From Lentibacillus sp. CBA3610 (GTDB taxonomy: Bacteria > Bacillota > Bacilli > Bacillales > Amphibacillaceae), in the NCBI RefSeq assembly GCF_013373365.1, contig NZ_CP035925.1, positions 2,976,001 to 3,040,000 on the forward strand: a stretch of 64,000 nt of DNA, read 5' to 3'. The notes under the pieces were generated by a model. It worked only from the letters and a program-made list of their open reading frames with translations, made no database searches and was not told the DNA's origin. The number at the start of each line of letters is the position of its first letter. Positions within the stretch are counted from its first letter, which is position 1. The position numbers were made by a program, and so were the translations under genes. Positions 1 to 64,000 of the stretch are shown piece after piece.

Positions 1-301
1 CAGACGCACGGAGAAGTCGAGCAATCTTGAGGCTCGGCTTTCTTTCTATTACTAGGATTATCTTAATAACCTGAGGTACCCAGAAGTCCCGAAATTTCAT
101 GTTTGATGTCTTACATTGTTCACCCTTACATGCTAATGGCGCTGTTCCTTATTAGGGAGAAGCGCCCGTTAAAGAAGATAGATATATGTTATGTTGGCAG
201 TAGTGATCTTCAACTTTGCTTCCGATCATTTTTTCAATGTTATTTTTGTAAGGTCTTGGAATTTAGATATTAAGTCTCTTACACATTGCTCACTTTTATA
301 T
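1..301. other. Intergenic start of window, no confident gene
   Basis: No gene with a convincing ribosome-binding site is seen here. A short inverted repeat CGAGC/GCTCG (18-36) followed by a T-rich stretch could be the terminator of a gene lying before the window. A structured GGGCGC-type element sits at 138-167 and is listed separately. Confidence 0.4.
138..167 (-). repeat. GGGCGC-type intergenic element, hairpin form
   Basis: GGCGCT (138-143) and AGCGCC (161-166) form the base of an imperfect hairpin, with TTCCT/AGGGA pairing inside. Read on the minus strand it begins GGGCGCTTCTCCCTAATAA, matching the pattern GGGCGC-N8-9-(G/T)AATAA found at several other intergenic sites in this window. Confidence 0.45.
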
Positions 302-499
302 TCACCGTTTCCATTTTTGGACAATGTCCAACCTCGCATACACTTGCTTTAAAAGAGCTTTGGCATCTCCATTCATTATATTTATACTGTTCAAAGTATC
401 TTCATATTGTTTCACAGATTCCTCAGAAGGTATCTTGTCTTCAAACATTAAACATTCTCCTGTCCCATTGATCTGTCTTATTACAGAAGAGCGTTCCAT
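302..499 (-). CDS. Hypothetical protein, 65 aa
   Basis: A small acidic/basic mixed ORF with helical-looking composition (residues 20-60 rich in E, D, K, L and A). No membrane segment or recognised motif is visible, and there is no strong ribosome-binding site before the ATG. It may be the tail of a larger lost gene or a genuine small gene. It lies in an accessory patch with GGGCGC elements on both sides. Function is unknown, and its coding status rests only on protein-like composition. Confidence 0.35.
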   Translation of the reverse strand: MERSSVIRQINGTGECLMFEDKIPSEESVKQYEDTLNSINIMNGDAKALLKQVYARLDIVQKWKR

Positions 500-519
500 T
501 CCACAATAACTATGCTTGC

Positions 520-540
520 GGTTATTCCAATAAAGCGCCC
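520..540 (-). repeat. GGGCGC-type intergenic element
   Basis: Read on the minus strand this is GGGCGCTTTATTGGAATAAC, close to the copy at 41080-41099 (GGGCGCTTATCCGGAATAAC). It lies between two small minus-strand genes. Confidence 0.45.
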
Positions 541-602
541 TATTGAGGAAGATTGGTTTAAAGATTAGACAGCTTTAAGTGGTACTTTACTCCAACCCAC
601 GC

Positions 603-950
603 TTATACCTTATAAACATAATACCGGAATAAACCACTGTGAAGGTTATTGAAGAAATAAGAAAATTGGATAAACCCCCCGGAAAATAAAACAAAATTCA
701 TTATAAAAAATGTGATGTTCACCAAAATCAAGGTAATAACTGTCCTACTCAATAAATTAAAATTTTTCCATTTGGGCGAGCGATCCAACATCAAAGCGAA
801 TATCCCCAAAACTAACACAAAAAAGAATCCAAATAACGATACCATTAGACTTTTCTGTTCCACGACATAAGTAGTATAGAAAACAGCAGCAGATAACACA
901 GCAAACAGTAAAATACTAATCCACATCTTAATACCGATTGTCCAATTCAT
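603..950 (-). CDS. Small integral membrane protein, unknown function
   Basis: A 115-aa protein with about four hydrophobic segments (residues roughly 8-28, 35-55, 67-87 and 88-100), so probably an inner-membrane protein. The start is supported by a GAGGGG ribosome-binding site a few bases before the ATG. No family motif is recognised. It is a stand-alone minus-strand gene in the accessory patch at the left edge, and its function cannot be stated. Confidence 0.6.
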   Translation of the reverse strand: MNWTIGIKMWISILLFAVLSAAVFYTTYVVEQKSLMVSLFGFFFVLVLGIFALMLDRSPKWKNFNLLSRTVITLILVNITFFIMNFVLFSGGFIQFSYFFNNLHSGLFRYYVYKV

Positions 951-1021
951 TTTTCCCCTCTTTTTAAAAACGATTTTATTCCGTAATTGGATCCATTATA
1001 ACTGATTTTAGCACCATCATT

Positions 1022-1040
1022 TTATTAGGGAAATGCGCCC
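1022..1040 (-). repeat. GGGCGC-type intergenic element
   Basis: On the minus strand this reads GGGCGCATTTCCCTAATAA, the same pattern as the element at 138-167. It lies upstream of the BceR-like regulator gene. Confidence 0.45.
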
Positions 1041-1189
1041 GATTACTGAATAGTCTTTTCCGATATTTAGCTGGTATTGAAGAACAAAAGGTAACCATCA
1101 CTTTTGCTACTACTACCACTGCATTATACACGATAAAACAGTTTCGCTACAATGGAACTAGAGAATGTTTCAAAAAGTGAGTGATTCCA

Positions 1190-1885
1190 TTGTCCAACAT
1201 TTTGCTAATTGAAGATGATACAAGCTTGTTTCAAGAAATAGAGGAACGCCTTTCCAGTTGGGATTATGAAGTATACGGTGTAAGTAGCTTTAATGAAATC
1301 ATGCAAGATTTTACAAGCCTAAAACCAGATTTGGTTATTATTGATATACAATTGCCGAAATACGATGGTTTCCATTGGTGCCGGATGATTCGGACGCACT
1401 CCAATGTTCCCATTATCTTTTTATCTTCCCGCGATCATCCGACCGATATGGTCATGTCGATGCAGCTTGGCGCGGATGATTATGTTCAGAAGCCGTTCCA
1501 CTTTGATGTATTGATTGCAAAAATACAAGCGATCCTCCGACGCGTTTATGATTACAACACGGACCAAATAGAACTGCGCACGTGGAATAGCGCGACGCTT
1601 GATTATGCCAAAAATACAGTAACCAATCAGAAAGGTACGATTGAGTTAACGAAAAATGAAATGTACATTCTGAAAGTTTTAATCGAGCGTAAAAACGAAA
1701 TTGTCAGCCGCGAAGAAATCATCCAGAGGCTTTGGGATGACGAACGTTTCATTAGTGACAATACCTTGACCGTCAATGTGAACCGGCTGCGAAAGCGGTT
1801 GGATGAACTCGCATTAGGCCGTTTTATCGAGACAAAAGTCGGGCAAGGCTATCAGGCAAAAGAGGTGGCCCAACCAAATGATTAA
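1190..1885 (+). CDS. OmpR-family response regulator (BceR/YxdJ-like)
   Basis: Cytoplasmic DNA-binding response regulator of a peptide-antibiotic sensing system. The receiver domain has the acidic pocket EDD near the N-terminus, phosphoacceptor Asp about 52 (in the VIIDIQLP segment) and conserved Lys about 101 (VQKPF). The C-terminal winged helix (about 130-230) ends in the OmpR-type segment NTLTVNVNRLRKRL. A TTG start at 1190 is preferred because GTGAGTG precedes it; GTG at 1181 is the alternative. It overlaps the histidine kinase gene by 8 bp, and bceAB-type genes follow. This operon order is the standard Bacillus detoxification-module layout, and the kinase is the expected partner. Confidence 0.88.
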   Translation: MSNILLIEDDTSLFQEIEERLSSWDYEVYGVSSFNEIMQDFTSLKPDLVIIDIQLPKYDGFHWCRMIRTHSNVPIIFLSSRDHPTDMVMSMQLGADDYVQKPFHFDVLIAKIQAILRRVYDYNTDQIELRTWNSATLDYAKNTVTNQKGTIELTKNEMYILKVLIERKNEIVSREEIIQRLWDDERFISDNTLTVNVNRLRKRLDELALGRFIETKVGQGYQAKEVAQPND

Positions 1886-2876
1886 AAAGTACTTAATCGA
1901 GCGATGCAGCTGGCTAATCCTATTTATCGGGCTACAACTGCTTACGATTTTTATTGCCCTGATCGACCCGAGTATCACCGTCCGTCCCGTGTTATATATT
2001 GTTTTTTTATCGACTGTTATCCTGGTTGTATTTGTCATCGTCCGCTATCAAAAGGAAACAGCATTTTACAAACAACTACGGGATAGCGATGACGACTTAA
2101 CGGATATAAGAAAAGGAACGAGTCCGTTCGAAAAAATCGTTGAAGAACGACTTGATGAGCAAACGAAACAGTACAAAAATGAGCTCACGCAGCACCATAT
2201 AAAATTGGAACAGGAAAAAGATGAGCTTTTATCGTGGATTCATGAAGTGAAAACACCATTAACCGCCATGCAGCTTATGATAGAACGCGTAGAAGATAAA
2301 AAGGTTAAAGAGCAATTAAAGTACGAATGGCTGCGAATGTACCTGCTTCTTGATCAGCAGCTGCATCAAAAGCGCATTCCTTTTATGGAAAACGACTTAT
2401 ATATCGAACAAACCAGCCTGGAACCATTGATTTTCCAAGAAATAAAAGCATTACAGTCCTGGTGTATGCGCAAAGGGATTGGCTTTGAGGTTTCTTTAGA
2501 AATAGAGGAGGTATTAACGGATGCCAAATGGCTTGCCTTCATTATTCGGCAGCTGTTAACCAACGCCATCAAATATACGGAAAGTGCTGATATTTCGATC
2601 ACCAGCTATCGTGAACAACAGCACACAACGCTCGCCATCCAGGATCACGGCAGAGGTATTGATGTCAAAGACTTGCCGCGCATTCTTGACCGTGGTTTCA
2701 CCTCGACGACTGCCCACCAGGACACCGCTTCATCTGGTATGGGGCTCTATTTGGTTAAAAATGCAATAAAGCCATTACACATCAAGATCGGTGTCCAATC
2801 CAATGTCGGAGAAGGCACAACATTTACATTAACATTCCCCAACAAAAATGAATTTGTTGCGATTACTGGCATGTGA
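1878..2876 (+). CDS. Intramembrane-sensing histidine kinase (BceS-like)
   Basis: A 332-aa membrane kinase with two N-terminal transmembrane helices (about 12-30 and 36-56) joined by a very short extracellular loop. This is typical of kinases that sense through a BceAB-type transporter. The phosphoacceptor His is about residue 122 in WIHEVKTPLTAM. The HATPase domain shows an N-box (RQLLTNAIKYT), DHGRGI, and a GMGLYLV G2 motif. The gene overlaps the regulator and is followed by bceA. Because the partner permease is truncated here, signalling through this kinase may be changed or lost; that is an inference. Confidence 0.88.
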   Translation: MIKKYLIERCSWLILFIGLQLLTIFIALIDPSITVRPVLYIVFLSTVILVVFVIVRYQKETAFYKQLRDSDDDLTDIRKGTSPFEKIVEERLDEQTKQYKNELTQHHIKLEQEKDELLSWIHEVKTPLTAMQLMIERVEDKKVKEQLKYEWLRMYLLLDQQLHQKRIPFMENDLYIEQTSLEPLIFQEIKALQSWCMRKGIGFEVSLEIEEVLTDAKWLAFIIRQLLTNAIKYTESADISITSYREQQHTTLAIQDHGRGIDVKDLPRILDRGFTSTTAHQDTASSGMGLYLVKNAIKPLHIKIGVQSNVGEGTTFTLTFPNKNEFVAITGM

Positions 2877-2895
2877 CAAGATTGTCACATGCCAG
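2866..2895 (+). promoter_or_regulatory. BceR-type operator: perfect inverted repeat before bceA
   Basis: Two perfect 14-nt arms (CTGGCATGTGACAA and TTGTCACATGCCAG) flank a 2-bp centre and overlap the kinase stop codon. The core TGACA-N4-TGTCA fits the TNACA-N4-TGTNA pattern remembered for BceR-family boxes. A possible -10 TATGAT lies at 2941-2946, placing the box centre about 70 bp upstream of the inferred start. That is suitable for an activator, and there is no good -35. Confidence 0.65.
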
Positions 2896-2971
2896 TATCA
2901 TTTGTTCGGTGAATCGTAGGAAAAATGGATGGCATACGTTTATGATGGAAATAGTTTAAAGGAGTGAGGAC

Positions 2972-3730
2972 ATGATGTTACAAGCAATGAAAATTCATAA
3001 AAGCTTTGGAAACAAATTTAATAAACAAGAAGTCTTAAAAGGGATTGATATTAACGTCGATAAAGGCGAATTCGTCAGTATTATGGGGGCATCTGGTTCT
3101 GGAAAGACAACACTGCTTAATGTGCTTTCTTCCATTGACCGGGTAAACCGAGGAACGATCATCATTCAAGGACAGGAATTAACATCGATGAAAGATAAAC
3201 AGCTCGCAACATTCCGTAAACATCATTTAGGATTTATTTTTCAGGAGTATAATTTGCTTGATACGCTGACCGTCAAGGAAAATATTTTACTGCCACTGTC
3301 CGTTAATAACGTATCGAAAAAAGAGGCGAACCAAACGTTTAAGGAAGTAACAGACGAGCTCGGCATCTATGACATCCGGAATAAGTATCCGAATGAGCTT
3401 TCCGGCGGACAAAAGCAGCGCACATCGGCAGCGCGTGCGTTCATCCACGAACCAAGCATTATTTTTGCAGATGAACCGACTGGGGCCCTTGACTCGAAAT
3501 CAGCATCCGATTTATTAGATAAACTGAACAACTTAAATCACACACGGGACGCAACGATTGTTATGGTCACCCACGACCCGGTCGCTGCCAGCTATTCAGG
3601 ACGGGTTGTTTTTATCAAAGACGGCCAAATGTATACCCAGCTCAATAAAGGTGATCAAACACGGCAGACCTTTTTAAAAGACATCATGACAACACAAGGT
3701 GTCCTGGGCGGTGTTTATAATGAGCATTAA
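2972..3730 (+). CDS. BceA-type ABC transporter ATPase
   Basis: The 252-aa ATP-binding subunit of a BceAB-type exporter that protects against cell-wall-active peptides. Walker A GASGSGKT is at about 39-46, the Q-loop is in IFQEYNLLD (about 89-97), signature LSGGQKQR about 143-150, Walker B IIFADE about 163-168, and the switch His is in MVTHDP. The start ATG follows GGAGTGAGG. The gene overlaps the permease gene by 11 bp, showing tight coupling. The ATPase is full length, but its membrane partner is truncated, so the complex may not be functional. Confidence 0.9.
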
Positions 3731-5018
3731 ACGTCTGATTTGGCAAAGTCTGAAGAAGAATATCCGGAGCTACTACCTGTACGTATTCGCCTTGACCTTT
3801 AGTGTGGCGCTATATTTTGCATTTGTCACGCTGCAGTTTGATCCGGCATTGGACACCATGTCGGGTACCGCAAAAGGATCAGCGGGAATTTACGCCGGAT
3901 CAGTATTACTTATCGCCATTGTCACCGTATTTCTGTTATATGCCAACAACCTGTTTATTAAACGTAGAAGTAAAGAGATCGGTTTATTTCAGTTGATTGG
4001 TATGACAAAAGGCAAGATTTTTCGCATTTTGAGTATCGAAAATAGTGTCCTTTATGCCGGATCGATAGTCATTGGCATTTTTCTCGGTTTTGCTGGTTCG
4101 AAACTGATCAAACTTATTTTCTTCCAAATAACGGGGATTGATCAGGTTGCGGCATTAAATTTTTCAGCTAAAGCCACGGGACAGACGCTGCTTGTCTTTC
4201 TCATCATTTACCTGTTCATTATGGTCATGAACTATTTGTTTATAAACCGGCAGAGCGTTCTGTCCCTGTTTCAGATAAGGTCCAAATCAGAGAACGTGAA
4301 AAAAATGTCGATTATGCAGATACTGATCGGAATTATTGGTATTGGACTTATTATGACCGGATATTATTTATCCACGAAACTATTCAGTGGAGATATTGAT
4401 AACCAGCTCTTTTTTGCGATGTTGAGTATTTTAGGTTCGGTTATCATTGGCACCTACTTGTTTTTCAAGGGATCGGTCAGCTTTATCCTGCAGCTAATTC
4501 GCAAATCGAAAGCCGGCTACTTATCGATTAACAATGTGCTATCCTTGTCGTCGATCATGTTCCGCATGAAGTCGAATGCTGTACTGTTGACGGTCATAAC
4601 AACCGTTTCTGCTTTGGCAATCGGCTTATTATCGCTCACGTATATTTCCTATTATTCAATGGGAAAATCGGCCCAGCAGATAGCGCCTAATGACTTTTCC
4701 CTTACAGATGCAGATGATGCCGATAGTTTTATGGAAGAGTTGAATGCGGAACAAATCGGATATGAAGAAACGCGGATTGATTTTATAACTGTCCGTGCCG
4801 ATATAACAGACGCTCTGGAATCGGCTCTGAGCAATTTTAATGGTGAACTGGAGAATACCAGGATAGTGGTCGTCAGTGACCAAGCAACAGCGGACATCAA
4901 TGTTTCGCTGGATGAAGCGGCCCTTACCGGGGTCGGTGGTTCCATTTCGCAATTCCTTTCCTTTCAAGAGGAGGGCAACATAACCCTGTCCAGTCAAACC
5001 AGTACCATTTTACAATGA
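3720..5018 (+). pseudogene. BceB-type permease, C-terminally truncated
   Basis: The product starts as a typical BceB permease (N-terminal helix, FtsX-like block, helices to about residue 320). It then enters the large extracellular domain and stops at 432 aa, where family members are usually about 630-670 aa. The last three transmembrane helices are missing. The stop lies 19 bp before the 3' end of a convergent DUF2812 gene, so the rest of the gene has been deleted and not merely frameshifted. The ATG at 3720 is chosen because it overlaps bceA and begins [14 protein letters not shown], as in relatives. It is probably non-functional as a transporter. Confidence 0.8.
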
Positions 5019-5037
5019 CGGCGGACACCCTAGCATA

Positions 5038-5607
5038 TTATTTTTCCTTTAACATTGAATACTTTCGATAAAACTTATAGAAATAGCTACCAAAGATAAC
5101 AGCCAGAATTACGGGAGACAACTTCAATAGAACAAATGGTGTTTCAAATATAAATGCTTTCCAAAATAATACGCCATTCATACTCCAAAGACCTTCATGA
5201 TATAATGGTCCCGAATCCGTGTATAGACCGAAAGACATAGCTAAAAACATGATACCCAACGAAAAAGAATAACCCATTAATCGTTTATAATAATTACCCT
5301 TTGATTGACAATCCGAAAAGATTTCACTTTGACCATCGTCTTTTTTTTGCCAATAGCGAGTCCCACCAAGCAAGGTGTCTGTTATATAATTCCAGCCGAA
5401 GTCTTCGTATATCCCTTTGTATTCTTCAAGCTTTGTCTTTGGTAAATATTCTTGATAATCAAGTCGCATAACATATCTCTTATTGGTTTTTTCGAAAGTA
5501 TATATTCCTAATCCACTAATATTTGTACAACGATAACCTTTTTGTAATTGCTCGTTCAGCCATTGCTCTTCTTTTTCAATATCAAAAAATACCTTTACAC
5601 TCTTCAT
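5038..5607 (-). CDS. DUF2812 membrane protein
   Basis: The 189-aa product has an N-terminal DUF2812 domain (opening KSVKVFFDIEKEEQWLN) and two predicted transmembrane helices (about 85-105 and 135-160). The ATG at 5607 is preferred because GAAGGAAGTGA precedes it at good spacing; a start at 5625 is possible. The gene overlaps the padR-like gene, a well-known Firmicutes pair in which the PadR protein represses the membrane protein. The biochemical role is unknown. Its 3' end abuts the truncated bceB, marking a rearrangement point. Confidence 0.8.
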   Translation of the reverse strand: MKSVKVFFDIEKEEQWLNEQLQKGYRCTNISGLGIYTFEKTNKRYVMRLDYQEYLPKTKLEEYKGIYEDFGWNYITDTLLGGTRYWQKKDDGQSEIFSDCQSKGNYYKRLMGYSFSLGIMFLAMSFGLYTDSGPLYHEGLWSMNGVLFWKAFIFETPFVLLKLSPVILAVIFGSYFYKFYRKYSMLKEK

Positions 5608-5911
5608 TTGATTCACTTCCTTCATACAAGGATAAAATATGCACTAGCCTCTCTTGTTCCATGTTCAAAACGGCGCGTCCTTCTTCCGTAATTTTATATA
5701 TTTTTCTCCGGCCTGACTTTCCGACAGGTTCAATCCAGCCATGTTTATTCAAGTTTTCATTTGCGCCGTATAATGTACCAGCTGCTAAAACAACGGTACC
5801 ATTACTTAATTGTTCTATCTTCTGCATGACTGCATAGCCGTGGAGTGGCTCACGTAGAGCTAGTAAAATATAGTGCATGGTTTCAGACAACGGCAATAAT
5901 TTATGTTTCAT
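5582..5911 (-). CDS. PadR-family transcriptional regulator
   Basis: A 109-aa PadR-type winged-helix repressor. The segment LREPLHGYAVMQKIEQ is the classic PadR N-terminal helix pair, followed by AAGTLYGANENLNKHGW (recognition helix) and the wing GRRKIYKITEEGRAVL. It overlaps the downstream DUF2812 gene and is probably autoregulated through the palindrome just upstream. The ligand is unknown; PadR proteins often respond to phenolics or drugs. Confidence 0.85.
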   Translation of the reverse strand: MKHKLLPLSETMHYILLALREPLHGYAVMQKIEQLSNGTVVLAAGTLYGANENLNKHGWIEPVGKSGRRKIYKITEEGRAVLNMEQERLVHILSLYEGSESNEECKGIF

Positions 5912-5933
5912 ACTTTTTCCCTCTATTCGGCTT

Positions 5934-5990
5934 AACTATATAGTTTGACTTTATAAAAACATAATACAGTTCAACTGAATAGTCAACAGT
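5934..5990 (-). promoter_or_regulatory. padR promoter region with palindromic operator
   Basis: AACTATATAGTT (5934-5945) is a perfect 12-bp palindrome just before the padR start. On the minus strand a TTGACT hexamer lies farther upstream, with TATGTT or TATTAT as the possible -10. The palindrome sits near the expected transcription start, as expected for autorepression. Confidence 0.5.
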
Positions 5991-6052
5991 ATTTTTAAAA
6001 TTCATCGAAGTAACATAAAGTAAAATCTTAATAACAAAGCAAAATTTAATCC

Positions 6053-6089
6053 AAAAAAGTCGATTTCTATTACGTAGGAAAATCGACTT
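6053..6089 (-). terminator. Rho-independent terminator for the 6182-6472 gene
   Basis: AAGTCGATTT (6057-6066) pairs with AAATCGACTT (6080-6089). On the minus strand the stem is followed by a T run (A run at 6053-6058 on the plus strand). It lies downstream of the small minus-strand gene. Confidence 0.7.
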
Positions 6090-6111
6090 CTTGTGCTAAT
6101 CTTATGGAAAT

Positions 6112-6140
6112 CCCCTTTAGACAAATTACATCTAAAGGGG
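6112..6140. other. Perfect 10-bp hairpin without T tract
   Basis: CCCCTTTAGA (6112-6121) and TCTAAAGGGG (6131-6140) form a perfect stem with a 9-nt loop. There is no T run on either side, so it is not a classical terminator. It lies in the 3' region of the 6182-6472 transcript and may stabilise or process it. Confidence 0.4.
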
Positions 6141-6181
6141 GCGAAAGGATAATACGTTTTTATTAACTGTTCGATTTCATT

Positions 6182-6472
6182 TTAAATGTGAGCACCTTGA
6201 CATGCGTGAAAAATAACGGGAGCAGGATCAGAAAAATCACCCGCTACTTTTGTAACATGCATGCAGCGGGGTTTCATTTGATCGGTGGCAGCTGATCGCC
6301 AAATCTCCAGCAGTCGGTCAACATAATTCGAAAATTTGCTGCTTACTAAAACATTCATACTCGGAACATTTTCAATTGCAAGATCATCCATAAAGTGATG
6401 GGCGAATTCAATCATCTCGTTTTCCGCCAAATTTTTCGTGCCCTCAATGGTAATAAAGTTTTCGCCATTCAC
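6182..6472 (-). CDS. Hypothetical protein, 96 aa
   Basis: A soluble 96-aa protein with no membrane segment. The C-terminal stretch contains Cys, His and aromatic residues (MHVTKV, IFHACQGAHI) that could bind a metal, but no family is recognised. The start is well supported by AAGGTGA 7 nt before the ATG. It is a monocistronic gene with its own terminator downstream. Function is unknown. Confidence 0.6.
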   Translation of the reverse strand: MNGENFITIEGTKNLAENEMIEFAHHFMDDLAIENVPSMNVLVSSKFSNYVDRLLEIWRSAATDQMKPRCMHVTKVAGDFSDPAPVIFHACQGAHI

Positions 6473-6661
6473 GATTCACCTTAGAATAATTCGGTAATCT
6501 GTTCATAGCTCCCATAGAATCCTGCTCCCTTTCCGATGCTTTATCATACGTCCCCTGTTTATCGGGAATGCGGCTGAATGCCAATAATCCTCCAAACATA
6601 CCAGATTCATGCATAGCCTCTCAACAAAAAGAAAAGCTAACCGGTAGAGAGGGTGAGAAAA

Positions 6662-8299
6662 ATGAACAAGAATTTGATTGATTGGCCTACATTTATCGGT
6701 GCTTTATTTCTGCTCTTGGCTGTCTCCATCCCCTTGGCACTTTTCCCTGAAATAGGCAAGGAAGTCGTCAATATGGCCAATGATTTCATGACGGGGAATT
6801 TCGGTGTGATGTATTTGATTTTTGGTCTGGCCGCTTTTGCCTTTCTGATTTATGTTGCATTCAGCAAAAACGGTCATATCAAACTTGGTGATAAAGATGC
6901 TGAAAAAGAATTCGGCACGATATCATGGGCTGCCATGCTGTTTGCTGCAGGTATCGGTTCAAGTATCCTTTATTGGGCGATGATTGAGTGGGCATACTAC
7001 TATCAGGGTCCGCCGTTTGGGATTGAAGGTGAATCGCAGGAAGCAGTCGATTGGGCATCGGCATACGGTATATTCCACTGGGGACCAATCGCCTGGGCCA
7101 TCTATACATTGCCGGCTTTACCGATTGCTTATTTTTATTACGTTCGGAAAAAGCCTGTCCTGAAAATAAGTGAAGCTGTCAGACCTGTTCTCGGCCGATT
7201 AGTTGATACACCACTTGGCGTCGTGATTGATGTTTTGTTCATGTTTGGCCTGATGGGTGGTGCTGGAACGACGCTTGCGCTGGGAACGCCGATGATTGCA
7301 GAAGGGGTTCATGACATAACCGGGTTGCCGGTCAACCTGGGGATGCAAGCGGTTATTATGCTGATTTGCACAAGTATTTTTGCGATCAGTGCCTACTCCG
7401 GTTTGCGCCGTGGGATCAAGGTACTAAGTGATATTAACCTATGGCTGGCAATCTTTGTCCTCGCGTTCATCTTTCTGTTCGGACCAACGCTGTTCATCAG
7501 TGAAACCACATTCACAAGTCTCGGCCTCATTTTGGATAACTTTTTCAAAATGGCTACATGGCTTGAACCATATGCGAATGTTGGCGGTTTTACAGAATCA
7601 GGCTTTCCGGAATCATGGACCGTCTTTTATTGGGCATGGTGGCTTGTCTATGCACCTTTTGTCGGGCTGTTCGTTGCCCGTATTTCCCGAGGACGAACCA
7701 TTCAGGAAATGATTTTCGGTACGATGGTGTATGGAACCATCGGCAGTGTTCTGTTTTTCGGGATAATGGGCAACTTCGGCTTACACCTGCAGTTAACCGG
7801 AAGTTTTGATGTGATCGGCTTTATGAATGAAAATGGTGCGCCAGCTGCAATTATTGCCATTATGAATCAGCTGCCAATGGCGGGTCTAATGGTATTGGTG
7901 TTTACTGTTCTGGCAATTATTTTCCTTGCGACAACATTTGATTCATCGTCGTACATTCTCTCTGCTGTAGTTCAAAAAGAAGTACAGTCTGAACCATTGC
8001 GCTGGAACCGCCTGTTTTGGGCGTTCACCTTATGCCTGATGCCACTGGTTCTCATGTTCATCGGTGATTTGCAGACATTGCAGACAGCGAGTATTGTAGC
8101 CGGCTTTCCGGTCCTGTTCATTATGGGTCTGTTAGCCTGGTCGTTTATGAAGGCATCCAACGAGGATATACGCGCTTCCAGGGACTATGAGCCGCCTACG
8201 ATCCATATCAATCGACGCGAAATATTGGAACGGATGCGCAGCCGGAAAAAGAAACGTTCGGCACTTGAAGCATTGGAAGACAGAAATATTGATGATTAA
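6662..8299 (+). CDS. BCCT-family osmolyte/carnitine transporter
   Basis: A 545-aa inner-membrane transporter of the betaine/carnitine/choline family, with about 12 hydrophobic segments. Characteristic segments are MLFAAGIGSSILYWAMIEWAYYY (helix 3 with Trp/Tyr aromatic-box residues) and the conserved FVARISRGRTIQEMIFG after helix 8. The ATG at 6662 follows AGAGAGGGTGAG; a GTG at 6653 is possible. The cytoplasmic C-terminus is short and charged. Substrate cannot be fixed from sequence; glycine betaine, choline or carnitine uptake fits a halophile. An intercistronic hairpin separates it from the NhaC gene. Confidence 0.88.
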   Translation: MNKNLIDWPTFIGALFLLLAVSIPLALFPEIGKEVVNMANDFMTGNFGVMYLIFGLAAFAFLIYVAFSKNGHIKLGDKDAEKEFGTISWAAMLFAAGIGSSILYWAMIEWAYYYQGPPFGIEGESQEAVDWASAYGIFHWGPIAWAIYTLPALPIAYFYYVRKKPVLKISEAVRPVLGRLVDTPLGVVIDVLFMFGLMGGAGTTLALGTPMIAEGVHDITGLPVNLGMQAVIMLICTSIFAISAYSGLRRGIKVLSDINLWLAIFVLAFIFLFGPTLFISETTFTSLGLILDNFFKMATWLEPYANVGGFTESGFPESWTVFYWAWWLVYAPFVGLFVARISRGRTIQEMIFGTMVYGTIGSVLFFGIMGNFGLHLQLTGSFDVIGFMNENGAPAAIIAIMNQLPMAGLMVLVFTVLAIIFLATTFDSSSYILSAVVQKEVQSEPLRWNRLFWAFTLCLMPLVLMFIGDLQTLQTASIVAGFPVLFIMGLLAWSFMKASNEDIRASRDYEPPTIHINRREILERMRSRKKKRSALEALEDRNIDD

Positions 8300-8300
8300 A

Positions 8301-8330
8301 CAGGCAGAGGCAAAGCATTGCCCCTGCCTG
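8301..8330 (+). terminator. Intercistronic hairpin between BCCT and NhaC genes
   Basis: CAGGCAG (8301-8307) pairs with CTGCCTG (8324-8330), with inner pairing GGCAA/TTGCC. No T run follows, so it more likely acts as an attenuator or mRNA stabiliser than as a full terminator. Confidence 0.45.
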
Positions 8331-8350
8331 AATTGAAAGGGGGCGAATGG

Positions 8351-9763
8351 ATGGATTGGCTTTCTCTCATTCCCTTTGTGATTGTAATCGGACTCTCGAT
8401 CTGGCTAAAGAAAATTTTACCCGGACTTGTACTGGGTCTGCTCGTTGGCGGACTGCTGGTGGAGTTCAGTGTACTGGGCGGAACACAAAAAACAGTCGAC
8501 TATATTGTGACAACTTTATCGGATGCCAACAATATCAAAATCATTGCCTTTCTTTATTTATTCGGCGGTCTGATCGGCATGATGCAAATTTCAGGCGGCA
8601 TTAAAGGCTTTTCCGAATGGATCGGTGATAAAATTGATTCACAGCGCGGATTGCTCAGTCTGGTGTGGCTGACACTGCCGTTTACATTCATGATGCCAAT
8701 GTTCCGGATTATGATGATTGGTCCGGTAGTGAAATCACTCATGAAAGATATGAGCATCTCCAAACGCAAGGTCGGGTTTACCATGGACGTATCGACAAGC
8801 TCGGTTATCGTCCTTTTACCTGTTGCAACAGCGTTTGTCGGTTTCATGGTTTCACTCGTGGAGAGCGGTGTCCAAAAATATAACATTGGCATGGATCCAT
8901 ACCAGATTTTCCTGCTCAGCATTCTGTTTAATTTTTTTGCCATTGTGATGCTCGTCATCGGACTTATTCGGACATTCTGGTCATCATCGGAAAAAGAGAG
9001 GTCCAAAAAGCAGACAGACGAGGAAAATAACGGTCATGACTACCATCGGGCCGGTATTGAAAAAGAGCTGTCGACAGTAAAATCCCAGCCATGGAATTTG
9101 ATTGTTCCTCTATTTTTACTGTTGGGTCTGACATTGTTTCTTTTATGGCAGGATGGCGTGGCAAATGGGGCGGATACTTTTTTCGAGGCATTTTCGGAAG
9201 GCGACGCAACGTTTGTTATGCTGCTTGGCGTATTTGTGACATTGATTCTGACGTTTGTGTTTTATATGATTCGCCGGCAATCAATGGAAGAATCAATTTA
9301 TCATTTTTATGATGGCGGCAATCAGCTCATGCAGGCAATTATATTGCTGATTCTTGTTTGGGCGTTGTCACTTGTCACAGAAGATCTTGGGTTTTCACAA
9401 TTTATTAATGCCACACTCGGCTCATTCCTTCCCGGTTTTACGATACCAGCGATTGTATTTATCCTGGGAGCAATCGTCAGTTATTTTATCGGATCATCCT
9501 GGGGCACATGGGGAATCATTATGCCGCTCGGTATGGCACTGGCAGTCTCCACGGGGGCGTCAATTCCTTTGACAGTCGGTGCTGTATTTGCCAGTGGTTC
9601 ATTCGGAGCCATGACCTCACCACTCGGGGATACGACGATTACCACTGCTTCTATTCTGGAAATGCCACTGGTCGATTATGCTCGCTATAAATTAAAAATC
9701 TGTGCTGTCGGTGCCGGGATAGCGGTGGCGATTTATCTTGCTGTCGGTTTCTTTTTTGTCTGA
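8351..9763 (+). CDS. NhaC-family Na+/H+ antiporter
   Basis: A 470-aa polytopic membrane protein. The family-typical segment GSSWGTWGIIMPLGMALA near residues 385-402, and the late SGSFGAMTSPLGDTTI, are hallmarks of NhaC-type antiporters. The N-terminal helix region matches too. A central hydrophilic loop (about 215-245) is charged. The ATG at 8351 follows AAAGGGGG. It probably forms a unit with the preceding BCCT gene, coupling osmolyte and Na+ handling. The exact substrate is not proven; some family members carry organic anions or amino acids. Confidence 0.85.
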   Translation: MDWLSLIPFVIVIGLSIWLKKILPGLVLGLLVGGLLVEFSVLGGTQKTVDYIVTTLSDANNIKIIAFLYLFGGLIGMMQISGGIKGFSEWIGDKIDSQRGLLSLVWLTLPFTFMMPMFRIMMIGPVVKSLMKDMSISKRKVGFTMDVSTSSVIVLLPVATAFVGFMVSLVESGVQKYNIGMDPYQIFLLSILFNFFAIVMLVIGLIRTFWSSSEKERSKKQTDEENNGHDYHRAGIEKELSTVKSQPWNLIVPLFLLLGLTLFLLWQDGVANGADTFFEAFSEGDATFVMLLGVFVTLILTFVFYMIRRQSMEESIYHFYDGGNQLMQAIILLILVWALSLVTEDLGFSQFINATLGSFLPGFTIPAIVFILGAIVSYFIGSSWGTWGIIMPLGMALAVSTGASIPLTVGAVFASGSFGAMTSPLGDTTITTASILEMPLVDYARYKLKICAVGAGIAVAIYLAVGFFFV

Positions 9764-9776
9764 TTGAATGTAGAAC

Positions 9777-9824
9777 AGGAAACCCCCCGCCATTACTGCA
9801 AGTGTTTCGGCGAGGGGGTTTCCT
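9777..9824. terminator. Bidirectional terminator between NhaC and DUF421 genes
   Basis: AGGAAACCCCC (from 9777) pairs with GGGGGTTTCCT (ending 9824), with inner CGCC/GGCG. It lies between convergent genes and contains the 3' end of the DUF421 gene in its loop. Confidence 0.6.
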
Positions 9825-10446
9825 GATTCTCTTCATCGATTTCTTTAAACATAGCCCGTTGCGTTTGCATTTGTGCAATCTGATTATTTAAATCGTTCAG
9901 TTGGGTTCTGAGCTGATTCATTTGTGAGTTGGCATTCAGTTGAGATAAGATTTCCTGAACATCTGATGACAACTGATTGAATTCCTTTTTCGTAGCGGGC
10001 TGGGCGTCACTTTTTAAAGTGAAGCCGACTTGTCCATTTGGTTCAAGCGTTGCCCATTCCACGTCATCAAGGCTTTGAACATTATTGATCCGCAAATTCA
10101 TCTCCAGCTGGTCAACCGTCATACGCAGTTTTTTCAGGTTTTGTTCAATGATGTTGCCATTTTCGATGAGCACCTTTGATTTGCCGGTGATGATTTTTTC
10201 AAATATATTCCCTTTCACCTGGATATATTCCATAAAAAACAACGTGCCAACGAGAATTCCTCCAACAGCCAGTGTGACCCAGATATTTTCACCGGCAACG
10301 GGCTGGATGAGCAGGGACCCGATCCCAATCATGATAGCCGTTTGCGGGAGCGTCATTTGAGAGATCGATTTTCTGCCGGCAAGTCTCAGGAGAAATGTGC
10401 CGCCCAGAACAATGAGTACAGCTTTCCATATCCAGTCGAATTCCAC
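9793..10446 (-). CDS. DUF421 (YetF/YdfR-like) membrane protein
   Basis: The 217-aa product has three N-terminal transmembrane segments (about 6-80). A soluble DUF421 domain follows, with the family segments SISQMTLPQTAIMIGIGSLL and LKKLRMTVDQLEMNLR. The C-terminus is an unusual Gln/Asn-rich coiled coil (about 160-205) absent from shorter relatives. The GTG at 10446 is preferred because AAAGGAG precedes it at 8-nt spacing. Family roles are unclear; some members are spore- or stress-related. It is unrelated to the neighbouring partition genes, from which a terminator separates it. Confidence 0.8.
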   Translation of the reverse strand: MEFDWIWKAVLIVLGGTFLLRLAGRKSISQMTLPQTAIMIGIGSLLIQPVAGENIWVTLAVGGILVGTLFFMEYIQVKGNIFEKIITGKSKVLIENGNIIEQNLKKLRMTVDQLEMNLRINNVQSLDDVEWATLEPNGQVGFTLKSDAQPATKKEFNQLSSDVQEILSQLNANSQMNQLRTQLNDLNNQIAQMQTQRAMFKEIDEENQETPSPKHLQ

Positions 10447-10546
10447 TGTATCAAACTCCTTTCTACGGATAGTTTGATTGGAATACGTTATCTTATGCAC
10501 GTCTCACAAGATTCAGCCGGTAACACTTTCTCGTCCTTTCTCACCA

Positions 10547-10580
10547 GAAAAAACTGCCCCGATAATAGCCTCAGGACAGT
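10547..10580 (-). terminator. Terminator of the parMR-like operon
   Basis: On the minus strand ACTGTCC pairs with GGGCAGT (one G-U pair) and is followed by six T (A run 10548-10553 on the plus strand). It lies 14 bp after the ParR-like stop codon. Confidence 0.65.
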
Positions 10581-10593
10581 TATAATGGTTCCA

Positions 10594-11115
10594 TTATTTA
10601 TTCATTTTAGAGAAAAAATCTGCCAGCGGATCTTCATTCGGATCATCCGGTTCTTCATGGTTTGCATCATGTAAATTATCTAAATTATCAACGTCGACCG
10701 CATCCAAATCAGGCTTGGGTTCTGAAACAGCTTCTTCAGGTTTTGGTTCTTCATATGGCTCAGCTTCCATAGGCTGGTTGCCGTTCAACGTAGACATAAT
10801 CGCTGTCGCCCGCATCGGATCCTGCAGCAGTTGATAAACGATTGTCCCAATCAGTGCTTCCGATTGTTCGTGTTTCAGCCAATTTTTTTGTTCCTTGGTA
10901 AGCTGACGGGGAAGCGGAATTGTGATCGTTTCGCGTTCCCGGGCAAATGTTTCATTGACACCGTTCAGAACATATTGGGCAATCTGACTGGAAAAGTTGC
11001 GGCGTTCGGTTTCTTTCAGTTTCTGCAGCTGTTTCAAAAGATAATCGGGTGTATCGGACGGAATGCGGAATGTAATCGACTGTCCGCGTTCAATACTTTT
11101 TTTAGATCCTTGCAT
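10594..11115 (-). CDS. ParR-like partition adaptor (ribbon-helix-helix)
   Basis: A 173-aa protein encoded 9 bp after the ParM-like gene. The N-terminal segment QSITFRIPSD followed by two helices (about residues 12-55) looks like a ribbon-helix-helix DNA-binding fold. A second strand-helix-like block starts at ETITIPLPRQL (about 62-100). The rest is a long acidic linker rich in E, P and D, ending in ADFFSKMNK. That conserved-looking tail could be the peptide that docks on the filament end, as known for ParR. The ATG follows AGGGTGA. No family name is certain; the call rests on position and architecture. Confidence 0.65.
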   Translation of the reverse strand: MQGSKKSIERGQSITFRIPSDTPDYLLKQLQKLKETERRNFSSQIAQYVLNGVNETFARERETITIPLPRQLTKEQKNWLKHEQSEALIGTIVYQLLQDPMRATAIMSTLNGNQPMEAEPYEEPKPEEAVSEPKPDLDAVDVDNLDNLHDANHEEPDDPNEDPLADFFSKMNK

Positions 11116-11124
11116 GGTATCACC

Positions 11125-12297
11125 CTACTCTTCTTTCGTTGCGGCTGCTTCCTTTGCCTCGGCCTGGGTCTGTTTATTCACAACATCCATAATCAGCTTA
11201 TAATAGGCATTGGCCATCATCCAAATGCTTTCTTGTTCGTCTTCAAAGAAATCAATGTTAAAGCCGTCCAATTTGTTATTAAGGGCTTTAATATAATCTT
11301 TCAGTACAGCTGATCCGCCCCCGACGAAATAGCAAATTTCCGACTGGGAATTTTTTTGCCAGACATTACGGAGATTCCGGTATTCCTTTTTGGCCAGTTC
11401 CAGCAAAACGCGGTCCGTGATATCATGGATGTTCGTCCGGCTGCCTTTGACCATAATGTGATGGCGGTCGTTTTTTCGTGTGATGATATCGACAACATCA
11501 CGGCGGCTGTCCAGTTCCACACCATGCCTTGTCCTGATTTCATCGCGGATCTCTTCCAATGATTCAGCAACACCGAGTGGAAACCCCTGCGCTTTATCAT
11601 CATCAACATTCCGGTTGCGGATAACGGCTATATCGGTTGACAGTCCGCCAATATCCTGAATCAAAATTTGCTTATCGATCAGTTCTTTATTAATCACGTT
11701 CAATTCATTATCCATAATCAGGTTCACGTATGCGGCAAAGCCTTCCGGGTATACCTTGACTTCATCAAATTTAATGTTCACTTTTTTGCCCTGATGTTGG
11801 GGTGTAACCAGGAATTCAATTTGGTGCACCGATCCGAGCAGATGTGAGCGATAGCCTACATCTTTCCCTTCCTTCACTTCTTTTAACGGTAGTCCGGTTC
11901 CAAGGGTGTAATTTGCATCGATTACACCATTCTTGCCTTTCTTAAAGGTATTACTGCTGACAGCGTCCAATGCAATTGATGCAAACAGCATAATTAATGT
12001 CTGGTCTTCCTCGGATTTGCTGCTTCCCTGGTCAAGTTCAGTGGAGTTATTCGTTTTCGTTGCCAGTGTGCCGACACGATACACCGCATTGTTCTCCTCA
12101 AGTGCAGGGGAGTGAACCCGGATGTGCAGGTTATCAATCGGATCTTTCTCATCCAGGTCTTCAATACCGATGACCGGCCTGTCCTCAATATCCTGTGCAA
12201 TAACATTCGGTATGTAATAGGCATTTTCCATTTTGCCGAAATTTGCTTTGACGGCATCGTTTCCTACATCGACTGCTGCTATTCTTGAATCTTTCAT
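11125..12297 (-). CDS. ParM/StbA-family actin-like ATPase
   Basis: A 390-aa bacterial actin of the ALP/ParM type. All three nucleotide-pocket motifs are present: phosphate-1 DVGNDAVK (10-17), phosphate-2 DIGGLSTD (215-222) and the adenosine motif VGGGSA (325-330). Length is typical. It probably polymerises into filaments that move DNA bound by the adjacent ParR-like protein. The start ATG follows GAGAGGAG. A cluster of TTGTGTAC repeats lies directly upstream, and terminators flank the pair, so it is an insulated cassette. The neighbours (rlmN, DUF421) are chromosomal and no replication gene is seen, so a chromosomal role or an old integration is inferred. Confidence 0.85.
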   Translation of the reverse strand: MKDSRIAAVDVGNDAVKANFGKMENAYYIPNVIAQDIEDRPVIGIEDLDEKDPIDNLHIRVHSPALEENNAVYRVGTLATKTNNSTELDQGSSKSEEDQTLIMLFASIALDAVSSNTFKKGKNGVIDANYTLGTGLPLKEVKEGKDVGYRSHLLGSVHQIEFLVTPQHQGKKVNIKFDEVKVYPEGFAAYVNLIMDNELNVINKELIDKQILIQDIGGLSTDIAVIRNRNVDDDKAQGFPLGVAESLEEIRDEIRTRHGVELDSRRDVVDIITRKNDRHHIMVKGSRTNIHDITDRVLLELAKKEYRNLRNVWQKNSQSEICYFVGGGSAVLKDYIKALNNKLDGFNIDFFEDEQESIWMMANAYYKLIMDVVNKQTQAEAKEAAATKEE

Positions 12298-12401
12298 ATT
12301 ATGATGCTCCTCTCGAGAAAAATAGATTTTATACTTTTTCTATTAAAGCCCCTTTACTAATAGGATAATCTTTTTCATCATAATACGCAATCAGACTTTT
12401 T

Positions 12402-12563
12402 TTGTATTCTTTTTTGTTTTCTTGTATACATTTATCGCACACGTTGTTATATCAGTTTGTGTACGTTTCTGTTTACTTGAATACAGTTTTGATCACTTTT
12501 GTGTACTTATTGTGTACATGTGTGCAATTTTGTGTATAAAAATTTCTCCTTCAGTGAATGTAC
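12402..12563. repeat. TTGTGTAC repeat cluster, candidate parC centromere/operator
   Basis: Copies of TTGTGTAC or close variants begin at 12402 (TTGTATTC), 12422 (TTGTATAC), 12457, 12477 (TTGAATAC), 12499, 12510, 12518 (ATGTGTGC), 12530 (TTGTGTAT) and 12556 (GAATGTAC). The three exact copies are at 12457, 12499 and 12510. Several spacings are near 11 or 20-22 bp, i.e. one or two helical turns. The cluster lies upstream of the actin gene, where par centromeres are usually found. Confidence 0.6.
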
Positions 12564-12566
12564 AAA

Positions 12567-12600
12567 TAAAAAAATACGCCCCCTTTTATGGGACGCATTT
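12567..12600 (-). terminator. rlmN terminator
   Basis: On the minus strand AATGCGTCCC pairs with GGGGCGTATT (one G-U and one mismatch-tolerant pair) and is followed by TTTTT. It begins immediately after the rlmN stop codon. Confidence 0.7.
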
Positions 12601-12603
12601 ATC

Positions 12604-13671
12604 TTAAACAACATTTTCCTTTTTAACCTGCTTACTTCTCAGCTGGCCGCATGCTGCATCAATGTCCGCACCGTTTTCCCAGCGCACACCGCAGTTTAGG
12701 CCATTCTCTTTTAATGTTTCATAAAAAGCCTGAATGGTTGATGAATCACTGCGCTGATACTGGTCATGCTCACTGACTGTGTTGTATGGAATCAGATTCA
12801 CATACGATAAGTGCCGCTTATCAGACAGCAGTTCAATCAGCTCTTCCGCATCTTCCTTATGATCGTTGACATCTTTGAGCATGATGTACTCGTATGTGAT
12901 CCGGTGTTTTACATTCTCCAGATAATAATCAACGGCCTTCATCAACTTTTCAATCGGGAAGGCACGATTGATTTTCATGATTGATGTACGTAATGCATTA
13001 TTTGGTGCGTGCAGCGAGATAGCCAGATTGACCTGTGTACCGGTATCCGCCCACTCATAAATTTTATGGGCAAGCCCGCTCGTTGATACCGTGATGTGTC
13101 TGGCTCCGATATTCAGCCCTGCATCGTCATTGACAACATTAATGAAATCCATCAGGTTGTTGAAATTATCAAACGGTTCACCGATTCCCATGACAACGAT
13201 ATGGCTGACGCGCTCATCCTCGTCCTTTATGTCCATATCTTTTTGCACATTCATGATCTGTTCAACGATTTCACCGCTATTCAAGTCGCGGTTTTTCCGC
13301 AGCAGTCCGCTCGCACAGAATGAACAGCCGATATTGCAGCCGACCTGCGTCGTGACACAAACGGAAGAACCGTAATTAAAACGCATCAATACGGTTTCAA
13401 TCAAATTGCCATCAGACAATCTGAAAAGATACTTAATCGTACCGTCCTCAGATTCCTGCTTGATTTCCTCTTTCATCGTATGCAGGACAAAATTTTCCTC
13501 GAGCAGCGCAATCGTTTCTTTATTAACATTTTTCATCTGGGCAAATTCATTAATGCGTTTTTTATACAGCCAATTCCATACCTGGTCTGTACGGAAACGG
13601 CGCTGGCCTTGATTCGTAAGCCATTTTTCCAATTGGTCATATGTCAAAGCGTAAATGGATTTTTTGCTCAT
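12604..13671 (-). CDS. rlmN: 23S rRNA/tRNA adenine-C2 methyltransferase RlmN
   Basis: A radical-SAM enzyme that methylates C2 of A2503 in 23S rRNA and A37 in certain tRNAs. The 4Fe-4S-binding CX3CX2C motif is Cys112, Cys116 and Cys119 (GCNIGCSFC). The downstream [14 protein letters not shown] and the C-terminal catalytic Cys in the [12 protein letters not shown] segment are conserved. The length of 355 aa is usual. The ATG follows GAGGGAG. It is a single gene with its own terminator. Confidence 0.95.
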
Positions 13672-13798
13672 GTATCTCCCTCATTTCAGAACGTTCCGAT
13701 GGTCTATTGTACTATAATAGTGGATCAAGAGCAATGTGGCAAGTGGAGCGTCTCTAATATAGAAAGGGGAAGATAAATCTTTTATTAACTATTTGTGT

Positions 13799-13832
13799 AA
13801 AGAGACGCCTCTAACATTCTAGGGGTCTCTCT
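13799..13832 (-). terminator. Terminator of the minus-strand GMC operon
   Basis: AAAGAGACGCCTCTA (13799-13813) pairs with TAGGGGTCTCTC (13820-13831). On the minus strand CTCTTT follows. It lies just after the GMC oxidoreductase stop. Confidence 0.6.
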
Positions 13833-13837
13833 TCAAT

Positions 13838-15544
13838 CTAAAAATACTTCGCAGCCAACAGTTCCGCCGTTCGTGCAGCAAGCGCCTGTGTCGTCAACGT
13901 CGGATTTGGACCACCAAGCGAATTGTTATCAGCACTGTTATCGGCAACATAAAGCCGCTCCACCTGATAGGCTTCACATGATGGATCAACGACATGCCCC
14001 ATTCGCATTGTGCTTTGCAGGTGGATGTAGTAATTCGCTGGCATATCCGCCCGGTGAACGCTGTTGGCACCTGCCTGCTGTAATATATCGGTGGCGATTT
14101 TGTTTAATTGTTCCCGTCTTTCTTTCGATTTTTTGGTTGGCTCATAGTGAACGCGTGGTACGGCGCCATGCTCATCCTGAATATGCGGGTCCAGTTCAAC
14201 CCGGTTATGAAATGCTACCTCATCATCGGTAATGGCAGAAAGAGTGAGCGTCCGGCTGTAGCCCTCCATAGCATTGGCCAGTTCAGAACCGACAAGTCTG
14301 CCGCGCTGATCCCACATGTCTGAACCGTCGTGATGAAGGCTGTTATAGCCAAATTGACTGAATCCAAACACTTGCATAGCTGATAGCCCGGGACTCTCCC
14401 CGATATTTTCAATCATGCCGAGACCAGGATAATCAAGCCGTGCGCCTGAGGTATGCCCAACAAATGGATTCGTCGTGCGACTGCCGACAACCTCCATTAA
14501 CGTTTCTTCATCAAAAGTCCCTGTTATCAAATCAAAGTAATGATTCGTCAAACCTCGGCCGACCCAAGGATTATATGGCAAATCAGAGTTCAGCCAAAGA
14601 CGTGGCGTTTCAATAACCCCGCCCGCCATCACGACGACGTTCGCACGTAATTCCTCCATTTCACCTGTCCACGTATCCCGGATCCTGACGCCTGTCGCCC
14701 GCTGATTTCCACTGGCATTAAATTCTGTTAAAACCTTTGTCACAAATGTATTCGGCCTGAACGACACATTTCCGGTCTTCATTGCCAACGGTACATAGCT
14801 AACCGTTGTTGACCGTTTTGCCATTTTTTCAAGCGTCGGGCCATACGGGCACCCCTGACCACAATGACCGCTTAATGTACAGCCTTCCATATGGCTGATT
14901 TCTTCCATCGAATAGTTTGGATCCATTAAATGTTCATTCGGCGGCAAAATAGCATTTGGCTGCGGACGGTATCCGCTGGTCGTAACATCTAACGTTTTAT
15001 TCAGAGAAAAACCGGCCTTTTCCGCCCCATAGTAAAAAAGTGCTTCCTTCGTAGTGGTTGGTGCAAATTCAACGGGTAATGTCGCTTCCACTTTTTCATA
15101 GTAGGGAACGAGGTCATCGTAATTAATCGGCCACTCATTATCAATCGCTTCCGGAAAAGCCCGTAGTGAGTTGGCATAGTAATGCAGAGTTCCCCCTCCA
15201 ATGCCTGAACTTTGCCATAACAACGACCGATCAGGAACGTTCCGGTACCAGGGCGCGCGTCTCCTGTCAGCCGCGCCCCAACGGAATTTGCCGCTGACCA
15301 GATCATCCATATCATTTTCAAGTCTTGTTATCTGCTGGCGATAAAGTGACCCATCCAAATCACCTGGATCAGAGCTTTCTTTGGCAACACCGCGATTCTT
15401 ATTGGGTTCAGGCCATTTTTTATTGCCGTACCAGGGGCCTGCTTCTAGAACCAGCACATTGATACCTGATTCGCCAAGCTCTTTGGCCACCACAGGTCCG
15501 CCAGCACCAGCTCCGATTACAATCACATCAGCATCTATTTTCAT
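13838..15544 (-). CDS. GMC-family dehydrogenase, large subunit (pair 1)
   Basis: A 568-aa FAD-dependent GMC oxidoreductase resembling the large subunit of gluconate/fructose/FAD-glucose dehydrogenases. The FAD Rossmann motif GAGAGG is at 11-16, the ADP-ribose acid in LVLEAGPW about 32-38, and the C-terminal GMC block runs from STMRMG to NPTLTTQALAART. Cys222, Cys228 and Cys232 form a CX5CX3C motif with the spacing remembered for the 3Fe-4S cluster of FAD-dependent glucose dehydrogenase. Its start overlaps the small-subunit stop by 4 bp (ATGA). Probably oxidises a sugar, sugar acid or alcohol; no cytochrome subunit is nearby, so the electron acceptor is unknown. Confidence 0.85.
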   Translation of the reverse strand: MKIDADVIVIGAGAGGPVVAKELGESGINVLVLEAGPWYGNKKWPEPNKNRGVAKESSDPGDLDGSLYRQQITRLENDMDDLVSGKFRWGAADRRRAPWYRNVPDRSLLWQSSGIGGGTLHYYANSLRAFPEAIDNEWPINYDDLVPYYEKVEATLPVEFAPTTTKEALFYYGAEKAGFSLNKTLDVTTSGYRPQPNAILPPNEHLMDPNYSMEEISHMEGCTLSGHCGQGCPYGPTLEKMAKRSTTVSYVPLAMKTGNVSFRPNTFVTKVLTEFNASGNQRATGVRIRDTWTGEMEELRANVVVMAGGVIETPRLWLNSDLPYNPWVGRGLTNHYFDLITGTFDEETLMEVVGSRTTNPFVGHTSGARLDYPGLGMIENIGESPGLSAMQVFGFSQFGYNSLHHDGSDMWDQRGRLVGSELANAMEGYSRTLTLSAITDDEVAFHNRVELDPHIQDEHGAVPRVHYEPTKKSKERREQLNKIATDILQQAGANSVHRADMPANYYIHLQSTMRMGHVVDPSCEAYQVERLYVADNSADNNSLGGPNPTLTTQALAARTAELLAAKYF

Positions 15545-16125
15545 GTCTTCACCTCCGCCATAGTTATTAAAAAACCGCGGAAATCACGGTAACCTAAAGA
15601 TACTCCTGGATAGCCAACCTGCTGCCAGCTCAGAGGGAACCATTCAAGGCAGCGATCTTCTGGAGGGCAGAGCCGCGTTGACCCATATGCCGACCATTCT
15701 GAATAATAACCAAACATGGAAAAGCGATTTAAGGCATCCGTGACATGTTTGACCATGCCGGCATTATTTTGAAACGGGGATGGTAATAAGTAAAGGTCGA
15801 CTTCAAGGTTCTCGAGTGCGGATAACGTTCGAATGCGATCTTCCCGGGAAAGACACGAAAACATCCGTCCGCCGGGAAAAAGACTTTGCGAATAGGCTTG
15901 TGCCTGATGTGTCATCACAAGCTGTGTTGCAGCAGCGTCCAACATAATCGCTGTGGGGTAACTAAGCGGGATAGTAAAGTGATGTAGTTGCTGCTGAACC
16001 GATACGTAATGATCCAACGCATAGATGATGTAGTCATGAACCCCCATATCTGTATAAGGAAATCCATTCGCTTCCTGTACTGATGGTACTAAGGCATCTG
16101 TCAGCGCCTGAAAACTCGCATGCAC
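15541..16125 (-). CDS. Gluconate 2-dehydrogenase subunit 3-like protein (pair 1)
   Basis: The 194-aa small-subunit-like partner of the GMC enzyme. It matches the plus-strand paralogue at 16412 along its length (shared NNA.MVKH and FGYYSEW.AYGSTRL segments). No Tat or Sec signal is visible, unlike many exported relatives, so the complex is probably cytoplasmic. A GTG start at 16125 has no ribosome-binding site. The reading frame stays open upstream to an ATA codon at 16155 that follows a strong GAGGGGGGTGA, so true initiation may be at AUA. The gene is translationally coupled to the large subunit through ATGA. Confidence 0.75.
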   Translation of the reverse strand: MHASFQALTDALVPSVQEANGFPYTDMGVHDYIIYALDHYVSVQQQLHHFTIPLSYPTAIMLDAAATQLVMTHQAQAYSQSLFPGGRMFSCLSREDRIRTLSALENLEVDLYLLPSPFQNNAGMVKHVTDALNRFSMFGYYSEWSAYGSTRLCPPEDRCLEWFPLSWQQVGYPGVSLGYRDFRGFLITMAEVKT

Positions 16126-16155
16126 ATATTCGTGTGAATAGCTATTAAAACTTAT

Positions 16156-16411
16156 GACGTTTCACCCCCCTCACATTTAACAAACTATTACTAACGTATT
16201 GTTCAGCTTCCTCTTATATGACCAGATTTCGAAAACTTTCCCTCCCGTTATTTTCAGAATGTATCGTTAAGAAAAATAAGAAATACATTTGGCCAAATAA
16301 CATACAGGGGGCACTTAACGCATAGTATTTAAGGGTGTATATGTATCTAAATTATCTACGTTCTATCACCGTCCTATCGATGGTGATAAATTTTACTTCA
16401 GGAGGGATCAT
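16156..16411. promoter_or_regulatory. Shared divergent promoter region of the two GMC operons
   Basis: This 256-bp AT-rich interval lies between two head-to-head paralogous operons and must hold both promoters. No consensus -35/-10 pair stands out. A strong ribosome-binding site AGGAGGG (16399-16405) serves the plus-strand gene and GAGGGGGGTGA serves the minus-strand gene. Confidence 0.4.
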
Positions 16412-17029
16412 GTGAACCAAATGGAACACAAGCCATACGCCCAGCTGCCCCACAAAAAAGCCACCTTCATGGCGTTTGTCGACGCAGTCATTCCACCACC
16501 CTTGGGAGGCGTGTCTATTCAGCTGGATGACTACCTGGTGTGGATATTGGATCATCACATTTCGATGCAGGAAAAGTTGAGTGTCAAAACGGTCCTTTTA
16601 TCAACGCCAGCAGCTGCGATGCTTGATGCATCCGCCACACAACTCATGGCACTCAAAGGTATGAAAACTTCGGCTGATTTGCCCACTTATCCTCAAGAAG
16701 GGGCATTTGCAGCGCTTTGGCCCAGTGACCGGTTTGAAGCCATTCGTTTATTGGAGACCCTTCAAATTGATTTGGAAGCCCTGCCCTCCCCGTACCGTAA
16801 CAACGCCGACCTGGTCAAAAATATCGTGACATTTCTTCATCAAATGGCTATGTTTGGCTATTATTCAGAATGGTTTGCTTATGGTTCGACACGACTGGCT
16901 TATCCTGAAGATCGTGTGCTTGAAGGAAGATCCTTCACATGGGATTTGGTGGACTACCCTGGTGTTTCATACGGCTATCGTGCACTTCGGGGATTTCCGG
17001 TTGTCGAATTTACTGAAAAGGAGATATGA
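16412..17029 (+). CDS. Gluconate 2-dehydrogenase subunit 3-like protein (pair 2)
   Basis: A 205-aa paralogue of the protein encoded at 15541-16125, with the same AVIPP, LDASATQLM, YRNNADLVK and FGYYSEWFAYGSTRL landmarks. It starts at GTG after AGGAGGG with good spacing (the ATG two bases earlier runs into a stop). No signal peptide is seen. It is followed 3 bp later by the GMC large-subunit gene, so the two are made as a pair. Its role is inferred from the family: it likely supports folding or electron transfer of the flavoprotein. Confidence 0.78.
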   Translation: MNQMEHKPYAQLPHKKATFMAFVDAVIPPPLGGVSIQLDDYLVWILDHHISMQEKLSVKTVLLSTPAAAMLDASATQLMALKGMKTSADLPTYPQEGAFAALWPSDRFEAIRLLETLQIDLEALPSPYRNNADLVKNIVTFLHQMAMFGYYSEWFAYGSTRLAYPEDRVLEGRSFTWDLVDYPGVSYGYRALRGFPVVEFTEKEI

Positions 17030-17032
17030 TAA

Positions 17033-18742
17033 ATGAGCAGAGATGCAGATGTGATCATCATTGGGGCCGGTGCTGGCGGTGCCGTTGCTGCCAAAGAGCT
17101 TAGTGAATTGGGAATCAACGTCCTTGTTCTGGAGGCAGGTCCTTGGTACGGCAATCGCCAATGGGAAAAACCGAACCAGTATCGTGGCCCTGTCAGCAGT
17201 TCAAATCCTGATGACTTGGACGTTAACCTTTTGCGGCAGCAATATACCCGATATGAACATACGATGAATGATATTGTTGCCGGACGCTTCCGCTGGGGTC
17301 CGGCAGATCGCCGCCGGCCGACATGGTACCGAAATATCCCGGAACAAGGAATGGCCTGGCAAAACGCCGGTGTCGGCGGGACAACACAACATTACTGGGC
17401 AAACTCACCACGTGCCTATAAAATGGCGATTGATGACGTCTGGCCGATTTCCTATCGGGAATTAATCCCCTACTATCAAAAAGTTGAAGATACACTGCCT
17501 GTCCGACCTGCCCCTGCCACACCAAAAGAAGAATTGTTTTACTACGGAGCCGAAAAAGCGGGCTGGTCCTTGCTTGATACCTTAAATCCTGTTTCGCCCG
17601 GCTACCGGCCACAGCCAAATGCCATTCTGCCCCCTAATGAACGGTTAATGGATCCTCATACGAGTCTATATGAATTATCCCACATGGAAGGCTGTACACT
17701 GGCCGGGCATTGCGTCAATGGCTGTCCATATGGGTCATCCATTGATAAAGTGGCCAAACGCTCAACCCACGTCAGTTATGTCCCTCAGGCACTCAGGACT
17801 GGGAATGTCGAAATCCGGCCCAATACATACACAACTAAAATTCTAACCGATCGTCATCCAAATGAAGGTATCATCGCCAACGGTGTCCAATTTCGGGATA
17901 CATGGACAGGTGAAACCGGGGAATTGTACGCAAAAACCGTTGTCATGGCGGCAGGTTGTATCGAAAGTCCACGGCTGTGGCTTAATTCGGATCTGCCCCA
18001 TAATGATTGGGTTGGTCGCGGTCTGACAACCCATTATTGGAATTGGGTAACCGGCGTCTTCGATGAAAAAGATCTTATGCGTATACTGGGGCAGAACCAT
18101 GTTGATCCAAATGTCGGTCACACATCCGCTGCCCGATTGGACTATCCGGGACTTGGCGTTATCCAGCCATCCGGACTCAGCCCTGGTTTGTTTTCATCGT
18201 TAACGTTTGGGTTCAGCCAAAGCGGGGATGCCTCCCATAACAAGCTGTCACCTGACACTCCGTGGGATTTAGAGGGAAGGTTAACAGGAAATGAATTGCA
18301 AAAATGGATGGACAATTACCGAAATACGTTAAGCTTTTTAATCCTTGCCGATGACCAGCCACATAAACAAAACGGTGTCACGGTTGATCCTTTGATAAAA
18401 GATGAACATGGACCGGTGCCTGTCGTTCAATATAAAGCCAGCAAGCAAGATGCCATGAAACGATATGAGTTAGCCAGAATCACCACAGACATCTTGCGTA
18501 AAGCCGGAGCGAAGAAGGTGATCAGGACTAACTGGCCCGCAACCTTATTTGCCCATATGGAATCCACCATGCGAATGGGCTATGTTGCGGACAGCAATTG
18601 TGAAGCGTACCAGGTCAAGCGGCTGTTTATCGCTGACAACAGCGTCCACTATAATGGGATTGGCGGACCGAATCCCACGATGACGACACAAGCGTTGGCT
18701 ACCAGAACAGCCGAAAAATTGGCGATGAAATATTTTGGCTGA
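17033..18742 (+). CDS. GMC-family dehydrogenase, large subunit (pair 2)
   Basis: A 569-aa FAD enzyme strongly similar throughout to the 13838-15544 product. GAGAGG is at 11-16; the CX5CX3C Fe-S motif is Cys221, Cys227 and Cys231; the C-terminal block ESTMRMGYV...GGPNPTMTTQALATRTAE is conserved. The start follows GAAAAGGAG. Differences from pair 1 cluster around residues 340-430, which could change substrate specificity. The head-to-head arrangement suggests inverted duplication. Substrate and electron acceptor are unknown; no cytochrome c subunit gene is in the window. Confidence 0.85.
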   Translation: MSRDADVIIIGAGAGGAVAAKELSELGINVLVLEAGPWYGNRQWEKPNQYRGPVSSSNPDDLDVNLLRQQYTRYEHTMNDIVAGRFRWGPADRRRPTWYRNIPEQGMAWQNAGVGGTTQHYWANSPRAYKMAIDDVWPISYRELIPYYQKVEDTLPVRPAPATPKEELFYYGAEKAGWSLLDTLNPVSPGYRPQPNAILPPNERLMDPHTSLYELSHMEGCTLAGHCVNGCPYGSSIDKVAKRSTHVSYVPQALRTGNVEIRPNTYTTKILTDRHPNEGIIANGVQFRDTWTGETGELYAKTVVMAAGCIESPRLWLNSDLPHNDWVGRGLTTHYWNWVTGVFDEKDLMRILGQNHVDPNVGHTSAARLDYPGLGVIQPSGLSPGLFSSLTFGFSQSGDASHNKLSPDTPWDLEGRLTGNELQKWMDNYRNTLSFLILADDQPHKQNGVTVDPLIKDEHGPVPVVQYKASKQDAMKRYELARITTDILRKAGAKKVIRTNWPATLFAHMESTMRMGYVADSNCEAYQVKRLFIADNSVHYNGIGGPNPTMTTQALATRTAEKLAMKYFG

Positions 18743-18825
18743 AGCACTGCTGCTTGGATCGGAGAGCTATTTCACTTGCTTGCTTCACGCCTCTTTATTT
18801 AACGACAATTGTATTCCATATTAAA

Positions 18826-18860
18826 AGGGGTTACGCCGCATTTCATGCGTCGTAACCCCT
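18826..18860. terminator. Bidirectional terminator between GMC pair 2 and usp
   Basis: AGGGGTTACG and CGTAACCCCT form a long stem with inner CGCAT/ATGCG pairing. On the minus strand it is followed by TTTTAAT. It serves convergent genes. Confidence 0.7.
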
Positions 18861-18915
18861 GTGGTCCGATTCATTTAACCATTAATCAGAAGAAAAAGCC
18901 TCACTAATTGACGGC

Positions 18916-19596
18916 TCACTTCGCCTTCACGTTTGGTGGTTCTTTCATAACCCCTGTTACTTTGTCCTCTGTCACATGTACCTGACATGTTTTGCCTTCG
19001 TTGTTAACAAATTTAAAGACACCGTTGTTAAAATCTGTGCCAATTTCTTTATAGAATATACCTTCGTAAAGGTTATTTTTTGATCGGGTGAAACTAAGGC
19101 TATAACCGTCTTGATCCTTTTGTAAAAATCCGCGTACACCCTTTTCATAAGAGGTGTCATCTGCGCTTTTCAGTCTCCGATCCACGGATACAACGTGAAT
19201 ATCAATAAACGTTATCTCACGCAGCAAAAGATTCACAAAAGAGCCTTTCGTTATTTCTTCCCATCTCTTTTGCGGGCTTTGACCAACAATGATTTGTGTA
19301 ACATTATGGTCATGCGCGACTTCTTTAATTGCCTTAACAGATGATTTTTTTTCATTGTCGCGAAGAATAAATTCATCGACATCAAATTCCTCGCACAACT
19401 CTTTCCACCGGTTGACATATCGGGACTTTTCCTCATCAAATTCATCATATGGCAACGGATCAACTGTTAACACATATAAAGGACAGTCCAGGATCTGAGC
19501 TAATTTATGACCGCGCCTGATTAATCTCTCACCATTCGGCCCATAATACACACAAACAAGAATACTTTCATCCATGCGTCCTTTTACTTTTTTCAT
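18916..19596 (-). CDS. KdpD-type universal stress protein domain protein
   Basis: A cytoplasmic 226-aa protein. Residues about 12-150 match the Usp domain found in the sensor kinase KdpD (ILVCVYYGPNGERLIRRG, then VTQIIVGQSPQKRW and SFVNLLLREI). The C-terminal 70 residues form an unrecognised domain. It has no kinase domain, so it is a stand-alone Usp. ATG 19596 follows GAGGGGTGA; GTG 19608 is possible. It is divergent from the mrp operon and has its own strong promoter. A link to K+/Na+ or c-di-AMP sensing is inference only. Confidence 0.75.
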   Translation of the reverse strand: MKKVKGRMDESILVCVYYGPNGERLIRRGHKLAQILDCPLYVLTVDPLPYDEFDEEKSRYVNRWKELCEEFDVDEFILRDNEKKSSVKAIKEVAHDHNVTQIIVGQSPQKRWEEITKGSFVNLLLREITFIDIHVVSVDRRLKSADDTSYEKGVRGFLQKDQDGYSLSFTRSKNNLYEGIFYKEIGTDFNNGVFKFVNNEGKTCQVHVTEDKVTGVMKEPPNVKAK

Positions 19597-19656
19597 GACG
19601 GCAATCACCCCTCTAACTGTCCAAGTTATATTTCAATTATGCTTTCAAACTAATAT

Positions 19657-19684
19657 ATTGTAACACGCCAACCATGTTTGTCAA
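19657..19684 (-). promoter_or_regulatory. Sigma-A promoter of the usp gene
   Basis: On the minus strand TTGACA (19679-19684) and TACAAT (19657-19662) are separated by 16 bp, giving a near-consensus vegetative promoter about 60 bp before the start codon. Confidence 0.65.
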
Positions 19685-20144
19685 ACCCTTTATTGCAAGA
19701 GTTCATAGCCTATCGTAAAGGTATTTTAACGCTCTTATGATAAAAATACAATACGTATTGTTATCGATACTAAAATATCCTTCATCATCAGTGGGAAATA
19801 CACCCACAGCATGAAGATTCGTTTAATATATCATAATGTATAATGTACAAAATTGCTACAATCCATATGCAAAAAAACAAAAAATAAAACAGCATCATGT
19901 GTGCATGTCATGTCAGATTCATGTATAATTTAATTAGATGAAAAATCGTTAATGGCAGTTTGCTGATTAGTAAGTGGGCTCCTCATATTATTCCTATTTT
20001 GAATATAACATTTCGAAAAATAATCTTCTTTATCAAAGGGTATTCTACAAATAATAACATATCTGCTGACTGTTATTAGCGTTCGAATTATTATGTATAC
20101 TATTCATTATTCCTTAATCACGAGTCTGAAATGGAGGTTAGCCT
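19685..20144 (+). other. Intergenic region and likely mrp leader
   Basis: This 460-bp AT-rich interval holds the mrp promoter. A TGTATAAT -10-like motif (TATAAT 19924-19929) has no clear -35. If used, it leaves a leader of roughly 200 nt before mrpA, longer than usual. No riboswitch class is recognised in it. Confidence 0.35.
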
Positions 20145-22559
20145 TTGTTGATTGTAAACCTGGCAATCTTGATTCCATTTATTATTGCCGCATTTATTCC
20201 GTTTGTACATAAAAAAATAACACGCATTCACATTGGATGGATTGTGCTATTCGTTCCTCTTTTGCTGTTTATCCTGCTGGCGAGTTTTATCCCATCAATT
20301 TCAGATGGACAGACATTCGCATACACGATTCCATGGATCCCATCTGCCGGAATCAATTTTACAACTTACCTCGATGGGTTAAGTCTAATATTCGGGCTGC
20401 TTATTACAGGCGTCGGAGCACTTGTTGTCGTCTATTCGATTTATTACTTATCCAGTAAAGAATCGCTTACCCACTTTTATATCTATTTGCTGTTATTTAT
20501 GGGAGCAATGCTCGGTGTTGTCTTGTCAGATAACATCATGATTTTATACGTCTTTTGGGAATTAACAAGTATTTCCTCTTTCCTGTTAATTGCTTTTTGG
20601 TACCATCGTAAAAGATCAAGAGAAGGTGCCCAGAAGTCATTACTTATCACAGTCGCCGGCGGTTTTGCCATGCTCGTTGGTTTTATTATGATGACCGTGA
20701 TGACGAATACATTCAGTGTGCGCGAGATGATCGGTGCAGCGGGAGAAGTATCCGATCATACCCTTTTTCTCCCTGCATTGTTATTGATATTGCTTGGCGC
20801 TTTTACCAAATCGGTACAATTCCCGTTTCACATCTGGCTGCCTGATGCGATGGAGGCACCGACACCGATCAGTGCTTATTTGCATTCCGCTACCATGGTT
20901 AAAGCGGGGATTTATCTCGTTGCCCGCTTCACACCAGTGTTCGGCGGTGATACAACCTGGTTCTGGCTTGTGACGGGAATTGGGCTATTAACCCTGTTCT
21001 GGGGTGCTTTCAATGCGATCAGACAGACTGATCTGAAAGCATTGCTTGCCTATTCAACGATAAGTCAGCTTGGTATGATTATGAGTATGTTCGGTATGGG
21101 ATCTGCCGCGCTTCATAATGGCTATTCGCCTGATTCGGTCGTCTATACACAGGCAACATTTGCAGCACTTTTTCACCTTGTCAACCATTCAACGTTTAAA
21201 GGGGCGCTTTTCATGGTTGTCGGAATCATCGACCATGAAGTGGGGACCCGCGATATTCGCAAGTTGAGCGGTTTGATCACATTAATGCCGATATCATTTA
21301 CAATAATGGCTATCGGCAGTTTCTCAATGGCTGGCTTGCCACCCTTTAATGGCTTTTTGAGCAAGGAGATGTTTTTTACAGCCGCGTTAGATACGGGTGC
21401 TCTGTCAATTTTCTCATTAGATACACTTGGCGCCACTCTCCCAGTGATTGCCTGGACAGCAAGTGTTTTAACATTTGTTTATTGTATGATTCTTGTGTTT
21501 AAAACCTTTTTCGGACCTTATCGGGAAGAGAAACTTGAGCGCCCGGCACATGAGCCGCCTGTGGGCATGATAGTCCCGCCGGCTATTCTGTCATTCTTTG
21601 TTATAGCGATTTTCTTCTTTCCGAATATACTCGGAAACCATTTGCTGCGGCCGGCTATAAACGGTATATTCCCGACGTTTGCAGCTGCCGGGGAGTCATT
21701 GGGAAGATCAATTTCACAATGGCACGGATTTAATACGGAGCTTTATATGACGATAGCTATCGTCATACTCGGCACAATCCTGTTTTTAACACTGCGTTAT
21801 TGGGCAGGCATCTATCATTTATTTCCGGAAAAGTTGTCATTCAATGCATTATACGACTTTTCCCTGGAGCAACTGGAAACCCGGTCGAACTCAGTGACTA
21901 AATCGTATATGACTGGGTTTCTCCGTGACTATTTTGTATATATCTTCCTGTTATTTATTGGTTTAACAGGCGGTGCCATGATTTTCACCGGTGCTTTCGA
22001 TTTTGATATATCCGGTAATGCACCAATAGCCACATATGAATGGGTACTGGTCATCATAATGTTTTCCGCCGGTATTGCCATTCCTTTTGCCAAGTCACGT
22101 TTGACGGCAGTCTTGCTTTACGGTGTGATTGGCTATCTGGTTGCCATATTCTTTGTATTAATGCGGGCGCCGGATTTAGCACTCACCCAGATTGTCATTG
22201 AAACCGTCACAACTGTTCTCTTCCTGGTGGCATACTATTTTCTGCCGGAGTGGGGCAAAGAAAATACACCAAAACGTACAAAAGTTACCAACTTAATAAT
22301 TTCCCTGTCCGTTGGTGCCATTTTTATCGTGGTTGCACTGGCTGTTCAGAATGGACGTCTATTCGAATCCATCTCCAGCTTTTATGAAAATGCCTATGAA
22401 CTGGCGGGCGGCCGAAATATTGTCAATACCATCTTAGGTGATTTCCGTGCATTGGATACCATGCTTGAAGTTGTGGTGCTTCTGATTGCCGGTCTCGGTG
22501 TCTACGCGTTTATTAAGCTAAAGTATGGAAAGGGGAACCAGAACCTTGAAGATAAATGA
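20145..22559 (+). CDS. mrpA: Mrp Na+/H+ antiporter subunit A
   Basis: The 804-aa largest subunit of the heptameric Mrp cation/proton antiporter of the cytoplasmic membrane, essential for Na+ and alkali resistance in related bacilli. It is homologous to complex I NuoL. About 20 helices are present, and the conserved GAFTKSVQFPFHIWLPDAM and HSATMVKAGIYLVAR blocks lie around residues 220-265. The C-terminal MrpA-specific domain carries FVLMRAPDLALTQIVIETV. A TTG start follows GGAGG. It is the first of seven tightly packed genes. Confidence 0.93.
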   Translation: MLIVNLAILIPFIIAAFIPFVHKKITRIHIGWIVLFVPLLLFILLASFIPSISDGQTFAYTIPWIPSAGINFTTYLDGLSLIFGLLITGVGALVVVYSIYYLSSKESLTHFYIYLLLFMGAMLGVVLSDNIMILYVFWELTSISSFLLIAFWYHRKRSREGAQKSLLITVAGGFAMLVGFIMMTVMTNTFSVREMIGAAGEVSDHTLFLPALLLILLGAFTKSVQFPFHIWLPDAMEAPTPISAYLHSATMVKAGIYLVARFTPVFGGDTTWFWLVTGIGLLTLFWGAFNAIRQTDLKALLAYSTISQLGMIMSMFGMGSAALHNGYSPDSVVYTQATFAALFHLVNHSTFKGALFMVVGIIDHEVGTRDIRKLSGLITLMPISFTIMAIGSFSMAGLPPFNGFLSKEMFFTAALDTGALSIFSLDTLGATLPVIAWTASVLTFVYCMILVFKTFFGPYREEKLERPAHEPPVGMIVPPAILSFFVIAIFFFPNILGNHLLRPAINGIFPTFAAAGESLGRSISQWHGFNTELYMTIAIVILGTILFLTLRYWAGIYHLFPEKLSFNALYDFSLEQLETRSNSVTKSYMTGFLRDYFVYIFLLFIGLTGGAMIFTGAFDFDISGNAPIATYEWVLVIIMFSAGIAIPFAKSRLTAVLLYGVIGYLVAIFFVLMRAPDLALTQIVIETVTTVLFLVAYYFLPEWGKENTPKRTKVTNLIISLSVGAIFIVVALAVQNGRLFESISSFYENAYELAGGRNIVNTILGDFRALDTMLEVVVLLIAGLGVYAFIKLKYGKGNQNLEDK

Positions 22560-22968
22560 TGTGATTTTGCATTCCGTTACAAAAGTCGCTGTTTTTATCA
22601 TATTGACACTGGCCGTTTACCTTTTCTTTTCAGGACACCATAACCCGGGAGGAGGATTTATCGGCGGCCTCATCCTGTCGTCTGCGTTTGTCTTGCTTTT
22701 TCTTACCTTTGATGTTGAAACAGTCAAGACAGCGGTTCCTGTTGATTTCAAAACGGTTGCCGCAGTCGGGGCTTTTACTGCCGTTGCGACAGGTCTGGGG
22801 TCTCTGTTCTTCGGTCAGCCGTTCTTGTCACAGGCGTTTGGCTATTTTGGGTTGCCTATTTTGGGTGAGACGGAGCTTGCAACGGTAACACTCTTTGAAT
22901 CGGGTATTGCCCTTGTAGTCGTAGGTGTTGTCGTAACAATTATTCTTAGTATCGGGGAGGATGTATAG
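22546..22968 (+). CDS. mrpB: Mrp antiporter subunit B
   Basis: A membrane subunit of 140 aa with four helices. The family motif SGHHNPGGGFIGGL is present near residues 24-37. A TTG at 22546 (giving MKINDVILHSVTK) is preferred because it aligns with MrpB N-termini and follows AAAGGGG; an ATG at 22525 is in frame. It overlaps mrpA by 14 bp, indicating translational coupling within the operon. Confidence 0.9.
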   Translation: MKINDVILHSVTKVAVFIILTLAVYLFFSGHHNPGGGFIGGLILSSAFVLLFLTFDVETVKTAVPVDFKTVAAVGAFTAVATGLGSLFFGQPFLSQAFGYFGLPILGETELATVTLFESGIALVVVGVVVTIILSIGEDV

Positions 22969-22970
22969 TT

Positions 22971-23312
22971 ATGGAAACAGTCATTACAATCCTTTCAGGT
23001 GTTCTGGTGTCTATTTCCACCTATATGATCCTGTCCAGAAGTGTCATCAGAATCATTTTAGGTATTTCCATCTTTTCACACGGTGTCCATCTTTTGCTGC
23101 TGACGATGGGTGGATTAAAAACAGGTTCAGTCCCACTTCTGGGCCGGGGAGCAGAAAGCTTTACAGATGCATTGCCTCAAGCACTGATTTTAACCTCGAT
23201 TGTGATCAGCTTTGCTGTAACGGCACTGCTGCTTGTTCTGGCTTACCGCGTTTATCAGGAATTGGGGACGGATAATGTTTATGATTTGAGAGGTTTTAAA
23301 GATGATTTATAA
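22971..23312 (+). CDS. mrpC: Mrp antiporter subunit C
   Basis: The 113-aa three-helix subunit is homologous to complex I NuoK. Typical features are SGVLVSISTYMILSRSVIR at the N-terminus and DALPQALILTSIVISFAVTA in the third helix. The ATG follows GGGGAGGATG. It overlaps mrpD by 11 bp. As in other Mrp systems it is needed for assembly of the complex. Confidence 0.92.
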   Translation: METVITILSGVLVSISTYMILSRSVIRIILGISIFSHGVHLLLLTMGGLKTGSVPLLGRGAESFTDALPQALILTSIVISFAVTALLLVLAYRVYQELGTDNVYDLRGFKDDL

Positions 23313-24783
23313 TTTGATTGTCATACCGGTAATCCTCCCTATAATAGCTGCTATTATTTCGATTTTCCTTCGTCGCTTTATAAAGACGCAGCGGTGGATT
23401 GCTTTTGGTGTCATGATTATCAATACAGGTATAAGTATCTATATTTTACAGTTGATTCAGCGTGAAGGGATTCTCCGGATCGACTTTGGCGGATGGGAAC
23501 CGCCGTTTGGTATTCTGTATGTAGCTGATTCATTTTCCATGCTGCTCGTCCTGACGACAAGTATCGTTACGGCGATATGTCTTCTGTTTGCTTTTTCTTC
23601 AATCGGCGAGCATCGGGAAAAAATGTTTTTCTACCCGCTTGTGAGTTTTTTGGTGGCAGGCGTCAATGCCTCCTTTTTAACAGGGGACTTATTTAACTTA
23701 TATGTCAATTTTGAGATCATGCTGCTGGCCTCTTATGTCCTTATTACCCTTGGCGGAACAAAAGTTCAGTTAAGAGAATCCATCAAGTATGTGGTCATTA
23801 ACGTTGTTTCATCATTCCTCCTGCTCCTGTCGATTGCGTATTTATACGGGACAGTCGGCACATTAAACATGGCCCATATATCCGAACGCATTGCCGAGGC
23901 CGGGCAGACACCTTTATTAACCGTTATCAGCATATTCTTCCTGTTTGTTTTCAGCTTAAAAGCGGGGCTTCTTTTGTACTTTTGGCTCCCGGGCTCCTAC
24001 AGTGCACCACCTGCAGCCGTTGCTGCCCTATTTGGCGCACTGCTGACAAAAGTCGGCATCTATGCACTATTTCGGGTATTTACGCTGATCTTCTATCATG
24101 ATTCGGCTATTACCCATACGCTGATTGGTATAATGGCTGCATTGACCTTAATCGGAGGCAGCATTGGTGCAGTGGCATACAAGGATGTCAGGCAGATTGT
24201 ATCGTACAATGTGATTATCGCTGTCGGTTTTATTCTCGTTGGACTGGCTGTTGGTACACCTGAAGCGATTGAAGGTTCTATCTATTATCTAATACATGAT
24301 ATGATTGTCAAAGCTTTACTGTTTTTAATTGCCGGCATCATGGTTGTGGTGAGCGGTACCGCCAGAATCGATGAAATGAGCGGGCTGATCCGAAATTATC
24401 CGTTATTGGGATGGGTCTTTTTCATCGCCATGTTATCATTAGCAGGGATTCCGCCCCTTAGTGGATTTATCGGGAAAGTATTGGTTGGACAGGGAGCTGT
24501 CGAGACAGGGGCTTATATTTTGCTCGCCCTTGCTTTCCTATCAAGTATTTTTGTCCTGTATTCCCTATTGCGCGTATTCCTGAACAGTTTCTGGGGGGAA
24601 ACCATTATCACCGTGGAAGACGAAATGCCGATGAAAAAAGGCTGGATCATACCAAGTGTTATTCTTATGATTGGCACGATCGGATTAGGCCTTGGACCGG
24701 AATTCATTGCAGTGTATGTATCAGATGCGGCAAACACACTATTAAACCCTGAGACCTATATTAATGCGGTCATGACCGACTGA
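23302..24783 (+). CDS. mrpD: Mrp antiporter subunit D
   Basis: A 493-aa polytopic subunit homologous to complex I NuoM/N. Residues VNFEIMLLASYVLITLGG contain the conserved helix-5 Glu, and later KAGLLLYFWLPGSYSAPPAAVAALFGALLTKVG carries the key Lys, implicated with MrpA in proton translocation. The start ATG follows GAGAGG and overlaps the end of mrpC. A 26-bp gap with a strong ribosome-binding site precedes mrpE. Confidence 0.93.
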   Translation: MIYNLIVIPVILPIIAAIISIFLRRFIKTQRWIAFGVMIINTGISIYILQLIQREGILRIDFGGWEPPFGILYVADSFSMLLVLTTSIVTAICLLFAFSSIGEHREKMFFYPLVSFLVAGVNASFLTGDLFNLYVNFEIMLLASYVLITLGGTKVQLRESIKYVVINVVSSFLLLLSIAYLYGTVGTLNMAHISERIAEAGQTPLLTVISIFFLFVFSLKAGLLLYFWLPGSYSAPPAAVAALFGALLTKVGIYALFRVFTLIFYHDSAITHTLIGIMAALTLIGGSIGAVAYKDVRQIVSYNVIIAVGFILVGLAVGTPEAIEGSIYYLIHDMIVKALLFLIAGIMVVVSGTARIDEMSGLIRNYPLLGWVFFIAMLSLAGIPPLSGFIGKVLVGQGAVETGAYILLALAFLSSIFVLYSLLRVFLNSFWGETIITVEDEMPMKKGWIIPSVILMIGTIGLGLGPEFIAVYVSDAANTLLNPETYINAVMTD

Positions 24784-24809
24784 TTGACAGTTAAGGAGGA
24801 GGTCGTTAT

Positions 24810-25286
24810 ATGGCAGCCCAGTTTCTGCTGAATATTGTTATTGCATTTCTATGGACACTCATAGCTGATGAACTGTCCGTTAACACATTTACATCCGGAT
24901 TTTTAGCAGGTATCGTGATTGTATTTCTGATGCGGCGCTTTTTCGGACAGCAATTTTATTTACGAAGAGTTTATGCTGCAATAAAATTACTGGTTATTTT
25001 TATGACCAATTTATTGACATCAAGTATTCATGTTATCAACCACATTTTAAAGCCGACCATTCGCATCAAGCCTGGGATATTTAAATATGATACCGTGCTG
25101 GAAGGTGAATGGGAAATTCCCGCTCTTGCCCTGTTGATGGCATTGACACCAGGTTCGGTGGTAATGGAAGTAACACCTGAAGGCGACGCGGTGTACATTC
25201 ATGCGATGGACGTTGAAGAATCCAAAGATATGCTGTTAAGATCTGTGGTTAGATACGAAAAGGCTATTATGGAGGTGACCAGATAA
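24810..25286 (+). CDS. mrpE: Mrp antiporter subunit E
   Basis: A 158-aa membrane subunit with two or three N-terminal helices and a cytoplasmic C-terminal half. The segment LLMALTPGSVVMEVTPEGDAVYIHAMDV is the family signature. The ATG follows AAGGAGGAGG. The stop overlaps the start of mrpF in TAATG. Confidence 0.92.
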   Translation: MAAQFLLNIVIAFLWTLIADELSVNTFTSGFLAGIVIVFLMRRFFGQQFYLRRVYAAIKLLVIFMTNLLTSSIHVINHILKPTIRIKPGIFKYDTVLEGEWEIPALALLMALTPGSVVMEVTPEGDAVYIHAMDVEESKDMLLRSVVRYEKAIMEVTR

Positions 25287-25570
25287 TGATAACATTCATG
25301 CTGGTTGCTTCGCTGATATTGTTCGGGGTGGCTGTTGGTATAGCCCTGTACCGCATCATTGCAGGACCGACTTTACCTGACCGTATTACAGCAATGGATT
25401 TTATTGGTGTTAATCTCATTTCGGTTATAGGGGTTATATCGGTACTCTTTAATACACTGGCTTTTTTGGAGGCCATTCTGGTTATGGCGATCTTGCTGTT
25501 TATCAGCACGGTTGCCTTTGCCCGGTATATCGAGAGGGGTGTTATCATTGAACGTAAGCGAGATCGTTGA
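25286..25570 (+). CDS. mrpF: Mrp antiporter subunit F
   Basis: A 94-aa three-helix subunit. The conserved segment RIIAGPTLPDRITAMD after helix 1 contains the Asp residue implicated in cation handling (in B. subtilis MrpF has been linked to cholate and Na+ efflux). The start overlaps the mrpE stop by one base. Confidence 0.92.
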   Translation: MITFMLVASLILFGVAVGIALYRIIAGPTLPDRITAMDFIGVNLISVIGVISVLFNTLAFLEAILVMAILLFISTVAFARYIERGVIIERKRDR

Positions 25571-25922
25571 ATTTCTGTCGGCACTCCTAATTTTAATTGG
25601 CAGTATTACAGCTGTCATTAGTGCAATTGGGCTCATACGCTTCCCGGACGTTTATACCCGTCAGCACGCTTCAACAAAAAGTATGACACTTTCCGTATTG
25701 TTAACGATGGTCGGCGCATTCTTCTTTTTTCTGGCACTTGAATCCCACATAAGTATCCGACTGCTGTTGGGTATTGTATTTATATTTCTGACAGCACCCG
25801 TATCCGGACATCTTATCGTCCGGGCTGCCTATCGCCGGAAAATTAAAACAGCTGACTCAACCCTTGAAGATGAGTTATATGATGTGTTGCATAAGGAAGA
25901 AGAACAAGACAGAGGCGAGTAG
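25548..25922 (+). CDS. mrpG: Mrp antiporter subunit G
   Basis: A 124-aa three-helix subunit with the signature GLIRFPDVYTRQHASTKS and an acidic C-terminal tail. The TTG at 25548 is preferred (GAGAGGGG at 8-nt spacing, and the product begins NVSEIVEFLSALLI); an in-frame ATG lies farther upstream at 25512 inside mrpF. It is the last gene of the mrp operon, and its stop lies in the operon terminator. Confidence 0.9.
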   Translation: MNVSEIVEFLSALLILIGSITAVISAIGLIRFPDVYTRQHASTKSMTLSVLLTMVGAFFFFLALESHISIRLLLGIVFIFLTAPVSGHLIVRAAYRRKIKTADSTLEDELYDVLHKEEEQDRGE

Positions 25923-25949
25923 CTTGTTAACAGCAGATACTCGCCTTTT
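25914..25949 (+). terminator. mrp operon terminator
   Basis: GGCGAGTA (25914-25921) pairs with TACTCGCC (25938-25945) and TTTT follows. It overlaps the mrpG stop codon. Confidence 0.75.
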
Positions 25950-26031
25950 GGTCATATTTCACAAACTACCGGGCAAAATATTGGACCTTCCATCTGTCAG
26001 GTCGTATCATCTTTCATAAGGAGTGAGACAT

Positions 26032-27033
26032 ATGAGTGCCAAAACATTCAATAATATTCCACTATCTGTTCTGGACCTTGCCCCGGTTCTGGAAGGCAGC
26101 ACACCGGAGCAGTCGTTCAAAAATAGTGTGGCGTTAGCACAGAACGTGGAGAAATTCGGGTTTAACCGTTACTGGCTGGCCGAGCATCATAATATGCCGG
26201 GAATTGCCAGTTCAGCAACATCCCTTCTGATCGGGCATATTGCCGGAGCCACGAACGAGATGCGTGTCGGTTCAGGCGGTGTCATGCTGCCGAACCATGC
26301 CTCTCTTGTCATCGCGGAACAATTCGGAACACTGGAAACGATCTATCCCGGTCGTATTGATTTGGGGCTGGGACGGGCTCCCGGAACCGATCAGGCAACT
26401 GCCTACGCATTACGGCGCACACTGAATCAGCGGGTTGAAGATTTTCCAATGCAAGTGGAAGAACTGGAAAACTACTTTGCCGGAACAGCCGGCGTACGCA
26501 GCGTACCCGGTGAAGGACTAAATATCCCTATTTGGCTGCTCGGATCAAGCGGGTTCAGTGCCCAGCTCTCAGCGCAAAAAGGACTGCCATTCTCATTTGC
26601 CAGTCATTTTGCACCGGATAACACGATTGCAGCGCTGAACTTATATCGCGACAATTTTACACCGTCTGAAGTAATGGATAAGCCACATGCGATGATTGGC
26701 GTTAATATCATTGCAGCAGATACAGATGAAGAGGCAAACTATCTTGCCACAACGCAACAGGAGCAAACGTTGAGTATCCGGCGCGGACAACCGGAGAAAC
26801 TGCAGCCGCCGATTAAGAATCCTGATCAAGTCTGGTCGGAAATGGAAAAAGCCGTTGTCGAACAATCGAACAGCTCCCCATACACGCTGATCGGCAGCAA
26901 AGAAACCATCAAACAAGGATTGGACAAACTGCTTGAAGAAACTGAAGCAGACGAAATGATCATCAATTCGCAAATCTATGACATTAAAGCCCGGATCCGC
27001 TCGTATGAGATTGTCGGGGAACTGATGGAATAG
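26032..27033 (+). CDS. LLM-class flavin-dependent oxidoreductase
   Basis: A 333-aa luciferase-like monooxygenase-fold protein (YhbW-type). Conserved pieces are [10 protein letters not shown] at the N-terminus, [20 protein letters not shown] (about 44-63), [11 protein letters not shown] (about 84-94) and ERF-like [14 protein letters not shown] (about 112-125). It uses FMNH2 or F420-like flavin in family members; the substrate is unknown. The ATG at 26032 follows AAGGAGTGAG. It is a single gene with its own terminator. Confidence 0.88.
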
Positions 27034-27054
27034 ACGATGCTTAATAAGTAAAAA

Positions 27055-27078
27055 GCCCGGCCATGTACCGGGTTTTTT
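27055..27078 (+). terminator. Terminator of the LLM oxidoreductase gene
   Basis: CCCGG (27056-27060) pairs with CCGGG (27068-27072) and six T follow. Confidence 0.75.
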
Positions 27079-27100
27079 GCTTTGGATTGCTTTCCTCAAA

Positions 27101-27205
27101 TGTGAACTTTAGCATTTTATTTGTGAACTTTAGCGAAAACAATGTGAACTTTAGGAGTTTTAGTGTGAACTTTAGCAAAATCACTGTGAACTTTAGCATT
27201 TTGCC
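27101..27205. repeat. 21-bp tandem array, core TGTGAACTTTAGC
   Basis: Five units begin at exactly 27101, 27122, 27143, 27164 and 27185. Each keeps TGTGAACTTTAG(C) and has a variable 8-nt remainder. The array lies between two terminators of convergent genes. It does not code for a protein with a start signal. Confidence 0.9.
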
Positions 27206-27219
27206 AAAATCCTTCAAAC

Positions 27220-27256
27220 AAAAAGCCGTACCTCCAAACGGGAGTTACGACTTTTA
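27220..27256. terminator. psuKG operon terminator (bidirectional)
   Basis: AAAAGCCGTACCTCC pairs imperfectly with GGAGTTACGACTTTT. On the minus strand the stem is followed by TTTTTGTTTG. It lies downstream of psuG. Confidence 0.65.
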
Positions 27257-27286
27257 TTAACTGCGGTCAGTGTATATGTTTGTTCT

Positions 27287-28204
27287 CTAATCCAAACCCG
27301 CCAGCTTGACAGCTATCTCCGCGCCGACATGAGCGTTATGCTTAACCAACGCTATATTGGCATCCAAGCTTTTGCCGCCGGTCAGCTCTTCCACTTTGGC
27401 CAGCAAAAATGGTGTGACGTCTTTGCCGGTTACCCCGTTTGTATCTGCTTCTGTCAGAGCCTGATCAATGACCGCTGCAATTTCTGTTTCGGGGATGGCA
27501 TCTGCTTGCGGAATCGGATTGGCGATAACTGCCCCGCCGGCGAGGTCAAGATCCCATTTCGTCTTCAGCGTCGAGGCAACAGTTTCCGAATCATCTGCTC
27601 GGACGTTAACCGGGAATGGACTTGTCTGGGTATAAAACGCCGGAAGCACATCTGTTTCATACCCAATAACCGGTACCCCTTTCGTTTCCAAGTATTCCAT
27701 TGTCAGACCAAGATCCAGAATTGATTTTGCCCCGGCGCACACCACCGCGACATTAGTCCGGGCCAATTCCTCCAAGTCTGCCGAAATATCCATCGACGTC
27801 TCGGCACCCCGATGAACGCCGCCAATTCCGCCGGTCACAAACGTCCGGATATCGGAAAGCTCCGCACAAATCATTGTGGCTGCCACCGTCGTCGCACCTT
27901 TTTGCCCTGTTGCAACCAAGTACGCCAGATCACGCCGCGAAACTTTGGCGATGCCTTCTGCCTGGGCAAAATCCTCCAGTTCCGCATCACTCAAGCCAAT
28001 TTTGATTTTGCCGTCCATGATGGCGATTGTGGCCGGAACCGCACCGTGTTCACGTATAATCTGTTCCACCTCGCGTGCCGTCTCAACGTTTTTCGGATAA
28101 GGCATGCCATGGGAAATAATCGTGGATTCGAGTGCAACAACAGGCTTGCCCTGTTCTTTCGCAGCCTGGACTTCTTCTGACAGTTCAAGATAGTGTTTCA
28201 TCAT
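27287..28204 (-). CDS. psuG: Pseudouridine-5'-phosphate glycosidase
   Basis: A 305-aa enzyme that cleaves pseudouridine 5'-phosphate to uracil and ribose 5-phosphate. The catalytic Glu lies in [15 protein letters not shown] (Glu26) and the catalytic Lys in [11 protein letters not shown] (about Lys160). The conserved [13 protein letters not shown] is at about 121-133. Two adjacent ATG codons (28204, 28201) follow GGAGG; either may be used. It overlaps the kinase gene by 4 bp, so kinase and glycosidase act in order in one operon. Confidence 0.95.
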
Positions 28205-29283
28205 GATTCCTCCAAATCTTTCTGTAATTGAGATGCTGTTAGGTCAGGGCGTACGGTATAAGATGAGCGCAATGTTTTCGTCGCGTTGGCAACGCCGGCC
28301 TGTGCACTAAGAACGGAATCATCTCCTTGCAGCCAGGCATAGGCGACAGCCGCTGAAAAGGCATCTCCCGCCCCGGTCACATCGACAATTTCTTCGGTTT
28401 CAACCGCCGGAATATGGTGAATCCCGTCTGTCTGATTGCCAACAATTGCGCCTTCTTTGCCATTGGTGATCACGACATTGGCAATGCCGATTTCCAGCCA
28501 TTTTGCTGCTGAATCACGGCCTGAAAAACGTCCCTGAAAATAGGCCTCAGACTCATCCTGATTCGTGATCAGCCATGTCAGTCCGCTCAAATCATCCGGC
28601 AAACGCGTCATTTTCGGTCCGGATACCGTCACGAATATAAGCGGGATTTGGTGACTCGATGCAAAGTGATGTAAAAATGTGAGTGTTTCTTTTGGACAGT
28701 TTAAATCAGCCAGAATACACTTTGCCTGTAAAAGTACTGGTACCTGTGCCTGCAGCCATTCCTGTGTCATCAATTCAAAAATATCCATGTCAGCCAGGCC
28801 ATATAATAAATCTCCTGACTGATCCAGTACAGCCGTATATGACCCGGTTGCAGCTTCCGTATATTGAGTCACATCCTGCAAATTCATATAGGGAGCTGAT
28901 GCCTCCGCAATAGAATCCCAGTCTCTATCAATTCCACCAGCCGTGAGCAGCTTGGCATTCATTCCAAGCCTGCCTAGATTTTCAGCAATATTCCGGGCAA
29001 CCCCTCCCGCATTTTGCGTCGACGTAATCGGGTTAGATGTTTCCGGCTGCAGAGACGCTTTCGCATAAAACTTACGGTCAACATTCGCACCCCCGATACA
29101 GACGATTTCTTCCATATCGTTCAGGACATATGCTTTGCCACGGATATAGCCTTCTTTCATCAGGCCTGAAATCAGGTTCGCTACAGATGGCCGGGACAAT
29201 CCCATTTCTTCAGCCAATTCCTGCTGTGATATATATGGATTTTTTTTGATAAGCTGAAAAAGCTTGTGTTCTTTATCGTTCAT
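28201..29283 (-). CDS. psuK: Pseudouridine kinase with N-terminal HTH
   Basis: A PfkB-family sugar kinase of 360 aa, predicted to phosphorylate pseudouridine for PsuG. Residues 1-55 form a winged-helix DNA-binding domain ([21 protein letters not shown]). The kinase domain has [14 protein letters not shown] early, the PfkB-1 [11 protein letters not shown], and the catalytic [12 protein letters not shown]. The fused HTH suggests it may also regulate its operon, as proposed for YeiI-like kinases. The ATG is the first in the operon, preceded by GAGGATGCAATT with a modest ribosome-binding site. Confidence 0.88.
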
Positions 29284-29316
29284 AATTGCATCCTCTTATT
29301 AACATTTGTTTATATT

Positions 29317-29757
29317 TTAAACTTTTGTTTTAGAATCGTCAAGTGTTTTGTCAATGTGATGTTTTATATCTTCAACCGCTTCTTCTGTCAGCCAGTCGAT
29401 ATTAATCTGTAGTTCGCGGTCATGTTTTAGTTTAAAAATCAACAGCGGATAGTATTCAATGTAACGTTCAATCGAACTGAGGGGCAGTTTTTTCCTGGGC
29501 AGGATTGGGAAGCCCCGGTTAATCAGCATGACGCCATCTTCAATGCGAATATAGTCCTTCTGATCCATATTGATATATTGCATGCCCTGAATGAGTGCAA
29601 AAAGAAACACGATCATCGTAATGACCAGGATCACCGGATGGATTTCTCCCTGCAGCAGAGCATCGACAGTCAGCCAAATGATACTGAAGATCGCAGTGAT
29701 GAACGATGATCGCCCCCACTTCACCCAAGCCTTATGATTAGCGTATTTATAAGACAA
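29317..29757 (-). CDS. Membrane protein with PH-like C-terminus, unknown
   Basis: A 146-aa protein with two transmembrane helices (about 18-34 and 40-58). A beta-rich soluble half (YIRIEDGVMLINRG, KLPLSSIERYIEYYPLLIFKLK) resembles bacterial PH-like YdbT/EbsA-type domains. The TTG at 29757 is preferred because AAGGAG precedes it at 8 nt; GTG 29766 would be too close. No function is known. It is divergent from the DinB gene. Confidence 0.6.
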   Translation of the reverse strand: MSYKYANHKAWVKWGRSSFITAIFSIIWLTVDALLQGEIHPVILVITMIVFLFALIQGMQYINMDQKDYIRIEDGVMLINRGFPILPRKKLPLSSIERYIEYYPLLIFKLKHDRELQINIDWLTEEAVEDIKHHIDKTLDDSKTKV

Positions 29758-29870
29758 ACGAATCACTCCTTATCATCATTTACGATAGCGTCCAGGCAAA
29801 TGTTTCATCGTTTGGAAATAGGGCAAAAATTGTTATAGTGGAGTTAGACTAATAAAAAGTGAGGGATAAC

Positions 29871-30326
29871 ATGAACAATCTAATTATTTCGCAATTTAAT
29901 ATCACACACAACGGCTTCATGAATGAAATTAAAGACTTGGACAAGGCCACGCTCGATACCCAGCCGGAGGGATTTAATAACACAATCCGTTGGCACATTG
30001 GGCATGTGCTGACAACGAACGAACAATTTTTATTCGGATTTCCGGATAATACGGAGCATCTCCCGGAGCGCTACAAAGATTTGTTTGGTTTTGGCTCCAA
30101 ACCGGCGGACTGGCCTGAGGATGTGCCGAGTGCAGACGAGCTGGCAGAACAATTAAGCAGTCAGCTGGAACGGATCAAAGCCATTCCCGAAGAAAAATAT
30201 GCTGAAAAATTACCGGAACCTGTACTGGGCGCCCAGACATATGGCGAACTGGCAGCCGTGGCAGCATTCCACGAAGGCAACCACGCCGGCCGCGTGAATG
30301 CTATGAAAAAGGTTCTTAATAAATAA
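29871..30326 (+). CDS. DinB-family protein (putative metal-dependent enzyme)
   Basis: A 151-aa four-helix bundle protein of the DinB/YfiT superfamily. Likely metal ligands are the His residues in TIRWHIGHVL (about 46-49) and the C-terminal AAFHEGNHAGRV. The ATG at 29871 follows GTGAGGGA. Relatives act as thiol-dependent S-transferases (for example with bacillithiol); the substrate here is unknown. It is a single gene. Confidence 0.82.
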   Translation: MNNLIISQFNITHNGFMNEIKDLDKATLDTQPEGFNNTIRWHIGHVLTTNEQFLFGFPDNTEHLPERYKDLFGFGSKPADWPEDVPSADELAEQLSSQLERIKAIPEEKYAEKLPEPVLGAQTYGELAAVAAFHEGNHAGRVNAMKKVLNK

Positions 30327-30429
30327 TGATACTACAGCACGCCGTAGTATTACGGGTTTACTTTACTTGTGAGGTGCAAAATACTAATTTGCAGAGGAAG
30401 GCTTTCGCAAAACTAGCTAAATCATAGTT

Positions 30430-30470
30430 AAAAAGGTTTAGGGAGATTCTTATCTCTAAGCCTTTTTTTA
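30430..30470 (+). terminator. Terminator downstream of the DinB gene
   Basis: GGTTTAGGGAGAT pairs imperfectly with ATCTCTAAGCC and is followed by seven T. It lies about 105 bp after the DinB stop. The rest of 30327-30664 holds a small inverted repeat ACTAC/GTAGT near 30331 and no gene. Confidence 0.7.
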
Positions 30471-30664
30471 TTCAACTGAAGCGTCTTTTTTGCAGCTGAT
30501 TATACCAATGCCATATTCCAAAGTTCTTTGTCGCCATCAAACCCCCGTCTATTAGCCGATTTATGGATTATACCGTTCAAAGCCGCATAATCCATTTTTT
30601 AAGGCATCAATGTATAGTTTACACTACTTTATGTATATGATAATCTACATTAGAGGTGGGTTTT

Positions 30665-30886
30665 TTGAAAAGAGGAAAAGTCTTAAATAATGTCCGTTTA
30701 CATAGAAGAATGCTTGAGATGACTCAAGAAGAGCTTGCCGAACAGGCAGGTGTACACAGGCAAACCATCATTGCCATCGAAAAACAGAAATACGAGCCTG
30801 CTATTGGTGTGGTAATGGCTATATCCAAAGCGCTAAACGAACCAATTGAAGCACTGTTCTACCTGGAGGATAAAAAGGAAACCTGA
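30665..30886 (+). CDS. XRE-family HTH regulator
   Basis: A 73-aa DNA-binding protein. It consists of one Cro/CI-type helix-turn-helix (MTQEELAEQAGVHRQTIIAIEKQKYEPA) and the typical tail IEALFYLEDKKET. A TTG start at 30665 follows AGAGGTGG; a GTG at 30656 is possible. It is followed 18 bp later by a small membrane protein. In Bacilli this pairing usually means autoregulation together with a membrane partner of unknown role. Confidence 0.82.
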   Translation: MKRGKVLNNVRLHRRMLEMTQEELAEQAGVHRQTIIAIEKQKYEPAIGVVMAISKALNEPIEALFYLEDKKET

Positions 30887-30904
30887 CTTTTTGGAGGGAA
30901 AGAA

Positions 30905-31306
30905 ATGCGTTTAAAGAAATGGGTGATATTACTTTTTTATGTTTACTTATTCGGAGCTTTTGCATATTTAAGTTACTTGGAATTTATGGACGACAGGGGG
31001 ATTATGTGGATACTTTTGGCGGTAGCGGCTATTGGTTTGGGATACCAGATCATTGACTTTTTAATCAGGAAAAAGGGTGATCGCTGGAATAGCAGTTATG
31101 TCGTTGCAGATGACCGCATTTTTCGTAAAATCCTGATTTCGCTTGCCCTCTCATATGTTTTTATTTTGGCCTTCCTATTAATTGGCACCATCGGATTATA
31201 TAATGGCTTCATTGCAGGACACCCGATAAATGTTATGGTAGCTGCTATCATTTTAAGTTTGCTCATTTTTATGCTATCTCAAATTGTGCAGCGATTTATA
31301 GGGTGA
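30905..31306 (+). CDS. Small membrane protein cotranscribed with XRE regulator
   Basis: A 133-aa protein with four predicted transmembrane helices (about 5-22, 34-52, 77-98, 108-128) and a short charged loop (KKGDRWNSSY). The start ATG follows GGAGGG. It resembles DUF2178-type proteins that accompany XRE regulators, but this is an uncertain family call. Function unknown. Confidence 0.7.
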   Translation: MRLKKWVILLFYVYLFGAFAYLSYLEFMDDRGIMWILLAVAAIGLGYQIIDFLIRKKGDRWNSSYVVADDRIFRKILISLALSYVFILAFLLIGTIGLYNGFIAGHPINVMVAAIILSLLIFMLSQIVQRFIG

Positions 31307-31470
31307 ATGAGCATTTTTCACCCCCTTCCTTTTAATACAAAGTAAACATATTGCCGGGCAATAATATTTTATCCCGCCCGCCCATATGTGAAGAAACACT
31401 TTGAGTACAGAGCAACTTCTATCAGTAGCATTTCATACTTCTCGACAGTAGTCATTCCAAACACGTACTC

Positions 31471-31929
31471 TTAATTTTTAATAATGGTGTCTTTGCTTTT
31501 TATTATATTTAAACTCATGAGTATTTTTTTAATTAATTGATAAATAATTAAAAATAGTAAAACAAGAACTGGTCCATGTAGTTGTTGAACTAAATTAAAA
31601 TGGCCAATATCTGCTACAACCTCTATTAATGATCCAATTAGAAAGAAAAATATACAAACTGCCATGTTCATAAAGATAAAAATATTTAAATTATTGCTTT
31701 TCTTTTTGATAAGCCAATACGCTACTGCTATAAATAACAGTGTTAATGCAAATTCAATTACAGATGCCATGTTGTTTAACAGGTTTAGCTTATTAAATGA
31801 TTCTTCGGTTATACGCTGATTGGTTCCCCAGGGCCTAGTAAAGCTATTTTTATACAATTTAAGACCTAAATAACTACAATTAACGATAATTATAAAGCTT
31901 ACAAGCAACCTCATATTCTGATTAGTCAC
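31471..31929 (-). CDS. Membrane protein of unknown function
   Basis: A 152-aa protein with four hydrophobic helices (about 7-24, 55-75, 85-105, 115-140) and a basic C-terminus. The GTG start follows GGAGGGGG. It is more AT-rich than the flanking genes, which hints at later acquisition. No recognised domain. Confidence 0.6.
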   Translation of the reverse strand: MTNQNMRLLVSFIIIVNCSYLGLKLYKNSFTRPWGTNQRITEESFNKLNLLNNMASVIEFALTLLFIAVAYWLIKKKSNNLNIFIFMNMAVCIFFFLIGSLIEVVADIGHFNLVQQLHGPVLVLLFLIIYQLIKKILMSLNIIKSKDTIIKN

Positions 31930-32095
31930 TTTCCCCCTCCTTTATTCTTTGTATTTTTCTTACGCTTAATGTTATAAAAAATTACACTAGATTTAAAGTC
32001 GTCAGGTCAAAGACGTTTTTAACGTAAAGGTCACTTGCTTCAAACCCAGGTACCGTCAGTTTTCATTATATAAGTAAATTCTGTTACCAAATCAT

Positions 32096-32133
32096 AAACC
32101 CCGGCATCGTCTAAGCTGACGATGCCGGGGTTT
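32096..32133. terminator. Strong hairpin terminator
   Basis: AAACCCCGGCATCGTC (32096-32111) pairs perfectly with GACGATGCCGGGGTTT (32118-32133) and TT follows on the plus strand. It lies downstream of the minus-strand CoA-transferase gene, and could stop transcription from both sides. The rest of 31930-32223 holds nothing recognised. Confidence 0.75.
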
Positions 32134-32223
32134 TTCAATAGAACATTCATGAGCAGTGATTGATACGTTACAGCATGAACGCTGAATTACATGATGTAAG
32201 CAGTCCCCACCCCCCAATGGGTG

Positions 32224-33738
32224 CTAGACAGTCTCCGGTATGTGCTCTTTCATCGTGCCATGCTCGGCAAAGTGCGCATGCCAGGAGAAGGCTTTCTCCA
32301 ATATATGTGGTGTCTGACCGCCGCGTTCAAGCGCTTCATTGTAGTAATCCCATAGTTGCTGGCGGTACATTGGATGAGCGCAGTTTTCAATGATCTTCGG
32401 TACACGTTCTCTTGGCGCCAATCCACGCAGATCGGCATAGCCTTGCTCAGTGACGACGACATCCACATCATGTTCCGTATGATCGATATGGGAGGCGAAC
32501 GGGACAATGCTGGAGATATCACCGTCTTTTGCGATAGATTTGGTCACGAAAATGGCCAGTTTGGCGTTACGCGCGAAATCACCCGAGCCGCCGATCCCAT
32601 TCATCATTTTTGTACCGGAAACGTGTGTTGAATTCACATTGCCGTAGATGTCGAATTCAAGCGCCGTATTGATGGAAATCAGTCCGAGACGGCGGATGAT
32701 TTCCGGATGGTTGGAAATCTCCTGCGGTCGCATGATAAGTTTGTCACGGTATTTTTCAAAATCCGAAAAGACCTGCTTCATTTTATCTTCTGACAGCGTG
32801 ATCGAACAGCATGATGCAAAATCCACTTTACCGGCATCGATCAAATCAAATACGGCATCCTGCAAAACTTCCGAATACACTTTCAGATTTTTGAATTCCG
32901 AATCAATCATACCATGCAGCACCGCATTCGCCACGGAACCAATACCTGACTGAAGCGGGGCCAGCTCTTTCGTGAGACGGCCGGATGCTACTTCATCCCG
33001 CAGAAAATCAAGCAGGTAGTCGGCCATCATTGTCGTTTCTTCATCAGGTTGTCCGATCGTTGAAGGCGAGTCTTCCTGATGTGTTAAAACGATGCCTTTA
33101 ATTTTGGCCGGATTAACCTGGATGCTTGTCTCACCAATACGGTCATCAGGTTTTGTGAGTGGAATTGGCTGACGCTCGCCCTGTTTAGCCGGACTATACA
33201 GATCATGCACACCTTCAAGCAGCTGTGGGTGTGCCGTATTGATTTCTACAATGATGTTGTCCGCATTCTCAGCGAATACAAGTGAATTGCCGATGGAAGT
33301 TGACGCCACAATGCTGCCATCCTCATTTATCGCAATCGCTTCCAAAATGGCGTAATCAATCGATTCAATAACATCGTGCCGGATCCATTCCGACGTATGG
33401 GACAGATGGTGATCAACAAACAGATGCTCACCCTGATTGATTTTTTTCCGCATAAGCGGGTCTGCCTGGAACGGTAAACGCTTATTAATGATTCCTGCGT
33501 CAGCAAACATTTTATCAATATCCGATCCAAGTGATGCGCCGGTAAATACGTTTACTTTAAATGCCTCATCTTCTGCCCTGTCAACGAGAGCTGTTGGCAC
33601 CGCTTTCACATCACCTGCACGTGTAAAACCGCTCATCCCCAATGTCATGCCATCCCTGATCCATGAAGCAGCATCTTGTGCTGAAACAACACGATCACGG
33701 AGGCGCTTGTCATGAATACGTTCTTCCTTAATGTTCAT
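32224..33738 (-). CDS. Acetyl-CoA hydrolase/succinate CoA-transferase family protein
   Basis: A 504-aa family I CoA-transferase (Cat1/AarC-like), probably moving CoA between acetyl-CoA, succinate or related acids. The putative catalytic Glu is in VYSEVLQDAVFDL (about 288), and the glycine-rich GIGGSGDFARNA (about 383-394) and EQGYADLRGLAPRER are conserved. The ATG follows AAAGGGG. Upstream lies a 500-bp repeat array and then a LytTR regulator gene in the same orientation. Confidence 0.85.
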   Translation of the reverse strand: MNIKEERIHDKRLRDRVVSAQDAASWIRDGMTLGMSGFTRAGDVKAVPTALVDRAEDEAFKVNVFTGASLGSDIDKMFADAGIINKRLPFQADPLMRKKINQGEHLFVDHHLSHTSEWIRHDVIESIDYAILEAIAINEDGSIVASTSIGNSLVFAENADNIIVEINTAHPQLLEGVHDLYSPAKQGERQPIPLTKPDDRIGETSIQVNPAKIKGIVLTHQEDSPSTIGQPDEETTMMADYLLDFLRDEVASGRLTKELAPLQSGIGSVANAVLHGMIDSEFKNLKVYSEVLQDAVFDLIDAGKVDFASCCSITLSEDKMKQVFSDFEKYRDKLIMRPQEISNHPEIIRRLGLISINTALEFDIYGNVNSTHVSGTKMMNGIGGSGDFARNAKLAIFVTKSIAKDGDISSIVPFASHIDHTEHDVDVVVTEQGYADLRGLAPRERVPKIIENCAHPMYRQQLWDYYNEALERGGQTPHILEKAFSWHAHFAEHGTMKEHIPETV

Positions 33739-33938
33739 GATGTAACCCCTTTCTTATGAGTTGTAGAACAATTCTAACGTACTAATGGGAAATGATTGGG
33801 ATTTTTTGAAGGGAATAGCAACATTCATTATGAAAAAGAAAATTCTATGAATGAAGCAGCAGATTTTTGTATAAAGCAGAAATTTTGATGTTGAAATTTA
33901 GGGAGGGCTATTAATATCAGTAGCTGAACGGGGGTTTT

Positions 33939-34440
33939 TCAGGCACTTGTTCCGGCTCTCGTGCCCATGTCGGCTCGTTCCGGAACATGTTCTGACTTTC
34001 CAGCCCATGTTTGACTCTCTTCGGAACATATTTTGATTCTCCAGCCCATGTTTGGCCCTCTACGGAACATATTCTGATTCTCCAGCCCATGTTTGACTCT
34101 CTTCGGAACATATTCTAATTCCCCAGCCCATGTTTGCATCTCTTCGGAACATATTCTAATTCCCCAGCCCATGTTTGGCCCTCTACGGAACATATTTTGA
34201 TTCTCCAGCCCATGTTTGGCTCTTTTCGGAACATGTTCTGATTCTACAGCCCATGTCCCGCTCGCTCCGGAACATGTTCTGATTCTCCGGCCCATGTTCG
34301 GCCCTTTCCGGAACATGTTCTGATTCTACAGCCCATGTCCCGCTCGCTCCGGAACATGTTTTGATTCTCCAGCCCATATCCCGCTCTCTCTGGAACATAT
34401 TCTGCTCCTTCAACCCATATTCCGCTTCCCGGGAACATAA
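33939..34440. repeat. 41-bp tandem array (dimer of ~20.5 bp), core GGAACATGTTC
   Basis: The GGAACAT(G/A)TT core starts at 33982, 34023, 34064, 34105, 34146, 34187, 34228, 34269, 34310, 34351 and 34392 (every 41 bp), then at 34432. Each unit also has CAGCCCAT(G/A)T half a period later. GAACATGTTC is itself palindromic. Because 41 is not a multiple of three, the ORFs seen here are not real genes. The array fills the space between the LytTR gene and the CoA-transferase promoter. Confidence 0.92.
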
Positions 34441-34489
34441 ACAGCATCCCGGATCAGTAATGTTCACCACGTAACGTCTCCATCTTTCC

Positions 34490-35134
34490 TTAGAACCCGA
34501 GCAGCTTCCGAAAATAGCTCGAATACGACTGGCTGACCGGTACTTGAAGACCATTATCCATCGCCAGAATAAACGTGGAGTGCGTATCCGGAAAAATATC
34601 CCGGATATGATGGACATTGACGATAAATGAGCGATGGCAACGAATGAACGTCTCCCTTGGAAGCGAATATTCGTAATCCTGCAGCGCCCGCTTTGTTGTG
34701 CCGGCCAGCTCATTGGCATACACGTGCGTTTTACGGTCTTTTGCTTCCATAAAGACAACATCATGAAATGGGATAGGCCGCCAGCCGTCTGCCGTTTTGA
34801 CGGTAACAACAGACTTTCCCTCAGTCATGACCGGATAAATCGCTGTCACACAGCCTTCCATTTTACCATCCTGATGAAACGGTACAGCCATTCCGTGGTA
34901 AGGCACACCGAACACATTGCGGTCAATAAACTCCGATACCTTTTGCTCGGTATGTAACGCTTTATGCGCGATCGTCCCTTCCACCACCGGATCGCCTGGG
35001 CTTATTTTCAAATCAATCCGTTTGCTGGGACGGTAATAAATATATTCATTCATGTCTGAAACAGCAATCGATATTTCATCTGAAAACAGTTCGCCAATCA
35101 CATCCAAAAGTGAGCCAAATGTTAAGCGATTCAT
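34490..35134 (-). CDS. LytTR-domain transcriptional regulator
   Basis: A 214-aa regulator. The C-terminal LytTR DNA-binding domain (about 115-212) has the typical DVVFMEAKDRKTHVYA and RETFIRCHRSFIVNVHHI segments. The N-terminal 100 residues look like a sensory domain (YIYYRPSKRIDLKISPGDPV), without a receiver Asp, so it is not a classical response regulator. The ATG at 35134 follows GGGAAGGTG. It probably controls nearby genes such as the CoA-transferase; that is inference from position. Confidence 0.82.
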   Translation of the reverse strand: MNRLTFGSLLDVIGELFSDEISIAVSDMNEYIYYRPSKRIDLKISPGDPVVEGTIAHKALHTEQKVSEFIDRNVFGVPYHGMAVPFHQDGKMEGCVTAIYPVMTEGKSVVTVKTADGWRPIPFHDVVFMEAKDRKTHVYANELAGTTKRALQDYEYSLPRETFIRCHRSFIVNVHHIRDIFPDTHSTFILAMDNGLQVPVSQSYSSYFRKLLGF

Positions 35135-35307
35135 TAGAAAACACCTTCCCTGATTGATTATCCAGCATGTAACTGGCAATACTTTATAACCATACTGTAT
35201 CACTGCGACACTTTACATAACAATTCCTTTCTTTTCCTAGTTTTCCAGCGGCACTTTTGGTAATCTTAACAGTGAGAGCACTTATACATAGTTAAGGAGT
35301 TTTAAAG

Positions 35308-36369
35308 ATGAAAAACATTGTTATCCTTGGCGGCGGATATGGCGGTATGAATATTCTGCAGAACTTAATTGAACAAAATTTGCCCGAGGATGTGCATATT
35401 ACACTAATTGACCGTAATCCATATCATTCAATTAAAACGGAATTTTATACGATAGTGGCCGGTACCTCCGCTGATAAAGATGTACGCATGGACTTCCCGG
35501 AACATGATAAAGTAAGCTATGTATTCGCTGAAATTAACAAAATTGATGTCAGCGAACAACAGATTCTTTTCCAGGAAAGAAGTGAACCCGTCCACTATGA
35601 CTATTTGATCATTGCCCTGGGTTGTGAAGACAATCATCACGGTGTTGAAGGAGCAGAGGAATTTACCGAAAGTGTTCAGACATTCAACAAGGCACGCAGC
35701 GCTGGAATGGCGGTCGGCAACCTCCCCGCTTATGGAAAAGTGACCATTGTCGGTGCGGGGCTGAGCGGGATTGAAGTGGCAGCGGAAACCCGGGAAAGCC
35801 GTCCTGATTTAAATATTCGGCTGCTTGACCGCGGACAATCCGTTCTTAAAGCATTCGATACAAAAATCCAGAACTATGTTGAGGACTGGTTCATGAAAAA
35901 TGATGTGGGTGTGATTCATGGGGCCAACGTTGAATATGTGGAAAAAGATGGCGTCTGTGACAATGGTATCTGTTACGTAAACGACGTCACCATTTGGACA
36001 GCAGGCGTTCGTCCCAATTTTCTGGTGCGTGAACTACCGCTTGAACAGGATAACCAGGAAAAAATTGTCGTCAATGACTATTACCAGGTACCGGAACAAC
36101 CGCACATTTATGTTGTCGGTGACTGTGCTTCCTCTGAACATTCCCCGAGTGCACAGCTGGCCAGGCAGCAAGGAGAGCAAATTTCAGATATCCTCGCAGC
36201 TGTCTTAAAAGGCGATAAACCGAAAAAACCCGGCAAACTCAAGTTGAAAGGAACACTTGGCTCGCTCGGAAGTTCTGAAGGCTTCGGCGAGATGATGTCC
36301 CAATCAATGGTCGGCTACATTCCGCGGCTGGCGAAATCCGGCGTGCTTTGGCTTAATAAACGGCACTAG
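35308..36369 (+). CDS. NDH-2-like NAD(P)/FAD-dependent oxidoreductase (YumB-like)
   Basis: A 353-aa type II NADH dehydrogenase-family flavoprotein. The FAD motif GGGYGG is at about 8-13, the second dinucleotide motif GAGLSGIE about 150-157, and the C-terminal FAD segment YVVGDCASSEHSPSAQLA about 269-286. Length and motifs fit B. subtilis YumB rather than the longer respiratory Ndh. It may donate electrons to quinone at the membrane surface. The ATG follows TTAAGGAG. Confidence 0.85.
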   Translation: MKNIVILGGGYGGMNILQNLIEQNLPEDVHITLIDRNPYHSIKTEFYTIVAGTSADKDVRMDFPEHDKVSYVFAEINKIDVSEQQILFQERSEPVHYDYLIIALGCEDNHHGVEGAEEFTESVQTFNKARSAGMAVGNLPAYGKVTIVGAGLSGIEVAAETRESRPDLNIRLLDRGQSVLKAFDTKIQNYVEDWFMKNDVGVIHGANVEYVEKDGVCDNGICYVNDVTIWTAGVRPNFLVRELPLEQDNQEKIVVNDYYQVPEQPHIYVVGDCASSEHSPSAQLARQQGEQISDILAAVLKGDKPKKPGKLKLKGTLGSLGSSEGFGEMMSQSMVGYIPRLAKSGVLWLNKRH

Positions 36370-36387
36370 CTGTTATGATTCATGTTT

Positions 36388-36424
36388 ACCCGTATAGTCT
36401 TTTCCGAAAGCTGTACGGGTTTTG
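36388..36424 (+). terminator. Terminator of the YumB-like gene
   Basis: ACCCGTA (36388-36394) pairs with TACGGGT (36414-36420) and is followed by TTTGATTTTG. Confidence 0.6.
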
Positions 36425-37014
36425 ATTTTGCCGTGAAGACAAATGCATGTTAATGCTTGTTCAGATTGTGAAGGTCCAGGTAAGGGATGACTCTTCCAGG
36501 TGTCAGCTTTTGTAATTTAAAAAGCAAATGAAAAAAGAAGGAAGATTGATCTCTTTAAGTAGTTCACTTACAGTGGAGAGAAAATAAAAAACAATACATT
36601 TGGCGTACTACATCACATAACATTTAGTGCGCTATTTTTTACTATCATAACAACCTTTTGAAGGAAAAAATTGATGTTTTATCATTCGTATTAGCTCAAT
36701 AATTAACAAAGTGACAATAAATATTTGTCATTATCCTAAGAGTATTGATAAAACGGCTAAAATACCTTTTAATTCAAACGCTATTTTAGCGTATATTATG
36801 TAAATAGAGTTACGCTTTGAAAATTTTATCCAGGTATTCTGAATATTTGTGTTAAAATAACACTAAAGATTGTAACGAATGGTCTTATTTTAAATATGTA
36901 GGCTTACAAGTTCTTTCAACAATCGGGCCATTTTGTTGAAGAAATCCGTAACCTGTTATGAATTCAATTCGTCTAACATTACAAAAGGTTTTAATAGGGA
37001 GGAAGTATTTTGTA
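36425..37014. other. AT-rich intergenic region with small inverted repeat
   Basis: No gene is supported over about 590 bp. A small perfect inverted repeat ACGCTA-TTT-TAGCGT lies at 36778-36792, and the related ACGGCTAAAAT occurs just before it. These could be an operator or decay product. A minus-strand ORF overlapping the lipoprotein gene is not supported. Confidence 0.4.
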
Positions 37015-37389
37015 ATGAAACATTCAATATTGACTTTAACAGTTTTCACAGTATTTCTTTTGTTGGCAACTGGCTGTTCAAGTTTTAATACCCAGGACTC
37101 ATCTAATCCAGAATCATCAGCAAACTGGGCATACCGATTTGTAGTGTGGAATGGCGATATGTATCGTTTGAGTGATGAATATGTTGATGAAGTATCTAAA
37201 GAAATCGGAAAAGTCACGAAGTATTCAGATATAGAGGGGACATACTCTGGAAATTTTTCTAATGAGTACGAAAAAGGTACTAAGTACTTTTCCATCAAAG
37301 ATGTTAGTACAGACGAAGCTATAGCTATCCAAGAAAAGAATGGTAAATATAGAAAAGCGTTAAACGAAGGAAAATATGGAAAAAAGTAA
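37015..37389 (+). CDS. Putative lipoprotein, 124 aa
   Basis: A secreted lipoprotein with an N-terminal signal peptide (KHSILTLTVFTVFLLLATGC). The lipobox is LATGC with the lipid-attached Cys at about residue 20. The mature part begins with a Ser/Asn-rich linker and has a small acidic domain (WNGDMYRLSDEYVDEVSKEIGKV). The ATG follows GGGAGGAAG at long spacing. A GGGCGC hairpin follows the stop. Function is unknown. Confidence 0.72.
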   Translation: MKHSILTLTVFTVFLLLATGCSSFNTQDSSNPESSANWAYRFVVWNGDMYRLSDEYVDEVSKEIGKVTKYSDIEGTYSGNFSNEYEKGTKYFSIKDVSTDEAIAIQEKNGKYRKALNEGKYGKK

Positions 37390-37404
37390 GCTTCCTCTGT
37401 TAAC

Positions 37405-37431
37405 GGGCGCGCTAATCGAATAAGTGCGCCC
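37405..37431 (+). repeat. GGGCGC-type element, hairpin form
   Basis: GGGCGC (37405-37410) and GCGCCC (37426-37431) flank a loop containing GAATAA. It may terminate the lipoprotein transcript. Confidence 0.55.
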
Positions 37432-37544
37432 TTATAAAAAGGACTGCATTGTTGATTTAAAAAGAATAAGGATTACAACGTTAATAGGGTTGAGGAGCTC
37501 ATTCTTGTGTGAGTAAAAGCAGTGTAGAAAGAAGGTATATTTAA

Positions 37545-38213
37545 ATGGTCAACACTGAACAGATAGAAATAAAAAACCTTTCAATTGGGTTACCAAAAAA
37601 AATGAAGTGCGGAAATGGAAAGGAAATAAATACTGGAATTCGTAAACAGACAGCGGAAGAAGCTTTCCTAACAAAAGATGGCTTTAAGAGAGATGGCGTT
37701 GGGGACTTAAAGAATCACGGTGGTCTAGATCGTGCCGTATGTGTATACCCGTATGAACATTATTTACTTTGGGAAAATGAATTTGGAAATGCTTTACCAC
37801 CCTCAACTTTTGGTGAGAATTTAACCGTAACGAATATGTTGGAAAAAGAAGTTTGTGTGGGGGATGTTTTTCGTCTAGGAGAAGCTATTATACAAGTTAC
37901 ACAAGGAAGAGTCCCGTGCAGTACAATTACAAAAAGAACTAAAAACCCTTCATTTTTGAAAAGGATGGTAGAAACAGGTTTTACAGGTTATTTATGTCGC
38001 GTTTTAGAAGAAGGTGTTGTCCGAAAAGATTCTAAAATTACATTATTGGAATCACATCCAAGAAAAGTATCTATTCTATACGGAAATGAGATTTATTTTC
38101 ATAAGCAAAAGGATATTGAAGGCATAAAAAGGTTATTAGCTGTTGAAGAACTAGCTGACGAGTGGAGAGAACCACTGATGAATCGGTTAAATAAACTGAC
38201 TACCCTTCATTAA
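37545..38213 (+). CDS. MOSC-domain protein (YiiM-like)
   Basis: A 222-aa MOSC-domain protein. The family landmarks are KNHGGLDRAVCVYPYEHY (about 56-73), FGENLTVTNM (about 88-97) and the conserved Cys in VTQGRVPCSTI. The C-terminal helices match the 3-alpha extension of YiiM proteins. YiiM-type proteins detoxify N-hydroxylated base analogues with the molybdenum cofactor. The ATG follows GAAGG. Confidence 0.85.
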   Translation: MVNTEQIEIKNLSIGLPKKMKCGNGKEINTGIRKQTAEEAFLTKDGFKRDGVGDLKNHGGLDRAVCVYPYEHYLLWENEFGNALPPSTFGENLTVTNMLEKEVCVGDVFRLGEAIIQVTQGRVPCSTITKRTKNPSFLKRMVETGFTGYLCRVLEEGVVRKDSKITLLESHPRKVSILYGNEIYFHKQKDIEGIKRLLAVEELADEWREPLMNRLNKLTTLH

Positions 38214-38322
38214 ATTCTTTCGTGATTCCCTTAAGATTTTATGTAGAGATATAAATTTATAAACTAATCAAGTATTTCTTAAATTAACGGACGCTCTCAC
38301 GACATAAGAAATACGCCTTATC

Positions 38323-38343
38323 GGGCGTCATTAAAGAAGTTAG
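38323..38343 (+). repeat. Degenerate GGGCGC-type element
   Basis: ATACGCC upstream and GGGCGT at 38323-38328 make a partial hairpin with the same style as the other elements. It is a diverged copy. Confidence 0.3.
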
Positions 38344-38368
38344 AATGATATACGAGGGGGAGGAAAGT

Positions 38369-38614
38369 GTGAATAAACTAGGTTTAATTTTTATCTTTTC
38401 TGGAGCCCTTCTGATGGGCTTAAGTGGATTAGAAAAAATACTTATTTTCACATCATTCAATGGTAATGCTCACCAAATGCAAGCCATTATTGATTTAACG
38501 CCATCATACTTATGGAACATTACGAACTTCACTTTTGGATTTGGTCTTGTATCTTTTATTCTTGGATTAATAAATTTTTTTAGAAAATATCTTTATCAAG
38601 TTATTAAACAATAG
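38369..38614 (+). CDS. Small membrane protein, 81 aa
   Basis: The product has two strong hydrophobic helices (about 3-22 and 48-72) and a basic C-terminus. The GTG at 38369 is preferred because GGGGGAGG precedes it at good spacing. No family is recognised. A GGGCGC hairpin follows the stop codon. Confidence 0.6.
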   Translation: MNKLGLIFIFSGALLMGLSGLEKILIFTSFNGNAHQMQAIIDLTPSYLWNITNFTFGFGLVSFILGLINFFRKYLYQVIKQ

Positions 38615-38644
38615 GGCGCAGTTGGGGAATAAAGACCAGCGCCC
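38614..38644 (+). repeat. GGGCGC-type element, hairpin form
   Basis: GGGCGC (38614-38619) and GCGCCC (38639-38644) enclose GGGGAATAAAG. It begins right after the stop codon of the small membrane protein. Confidence 0.5.
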
Positions 38645-38821
38645 AAATGCCATTGTAGTGCACGTTTATGTAACACGATAAGGTAGAAGGGAACAAGTGC
38701 CTGTCAGTTAGAGCATCGTTATTTGGTTCGTGTATAATACGGTTCATGAGCATACTGCTTAATAAAGTTATGGGCAGTATGCTAGAATATATTCGAGAAT
38801 GATAAAGGGAGGAAGTGCTAT

Positions 38822-39340
38822 ATGAGTCGACACATTGCAGTCCTTGTAACAGACATGGTAGAAGAAATTGAATTAACTGATCCTGTGAAAGCTTACAAAG
38901 AAGCTGGGCATACGGTAGATATTATCAGTAATGAAGCAAAAAAAACCATCAATGGCAAAAATGGGGACGAAATACAAGCAGATAGAGGCATAGATGAAGT
39001 AAATGCAAACGATTATGATGCATTACTCGTACCTGGCGGGTTTTCTCCTGACTTACTACGTATTAATCCGAAGAATAGTGAGTTTGCGAAAACATTTTTC
39101 CAAGATAATAAACCCATATTTTCAATTTGCCATGGTCCACAGTTTCTCGTTAATACAGACCAACTAAAAGGTAGAGAGCTAACAAGCTTTGTTTCCGTAA
39201 GAAAAGACTTGGAAAATGCAGGAGCAACTGTAAAAGATGAAGAAGTAATCGTAGATGGAAAACCTTGTAAACAAAGCAGAAACACCTGATGAATCTTCCT
39301 GCCATTCAATCGCGAATCTCTAAAGCTTTTAGAAAAATAA
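38822..39340 (+). pseudogene. DJ-1/PfpI (YfkM-like) protein, frameshifted near 3' end
   Basis: Residues 1-145 are a clean DJ-1/PfpI domain with the nucleophile Cys in FSICHGPQ and the Glu at ELTDPV. After DEEVIVDG the frame breaks. Reading through three frames recovers LVNKAETPDE-like and then LPFNRESLKLLEK, the expected family C-terminus, ending at TAA 39338-39340. About six single-base insertions within 39260-39305 explain it (AAA for AA, CC for C). Either an old pseudogene or, more likely, local sequence error. The in-frame product would be 155 aa. Confidence 0.75.
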
Positions 39341-39444
39341 TTCGTCGATCGTATAGGGGGGCTGTTAATCATGCAGCCTCTCTTTATTTTTTATTTGATA
39401 ATAGATAAAGCGCTCATGCCCATCTGCCATGATCTTCCTCAAAC

Positions 39445-39466
39445 GGGCGCGATTCTGGAACAATAA
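39445..39466 (+). repeat. GGGCGC-type intergenic element
   Basis: GGGCGCGATTCTGGAACAATAA fits the common pattern. It lies between the DJ-1 gene and the RelBE-type pair. Confidence 0.45.
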
Positions 39467-39623
39467 TATGCATCCTGTATTGCGGAATGGGGCCAGTTTG
39501 TTGAATAAGACCTTCGATAGTTCTAAATTCCCCACGAAATAACTTTTTATGAAGGTATATGGAAGTGACAAACATGCTGGATCTGTAATATAATTAACTT
39601 AAAGGACTTTTGGAGGTGAAGTA

Positions 39624-39881
39624 ATGGCAACAAAAGACATTCGAGAGTTAGCTCATCAAATTTTAGATGAATTGGAAGAAGAAGAGTTGTCTGAAGCCAT
39701 TAAAGTGATACGCTATATAAGGAACCAAAATGTTGAAGCCCAAGAAACGGGCGATAAAGGTTTTCCTATTGAAACACCAACCGATAAAGAGCTTAAAGCT
39801 ATAAAGCAAGCGAGGAGAGAATTCGCTAACGGCGAAAGTTATTCTCACGAAGATGTTTTTGAGGAAGAAGATTATGTATGA
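39624..39881 (+). CDS. Antitoxin of a RelBE/ParDE-type module
   Basis: An acidic 85-aa protein. The N-terminal helix ELAHQILDELEEEELSEAIKVIRYI resembles antitoxins of the DUF2281/RelB-like kind, and the C-terminus is disordered and acidic (EDVFEEEDYV). The ATG follows GGAGGTGA. It overlaps the RelE-like toxin gene by 8 bp, the usual antitoxin-first order, so it probably binds the toxin and represses the operon. Confidence 0.75.
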   Translation: MATKDIRELAHQILDELEEEELSEAIKVIRYIRNQNVEAQETGDKGFPIETPTDKELKAIKQARREFANGESYSHEDVFEEEDYV

Positions 39882-40137
39882 CTTGAAATATTCTAAACAA
39901 GCAATGAAGTATATAAAAAAGCAGGATAAGCCAACAAAGAATAGAATTCAAAAAGCATTGCTCACCTTAGCTGAAAACCCATATCAGAGAGGGCTTCTGG
40001 ATATTAGCTCACTTCAAGGTGCAGACAATGCTTTTCGTTTGAGAGTTGGAGATTTTAGAATTGTTTATGAAATTCATGATAAGGAGCTTTTGATATATAT
40101 TGTTGCAGCCGGGAGTAGGGGAGATGTATATAAGTGA
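39874..40137 (+). CDS. RelE/ParE-family toxin
   Basis: An 87-aa basic protein. MYDLKYSKQAMKYIKKQ at the N-terminus, NPYQRGLLDIS and the core FRLRVGDFRIVYEI are typical RelE/ParE strands, ending with a GSRGDVYK tail. RelE-type proteins cleave mRNA at the ribosome; ParE-type ones target gyrase. Sequence alone leans to RelE (basic residues with Arg in RVGDFR). ATG 39874 lies within the antitoxin gene. Confidence 0.82.
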   Translation: MYDLKYSKQAMKYIKKQDKPTKNRIQKALLTLAENPYQRGLLDISSLQGADNAFRLRVGDFRIVYEIHDKELLIYIVAAGSRGDVYK

Positions 40138-40170
40138 ATGGGTAGTTAGCTGTTACAAAGGCGGACGCAT

Positions 40171-40200
40171 TGTACAATTATAGGGCGCTATAATTGTACA
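40171..40200. repeat. Perfect 30-bp inverted repeat with GGGCGC core
   Basis: TGTACAATTATAG (40171-40183) and CTATAATTGTACA (40188-40200) are exact reverse complements around a 4-bp GGCG centre. It lies between the RelE-like toxin and the MNT gene, and combines the GGGCGC core with a long palindrome. It could be an operator for either module, or a terminator. Confidence 0.75.
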
Positions 40201-40323
40201 GTGTTATGTTTTTAAATGGGTCATATTGTGACCTATAGTGAAGGAAATTTCTATATAAGAACAGATAATATTAAAACATGGTATAATATTTTTAAGATCA
40301 ATGAAGAATGTGGGGGATGTGTT

Positions 40324-40611
40324 GTGTTATATGATGTTCTTCAAGAAAAGCGTGATGTGATTTTGAAAATAGCGGATGAACAGGGTATTCAAAATGTACA
40401 GATTTTTGGTTCTGTTGCAAGGCTAGAGGATGGATCTGCAAGTGACCTTGATTTACTTGTCGAATTTGAAAAGGGAAGAAGTTTGTTTGATTTGATTCGC
40501 TTTAAACAAGAAGTTGAAGACCTGTTAGACGTTAAGGTTGATGTTGTAACAGAAAACTCAATTCATTGGAGTATGAGGGATAAGGTATTAAACGGAGCAA
40601 TTCAATTATGA
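40324..40611 (+). CDS. MNT-domain nucleotidyltransferase, antitoxin of HEPN/MNT
   Basis: A 95-aa minimal nucleotidyltransferase. Catalytic Gly29-Ser30 and the two Asp of the DLD motif (41, 43) are in IFGSVARLEDGSASDLDLLVEF. In HEPN/MNT modules this protein AMPylates the HepT toxin and so silences it. A GTG at 40324 after GGGGGATG is preferred; a longer ORF from 40216 lacks support. It overlaps the hepT-like gene by 4 bp. Confidence 0.85.
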   Translation: MLYDVLQEKRDVILKIADEQGIQNVQIFGSVARLEDGSASDLDLLVEFEKGRSLFDLIRFKQEVEDLLDVKVDVVTENSIHWSMRDKVLNGAIQL

Positions 40612-40937
40612 AGGATGACAATGTTTATTTGCGTCATATTTTGGAGTGTATAGAAAATATTGAATCATACATCCCCAATGGCGAAAGTGACTTTTTCAGT
40701 TCAAAATTAATACAGGATGCGGTAATTCGCAATCTGGAAATTGTCGGAGAGGCAACTAAACGTATATCACAGGATTTTCGGAAGCAACATCCCCAATTGC
40801 CGTGGCGCGAAATGGCTGGATTAAGAGATATTCTAATTCATAATTATTTTGGGGTGGACAATGGGATTGTTTGGAATGTGATTGAAAAAGAAATACCAAC
40901 ATTAAAAGAACAAATAACAGATTTACTAAATGGATAA
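40608..40937 (+). CDS. hepT: HepT-like HEPN RNase toxin
   Basis: A 109-aa HEPN (DUF86) toxin. The RNase motif RX4HXY is present as Arg73, His78 and Tyr80 (RDILIHNY). It pairs with the overlapping MNT gene through ATGA. Typical members are tRNA- or mRNA-cleaving toxins neutralised by polyadenylylation of the Tyr. It sits directly after a RelBE-type module, making a small defence/TA patch. Confidence 0.87.
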   Translation: MKDDNVYLRHILECIENIESYIPNGESDFFSSKLIQDAVIRNLEIVGEATKRISQDFRKQHPQLPWREMAGLRDILIHNYFGVDNGIVWNVIEKEIPTLKEQITDLLNG

Positions 40938-41079
40938 TAGGCTATGAGAAGGCTTTGTTCTTAAATCTAAGGTCTTTTAATTCTGTTTAATTAAAGTTAC
41001 ATTTTAACTAATGGATGCGTTAGCAAAATTAATTAAAGATCAATTTTTGAATCCTTAATATTGTTTTTCTTCCCCAATC

Positions 41080-41099
41080 GGGCGCTTATCCGGAATAAC
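41080..41099 (+). repeat. GGGCGC-type intergenic element
   Basis: GGGCGCTTATCCGGAATAAC is the copy closest to the 520-540 element. It lies between the HEPN/MNT pair and the zeta-like remnant; the rest of 40938-41164 holds nothing recognised. Confidence 0.5.
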
Positions 41100-41164
41100 T
41101 AACATTTGATAATCCCAAAATTTTATAACCGAACCAATTTTCCACGTCTGTAAAATTGGTTCGG

Positions 41165-41752
41165 TTATAGTTCTGTTGGTGGTTTCTTCTGAAATTGCTG
41201 ATATAAAGGCAGCACCCAATGGGGGAGCTGATTAACTCGAAAAGTTGGTTTTCTGTCATTTATTTCTAGTATAATTTCTCCACCGTCTTTACTATTATCA
41301 ATCAGAACAATGTTATCGATAATAGGTGCACATTCATAAAGGTGTTTAAATGACGTTTCATCCCTCCTGAGAATATCTTCAGTTGGGATATGATGACCGC
41401 CATTCCTAACCCTCATTGCAACTCTTTCGATATTTTTACTAACATTATTGAGTGCAATGTCATCAGGATCATCTTCCTCAAGTTCGACGACAATCTTAAT
41501 CACATCATCTTCCATATTCTCAAGCTGTGCGGTATTTGCGTCATAACCTTGATATTGTTCATCACCAATTTGCCAGAGCAGTACATCCTCTTCTTCCCAG
41601 TTAAATGTGTCCGCATGTGATTCCGGATGGTCCTTTTCTGTATAGAACCAAATTCCGGGAATCATCAGAGGGTGACACATCAGGTGCTGTGGAACCACAA
41701 TCAGCATCGGAAGTCGTTTCGTTCGAGCAGGTAACATGGATTGGAGGTTCAC
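41165..41752 (-). pseudogene. Hybrid remnant: zeta-toxin-like C-terminus on a lipoprotein-like start
   Basis: The last 100 residues (NIERVAMRVRNGGHHIPTEDILRR to PHWV) match the C-terminal half of COG4185/zeta-like kinases. The Walker A/P-loop half is absent. The first 90 residues do not belong to that family; their frame region carries CSNETTSDAD in another frame, like a lipoprotein mature start after an upstream MKKLIM. A deletion joining two genes, followed by frameshifts, is inferred. No good ribosome-binding site is present. Probably non-functional. Confidence 0.55.
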
Positions 41753-41935
41753 CGGATCGTCATAATCAACTTTTTCATTACAGAATTGCTATTTTATCAT
41801 CATATCAAAACCTTGAAAATTTTCAATACTAAAGTGAAACGTCAAGTGAGGAATATACCTGAATATACCTGACAAAAACACTTATCTTTACACTATATCA
41901 GCAAGTTTACTCATAAGTCCCAGTCTTGCAATCTC

Positions 41936-42280
41936 TTATTCCTCAACCTGCTTCATGCGCCGCCACTGAAAGGATATCTCCATGATGGCTATCGCCAGTG
42001 CTGCCCAGAAAATACCCTTATCAAACGCAATGCCAACTTGGGATTCCCCTCCCAATGCTGTCAAAAGAGCCATCAATGCAACGATATAGATCAGAAAAAA
42101 CACCTGTGACCGGAAGATAATCTTTTGATCAGGATTATGCTTGCGGTTACGATAGACTGTCACCATAAATAAGCCAAGCATGACAAGGATTAATACCTCC
42201 AACGGGACAGCATCAGCAAACGGGATACCGGGAAAATAGTCATAAATCAGCAGAACGGTTACAGATAATGCGAGAATCAT
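41936..42280 (-). CDS. Small membrane protein, 114 aa
   Basis: The product has three hydrophobic helices (about 1-15, 25-42 and 60-98) and a basic C-terminus. The ATG at 42280 lacks a ribosome-binding site. The frame stays open to CTG at 42304 (or ATT at 42307), which follows AAAGGAAGA at ideal spacing and would add KFFRPIE. A non-AUG start is therefore likely. It follows the hut-associated genes in the same direction. Function is unknown. Confidence 0.55.
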   Translation of the reverse strand: MILALSVTVLLIYDYFPGIPFADAVPLEVLILVMLGLFMVTVYRNRKHNPDQKIIFRSQVFFLIYIVALMALLTALGGESQVGIAFDKGIFWAALAIAIMEISFQWRRMKQVEE

Positions 42281-42394
42281 TTCGATCGGACGAAAAAACT
42301 TCAGAATGAATCTTCCTTTCTATCAATTCTATCTGGTTTTATACTACCGTTTTACGGCTATTCACACCAGTCATAGAATTGCCACATCATTTTA

Positions 42395-43465
42395 TCAATC
42401 ATCCGTTTGCTTTCTTGCCAGCCATTTGAAGAAAAACGGGACAAACGACATAATGATCAGCAGCCGAAACAGCTGATAACTGGTTACGACAGATACATCA
42501 CCGCCAATCGCCACTGCTGTCAGTCCCATTTCAACCATGCCGCCCGGGGCTGTGCTTAGCAAGGCTGTCGTGAAAGGCAATTCATACAAGAATGCCAGAC
42601 CATAGCCAAGCCCAAGACCGAACAATACCAGGACGACCACGGTTACTCCTGTATAAGCCGTCACTTTTCGCCAATTGGGCAAATCTCTCGGCTGCATTTG
42701 CAAACCAATGTGCACACCGATGAAAATTTGTGCCAGATCAATGAATCCAACCGGTAGCTCGGGTGTGGGAAAGCCGACAAACGTCATCACGATTGTCAGC
42801 ACCATTGGCCCAAGCAATAACGCTGTCGGTACCCGCAATCGGTAAAAAAGCCACGCACCCGCAACCATGAGCAGCGGATATAAAAAATATGTATACCAAG
42901 GCATGTCCAACCAGTTGATAGAGCCGTTCCCCATCCCGGATGGTGCCACGGCACTCGAATCACCGCCAAAGATATACACCGTCACAATCGGTAAAACAAT
43001 GACAATCACCATTACGCGCATGCTCTGCAGGAACATGATCACAGTCGGATTGACGCCTTTGATCTCATCCATCAGCACCATGATTTGGGATAAGCCGCCC
43101 GGGACACTCCCAATCACACAGCTGGTAAGATCAAGCCCGGTTATTTTTGAAAAAATATACCCAAGCAGCAAGCTAAAGCCGATAGTCAGGACCGTTACCG
43201 CAATCATTGACGGAACATGTTCCCCCATTTCAACCAGCGTATCCTCTGTAAATGACGTGCCAATTAAATACCCAAGCAGGACCATCGCTATTTTCCGAAA
43301 CGTAAACGGCCAGTACAATTCCCTCTGGGTTATAATACGCCAAACAGCAACCGTTACAAGTGAGCCAATCAGCCACGGAAGCGGTATATTCATAAATGAA
43401 AATATGGCAACACCAACCAGTGCCACCACAAGTGCCTCAGCAAATGCACGCCATTCGTTCAACAT
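42395..43465 (-). CDS. AbrB-family (AbrB duplication) membrane protein
   Basis: A 356-aa integral membrane protein of the family often mislabelled ammonia monooxygenase or AbrB regulator. Two repeated membrane blocks are visible, marked by GLDLTSCVIGSVPGGLSQIMVLM (about 115-138) and the later TTALLSTAPGGMVEMGLTAVA (about 300-320). The PGG motif in each repeat is typical. The ATG at 43465 follows GAGGAG. It is the last clear gene of the hut-region transcript and may be a transporter of unknown substrate. Confidence 0.8.
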   Translation of the reverse strand: MLNEWRAFAEALVVALVGVAIFSFMNIPLPWLIGSLVTVAVWRIITQRELYWPFTFRKIAMVLLGYLIGTSFTEDTLVEMGEHVPSMIAVTVLTIGFSLLLGYIFSKITGLDLTSCVIGSVPGGLSQIMVLMDEIKGVNPTVIMFLQSMRVMVIVIVLPIVTVYIFGGDSSAVAPSGMGNGSINWLDMPWYTYFLYPLLMVAGAWLFYRLRVPTALLLGPMVLTIVMTFVGFPTPELPVGFIDLAQIFIGVHIGLQMQPRDLPNWRKVTAYTGVTVVVLVLFGLGLGYGLAFLYELPFTTALLSTAPGGMVEMGLTAVAIGGDVSVVTSYQLFRLLIIMSFVPFFFKWLARKQTDD

Positions 43466-43594
43466 GTTCATCTCCTCTACTATGTACAAAAAAGAACCAC
43501 CATGCAAAATGATGGCTCTTTGACATATTATAGAGGAAAAACGGCATTTGTTAAAGATGGCCTGAATTCACTGCCTCTGACCCTCTAAAACCTC

Positions 43595-44908
43595 TTATAA
43601 AACGAGCGCTGCAATCACACCACAAATTAACAAAGGAATGTTGTAATGGATAAATGTCGGCACGCAGGTATCCCAGATGTGATGATGCTGACCATCGACA
43701 TTCAATCCTGATGTCGGTCCAAGTGTGCTGTCTGATGCCGGCGAACCTGCATCCCCAATGGCTCCGGACGTTCCGATTAAAGCTGCTGTCGCCAAAGGAC
43801 TAAATCCAATCGATGCGCACAACGGCACAAAGATGGCGGCAAGAATCGGAATTGTCCCAAAAGAGGTGCCGATACCAATCGTAACCAGCAGTCCAACGCC
43901 CATCATAACGATAGCCGCCAGCAGATTGCTGTCCCCCAGCCAGGAACTTGTTGATGCTACAAGTTCCTCAACAGCACCTGTCTCCGTTAATACAGAGGCA
44001 AAACCGGATGCAACAAGCATAACAAACGCAATAGCTCCCATCATTTTCACGCCATCTTCCACGACAACTTCACCGTTTTTCCACGTTTCTGCCCGGAAGA
44101 TAAATATGACCAATATACCGCCTAATGCTGCCAGAACCAATGAATCATAAGCAATTTGCAGCCCTAACGTAACAGCCAGACCAAGCAGTGTTACAAAATG
44201 CTTCATGTGCCACTTTTCGTTGCTTTCTTCTGTCGTTGCTGCTACCTCTGTGAATTCTGTCGGGATATCTTTATATTCGCGCGGCTTCCGGTAAGTGATT
44301 AAAATGGCAATGGCCAGTCCGATGACCATACCGGCTACCGGGATCGCCATCGCCAAGGGGATTTGCGACAAAGCAATTTCCATACCATTCGCGTTCATTT
44401 CATCAACGATAATCCCTTGGAAAATCAACCCAAAACCAACCGGAACAAGGATATAAGGTGCCTTTAACCCAAACGTTAGAGCTGTAGCAATCGCGCGGCG
44501 GTCAACTTTCATTTTGTTAAAGACTGCTAACAGCGGTGGAATAAGAATCGGAATGAAAGCAATATGAATCGGAATGACATTTTGTGATAAACTTGCAAGC
44601 CCTGCCAGTAAAAATAACACGACGCCACGCCTCCCGCGCATAACCGGTAAAATACGCCGAATTAAAAATCCCGTAATACCGGAGCGGGCAATCATCACGG
44701 CCAAAATACCCAGAAGAATATAGCTTAATGCTGTTTCACCCTGTCCGCCCAGACCGCCAACCAGGGTAGTAATAGTTTCCTCCAGTGACAGCCCCGCGGT
44801 AAGACCACCTACAACGGTTGCGATCAAAAGAGCAATAATGACATTGACACGTGCAAGACTAAGGGCAACTAACACAATGACAGACAAAACAACCGGGTTC
44901 AATAACAT
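43595..44908 (-). CDS. YuiF-like Na+/H+ antiporter-family transporter, possible histidine permease
   Basis: A 437-aa protein with about 11 helices of the NhaC-related YuiF family. It has QNVIPIHIAFIPILIPPLL and the C-terminal SFGTIPILAAIFVPLC and GDAGSPASDSTLGPTSG. The ATG follows GAGGGGGAG. Because it lies directly after hutH, and relatives have been predicted as histidine transporters by T-box regulation (remembered, not checked), histidine or urocanate uptake is the likely role. Confidence 0.78.
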   Translation of the reverse strand: MLLNPVVLSVIVLVALSLARVNVIIALLIATVVGGLTAGLSLEETITTLVGGLGGQGETALSYILLGILAVMIARSGITGFLIRRILPVMRGRRGVVLFLLAGLASLSQNVIPIHIAFIPILIPPLLAVFNKMKVDRRAIATALTFGLKAPYILVPVGFGLIFQGIIVDEMNANGMEIALSQIPLAMAIPVAGMVIGLAIAILITYRKPREYKDIPTEFTEVAATTEESNEKWHMKHFVTLLGLAVTLGLQIAYDSLVLAALGGILVIFIFRAETWKNGEVVVEDGVKMMGAIAFVMLVASGFASVLTETGAVEELVASTSSWLGDSNLLAAIVMMGVGLLVTIGIGTSFGTIPILAAIFVPLCASIGFSPLATAALIGTSGAIGDAGSPASDSTLGPTSGLNVDGQHHHIWDTCVPTFIHYNIPLLICGVIAALVL

Positions 44909-44970
44909 TTCTCGACTCCCCCTCAGGAATAATTTTGTGTTCCTTCATCAAATGCTTAGTCTTCAAATTT

Positions 44971-46503
44971 TCATGGTGTCAGTTGATCCAATAGGTTATG
45001 TTTATATTCAAACTTGCTGTCAGATAACGGATTTAAGGCAGCACTGACCGCTTCAATATCCTCCGAAAAAGCACGATCACTCGTTATCGTTGGTACAACA
45101 GTTCGAAAATCGCTCCAAAGCTTCCGTAATTTTGGTGCGGATTTTTCAGGTTCTTTATAATCAATCGCCTGTAATGCACAAATACATTCAATCGCGAGAA
45201 CCCGCCTTGCATTCTGAATAATTGATCCTGCATGACGCGCTGCTATAGTGCCCATACTGACATGGTCTTCCTGATTGGCTGAAGATGGAATGGAATCCAC
45301 ACTGGCGGGATGTGCTAATGTTTTATTTTCTGAAACCAGTGATGCAGCGGTATATTGCATAATCATCGCCCCTGATTCCAGTCCAGGCTTAGGGCTTAAG
45401 AAAGGCGGCAGGTCATTAAGCTGCGGGTTGACTAAACGCTCGACTCTGCGCTCAGCTATGTTGGCAAGTTCGGCTATAGCAATTTTTAAAAAATCCATGG
45501 CTAACGCAATTGGCTGGCCATGAAAATTCCCGCCGGATATGACCAGTTCACCGTCATCGAAAATAAGCGGATTGTCGGTTGCTGCATTCATCTCAATCTC
45601 CAGCTTCTCCTTTACGTAATCGAGCGTCTGCCAGGTGGCACCATGAACTTGTGGAATACAGCGGATCGAATAGGCATCCTGAACCCGTTTGTCACCTTGT
45701 CGTGTGATCAATTGGCTGTCTTCCAACCAGTTATTCATTCGCTCCGCTACTTGTTCCTGCTGTTTATAACCGCGTGCTTTATGAATCGAAGGGTGAAACG
45801 CATCAATTATGCCGCCCAGCCCCTCTATTGTTAATGCTGCTATCCATTCACTGTCGTATGCCAGCTTCTCTGCTTCAATATAATTAAGGACGCCCATAGC
45901 TGTCATGGCCTGTGTCCCGTTAATCAGTGCCAGCCCTTCTTTTGCCTTTAACGTAATCGGCTGAATCGCCTTAGCATCCAACACGTTCTTTGCATCAACT
46001 GAATGCCCATCGCTATCATAAACTTTGCCCTCTCCAACCAAAACAAGCGCCAAGTGTGCTAAAGGTGCCAGATCACCGGAAGCTCCCAATGACCCCTGCT
46101 GTGGAATAACCGGATGAACCTGTTTATTGATCAGTTCCTGCAAAGCTTTAACAACTTCCGGACGAACACCTGAAAACCCTTTTAAAAGGGCGTTCAATCG
46201 GAGAACAACCATGGCTCTGGACACCACTTCAGGGAAAAACGCACCAACACCACATGCATGCGAGCGAATCAGATTCAGCTGCAGTTCTTCCACGTCTTCT
46301 TCGTTAATGATGACATCACTAAACTTTCCAAAACCTGTATTAATGCCGTAAACGGTTTGATGATTGGTTACGATCTCATCTACAGCAATCCGGCTATTTC
46401 GAACATCTGCCATGCTCTGTTCTGATATGGTGACGTCTTCCAAGTCCAGACAGATTCTTTTCATCTGGTTGATCATCAACGAATGACCTGTTAATTCAAT
46501 CAT
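44971..46503 (-). CDS. hutH: Histidine ammonia-lyase
   Basis: A 510-aa homotetramer-forming enzyme that converts histidine to urocanate and ammonia, the first step of histidine degradation. The MIO cofactor-forming triad Ala141-Ser142-Gly143 is in [18 protein letters not shown]. Further active-site residues in GINTGFGKF (about 53-61) and SNFHG-like [10 protein letters not shown] are conserved. The start overlaps the hutI stop in ATGA, with GGGAGG ahead. Length and ends are intact. Confidence 0.96.
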
Positions 46504-47783
46504 TTATGAGTCCTCCCATTATTGTCTGCAACCACCGTCTCTCCCTTTTTAATAACCGTCTCAATATGATTCATCCCATAGTTGTACGACAGCATCATAT
46601 AGTTCGGTACGTCAAATATAGCAATGTCAGCTTGTTTTCCCACCTCCAGACTGCCAATTTCATCAGCACAATCAATCGCATGTGCCGCATTAATCGTGGC
46701 TGCTGTCAGGACTTCTTCCGGGGGCATGCCCATTTTCAGACAGCCCAGATTCATGATGAACTGCAGGGATAATGTTGGCGATGAACCGGGATTGGCATCG
46801 GTCGACAGCGCTACAGGCACCCCGTTTTCAATCATTTTCCGTGCATCCGCAAATTCCGCCATCAGGAAAAAGGCTGTTCCAGGCAGCAGGACGCCCATCA
46901 CATCGTTCTCTGCCATCTTGCGGATACCTTCATCAGAGGCTTTCAATAAATGATCAGCAGAAATAGCACCGACTTCTGCTGCCAGCTCAGCTCCGCCATA
47001 TGGCTCAATTTCATCAGCATGGATTTTCGGAACCAGTCCATATTCCTTGCCGGCTTCCAAGATCCGACGTGACTGACCCGGTGTGAAAACACCCCGCTCG
47101 CAGAACACATCGTTAAATTTGGCCAGGTTCCGCCGTGCCATTTCCGGCAGCATGTCATCAATTACGCGTCTGACAAATGGTTCCGGATTGTCCCGCTCAT
47201 CAATAGGAACGGCATGCGCTCCCATAAATGTAGAGACAATATCCATTGCATGATCCTCGTTCAGTTTCGCAGCAACCTCCAATTGTTTAAGTTCATGCTC
47301 CAAGGACAGTCCATACCCACTTTTGGCTTCCACTGTCGTGACTCCATACTGGAAAAATGTATCCAGACGATACTTCGACTCTTCATAAAGCTGATCAAAA
47401 TCTGCATCCATTGTCGCTCTCGTTGTCGCATGAATCCCGCCCCCGGCATTCATGATTTCCATATACGACTGACCTTTCAGCCGCATCACATATTCATTTT
47501 CCCGGGTGCCGGCATGAACCAGATGTGTGTGCGGATCAATCAGACCGGGTGTAACCGTCTTCCCGGTCGCATCAATCACCTTTGCTCCGGCAATCAATCC
47601 CTGATATTGCTGTTCGAGATCTGCCAGCGTGCCAACTGCCTTGATTTTCCCGTCTTCCACGAGCACACTGCCATTTTCAATCATAGTCAATTCGCGCATG
47701 GCATCACGCTTCGCCGGACGTTCCGAATGCCCTGCCATTGTCACGACTTGGGCTGCGTTTTTGATTAAAAGTGTTTGTGCCAT
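46500..47783 (-). CDS. hutI: Imidazolonepropionase
   Basis: A 427-aa amidohydrolase that opens imidazolone propionate to formiminoglutamate (third step). Metal ligands His85 and His87 are in the [15 protein letters not shown] segment, with further ligands in KIHADE (about 249-254), SADHL and [11 protein letters not shown] 47783 follows AGAGGAGG. It is intact and lies between hutU and hutH, with a 196-bp gap to hutU filled by a 21-bp array. Confidence 0.95.
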
Positions 47784-47853
47784 GTATGTGCCTCCTCTTG
47801 TTATTCTTGACGAATAAATTTTTCTATGATGCTCCTCTACCACTTATTGCCAT

Positions 47854-47966
47854 CTACAGCGTTTTTCTAGTAATCTATTGCAAATTTCGATTTAACTATA
47901 GCGATTCCCGCTCAATCTACAGCGATTTCACACTCTTCTACAGCGCTGCGCTTCAGGTGGCAGCGA
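47854..47966. repeat. 21-bp tandem array within the hut operon, core CTACAGCG
   Basis: CTACAGCG or variants begin at 47854, 47875 (CTATTGCA), 47896 (CTATAGCG), 47917 and 47938, exactly 21 bp apart, plus a diverged sixth near 47958 (TGGCAGCG). It fills the space between hutU and hutI, so it should be transcribed with the hut mRNA. On the minus strand the unit reads CGCTGTAG. Confidence 0.85.
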
Positions 47967-47978
47967 CAAAAACGATGA

Positions 47979-49672
47979 CTACTCTTCCATATTGTTCAGC
48001 ATTGGAATATTGACACCTTTTTCCCGTGCGGTTTGTTCCGCCAGTTCATAACCTGCATCAACGTGCCGGGCAACCCCCATACCAGGGTCTGTCGTCAACA
48101 CCCGTTCAAGCCGGGCTTCTGCATCCTTCGTGCCATCTGCAACTATCACCATCCCGGCGTGCAGTGAATACCCCATGCCGACACCGCCGCCGTGATGCAC
48201 ACTGACCCAACTGGCACCGCCGACACTGTTGATAAGCGCATTCAAAATCGGCCAGTCCGCAACAGCGTCACTGCCATCTTTCATGCCTTCTGTCTCACGG
48301 TTTGGCGAGGCCACCGAGCCGGAATCAAGATGGTCACGTCCAATGACAATTGGGGCTTTCAGTTCGCCGCTTGCCACCATATCGTTAATGATTTTACCGA
48401 ATCGGGCGCGTTCCCCGTAGCCAAACCAGCAAATCCGTGACGGTAGTCCTTGAAAGCTGATTTTATCCCGCGCCATACGGATCCAGTTGCAGAGCGATTC
48501 GTTATAGCTGAACTCTCGTAAAATGACGTCATCCGTCTTATAAATGTCTTCCGGATCACCCGACAGCGCCACCCAGCGGAATGGGCCTTTGCCTTCGCAA
48601 AACTGCGGCCGGATATATGCCGGAACAAATCCCGGAAAGTCAAATGCCCCCTCAACCCCTTCATCCTTAGCGACTTGACGAATGTTGTTGCCATAGTCAA
48701 ACGTGATGGCACCCTGTCGTTGCATCGCGAGCATCGCCTCCACGTGACGGGCAATACTTTTCCGGGACAGCATCGTGTAATGTGCTGGATCCTGACTGCG
48801 CAAATCTGCCGCCTCCTCCAGTGTCATATCCACCGGCACATAGCCATTTTTTGGATCGTGCGCTGATGTCTGATCGGTCAGTACATCCGGGACAAACCCT
48901 TTTGCAATCATGTCCGGCAAAACTTCCGCAGCATTCCCAAGCAGCCCAATCGATAGCGCCTTACCCACATCGCGTGCTTCACGGGCCAGCGTGAGCGCAT
49001 GATCCAAATCATCAACCTGCGTATCAAGGTACTTCGTTTCCAGACGCCGATCAATCCGGTGCTGATCGACTTCAACAGTAATGCAAACACCATCATTCAG
49101 CGTTACCGCCAATGGCTGTGCGCCACCCATGCCGCCAAGTCCTGCTGTCAATGTAATTGTTCCCTTCAAGCTGCCGTCAAAATGCTGGCGCGCACATTCC
49201 GCAAATGTTTCATATGTTCCTTGTACAATCCCCTGACTGCCGATATAAATCCAGCTTCCGGCCGTCATTTGGCCGTACATCATCAACCCTTTTTGATCGA
49301 GTTCATTGAATTGATCCCAATTAGCCCATGCCGGAACTAGATTGGAGTTTGGCCAGCCAGTACTTTCGGTGCGTCCTTGTGTGCGTACGGAAACCCGCAA
49401 CAGGCTTGCCTGGACTGCACGAGGAGCGTCCTCATCATTTTCCAGCCGCTTTCATCTCCCTGAACAATCGCCCTTCATAGCCTTGCCCAGTTTGCGTGCT
49501 GCTTTTTTCCGATACCGCCCGTAGAACTACCAGTCATCCGGATTTTCCGCCCACGTCCCGGATTCAGGTTGTTGTTCAGCATCCGGAGTGCTGCTTCCTG
49601 AAGCCACCCTTTTGTGTGTAATTTTTCGTGCCGCGATAAATACTCAACCGTATTTTCGTTTTCCCCAGTCAT
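47979..49672 (-). pseudogene. hutU: Urocanate hydratase, N-terminal part frameshifted
   Basis: Residues from [10 protein letters not shown] to the C-terminus (47979 to about 49370) are clean urocanase, which adds water to urocanate with tightly bound NAD. FGxGG-like [15 protein letters not shown] and the [18 protein letters not shown] segment are present. The N-terminus starts at ATG 49672 (GWLQEAALRMLNNNL is correct), but between about 49350 and 49565 the frame breaks many times. Base-by-base comparison with the expected protein needs ten or more single-base insertions. Either the gene is broken or the assembly is poor here. Confidence 0.8.
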
Positions 49673-49718
49673 ACCACCATCTCCCTATCATTTAATTTTA
49701 AAGCGCTTACAAAACTGC

Positions 49719-50677
49719 CTATTTATGAAATTCCCGTAATGGTTTTCTGCCACTAGATTTGCCGCAAGCTTTGACCGTTTCTATCCACTTTCAATCCACC
49801 AGCGGGGTTCACTTTCCGATATATCAAAACTCAATGTATTTCGCCCTTCCCCGCAATATAGTCAAAAGTGTTTTTTCACCGTTTTCGGATCAAGCCCCAG
49901 CGGTGACGGCGCACTCACACCCGGAGCCGCTGATGCCACAATCGAATCGGTGCATAATGTCATAATCAGATAATCATGCCGTTTTGAAAAATCATCGATC
50001 GCAGCAAATGAATCCTTAAAGTCATTCACTCCAAGATTTTTCTCCAAAATATACTCACAACCGAATTTTTCAGCAGTCTCGAATAAAGCTTTTGTATTGC
50101 CAAATTCCTGGATCCCCAGGCACATATAACCAGCCTTATCATCTTCCTCTAAAATTTGCCTAAACATCGTACCTGACGATGGCTCAGGGTCATCACGCAT
50201 ATCGAAATGCGCATCAATATTGATTATTCCGAGCGTTTTGTCAGGTCCTATAAACTCCCTTGCACCAAGATAGTGCCCATACAGCGTTTCATGTCCGCCG
50301 CCAAGAACGGTGGGTGTCATCCCTTTATTTAAAACACCTGCTACGTGCTGACCAAGTTTCAGCCTGTGCTTCCTCCAGCTTTATTTTCCCTCGCAGTATA
50401 TCGTGCCACCATCGGCAAATCTCACCTGATGCATCCAAATGATACGGCAGTTTTAGCCAGGGGACTGACGAATGGCGTCCGGAGCCTGTGCAGCACCCTG
50501 CCGGCCCTTGTACGTCTAACACCTTCATCACTGGCAAAGCCGATGATTCCGAACCCTTTTTAACCGAAGTCAGATCATCCAGCTTCATCCATTTGACCAT
50601 CTGATGAATCGAAAGCTCGCCCGAATCTTCAGTACCCAATCAACCCTGCCGCTCCAAAGCTTATTGTCTGTTTGCAT
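49719..50677 (-). pseudogene. hutG: Formimidoylglutamase, frameshifted at both ends
   Basis: An arginase-family enzyme that hydrolyses formiminoglutamate to glutamate and formamide. The central block 49862-50320 is clean: VLGGGHETLYGHYLG, NIDAHFDMRDD (metal ligands) and APSPLGLDPKTVK. The N-terminus starts MQTDNKLWSGRVD at ATG 50677 and continues as TEDSGELSIHQMVKW in another frame. After KTVKK the frame breaks again, but LSFDISE and a terminal FHK-stop (TAG at 49719-49721) can be recovered. Multiple single-base insertions are present in both flanks. Confidence 0.78.
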
Positions 50678-50728
50678 ATAAATATTAGACCACCCCACTT
50701 CATGCTGCTGATTTCAGAAAATAGTTAT

Positions 50729-50786
50729 TATACTTAATATTATATTTTAACTGTGCTATAATTACTAATACTTATTTATTATATTT
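50729..50786. promoter_or_regulatory. Divergent hut/lysR control region with direct repeat
   Basis: Two related boxes, 50729-50748 and 50767-50786, share ATACTTA and ATTATATTT and are 38 bp apart. A TGCTATAAT extended -10 (50754-50762) could serve the LysR gene, and TATAAT motifs face hutG. The layout fits a LysR protein controlling both directions. Confidence 0.45.
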
Positions 50787-50818
50787 CGATAGTTTTTATC
50801 TATAGAGGAGTATAAGCG

Positions 50819-51700
50819 ATGGATATCCGCCAATTAAACTATTTCATCACCCTTGTTGATGAACAGACTTACACGAGAGCTGCCAATATACTGCACATCT
50901 CACAACCATCTTTGAGTGCTGCAATCAAAAAACTGGAACAGGAAGTCGGATTGATTCTCATTGACCGCTCTGATCGCCAACTCCGGATCACGAAGGAAGG
51001 CCAGATTCTTTATCAGGAGGCTCAAAAATTGCTCCGGCACTATGAGCATGTTTCCTTTGAAATGGACAGGCTCAAGCAGCAGGGACCACTTGAATTATCA
51101 GTAGGCCTGATCGAATCCTCGATGTTTTTTGTGCCTGACATTCTAAACCGATTTAAACAGGAATACCGTGATGTACGCGTCAGCCTTCTGGAAACTCTTA
51201 GTCTCGGTGATGTAAAAAAGGCTTTGAACAACTTTGATATCCATCTGGCCATCACCAATCAGTATATTCACCAGGAAGATATCAAAACCATCCCGATTTA
51301 CGAGGAAAACCTCGTCGCACTCATTCCTCCCGAACATGCATTGGGCCATAAAAGCTCACTTCACATTCATGATCTGGAAGGCGAAAATTTTATTGTCTGC
51401 AAAGAAGGATTCCAGACACGGCAGGACATCTTAAACGCCTTCAGCAAATCAGGTGTCAAACCGAATATCCAATTCGAAATTGAACGATTCGAAACCGGCT
51501 GCAGTCTTGTGGAAGATGGTCTTGGCATCACTGTCATCCCGGAAAATTACGTCCGCTATTCCAAACAGACAAACTGTGCTATCAAGAAAATCGATGACGT
51601 CAATATCTCGCGCATCGTGTATCTCGCCTATGACAAAAACCGCTACCAGCCACCGATTGTGATGCGGTTTATCGCATTAGTGAAAGAATTTTTTACGTGA
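50819..51700 (+). CDS. LysR-family regulator of the hut operon (inferred)
   Basis: A 293-aa LysR-type regulator. The N-terminal winged HTH (MDIRQLNYFITLVDEQTYTRAANILHISQPSLSAAIKKLEQEVGLIL) is complete, and the C-terminal periplasmic-binding-like domain runs from about 90 to 290. The ATG follows TAGAGGAG. It is divergent from hutG. B. subtilis controls hut by the antiterminator HutP; no hutP-like gene is seen, so this LysR protein is the likely histidine/urocanate-responsive regulator. Confidence 0.85.
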   Translation: MDIRQLNYFITLVDEQTYTRAANILHISQPSLSAAIKKLEQEVGLILIDRSDRQLRITKEGQILYQEAQKLLRHYEHVSFEMDRLKQQGPLELSVGLIESSMFFVPDILNRFKQEYRDVRVSLLETLSLGDVKKALNNFDIHLAITNQYIHQEDIKTIPIYEENLVALIPPEHALGHKSSLHIHDLEGENFIVCKEGFQTRQDILNAFSKSGVKPNIQFEIERFETGCSLVEDGLGITVIPENYVRYSKQTNCAIKKIDDVNISRIVYLAYDKNRYQPPIVMRFIALVKEFFT

Positions 51701-51740
51701 GGGGGGGGTTTCATACCTATAATCGAAACGAGTCACGAGG

Positions 51741-51792
51741 AAGGGGGCATAATTCTTTAAAAAATATTCTCAAGAAATACGCCCCTTTTTTG
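51741..51792 (+). terminator. Terminator of the LysR gene
   Basis: AAGGGGGC(A)TAATTCTT pairs with AAGAAATACGCCCCTT, followed by T's. It resembles the hairpins at 56607 and 59302. The remaining 220 bp to the next gene holds nothing recognised. Confidence 0.65.
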
Positions 51793-52014
51793 TTTTTCAT
51801 TTCGATTGTAGTTATGACCAAAGCCTTTTATAGTGTTAGGGAAATCTATTATTTATAAATCATAAGGAGATTGATAAAGCTGATAGTATAGGAGGCATAA
51901 ACATCCGGGGATTAAAAGAAAGTGGCACGTGGCCAAAATCGGTTGGATGATTAACAGCCGTTGAGCTGGCATTAGTCCATCAAGCGAGTCCGGTGATTCT
52001 CTTTTAATCAAACC

Positions 52015-52803
52015 TTAAATGGCATACGATCGAACAAGATAACGCTCGATAAATTCAGCCAAGCCATCCTGTTCATGATGGCCGGTCACCACATCAGCGG
52101 CCATTTTCACTTCCGGGCCGGCATTTGCCATGGCAGCACTAATTCCGGCATTCCGCAGCATTTGGATATCGTTGGGACCGTCACCGATTGCTGCCGTTTC
52201 TTCGGGATTGATGCCAAACGCTCTAATCAGCACCTGGATTCCCGCCCATTTTGAAATACCGGGTGCCATGATTTCAAATCCGTCTTGCCAATCGATCACA
52301 TCCGCTTCATCACGAAATAAGTGTGACAGATGCGAACCATGACGTCCGGTCCTAACATTGTATTTCAGCACGTTCCTGTAATCCGCATTCCGCAGATCAC
52401 CGATATACTTTGGTGGAATGCGACTTTCTTTGGTCCACACATCGATTTCTTTGCGCACCCTGTTGCAATAAAGTCCATCTGCGGTATGCACAATGACATC
52501 ACACGCGTTTTCATTCGTTACACGATGAAAATTCGCCTCATCCAGTGTGACCGGATTCATCTGTGCAATTCTTCCTGTAAATCCTTCATAAATGGAAGCG
52601 CCATTCAGACAGATCATCGGTGTCTTCAAGCCAAGCAGACTATGGTAAGGTACCGTAATCTCATAATGACGACCTGTCGCAAGGAAAACTTTAGTACCCT
52701 GATTAATCAATCTGGTTATTGCCTCTGCATTGCGTTTTGAAACTTCATTTGATGACGTCAGCAATGTTCCATCCATATCAATGAACAATGCGCGTATACT
52801 CAT
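52015..52803 (-). CDS. Cof-type HAD-IIB phosphatase
   Basis: A 262-aa cytoplasmic HAD phosphatase. Motif I DMDGTLLTS is at about 9-17, motif II LATGRH about 41-46, and motif III/IV GDGPNDIQML about 208-217. The C2B cap lies between. Substrates of such proteins are sugar phosphates, FMN or pyridoxal phosphate; this one is undetermined. The ATG follows GGAGGGAG. Single gene. Confidence 0.9.
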   Translation of the reverse strand: MSIRALFIDMDGTLLTSSNEVSKRNAEAITRLINQGTKVFLATGRHYEITVPYHSLLGLKTPMICLNGASIYEGFTGRIAQMNPVTLDEANFHRVTNENACDVIVHTADGLYCNRVRKEIDVWTKESRIPPKYIGDLRNADYRNVLKYNVRTGRHGSHLSHLFRDEADVIDWQDGFEIMAPGISKWAGIQVLIRAFGINPEETAAIGDGPNDIQMLRNAGISAAMANAGPEVKMAADVVTGHHEQDGLAEFIERYLVRSYAI

Positions 52804-52927
52804 ATATTTCTCCCTCCTTCTATATCACAAGCATATCACCTGAGTGTAAATTGCAGATTAATGTGGTGTAATGATTGTGTGAAGCATTGCTTGCAGCGGG
52901 TTCCATTCTTCTCTAATGCAACACACT

Positions 52928-53809
52928 TTACGTTGAATGAGCGATTTTTGACGGACGGATATATTTCATGATGAGCCCATGTTTTGGCGAAAACAAAAAG
53001 CTCAGCATAAACAGAATACCTGTTGCAAAGGCCATTGAACCGGAAATCGACGTATCAATCCAGAATGCAATCACATAACCGGCAATGGCTGCCACAACGC
53101 CAAATAGGCCACTTAACACAAGCATCACCGCAAGTTTATCTGTCCATAGATAGGCGGAGGCGGCTGGTGTGATCAGCATTGCTACAACCATAATGGCGCC
53201 AACCGCATCAAATGAGGCAACCGTTGTCACCGAAACAAGTCCCATTAAAAAATAATGCATGAATAGGACTGGAATGCCTAAACTGGCGGCCAGTGCTGGA
53301 TCGAATGTTGTTATTTTCCATTCTTTATAAAAAGCAACAATGAAAAACAACACAACCAAAAAGACAAGGAGAAGAATTACAGTAGCTTCGGGAATGTCTC
53401 CGACGATTGGCAGTGTCACTGTTTGAAACGGAATAAACGTGATATCGCCCATCAAAGCATGTTGGACATCCAAGTGCACGTTACCGACCGATGTCGCAAT
53501 TAAAATAACCCCAATCGCAAACAAAGTGGTAAAGACAACCCCCATTGAAGCATCATGCTGGACATTTAAGGAATGCAGCCATTGAACAAAAAAAGCCGTT
53601 AATAGCCCCGCCGCGATACCACCGACAAGCATCGCCGGGCCACTTACTTCCCTTGTCACGAGGTAGGCCACGACGATCCCCAGTAATACCGTGTGACTGA
53701 TCGCATCCGCCATCATCGCTGTCTTTCGCAAAACTAAAAAGACACCGACAAGACCACAAGCCATTCCAACTAATGCAGCCGTTAAAATAATCCAAGCCGT
53801 ATAAGTCAT
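52928..53809 (-). CDS. mntD: Manganese ABC transporter permease MntD
   Basis: A 293-aa permease of the ABC-3 family with about eight helices. The conserved LVLRKTAMMADAISHTVLLGIV (about 26-47), typical of metal permeases, and DAVGAIMVVAMLITPAASAYL (about 200-220) are present. It is the last gene of mntABCD and starts one base after mntC ends. Two non-identical permeases (MntC, MntD) point to a heterodimer, as in B. subtilis Mn2+ uptake. Confidence 0.9.
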   Translation of the reverse strand: MTYTAWIILTAALVGMACGLVGVFLVLRKTAMMADAISHTVLLGIVVAYLVTREVSGPAMLVGGIAAGLLTAFFVQWLHSLNVQHDASMGVVFTTLFAIGVILIATSVGNVHLDVQHALMGDITFIPFQTVTLPIVGDIPEATVILLLVFLVVLFFIVAFYKEWKITTFDPALAASLGIPVLFMHYFLMGLVSVTTVASFDAVGAIMVVAMLITPAASAYLWTDKLAVMLVLSGLFGVVAAIAGYVIAFWIDTSISGSMAFATGILFMLSFLFSPKHGLIMKYIRPSKIAHST

Positions 53810-53810
53810 A

Positions 53811-54725
53811 TTAAGTCACGCCTCCCGTTCTGACACGAACCCTTGTTTTTGCCTTTTTCCGATGCATCCGGAACTGAATATAAGTGACAAGCAAACCTTT
53901 TTCTTTCCCAAGAATGAGTGATACAACAAACATGCCTGCTGCTGTCACCACAATGAAAGGACCTGTTGGCAAACCGCTCCCCATTGCGCTGATCCATGTC
54001 CCCACAGCTCCGGATACACCACCGAACGAAGCGGACAACAAAATCATTGTCAGAAAGGAACGCGTCCAATATCTGGCACTGACAGCCGGCATAATGAGCA
54101 TCGCCGCCATTAAAATTACCCCGACTGCTTGAATACCGATGACAATGGTGGTCACTAAAATAACCGTATATAATGTATTCATCCCGTTGATCGAGAGTCC
54201 GATCCCTTTGGCAAACTGTCTGTCAAACAAGAATAGTTTCCATTCCTTGAAACCAAAGAACACGACAAGAATGACGAGTAGAGCGAGCGTAAGCATTGTC
54301 AGGACATCTGAGGTAACCATGGCGGCTGCCTGCCCGTAAATAAAGCTATCGAGCCCGCTTTGATCGCCACCCGGAATCCGGTTAGCGATGGTCAGCAGCA
54401 TAATGCCCAAGCCATAAAAAACGGCCAGTATCATCCCCATGGCACTATCCTCTGATATCCGGCTTGTCGTGGTGATCCATTGAATCAGAAGTGCACCAAC
54501 GAAAGCACTGATAGCTGCGCCAATCACCAGAAAAAACAAATTCTTTTCGCCGATCAGCAAAAAGGCGATGACCACACCCGGCAAAGCAGCATGTGATAAC
54601 GCATCACTCATTAAATTTTGCCTTTTCCAATAAGCCAGACAGCCAATGATACCTGCTGCTACACCTAAAATCGTGGTACTTAATAAGACCCACTGCGTAT
54701 TACTGTTTAATAGAGTGTCCCACAT
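53811..54725 (-). CDS. mntC: Manganese ABC transporter permease MntC
   Basis: A 304-aa ABC-3 permease. Landmarks are WKRQNLMSDALSHAALPGVVIAF (about 34-56) and QAVGVILMAAMLIMPAVSARYW (about 206-227). The C-terminus is basic (HRKKAKTRVRVR). ATG 54725 lies inside the end of mntB (26-bp overlap), after GGGAGG. It pairs with MntD. Confidence 0.88.
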   Translation of the reverse strand: MWDTLLNSNTQWVLLSTTILGVAAGIIGCLAYWKRQNLMSDALSHAALPGVVIAFLLIGEKNLFFLVIGAAISAFVGALLIQWITTTSRISEDSAMGMILAVFYGLGIMLLTIANRIPGGDQSGLDSFIYGQAAAMVTSDVLTMLTLALLVILVVFFGFKEWKLFLFDRQFAKGIGLSINGMNTLYTVILVTTIVIGIQAVGVILMAAMLIMPAVSARYWTRSFLTMILLSASFGGVSGAVGTWISAMGSGLPTGPFIVVTAAGMFVVSLILGKEKGLLVTYIQFRMHRKKAKTRVRVRTGGVT

Positions 54726-55464
54726 CCTTCTGTTCGCCTCCCATCCATCGCATATTACCACCATATGCGTCAGCAATGTTTTCTTTTGTGAACGTTTCTT
54801 CCGTCTTTCCGTAATGCAGCACGGTACGATTCAGCAGCAGCACATGATCAAAATAATGTTCCACCGTTTGCAGATCATGATGCACCACCATCACGGTTTT
54901 GCCTGCTGATTTTAATTCCTTCAAAATTTCCATAATAGCGCGTTCTGTTCCCGCATCAACACCTGCCAGCGGTTCATCCATGAAATAGATATCTGCTTCT
55001 TGAACCAATGCCCGCGCCAGGAAAACACGCTGCTGCTGCCCGCCGGAAAGCTGGCTGATTTGTCGATTGGCATAGTCCTTCATCCCCATTTTTTCTAAAG
55101 CCGACATTGCCTGGGCACGATGGGTCTTGGATGGCCGTTTCAACCATCCAATCTTCCCGTACAGCCCCATCGTGACAACATCCAAGGCATCTGTTGGAAA
55201 GTCCCAATCGACTGATCCCCGCTGCGGAACATAACCAATCCGTTTCTTTACCTTGTGAAACGGCTGGCCAAAGAACGAAACATTTCCTGTCAGAATGGGG
55301 TGTAAATGTAACATCGTTTTGATCAGAGTTGACTTTCCAGCTCCATTTGGTCCGATAATACCTGTTAAGGAACCGGGGGCAACGTCAAACGTCACATCAT
55401 ACAGGACAGTATTTTTCTGATAGAAAGCCGACAAATGATCGACTTGAATAACCGGTTCGGACAT
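54700..55464 (-). CDS. mntB: Manganese ABC transporter ATPase MntB
   Basis: A 254-aa ATP-binding subunit. Walker A GPNGAGKST is at about 38-46, signature LSGGQQQR about 138-145, Walker B IYFMDEP about 158-164, and the switch VVHHDLQTV. The segment RIGYVPQRGSVDWDFPTDALDVVTMG is typical of Mn/Zn/Fe chelate ATPases. It starts one base after the mntA stop and overlaps mntC. Confidence 0.92.
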   Translation of the reverse strand: MSEPVIQVDHLSAFYQKNTVLYDVTFDVAPGSLTGIIGPNGAGKSTLIKTMLHLHPILTGNVSFFGQPFHKVKKRIGYVPQRGSVDWDFPTDALDVVTMGLYGKIGWLKRPSKTHRAQAMSALEKMGMKDYANRQISQLSGGQQQRVFLARALVQEADIYFMDEPLAGVDAGTERAIMEILKELKSAGKTVMVVHHDLQTVEHYFDHVLLLNRTVLHYGKTEETFTKENIADAYGGNMRWMGGEQKDVGHSIKQ

Positions 55465-55465
55465 C

Positions 55466-56431
55466 TTACGCGCCCCCTTCGCTCAGTGCCTCGTAAATCG
55501 TGTTGACGTTGTGACGATACATGCCAATATAGGTGCCCTTTTCAGTCCCGGATTCACCCATCGCGTCGGAAAACAGTTCACCGCCCAGTTCGACTTCTAC
55601 CCCTTCATTGGATGCCCCTTCAATCACAGCTTGAATCGAATCCTGATTCACGCTGCTTTCCACAAAAATGGCAGGCACCTCATACGCCTTAATCACTTCA
55701 ATGGTTTCATTGACATCTGATACACCAATTTCATCTTCTGTACTTAAACCTTGCAGTCCAACAACTTCCATATCATGCATCTCTCCAAAATAGCCAAAAG
55801 CATCATGTGCTGTTACAAGAACCCTTTGATCATCCGGGATATCAGCAAGTTTCTCCGATTCTGTTTTCATTTCTTTCATGTCTTCAAAATAATTTTGCTT
55901 ATTTTCTTCCAATTGATCGGCATAGTCAGGTGCATAGGCTTTCAATTCTTCAACCGCCGCATCTAAAGCTTGCTGCCATAAATTAAGGTCAAACCAAATG
56001 TGCGGGTCAACGGCACCTTCTTCGTCCGTCAGCAAAGCATCCTCCGGGAGGGTTTCCCCAATGGCCAGCACGGGTTTTGATTTGCCAATCTGCTCAAAGA
56101 CTTCCACCATATTAGCCTCTAAATCCAGACCGTTATAAAAAATCATATCCGCTTCTTCTACCGTTGAAATATCACTTTGGGTCGGATTGTATAGATGCGG
56201 ATCAACCGACGGCCCCATTAAACTTTCCACATCAACCATTTCGTCACCTATCACGGATAACGGCTCACCGATTTGCGCAATAGTTGTCACAACTCGTATT
56301 TCGTCATCAGTGTTGTCATTATTATCTGATTCGCTCGCAGCATTCTCTTCCTCAGACACACAAGCTGTCATAAACAATACCAGCATGCTTAGTACCACGA
56401 ACCCACCTATCCTTTGACGCAAACAATGCAT
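55466..56431 (-). CDS. mntA: Manganese-binding lipoprotein MntA
   Basis: A 321-aa cluster A-I solute-binding lipoprotein that captures Mn2+ (possibly Zn2+) outside the membrane. The signal peptide ends in the lipobox FMTAC (Cys about 24), followed by an acidic linker. Metal-site segments are GPSVDPHLYNP (His), AVDPHIWFDL (His), AIFVESSV (Glu) and LFSDAMG (Asp). There is no His-rich loop, which favours Mn over Zn. The ATG at 56431 follows GGGAGAGG. First gene of the operon with a strong promoter. Confidence 0.9.
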   Translation of the reverse strand: MHCLRQRIGGFVVLSMLVLFMTACVSEEENAASESDNNDNTDDEIRVVTTIAQIGEPLSVIGDEMVDVESLMGPSVDPHLYNPTQSDISTVEEADMIFYNGLDLEANMVEVFEQIGKSKPVLAIGETLPEDALLTDEEGAVDPHIWFDLNLWQQALDAAVEELKAYAPDYADQLEENKQNYFEDMKEMKTESEKLADIPDDQRVLVTAHDAFGYFGEMHDMEVVGLQGLSTEDEIGVSDVNETIEVIKAYEVPAIFVESSVNQDSIQAVIEGASNEGVEVELGGELFSDAMGESGTEKGTYIGMYRHNVNTIYEALSEGGA

Positions 56432-56465
56432 TTTTACCTCTCCCTTCATTTTTTCATTAATACTT

Positions 56466-56577
56466 AAAAGTTGCATCAGGTAAACTTTTGATTTGTTATC
56501 AATCATTTTATGTAGTTTATTTGTAATTGTCAATACATTTTTACCTTTTATTACTTTTTTTACTTAGGTAAACTTTT
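56466..56577 (-). promoter_or_regulatory. mntABCD promoter and two candidate MntR operators
   Basis: On the minus strand TTGACA (56528-56533) and TAAAAT (56505-56510) are 17 bp apart, giving a near-consensus sigma-A promoter. AGGTAAACTTTT occurs at 56478-56489 (downstream of the start site, within an AAAAGTT/AACTTTT inverted repeat) and again at 56566-56577 (upstream of the -35). The upstream copy overlaps the palindrome TTTAC-TTAG-GTAAA (56559-56572). Binding by MntR/DtxR-type metalloregulator is inferred. Confidence 0.65.
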
Positions 56578-56606
56578 TATGTATGTGCGAGTAGATTTTA
56601 ATGTCC

Positions 56607-56644
56607 AAAAAAAGGGGGCAATTCTCATGATTAAGAACTGCCCC
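56607..56644 (-). terminator. Terminator, GGGGGCAATTCT hairpin
   Basis: GGGGCAATTCT pairs with AGAACTGCCCC and the minus-strand end has a T run (A run on the plus strand). It resembles the hairpins at 51741 and 59302. Confidence 0.65.
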
Positions 56645-56705
56645 ATGCCATTTTTGGAATTTAACTATTCAACTATTGAACCGCAATTTCTCCTGTTTTA
56701 AAACC

Positions 56706-56740
56706 AAAAAACCGCATGTCAACAGACGTGCGGCTTTTTT
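56706..56740. terminator. Bidirectional terminator
   Basis: AAAAAACCGCATGTC (56706-56720) pairs with GACGTGCGGCTTTTTT (56725-56740), with A and T runs on both sides. It lies after the 56783-56974 gene. Confidence 0.75.
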
Positions 56741-56782
56741 CACTTAAATAAACTATGAATCATCCTAATAGATTGTCTGATA

Positions 56783-56974
56783 TTAAAAAAGATTGAAAAC
56801 CCACCTAACAAACTGCACAATCAAACGGGGGAAAAATAGCAATACATCAGCTATGGTCACAAGCCACTCGAAACGGTCATATTTTTTATGCGTCTTACCC
56901 GTTTTTTGCGTTATAATAATCGCCTCCTCATTTGGCCTTATGATCGATTTCTGCATAGTTATCACGATTACCAT
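56783..56974 (-). CDS. Small hydrophobic-tailed protein, probable non-AUG start
   Basis: The likely product has about 43 aa: a basic N-terminus TQKTGKTHKKYDRF followed by a C-terminal membrane helix (LLFFPRLIVQFVRWVF). The ATG at 56974 has no ribosome-binding site and gives an unconvincing extension. GAGGAGG lies just before in-frame ATT (56917) and ATA (56914), which would be ideally spaced. It follows the DUF3267 gene. Function is unknown, and the real start is probably 56914. Confidence 0.5.
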   Translation of the reverse strand: MVIVITMQKSIIRPNEEAIIITQKTGKTHKKYDRFEWLVTIADVLLFFPRLIVQFVRWVFNLF

Positions 56975-56977
56975 GAA

Positions 56978-57553
56978 TCAGTCCATGTCATTTTCCAAAG
57001 ACCAATCATAATCATCCCGTTCATACACTGTGAACTGTGGTTTGCTTGGATGATCCAGAACGAGAGCCGAATTCGGAAATTTGGCCAGCTTCCGGTATAG
57101 GGCAATATCCCCCAAACACCCTGTCATCAAGATGATTCCCAAAAAAGATAAAGGCAATAAGTCGATCGAAACACCAAGTGCAAGCGGCAAAATCCCTGTT
57201 GGAATCAATGGAAGCAGCAGTACCTTTTTCATATGAACGGCTTTTACCGGTTTTTTAGCATGGGCATAAGCAGCACCCAATTTCCAATTAATGCCCCATG
57301 CCAGCTCCTGCCGTGGTACACCGGCTATATAGCGAAAACCCATCAAATGGATTGCCTCGTGAATACAGACGATTATGATCATTGCAGCCAAAAACAGTAT
57401 TAATCCGGGAAGGGTCACCGTAAAGCCAGCCTCTCCAAAAATGGCTAAATGTATAATCGGTACACCGAAAAGCATGACGATCGTCACAATAAGAGCCCAA
57501 ATATTCAGTTTAACCATTGAAATGGATACGACGGTTCCCTGTTTGTAATCCAT
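56978..57553 (-). CDS. DUF3267 membrane zinc-metalloprotease-like protein
   Basis: A 191-aa protein with four transmembrane segments. It carries the zinc-binding HEAIH motif (65-69) in the second helix and a later LLPLIPTGILPLALG segment, as in DUF3267 proteins related to site-2 proteases. The C-terminal tail is acidic and cytoplasmic. The ATG follows ACGGGTGA. Substrate unknown. Confidence 0.8.
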   Translation of the reverse strand: MDYKQGTVVSISMVKLNIWALIVTIVMLFGVPIIHLAIFGEAGFTVTLPGLILFLAAMIIIVCIHEAIHLMGFRYIAGVPRQELAWGINWKLGAAYAHAKKPVKAVHMKKVLLLPLIPTGILPLALGVSIDLLPLSFLGIILMTGCLGDIALYRKLAKFPNSALVLDHPSKPQFTVYERDDYDWSLENDMD

Positions 57554-57659
57554 AGATTCACCCGTATTTCCATAAGACTTAACTTAATATACGTCCAATC
57601 AGTCTCAAAGTTTCATAATTTTTCCGGACGGGCGTTTATCCCGCCCGAAAACCTACACC

Positions 57660-58382
57660 TTAAAACGGATTCGTTGCCCACTGCAGCGATTGTTTAATGA
57701 AAATACGCGGATGCAATTTCAGTTGTGACACCATATATTCAGCAAGGTCTTCCGGCTGCATGAATTTCTCTTTATCATTTTTATCAGGATTATCACCGAA
57801 TATCATGTCCGTCCCGACCATACTCGGATTCAATGTAAAGACCCGTATATTATGCGGGCGCACTTCCTGCATGAGCGCTTCTGTCATGCCCTGCACCGCA
57901 AACTTGGATGCACTGTAGGACGTTGAACCGGCCGTTCCTTTCAGTCCGCTGCTTGATGAGATATTAATGATGTCACCCTGATTTTTCTCGATCATTTGCG
58001 GCAAAACGGCACGTGTCACATGATATGTACCGAATACATTGGTCTCAACAGTGCGCTTCCAGTCTGTCGGATCAATCTCCAGAAAATCACCGTGCATGCC
58101 GACACCCGCATTATTAATGAGAATATCTGCCGTGCCGAGATCATTCTTCAGCTGCGTTATCGCTTGATTAACAGCTTCCATATCTGCAATATCAGCAGTC
58201 ACGTAATGTGCACTGACACCATATGTCCTAGCTTCTTCTGCGACTGCTTTCAGTTTGCTCTCCGTCCGGGCAATCAACCCGACATAAACACCTTCACGTG
58301 CGAGCTCCAGCGCTGTTGCACGCCCAATACCACTTCCGGCACCTGTAATATAGGCGATTTTCCCTTTGATATCTTGTCCCAT
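57660..58382 (-). CDS. SDR-family 3-oxoacyl-ACP reductase-like protein
   Basis: A 240-aa NAD(P)-dependent short-chain dehydrogenase. The cofactor motif TGAGSGIG is at 13-20, NNAG at 90-93, the catalytic Ser in ISSSSG (about 142-146), Tyr156 and Lys160 (YSASK). It resembles FabG-like and B. subtilis YqjQ/YugI-type SDRs; the substrate is unknown. The ATG follows AGGGTGA. Single gene. Confidence 0.88.
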   Translation of the reverse strand: MGQDIKGKIAYITGAGSGIGRATALELAREGVYVGLIARTESKLKAVAEEARTYGVSAHYVTADIADMEAVNQAITQLKNDLGTADILINNAGVGMHGDFLEIDPTDWKRTVETNVFGTYHVTRAVLPQMIEKNQGDIINISSSSGLKGTAGSTSYSASKFAVQGMTEALMQEVRPHNIRVFTLNPSMVGTDMIFGDNPDKNDKEKFMQPEDLAEYMVSQLKLHPRIFIKQSLQWATNPF

Positions 58383-58509
58383 TGTATATCACCCTTTTGA
58401 CATTAGTATTTATCATCATTGTACGTGCTGGATAGTGCATATTCCAGTGAAAAATCTATCGAGAATTAACTTAAAGGACTGATCATTGAACGCCATTGTC
58501 CACCAGTCA

Positions 58510-58716
58510 TTACAAAAAATAGATGAGAGCAGAAATACCAAGTGAAGCAAAACCGGCCAATCCAAAATACAGTGCCGGTTTCAGCCTCACACTCCGAGGC
58601 TCATGATATTCAGTATGAAAAGTCGTTTGCTGTTGCTCACTGCTCCTCAGACCGCCCATAAATATATTCGCCACGAAAATACATATCACCCCGACAATGA
58701 GAAAAAACGTCATCAT
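58510..58716 (-). CDS. Small membrane protein (DUF5316-like, uncertain)
   Basis: A 68-aa protein with two hydrophobic helices (about 2-20 and 48-67) separated by a polar loop with an FHTEYHEPRS stretch. That layout resembles DUF5316 proteins from memory. ATG 58716 follows AAAGGAG; an upstream ATG at 58746 has no such site. Function unknown. Confidence 0.6.
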   Translation of the reverse strand: MMTFFLIVGVICIFVANIFMGGLRSSEQQQTTFHTEYHEPRSVRLKPALYFGLAGFASLGISALIYFL

Positions 58717-58765
58717 GGCTGTTATCTCCTTTTTAAAAGACGTCATTATATACTAACCACATATA

Positions 58766-59041
58766 TCAGCCAGCACTTATAAACGCAACAAAGGTGACGA
58801 TACTCAATATGGCCAAAATATGCATGATAATACCAACAATACTGCAAATCAATCCGGAAATCGCAAAGCCCCTGCCAGTTTCATTTGTTTTGTCAATTTC
58901 TTTCAGCGCTTTTCTCGAAACGACAAGTCCTGCTATGCCAGTAAAAAACCCAATGATGGGGATGAAAATTGAAAGAATACCAAGTGTTAACGAAACAATC
59001 GAATTGCTGTTTATTTTTGCAATATCACTCAAGCGTACCAC
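58766..59041 (-). CDS. DUF4190-like membrane protein
   Basis: A 91-aa protein with two membrane helices. The repeat-like SIVSLTLGILSIFIPIIGFFTGIAGLVVSRKALKEI and GRGFAISGLICSIVGII segments are typical of DUF4190 proteins. A GTG at 59041 lies close behind GAGAGG; TTG at 59032 is possible. It is preceded by a 21-bp array (upstream in its transcription sense). Function unknown. Confidence 0.7.
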   Translation of the reverse strand: MVRLSDIAKINSNSIVSLTLGILSIFIPIIGFFTGIAGLVVSRKALKEIDKTNETGRGFAISGLICSIVGIIMHILAILSIVTFVAFISAG

Positions 59042-59088
59042 TTTCCTCTCGTCATTCGTACCTTATTCCGCAAGTTTGGGGCGCCGCT

Positions 59089-59221
59089 GCGCGAAGTTTA
59101 GTAGTTGTCGCGCGAAAATCCGTCTGAGTCGCGCGAATTTGGACCAATGTTGCGCGGAATTAAGCCATAGGTGCGCGAAATCATGCATAAGTCGCGCGAT
59201 TTCGCCCCTTCCTTGCGCGAA
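59089..59221. repeat. 21-bp tandem array, core GCGCGAA
   Basis: Seven units begin at exactly 59089, 59110, 59131, 59152, 59173, 59194 and 59215. Each has GCGCGAA (or GCGCGGA/GCGCGAT) and 14 variable bases. A diverged copy precedes at about 59068. The array lies between the flotillin gene and the DUF4190-like gene, both on the minus strand. The seven-residue repeat in overlapping ORFs is a by-product of the period. Confidence 0.92.
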
Positions 59222-59301
59222 TCAGGTCATTTTCCAGGCGTGCCAAACCGATAAAAATATCACAATGAAAGATACTGTAGGAGCTATGAATTTTATATTT
59301 T

Positions 59302-59336
59302 AAAAAGGTGCAATTCTATCAAAAAGAATTACACCC
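59302..59336 (-). terminator. floT terminator
   Basis: GGTGCAATTCT (59307-59317) pairs with AGAATTACACC (59325-59335), and the minus-strand side ends in TTTTT. It lies 20 bp after the flotillin stop. Confidence 0.7.
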
Positions 59337-59354
59337 ATTTTAATTGCTTAACGC

Positions 59355-60851
59355 TTAAGCATCATCCGCAGATTCCCTGGAAGCATCTCCCTCTGCTGAA
59401 TCGGCATTTTCATCTGATCCTTTGGCGGCCGAAGCTTCCTGGTAGTACTTTTCCTTTTGTGCGCCAAAATGATCAGCGTTGCCGCGGGACACATAGCTCT
59501 CAAGCATAGCCTTCAGATCCATACCGGTTGTTTCCTTGAGTGATTCCTGAATACTGAGCATGGTTGAGGTCACATTGTTGGCGACTTTTGATGAACCGCC
59601 CTGTGAATCACTGCCGCCCATATCGATTACCTTCATATCCTGAATTTGAGAAATTGGTGCGGAAACTTTTTCGGCATACTCAGGCAATACGTTGATCAGC
59701 ATTTCCACAATGGCTGCCTCGCCGTATTTCTCCATCGCTTCGGCCATCCGTTCTTTGGACTCGGCTTCGGCAATACCGCGCTGACGGATAACTTCTGCCT
59801 CGGATTCACCTTTAATCCGTTCTTTTTCCGCGTCGGCTTCAGCTGCTTTTGTCGTTTTATAAGCTTCCGCATCAGCAATCGAGCGGCGGCGTTTATTTTC
59901 TTCTTCTTCCAGTTCAACCGCACGCTGCTTCTCGATGTATTGAACCTTCAATTCTTCATCCTTCACTTGCTGGGCGAGGCGCTGCCGTTCCAGTTCACCC
60001 GCCTGTTCCGCGTTAGCTCTGGCACGGTTGGTTTCTTTTTCAAATTCAGCTTCCTTAATGTCTTTTTCCTTTTTGGATTGGGCAATCGCTGTCAGGCGGC
60101 GGTTTTCCTCATCCTGTGCTTCCTGATCGTTCTGCGCTTGATAAATACGGGTTTCCTTCTTCGCATCAGACTCTGCCTGATTCGCATGTTTTTGCACTTC
60201 AGCGATATGCGGACGTCCTAAGGCATCAATATAGCCATTTTCAACATCGACGTCTTCCACATCATTTAACGCAAACGATGTAATTTCAAAACCCATGCCT
60301 TTCAGATCCGCTTCAGCAATATGCTTTACTTGTGTATTAACTTCTTTAAAATCATTATAGATTTTTTCAATGGAAAGTGATGCAATAATCGCACGCAGAT
60401 GACCATTCAACACATCCCGTAATTCTGCTTCACGTTCATCCTGCTCTTTACCAAGGAATTTCTCGGCAAAATTGGCCATAATCTCCAGCTCACTGCCGAT
60501 ACTGATGACAGCTGTACTGACGACGCGCACCGGAATGCCTTCCTTCGTGTACGCCTTCTCTGAATCAACCTGCAGCTGAAAGGACGTCAAATCAATCGGT
60601 GTAGCAGTCTGAAACATACGGAGCCGATACCCGCCGCCACGGATGATTTTCACTGAACGTCCATTTTCATCCTGAAAAACATTCCGCTCTTCTTTAGGAT
60701 CTCCCAGCTTTGGCCCGGTTACGACTAACGCTTCATTGGAGCTGGCTGTTTTATAGCGGAGTCTGAAAATAATAAACGCAATCGCTCCCCCAATAATCAC
60801 TACAGCGCCAATAATGGCAAGTATTATTAAAAATAATGCATCCTGAAACAA
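59355..60851 (-). CDS. floT: Flotillin-like protein FloT
   Basis: A 498-aa lipid-raft scaffold protein anchored by an N-terminal hairpin/transmembrane segment (about 8-30). An SPFH/PHB domain (about 40-190) and a long Glu/Ala/Lys-rich coiled coil (about 220-380) follow. The C-terminus is acidic and low-complexity. A TTG at 60851 is preferred because AAGGGAG precedes it; GTG 60860 is in frame. It has a sigma-W promoter. The usual NfeD partner (yuaF) is not adjacent, unlike in B. subtilis. Confidence 0.92.
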   Translation of the reverse strand: MFQDALFLIILAIIGAVVIIGGAIAFIIFRLRYKTASSNEALVVTGPKLGDPKEERNVFQDENGRSVKIIRGGGYRLRMFQTATPIDLTSFQLQVDSEKAYTKEGIPVRVVSTAVISIGSELEIMANFAEKFLGKEQDEREAELRDVLNGHLRAIIASLSIEKIYNDFKEVNTQVKHIAEADLKGMGFEITSFALNDVEDVDVENGYIDALGRPHIAEVQKHANQAESDAKKETRIYQAQNDQEAQDEENRRLTAIAQSKKEKDIKEAEFEKETNRARANAEQAGELERQRLAQQVKDEELKVQYIEKQRAVELEEEENKRRRSIADAEAYKTTKAAEADAEKERIKGESEAEVIRQRGIAEAESKERMAEAMEKYGEAAIVEMLINVLPEYAEKVSAPISQIQDMKVIDMGGSDSQGGSSKVANNVTSTMLSIQESLKETTGMDLKAMLESYVSRGNADHFGAQKEKYYQEASAAKGSDENADSAEGDASRESADDA

Positions 60852-60918
60852 AAAACCCACTCCCTTTTAAATTATGAAATCCGATCCACGGGTCTATGTA
60901 AGTGGATCTATATTACAA

Positions 60919-60945
60919 TACGGTTACAAGCCACATAAAGTTTCA
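60919..60945 (-). promoter_or_regulatory. Sigma-W promoter of floT
   Basis: On the minus strand TGAAAC (60940-60945) and CGTA (60919-60922) are separated by 17 bp, matching the sigma-W consensus. It lies about 65-90 bp upstream of the floT start codon, consistent with the known sigma-W control of flotillin in B. subtilis. Confidence 0.75.
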
Positions 60946-61029
60946 ACATTCATATCATTCATTTAAATAAAACACTCACTTTTACCTTATTCCGGCGTGA
61001 TAGGTTATAGAAGAGCAGTCGCATACGAA

Positions 61030-61286
61030 TTAGATCACACTGGCTAAATGTTGAATCATCGATGCCGCATTCACGGCAAAACATGCCATTAAAAGGCTGC
61101 CATATACCTTTCGTCCTTCTTTGATCTCTTCAATACCTAATAACAGGAAGAACACGGGCATCACGACAAGGTAAAAATTCGGGGAGAGTTCAAAACTGCT
61201 ATCAACTGTCAAACTGTATCCCATTGTTACCCCATTGTTAAAAGAATCATCGATGCCAATACAATATTGATTATACGTAAAACCAA
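61030..61286 (-). pseudogene. DUF3953-like membrane protein, broken by 11-bp duplication
   Basis: The upstream frame begins at TTG 61286 and reads VLRIINIVLASMILLTMG then stops. After a shift it continues YSLTVDSSFELSPNFYLVVMPVFFLLLGIEEIK, together making a normal DUF3953 protein. The break is an 11-bp tandem duplication (61218-61228 and 61229-61239, 10 of 11 identical). A start at ATG 61224 would give a 64-aa tail only. Probably an inactivated gene, or a phase-variable one. Confidence 0.65.
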
Positions 61287-61315
61287 ACTATCTTGCCTCT
61301 TTCATCATTGTCATT

Positions 61316-62098
61316 TTAATCAGTATTAGGCCTCTCCCAATCGATCTCATCGCTTTCGACGAGTTCCTCAATCGTTTGTAAATGATTGGTCCCGCTAACA
61401 ATTTCATAGCGCCCGTGGGAACTTGCTGAAATGTTAGCGTAATTTTCATCCAGTTCCACACGCAATCCCTTTGTTTCAAAATGATCCTCAGCAACCTGAT
61501 TAGTCGTCTCGATCGTTACATTGTACTTCCTGAACTCATGCAAGCCATCATCTTGTTTAAGTTCCATTTCCGAAAAAACTTCCAAAATACGTCCGATTGT
61601 TTCCTTATCCTCAATCGTGACCCGGGCCTTTGTTTGCGGTATTCGTTCAGACAGGTCATTAATACGGATCGTAATGCTGTTCACTTCAGTTTCTTCATGA
61701 AGCTGCTCTGATACAACATCCTGAAATGTCGTATGTTTCATCCAGTCATCGATGAAAAATATCACCAGAACGCCAAACACACTAATGGCCATTAACAGAA
61801 GCGGAATGACATACTGTTTCGTTCCTTTCAGATATTTCCACTCCATCAATGCCTGAATACTGCACATCACGATTAACACGCACAGCAGAAACCACATCAG
61901 AGCACTGTCATTATCCCTATCAATAATCGTTGTTAAAATGATAAGACTGATGAATATACTGACAAAAATGACCCAGCGGTGGACCTTTTCGCCTTCTGTT
62001 TCAGAAATCTTCACCCGCTGCTCACCCAGCAGCCATTTGCTTAACTTAGCGTTCATTATAAGCAGTAACAGCGCCAGCCCCAATAAAGCAAGTTCCAT
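61316..62098 (-). CDS. DUF4181-like membrane protein
   Basis: A 260-aa protein with an N-terminal membrane half (helices about 1-17, 42-60, 65-85, 95-115). The soluble C-terminal half (about 140-250) is a mixed alpha/beta domain unlike any recognised family. The N-terminus fits DUF4181. The ATG follows AGGGGAT. It is probably transcribed before the DUF3953 gene. Function unknown. Confidence 0.65.
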   Translation of the reverse strand: MELALLGLALLLLIMNAKLSKWLLGEQRVKISETEGEKVHRWVIFVSIFISLIILTTIIDRDNDSALMWFLLCVLIVMCSIQALMEWKYLKGTKQYVIPLLLMAISVFGVLVIFFIDDWMKHTTFQDVVSEQLHEETEVNSITIRINDLSERIPQTKARVTIEDKETIGRILEVFSEMELKQDDGLHEFRKYNVTIETTNQVAEDHFETKGLRVELDENYANISASSHGRYEIVSGTNHLQTIEELVESDEIDWERPNTD

Positions 62099-62111
62099 AG
62101 TTGATCCCCTA

Positions 62112-62215
62112 TTCTACAGATTTCCCGTCCTCTGGCATAGGCCCGCTTTTATGTAGATACCTTTTCTGCTGATTCTCACGCTATCCTGTTGATTCCGCCG
62201 CTCTTCTGTGAGCTA
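62112..62215. repeat. Degenerate ~20-21-bp array, core CTG(C/T)TGATTC
   Basis: TCTACAGATT (62113), GTAGATAC (62153), CTGCTGATTC (62166), CTGTTGATTC (62186) and CTGTGAGC (62206) recur about every 20 bp, with weaker copies between. It lies between two minus-strand membrane protein genes. Less regular than the other arrays. Confidence 0.5.
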
Positions 62216-62398
62216 GCGATTCCGTTTCAGCAAATTGGCAGTACCTATACAGCTTAACCCCAGCACGACAATGAAGTAAGCGACTGCCTTATCACCCACC
62301 AGTCGATTAAATTCAACCAACCCAATCAAAAACAGCTGTCCGGTACCAAACAGAGTTAAACCAGACCAGAATAGTGCTTTATGCGACACGTCATTCAC
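62213..62398 (-). CDS. Small membrane protein, 61 aa
   Basis: The product has two hydrophobic helices (about 8-27 and 37-55) and a basic C-terminal end (LLKRNR). The ATG follows AAGGGATGAG. No family is recognised. The ~20-bp array begins immediately after its stop codon. Confidence 0.6.
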   Translation of the reverse strand: MNDVSHKALFWSGLTLFGTGQLFLIGLVEFNRLVGDKAVAYFIVVLGLSCIGTANLLKRNR

Positions 62399-62584
62399 TC
62401 ATCCCTTATGAATTTTTTAACGATCAAACATTACTTAACTCCATGTTCGACAAATCTACCAATATTTCCTTTCAATCAGTAAAATTCTTATAAACAAATT
62501 CATTCATGGTCATCCAAATTTGAGATAGATCAGCTGAATTCCCTAATGATACGTTTATTCATAGACGGCAAGATTAAGAAGCAC

Positions 62585-62656
62585 AAAAAGCGCTTTTCTT
62601 AATCCGGGAAAAGCGCTGGAATATCCGGGACCCGGAGACCCCGGGACATGAACCGT
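62585..62656. other. GC-rich palindromic block
   Basis: AGCGCTTTTC pairs with GGAAAAGCGCT (about 62589-62617), and CCGGGacCCGG and CCCCGGG follow. This GC-rich compound palindrome stands out in an AT-rich intergenic region and lacks a T tract. Nothing else is seen in 62399-62700. Confidence 0.4.
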
Positions 62657-62702
62657 GCAACTTTTTGAGCTTGTGCTGGCAGAATTCCTTTTACAGCATA
62701 CA

Positions 62703-62742
62703 AAAAACGTACAGTCCCTATGTCGAGAATCTGTACGTTTTT
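62703..62742. terminator. Terminator of the aldo/keto reductase gene
   Basis: AAAAACGTACAG (62703-62714) pairs with CTGTACGTTTTT (62731-62742). It works in both directions and lies after the reductase stop. Confidence 0.75.
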
Positions 62743-62766
62743 GCAATCAATATCTTTTATTTAAGT

Positions 62767-63699
62767 TTATTGAAAAATACGGTCAATTTCCTGAATCTCA
62801 TCATTTGTCAATTGAACATCATTGGTTTTCTGATTATTGAGTACCTGCTCAGCCCGTTTCGCACCAGGAATGATGGCATCAATGGTATCTCTGGTTAAGT
62901 ACCAGGCTAACACAACATGTGCCACTTCTGCATCTTTTGCATCCGCAATTTGACGCAGCTTGTCCACTTTCGCCAGATTCTGCTCGAAGGCTCCTTCCTT
63001 GAAGTATGGTGAGTTCGCCCGGATATCATTAAATTGTGACTGCTTATCATATTTTCCTGCCAAAAGCCCTGCTGCGAGAGGAAAAAATGGAATAAACGAA
63101 ATATTGTGCTCAGTTGTATAAGGGAAGAACGTATTCTCAGCTCCCCGGTTCAATAGATTATACTCACCCTGATAAACATCGACATAACCGTCCTGGTCGG
63201 CTGCTTTCAATTGTTCGGGCGTGAAGTTGGAAAGGCCGATAGAACGGATTTTTCCTTCATCCTTCAATTCTTTCAATGCACCGACTGCTTCGGCTTCAGG
63301 TGTTTTCTCATCCGGATAATGGATATATAATAAATCAATATAATCTGTTTGCAGCCGCTTCAGGCTATTTTCAACTTCCTGTTTTAAAAAGTCAGGTGAA
63401 TTGTCATTGACCATGCCATCATCTTTAAATATTGGCGATACTTTTGTGGCAATCACCAGATCGGAGCGCTTACCGCTTTCCTTGACCACTTCACCGACCA
63501 ACTCTTCTGAGCGTCCCGGGCCATATAAGTAAGCTGTATCCAGAAAGTTTACCCCATTATCGATGGCTGTTCTTACAAGTTCTTTCCCTGCTTCTTCATC
63601 TGTGTCAGGAAATAGGTTATGCCCGCCGACAGCGTTTGTACCCAGTCCAACCGGATTTACGTATAAACCTGATTTTCCGAGTTGCACGTGTTTTGTCAT
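62767..63699 (-). CDS. Aldo/keto reductase
   Basis: A 310-aa cytoplasmic NADPH-dependent oxidoreductase of the TIM-barrel AKR superfamily (YhdN/AKR11-type). The catalytic Asp-Tyr-Lys-His set is present: [10 protein letters not shown] (about 49-58), IATKVSP with Lys (about 83), and LLYIHYPD with His (about 125). RSIGLSNF (about 155-162) is typical. The ATG at 63699 follows AAGGAG. Substrate unknown; related enzymes reduce methylglyoxal or other carbonyls. Confidence 0.9.
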
Positions 63700-63932
63700 G
63701 TGATCAGTCTCCTTATGTTCGTAGTATATTGAAAACATTAAATCATTTGTCTGCAATATTCAACGTACATGCCCACTATTCTTGTTACTTGCTAAAAATA
63801 TGCTCCACTTTTTCTTCTTCGGTTTTTCCTTCTTCTCTTTTTTGCCTAAAAAGACTTCTCTGACTTGATTCCTTTTCTTCTTCTCTATTTTATTTTACCG
63901 ATTTTAATGATTTCAAACACAAAATCCGATAA

Positions 63933-64000
63933 TTAAATTACCGGATAATATGGCGCATAGCGCGGATTGGTATAGTACGGCGGTCTTGGCCCGACCACAG
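63933..64000 (-). CDS. C-terminal end of a Pro/Tyr-rich protein, partial
   Basis: The reading frame entering from the right ends at TAA (63933-63935) and reads VGPRPPYYTNPRYAPYYPVI. The Pro/Tyr/Asn-rich composition resembles spore-coat or envelope tails of Bacillaceae. Only about 22 residues are in the window, so no function can be given. Confidence 0.5.
   Translation of the reverse strand, partial: VVGPRPPYYTNPRYAPYYPVI

Follow-up and report, generated by a model that had tools for sequence, protein, structure and literature searches.

The window, by which we mean the whole 64,000-base stretch of DNA analysed here from Lentibacillus sp. CBA3610, comprised bases 2976001-3040000 of a single contig of 4,035,571 bases. 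A single contig of chromosome size (4.04 Mb) places the cassette on the chromosome. Read in the direction of transcription on the minus strand, an iteron array was followed by a gene for a ParM-like actin ATPase and then by a parR-like gene, with the following features in window coordinates:

12572-12600, minus strand: terminator-like stem of the upstream gene rlmN, parting rlmN from the cassette
about 12399-12538, minus strand: parC-like iteron array, with clear hexamers at 12424-12525; the units of about 10-11 bp, near TGTACACAAA, contain palindromic GYNNRC hexamers
12345-12397 (approximate limits), minus strand: predicted parMR promoter, between the array and parM
11125-12297, minus strand: parM-like actin ATPase gene, 390 aa, with an Alp7A-like C-terminal domain
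10594-11115, minus strand: parR-like gene, 173 aa, 9 bp downstream of parM; conserved N-terminal part (about residues 11-112), acidic variable linker and conserved C-terminal tail like DPLxDFFSxMNK
10552-10581, minus strand: terminator-like stem 3' of parR

An actin-like ATPase, an adjacent ParR homologue and a short-repeat array beside the operon (the predicted parC) identify the locus as a type II (ParMRC) partition cassette, encoding an actin-like protein and not the ParA Walker ATPase motor that characterizes ParABS. The initial annotation, which had described a complete type II cassette on an apparently chromosomal segment, was therefore correct on both counts, as parM, parR and the array all lie on the chromosome-sized contig.

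ParM possessed the Pfam domains Alp7A_like_C (E 1.2e-34) and ALP_N (E 2.1e-10), both exceeding their cut-offs, scored 119.8 bits against the Alp7A-like actins of PF22128 (cut-off 22), which makes it a member of that domain family, and matched a partition-protein family in PHROG (E 8.7e-43). In an alignment of 42 sequences (that of the window, 39 of the 80 loci described below and two viral contigs) the mean column identity of ParM was 84%, and the DVGND, DIGG.ST and GGG stretches, which we take to be the actin nucleotide motifs, were invariant or nearly so, in agreement with the intact actin first annotated. A structure model of ParM built from 42 close relatives was poor (mean pLDDT 53), so its fold matches are supportive only: the top Foldseek matches included 4xhn (ParM of B. 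thuringiensis), 5ec0 (Alp7A) and 8x1i (Dh-cParM1) at E values of 8e-14 to 6e-9, with TM-scores of about 0.4 to solved structures, and the likeness to these proteins is that of the fold of a low-confidence model. Searching the PDB by sequence yielded no chain matching ParM and nothing useful. A second, distant actin-like gene with 25% identity was situated on the same chromosome (G000:C1:1447320-1447970, locus L002), with Pfam matches to MreB-like_C and, weakly, ALP_N; matches at 22-26% identity were also seen in two other genomes of the genus.

ParR had no match in Pfam, NCBIfam or PHROG. The residue pattern of its N-terminal part may be ribbon-helix-helix (RHH)-like; a structure model (mean pLDDT 63) gave helices at residues 24-36 and 41-59 and no strand, and a fold search with this model found no relative. 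Conservation across 40 sequences extended over the first 110 residues and was followed by the acidic variable linker, and the tail F[FL][ASD]xMNx was situated at the C-terminal end in 80/80 loci. In plasmid R1 the C-terminus of ParR binds ParM, and by analogy the conserved tail is likely to be the ParM-binding part of the protein. When we took 10 of the 77 plasmid records that matched ParM and compared the gene next after each parM cousin (a comparison of 10 sequences), eight aligned with ParR at E <= 4e-15, so that the ParR-like partner noted at 9 bp from parM proved to be a homologue of plasmid partners as well as an open reading frame in the right place. Upstream of parM, a conserved block AAAAAAGTCTGATTGC...TTATTCTATT shared by six Lentibacillus-type sequences points to a parMR promoter between the array and parM, yet a consensus promoter scan reported none in this interval. 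Terminator-like stems in the region numbered three, against a mean of 2.5 in shuffled sequence; since shuffles give nearly as many, the flanking terminators of the initial annotation are favoured by their placement after parR and after rlmN, and not by their number. PADLOC defence models matched neither ParM nor ParR, and no RNA families or tRNAs were found in the window.

The neighbours scanned were rlmN upstream, a DUF421 protein, a Na+/H+ antiporter family protein, a BCCT transporter and a GMC oxidoreductase, the ordinary chromosomal company that had first been described, and no phage or conjugation families were evident among the window ORFs read. Elsewhere in the window, two divergent pairs at 13838-18742, each consisting of a GMC oxidoreductase-like gene and a small partner, looked alike by eye (the first large gene was the one scanned), and a low-GC stretch (about 36%) held two toxin-antitoxin-like small gene pairs at 39624-40137 and 40216-40937, RelE/ParE-like and nucleotidyltransferase/DUF86-like as judged by eye from the translations. 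We evaluated the surroundings of parM in the best 80 of 428 relatives obtained by a genome scan, which included Lentibacillus, Virgibacillus, Oceanobacillus, Halobacillus, Thalassobacillus, Pontibacillus, Pseudalkalibacillus, Alkalihalobacillus, Metabacillus, Jeotgalibacillus, Rossellomorea, Sediminibacillus and others. parR came directly after parM in 80/80 of these loci and in 46/46 further loci, many of them from the same species, and the gap between the two genes was 5-19 bp in 79 of the 80 loci and 80 bp in one. Within neighbourhoods of up to 6 kb on each side (L066 and L070 had short flanks), parM and parR were the only genes common to all 80, the next most common neighbour being found in 31/80. 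The synteny that the initial annotation proposed to check was thus complete for the pair itself, but did not extend to the genes around it.

Unlike the neighbours, the array was retained. On average the 330 bp preceding parM contained 5.7 copies (range 1-10) of the palindromic 8-mer TGYNNRCA in 80 arrays (L070, which had no upstream sequence, was omitted from these counts), compared to a mean of 0.27 (maximum 6) in 1322 other windows from the same loci, substantiating the upstream repeat cluster of the initial annotation. The region upstream of parM was enriched 85-115x in the 7-mers TGTATAC, TGTGTAC and TGTACAC relative to the remainder of these loci. In the pooled set, GYNNRC hexamers recurred at 8, 12, 20 and 42 bp, of which 20 and 42 bp approximate whole helical turns. 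Scored on the 8, 12 and 20 bp spacings, which were picked from the same pooled data and of which the TGYNNRCA density is independent, 79/80 upstream regions beat at least 198/200 shuffles, the exception being L062, whose value was reached by 13/200 shuffles. Across 53 genomes, a strict double-iteron pattern matched 71 places: 39, from 29 genomes, were no more than 1.5 kb from parM, and the other 32, from 27 genomes, lay outside that range. The reversed control gave 49 forward matches, 11 of which came from one genome. No match was found in 12/53 genomes, including the window's own (G000), whose array is too degenerate for this pattern. Searching G000 for a second array with the pattern GTNNACNNGTNNAC gave 25 scattered forward places without a cluster (96 in the reversed control), which is a weak test because the pattern also misses the window's own array. 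Judged by the patterns used, the evidence supports one array per chromosome and lends no support to a second.

Within the genus, a parM orthologue with at least 87% identity was found in 10/11 other genomes; the remaining genome (G003, 99% complete) had no orthologue, providing a natural comparison of presence and absence in one genus. At the level of the family, 78/159 genomes matched, the window's own included, 73 at 72% identity or above and five weakly. Conservation in related genomes, another check proposed at the outset, reached across the order, where orthologues occurred in 201/397 genomes and 55/135 genera at E <= 5.1e-189 (identities of at least 74% among the matches listed), and 196/397 genomes had no parM match at that threshold. 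Of the 52/398 genomes of a class sample that matched at 1e-30, 24 carried orthologues, 16 of them in the order and eight outside it (73-77% identity), and the other 28 matches were all at 42% identity or below; nothing fell between 42% and 72% in the fully listed family and class searches. A second parM match was present in six genomes of the order (G331, G333, G470, G500, G501 and G510). Searches with PF22128 found nothing in 8/8 tested genomes without the gene, nor in 14 control genomes, B. subtilis included. The parM copy of G157 contained two internal stop codons, which, together with absence from many genomes, indicates that the cassette can be lost. The word 'isolated' in the initial annotation is hence misleading, as this is a conserved locus that roughly half of the genomes sampled from the order possess, on the same side of oriC wherever its position was determined.

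Plasmid copies, for which a search had also been suggested, were not recovered as close relatives: all 77 matching plasmid records were below 60% identity, with the best-ranked at 43.5%, and phage records gave three weak matches to ParM. We built a tree of 93 ParM proteins (that of the window, 80 loci, two viral contigs and 10 of the 77 plasmid records), in which the window grouped with Lentibacillus (100/99). Genus labels changed 25 times on this tree, compared to a minimum of 16 and 65.5 in shuffles, and the scatter of certain labels (Virgibacillus, Pseudalkalibacillus, Alkalihalobacillus, Metabacillus and Bacillus) may stem from how the strains were named or from some transfer. Nine plasmid rows formed a long branch of their own (100/99) and the tenth was very divergent; because the plasmid branches are very long, we make no claim about the root. 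Two contigs from a viral collection (IMG/VR; L128:4549-5691 and L129:4995-6137, 86 and 116 kb) fell inside the chromosomal rows (94/98, not starred), their ParM having 67% identity with the chromosomal protein. Their nesting among chromosomal genes makes it likely that the gene has passed into or out of a mobile element at least once, and the contigs possibly represent a phage-plasmid that captured or donated parM; tblastn found no parR in either. In L128, parM was followed by a weak pectate-lyase-like gene with a beta-helix gene beyond, and preceded by a gene for a long, weakly HerA-like P-loop protein. The initial statement that such modules are normally plasmid- or phage-borne therefore suits the cousins, but not the present clade, apart from these two contigs.

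We placed dnaA in 56 hand-picked genomes of 1-4 contigs with a parM match in the family or order searches; two of them, G418 and G459, were set aside because their parM coordinates were not listed, and the set omits other low-contig matching genomes such as G002, G058, G089, G154 and G158. In 53/53 genomes parM was situated left of oriC and transcribed in the opposite direction to dnaA, at a median distance of 144 kb (range 36-871 kb), although the rounding of genome sizes to 100 kb, except for G000, G701 and G775, leaves an uncertainty of about 50 kb in some distances. The distance from parM to dnaA in the window's genome was 226 kb. In G203, which was counted apart from the 53, parM was about 70 kb left of oriC, and in two genomes outside the order it was found at 51 and 55 kb on the same side and in the same orientation, with ParR present. 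This gave a total of 56/56 genomes from 17 families, which, being related, do not amount to 56 independent events. As controls, two genes of the same window, flotillin and MrpA, were placed in the same 53 genomes. parM was within the first quarter of the left arm in 51/53 genomes, compared to 13/49 for the best matches of MrpA and 2/20 for flotillin. Flotillin was found in 20 genomes and left of oriC in six of them, and four orthologues at 81-83% identity were at 0.63-0.99 of the right arm. MrpA, an impure control in that many best matches at 49-60% are probably paralogues, was found in 49 genomes; it was on the left of oriC in 43 of these, mostly far beyond the distance of parM, and ran opposite to dnaA in 12. 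The left side alone is not unusual, since MrpA also favoured it; nearness to oriC combined with orientation was not shared by the control genes, though two controls are few.

Taken together, these genes almost certainly constitute a long-resident chromosomal ParMRC cassette. What it does there is less secure. We give roughly even chances to a chromosomal type II (actin) cassette that has descended mainly vertically near oriC and serves as an accessory system for segregating or positioning the origin; taken by itself, the proposal that its target is the origin region of the chromosome carrying it stands at even or marginally lower. With the array and both genes in place, a mechanism can be drawn by analogy with the plasmid ParMRC model, as set out in the available text of PMC8242196. 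ParR dimers would bind the array to form a segrosome, and the conserved ParR tail would contact ParM filaments; ATP-driven polymerisation of ParM between two newly copied arrays could then push the sister origin regions apart, or hold them apart. ParR may in addition repress its own operon, since the array abuts the probable promoter. Rather than replacing ParABS, the cassette would operate alongside it, and, more speculatively, could be of importance at high salt or during sporulation.

Genes close to oriC frequently stay where they are, and the constant location might thus be a product of conserved gene order, whereby a plasmid module, domesticated long ago, inserted left of oriC in an ancestor and was inherited vertically, with a position that has no function and a filament that does something else, or little. 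MrpA was situated left of oriC in those 43/49 genomes, and in five g24 genomes it was near parM, 317-478 kb left of dnaA, as such inertia would predict. However, the immediate neighbours of parM and parR were not kept, flotillin moves freely, MrpA is generally much farther out, and the array, the ParR tail and the ParM motifs have all been conserved. We regard this explanation as unlikely, if deserving of serious attention. Alternatively, the locus might act against plasmids, its chromosomal array and ParR/ParM titrating or capturing incoming plasmids with a related parMRC. Plasmids of the same bacterial families do carry cousin cassettes whose ParR is homologous and whose hexamers are similar, and Pseudalkalibacillus hwajinpoensis has both kinds, in different strains. 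Crosstalk nonetheless looks limited, because the best-ranked plasmid ParM is only 43.5% identical and the plasmid ParRs are 29-41% identical with different tails; an anti-plasmid or incompatibility locus would not predict linkage to the origin either, nor was there a PADLOC match, and we consider such a role improbable. Equally improbable is a cytoskeletal role, in cell shape or in placing other cargo, with ParR mainly an autoregulator acting through the array. The array lies against the probable promoter, as autoregulation would predict, and Alp7R is reported as a regulator of Alp7A expression, but the conserved ParR tail and the phased array of many units are more centromere-like than a simple operator, and no other gene travels with parM and parR. 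A recently integrated plasmid or phage remnant, the case that the initial annotation named as overturning its reading, is scarcely credible and was rejected, for although such modules are usually plasmid-borne and two viral-collection contigs carry a ParM at 67% identity, the contig is of chromosome size, orthologues are spread across the order, the tree broadly follows genera, the position is constant and all plasmid matches are below 60%.

Returning to an accessory role at the origin, the presence of the cassette in roughly half of the Bacillus-like bacteria sampled, together with its constant side of oriC in every genome where it was placed, suggests, from comparison of genomes, a second, actin-driven means of moving the chromosome. 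In its broadest form, in which many Bacillales have a second, actin-driven chromosome segregation system whose centromere-like array left of oriC binds ParR and is moved or anchored by filaments of ParM, we hold this proposal tentatively, at somewhat less than an even chance. No gene of this kind is seen in B. subtilis, which may be why such a system would have been overlooked. An order-wide ParMRC cassette with its own array on one side of oriC makes this role testable in halophilic bacilli, and the genus itself offers 10/11 other genomes with the cassette and G003 without it.

Among known systems, plasmid cassettes of Bacillaceae, Paenibacillaceae and Alicyclobacillaceae (Alp7A-type and others annotated as ParM/StbA) have the same gene order as the chromosomal cassette, and their ParM is homologous in 10/10 cases (29-43% identity), as is ParR in 8/10, with GYNNRC hexamers upstream in most; a plasmid cousin has its Pfam domains in common with the chromosomal ParM. 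The plasmid hexamers are mostly 11-12 bp apart, and the plasmid ParRs are shorter (109-151 aa) and in 8/10 cases end in an acidic tail unlike the chromosomal one. Since the tails differ, cross-reaction between the chromosomal pair and its plasmid counterparts may be prevented. ParABS (Soj/Spo0J/parS) resembles the cassette in being an origin-proximal chromosomal partition system, but its motor is a Walker ATPase whereas that of the cassette is an actin, and it has several parS sites, compared to the one array here. Two ParB-family genes, presumably Spo0J and Noc, were found in 12/12 tested genomes, one of which lacked parM, and in the window's genome they were about 9-11 kb from dnaA. As ParB-family genes coexist with parM, the cassette is an addition to ParABS and replaces nothing.

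The closest precedent is the chromosome-encoded ParMR (cParMR) of Ali et al. 2025 (PMC12270681), represented by Dh-cParM1, Cb-cParM and Bt-cParM. The available text of that paper lists several chromosomal ParMs, two of them in Bacillus tropicus, and terms such chromosomal genes occasional; it describes Bt-cParM as conserved on several Bacillus chromosomes, so part of the present clade may already have been noted there, and it states that no conserved cparC was identified among Clostridium strains. A literature search, which covered few subscription papers or preprints, found no report of origin linkage, a conserved array or an order-wide clade. The cassette resembles cParMR, as far as the available text of PMC12270681 describes it, in being a chromosomal ParM-ParR pair with genus-level conservation in hosts that also have ParA and ParB. 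Chromosomal ParMs were thus already known; set against the same text, what appears new here, and distinguishes this cassette from cParMR, is its constant side of oriC and linkage to it, the conserved array and an order-wide clade.
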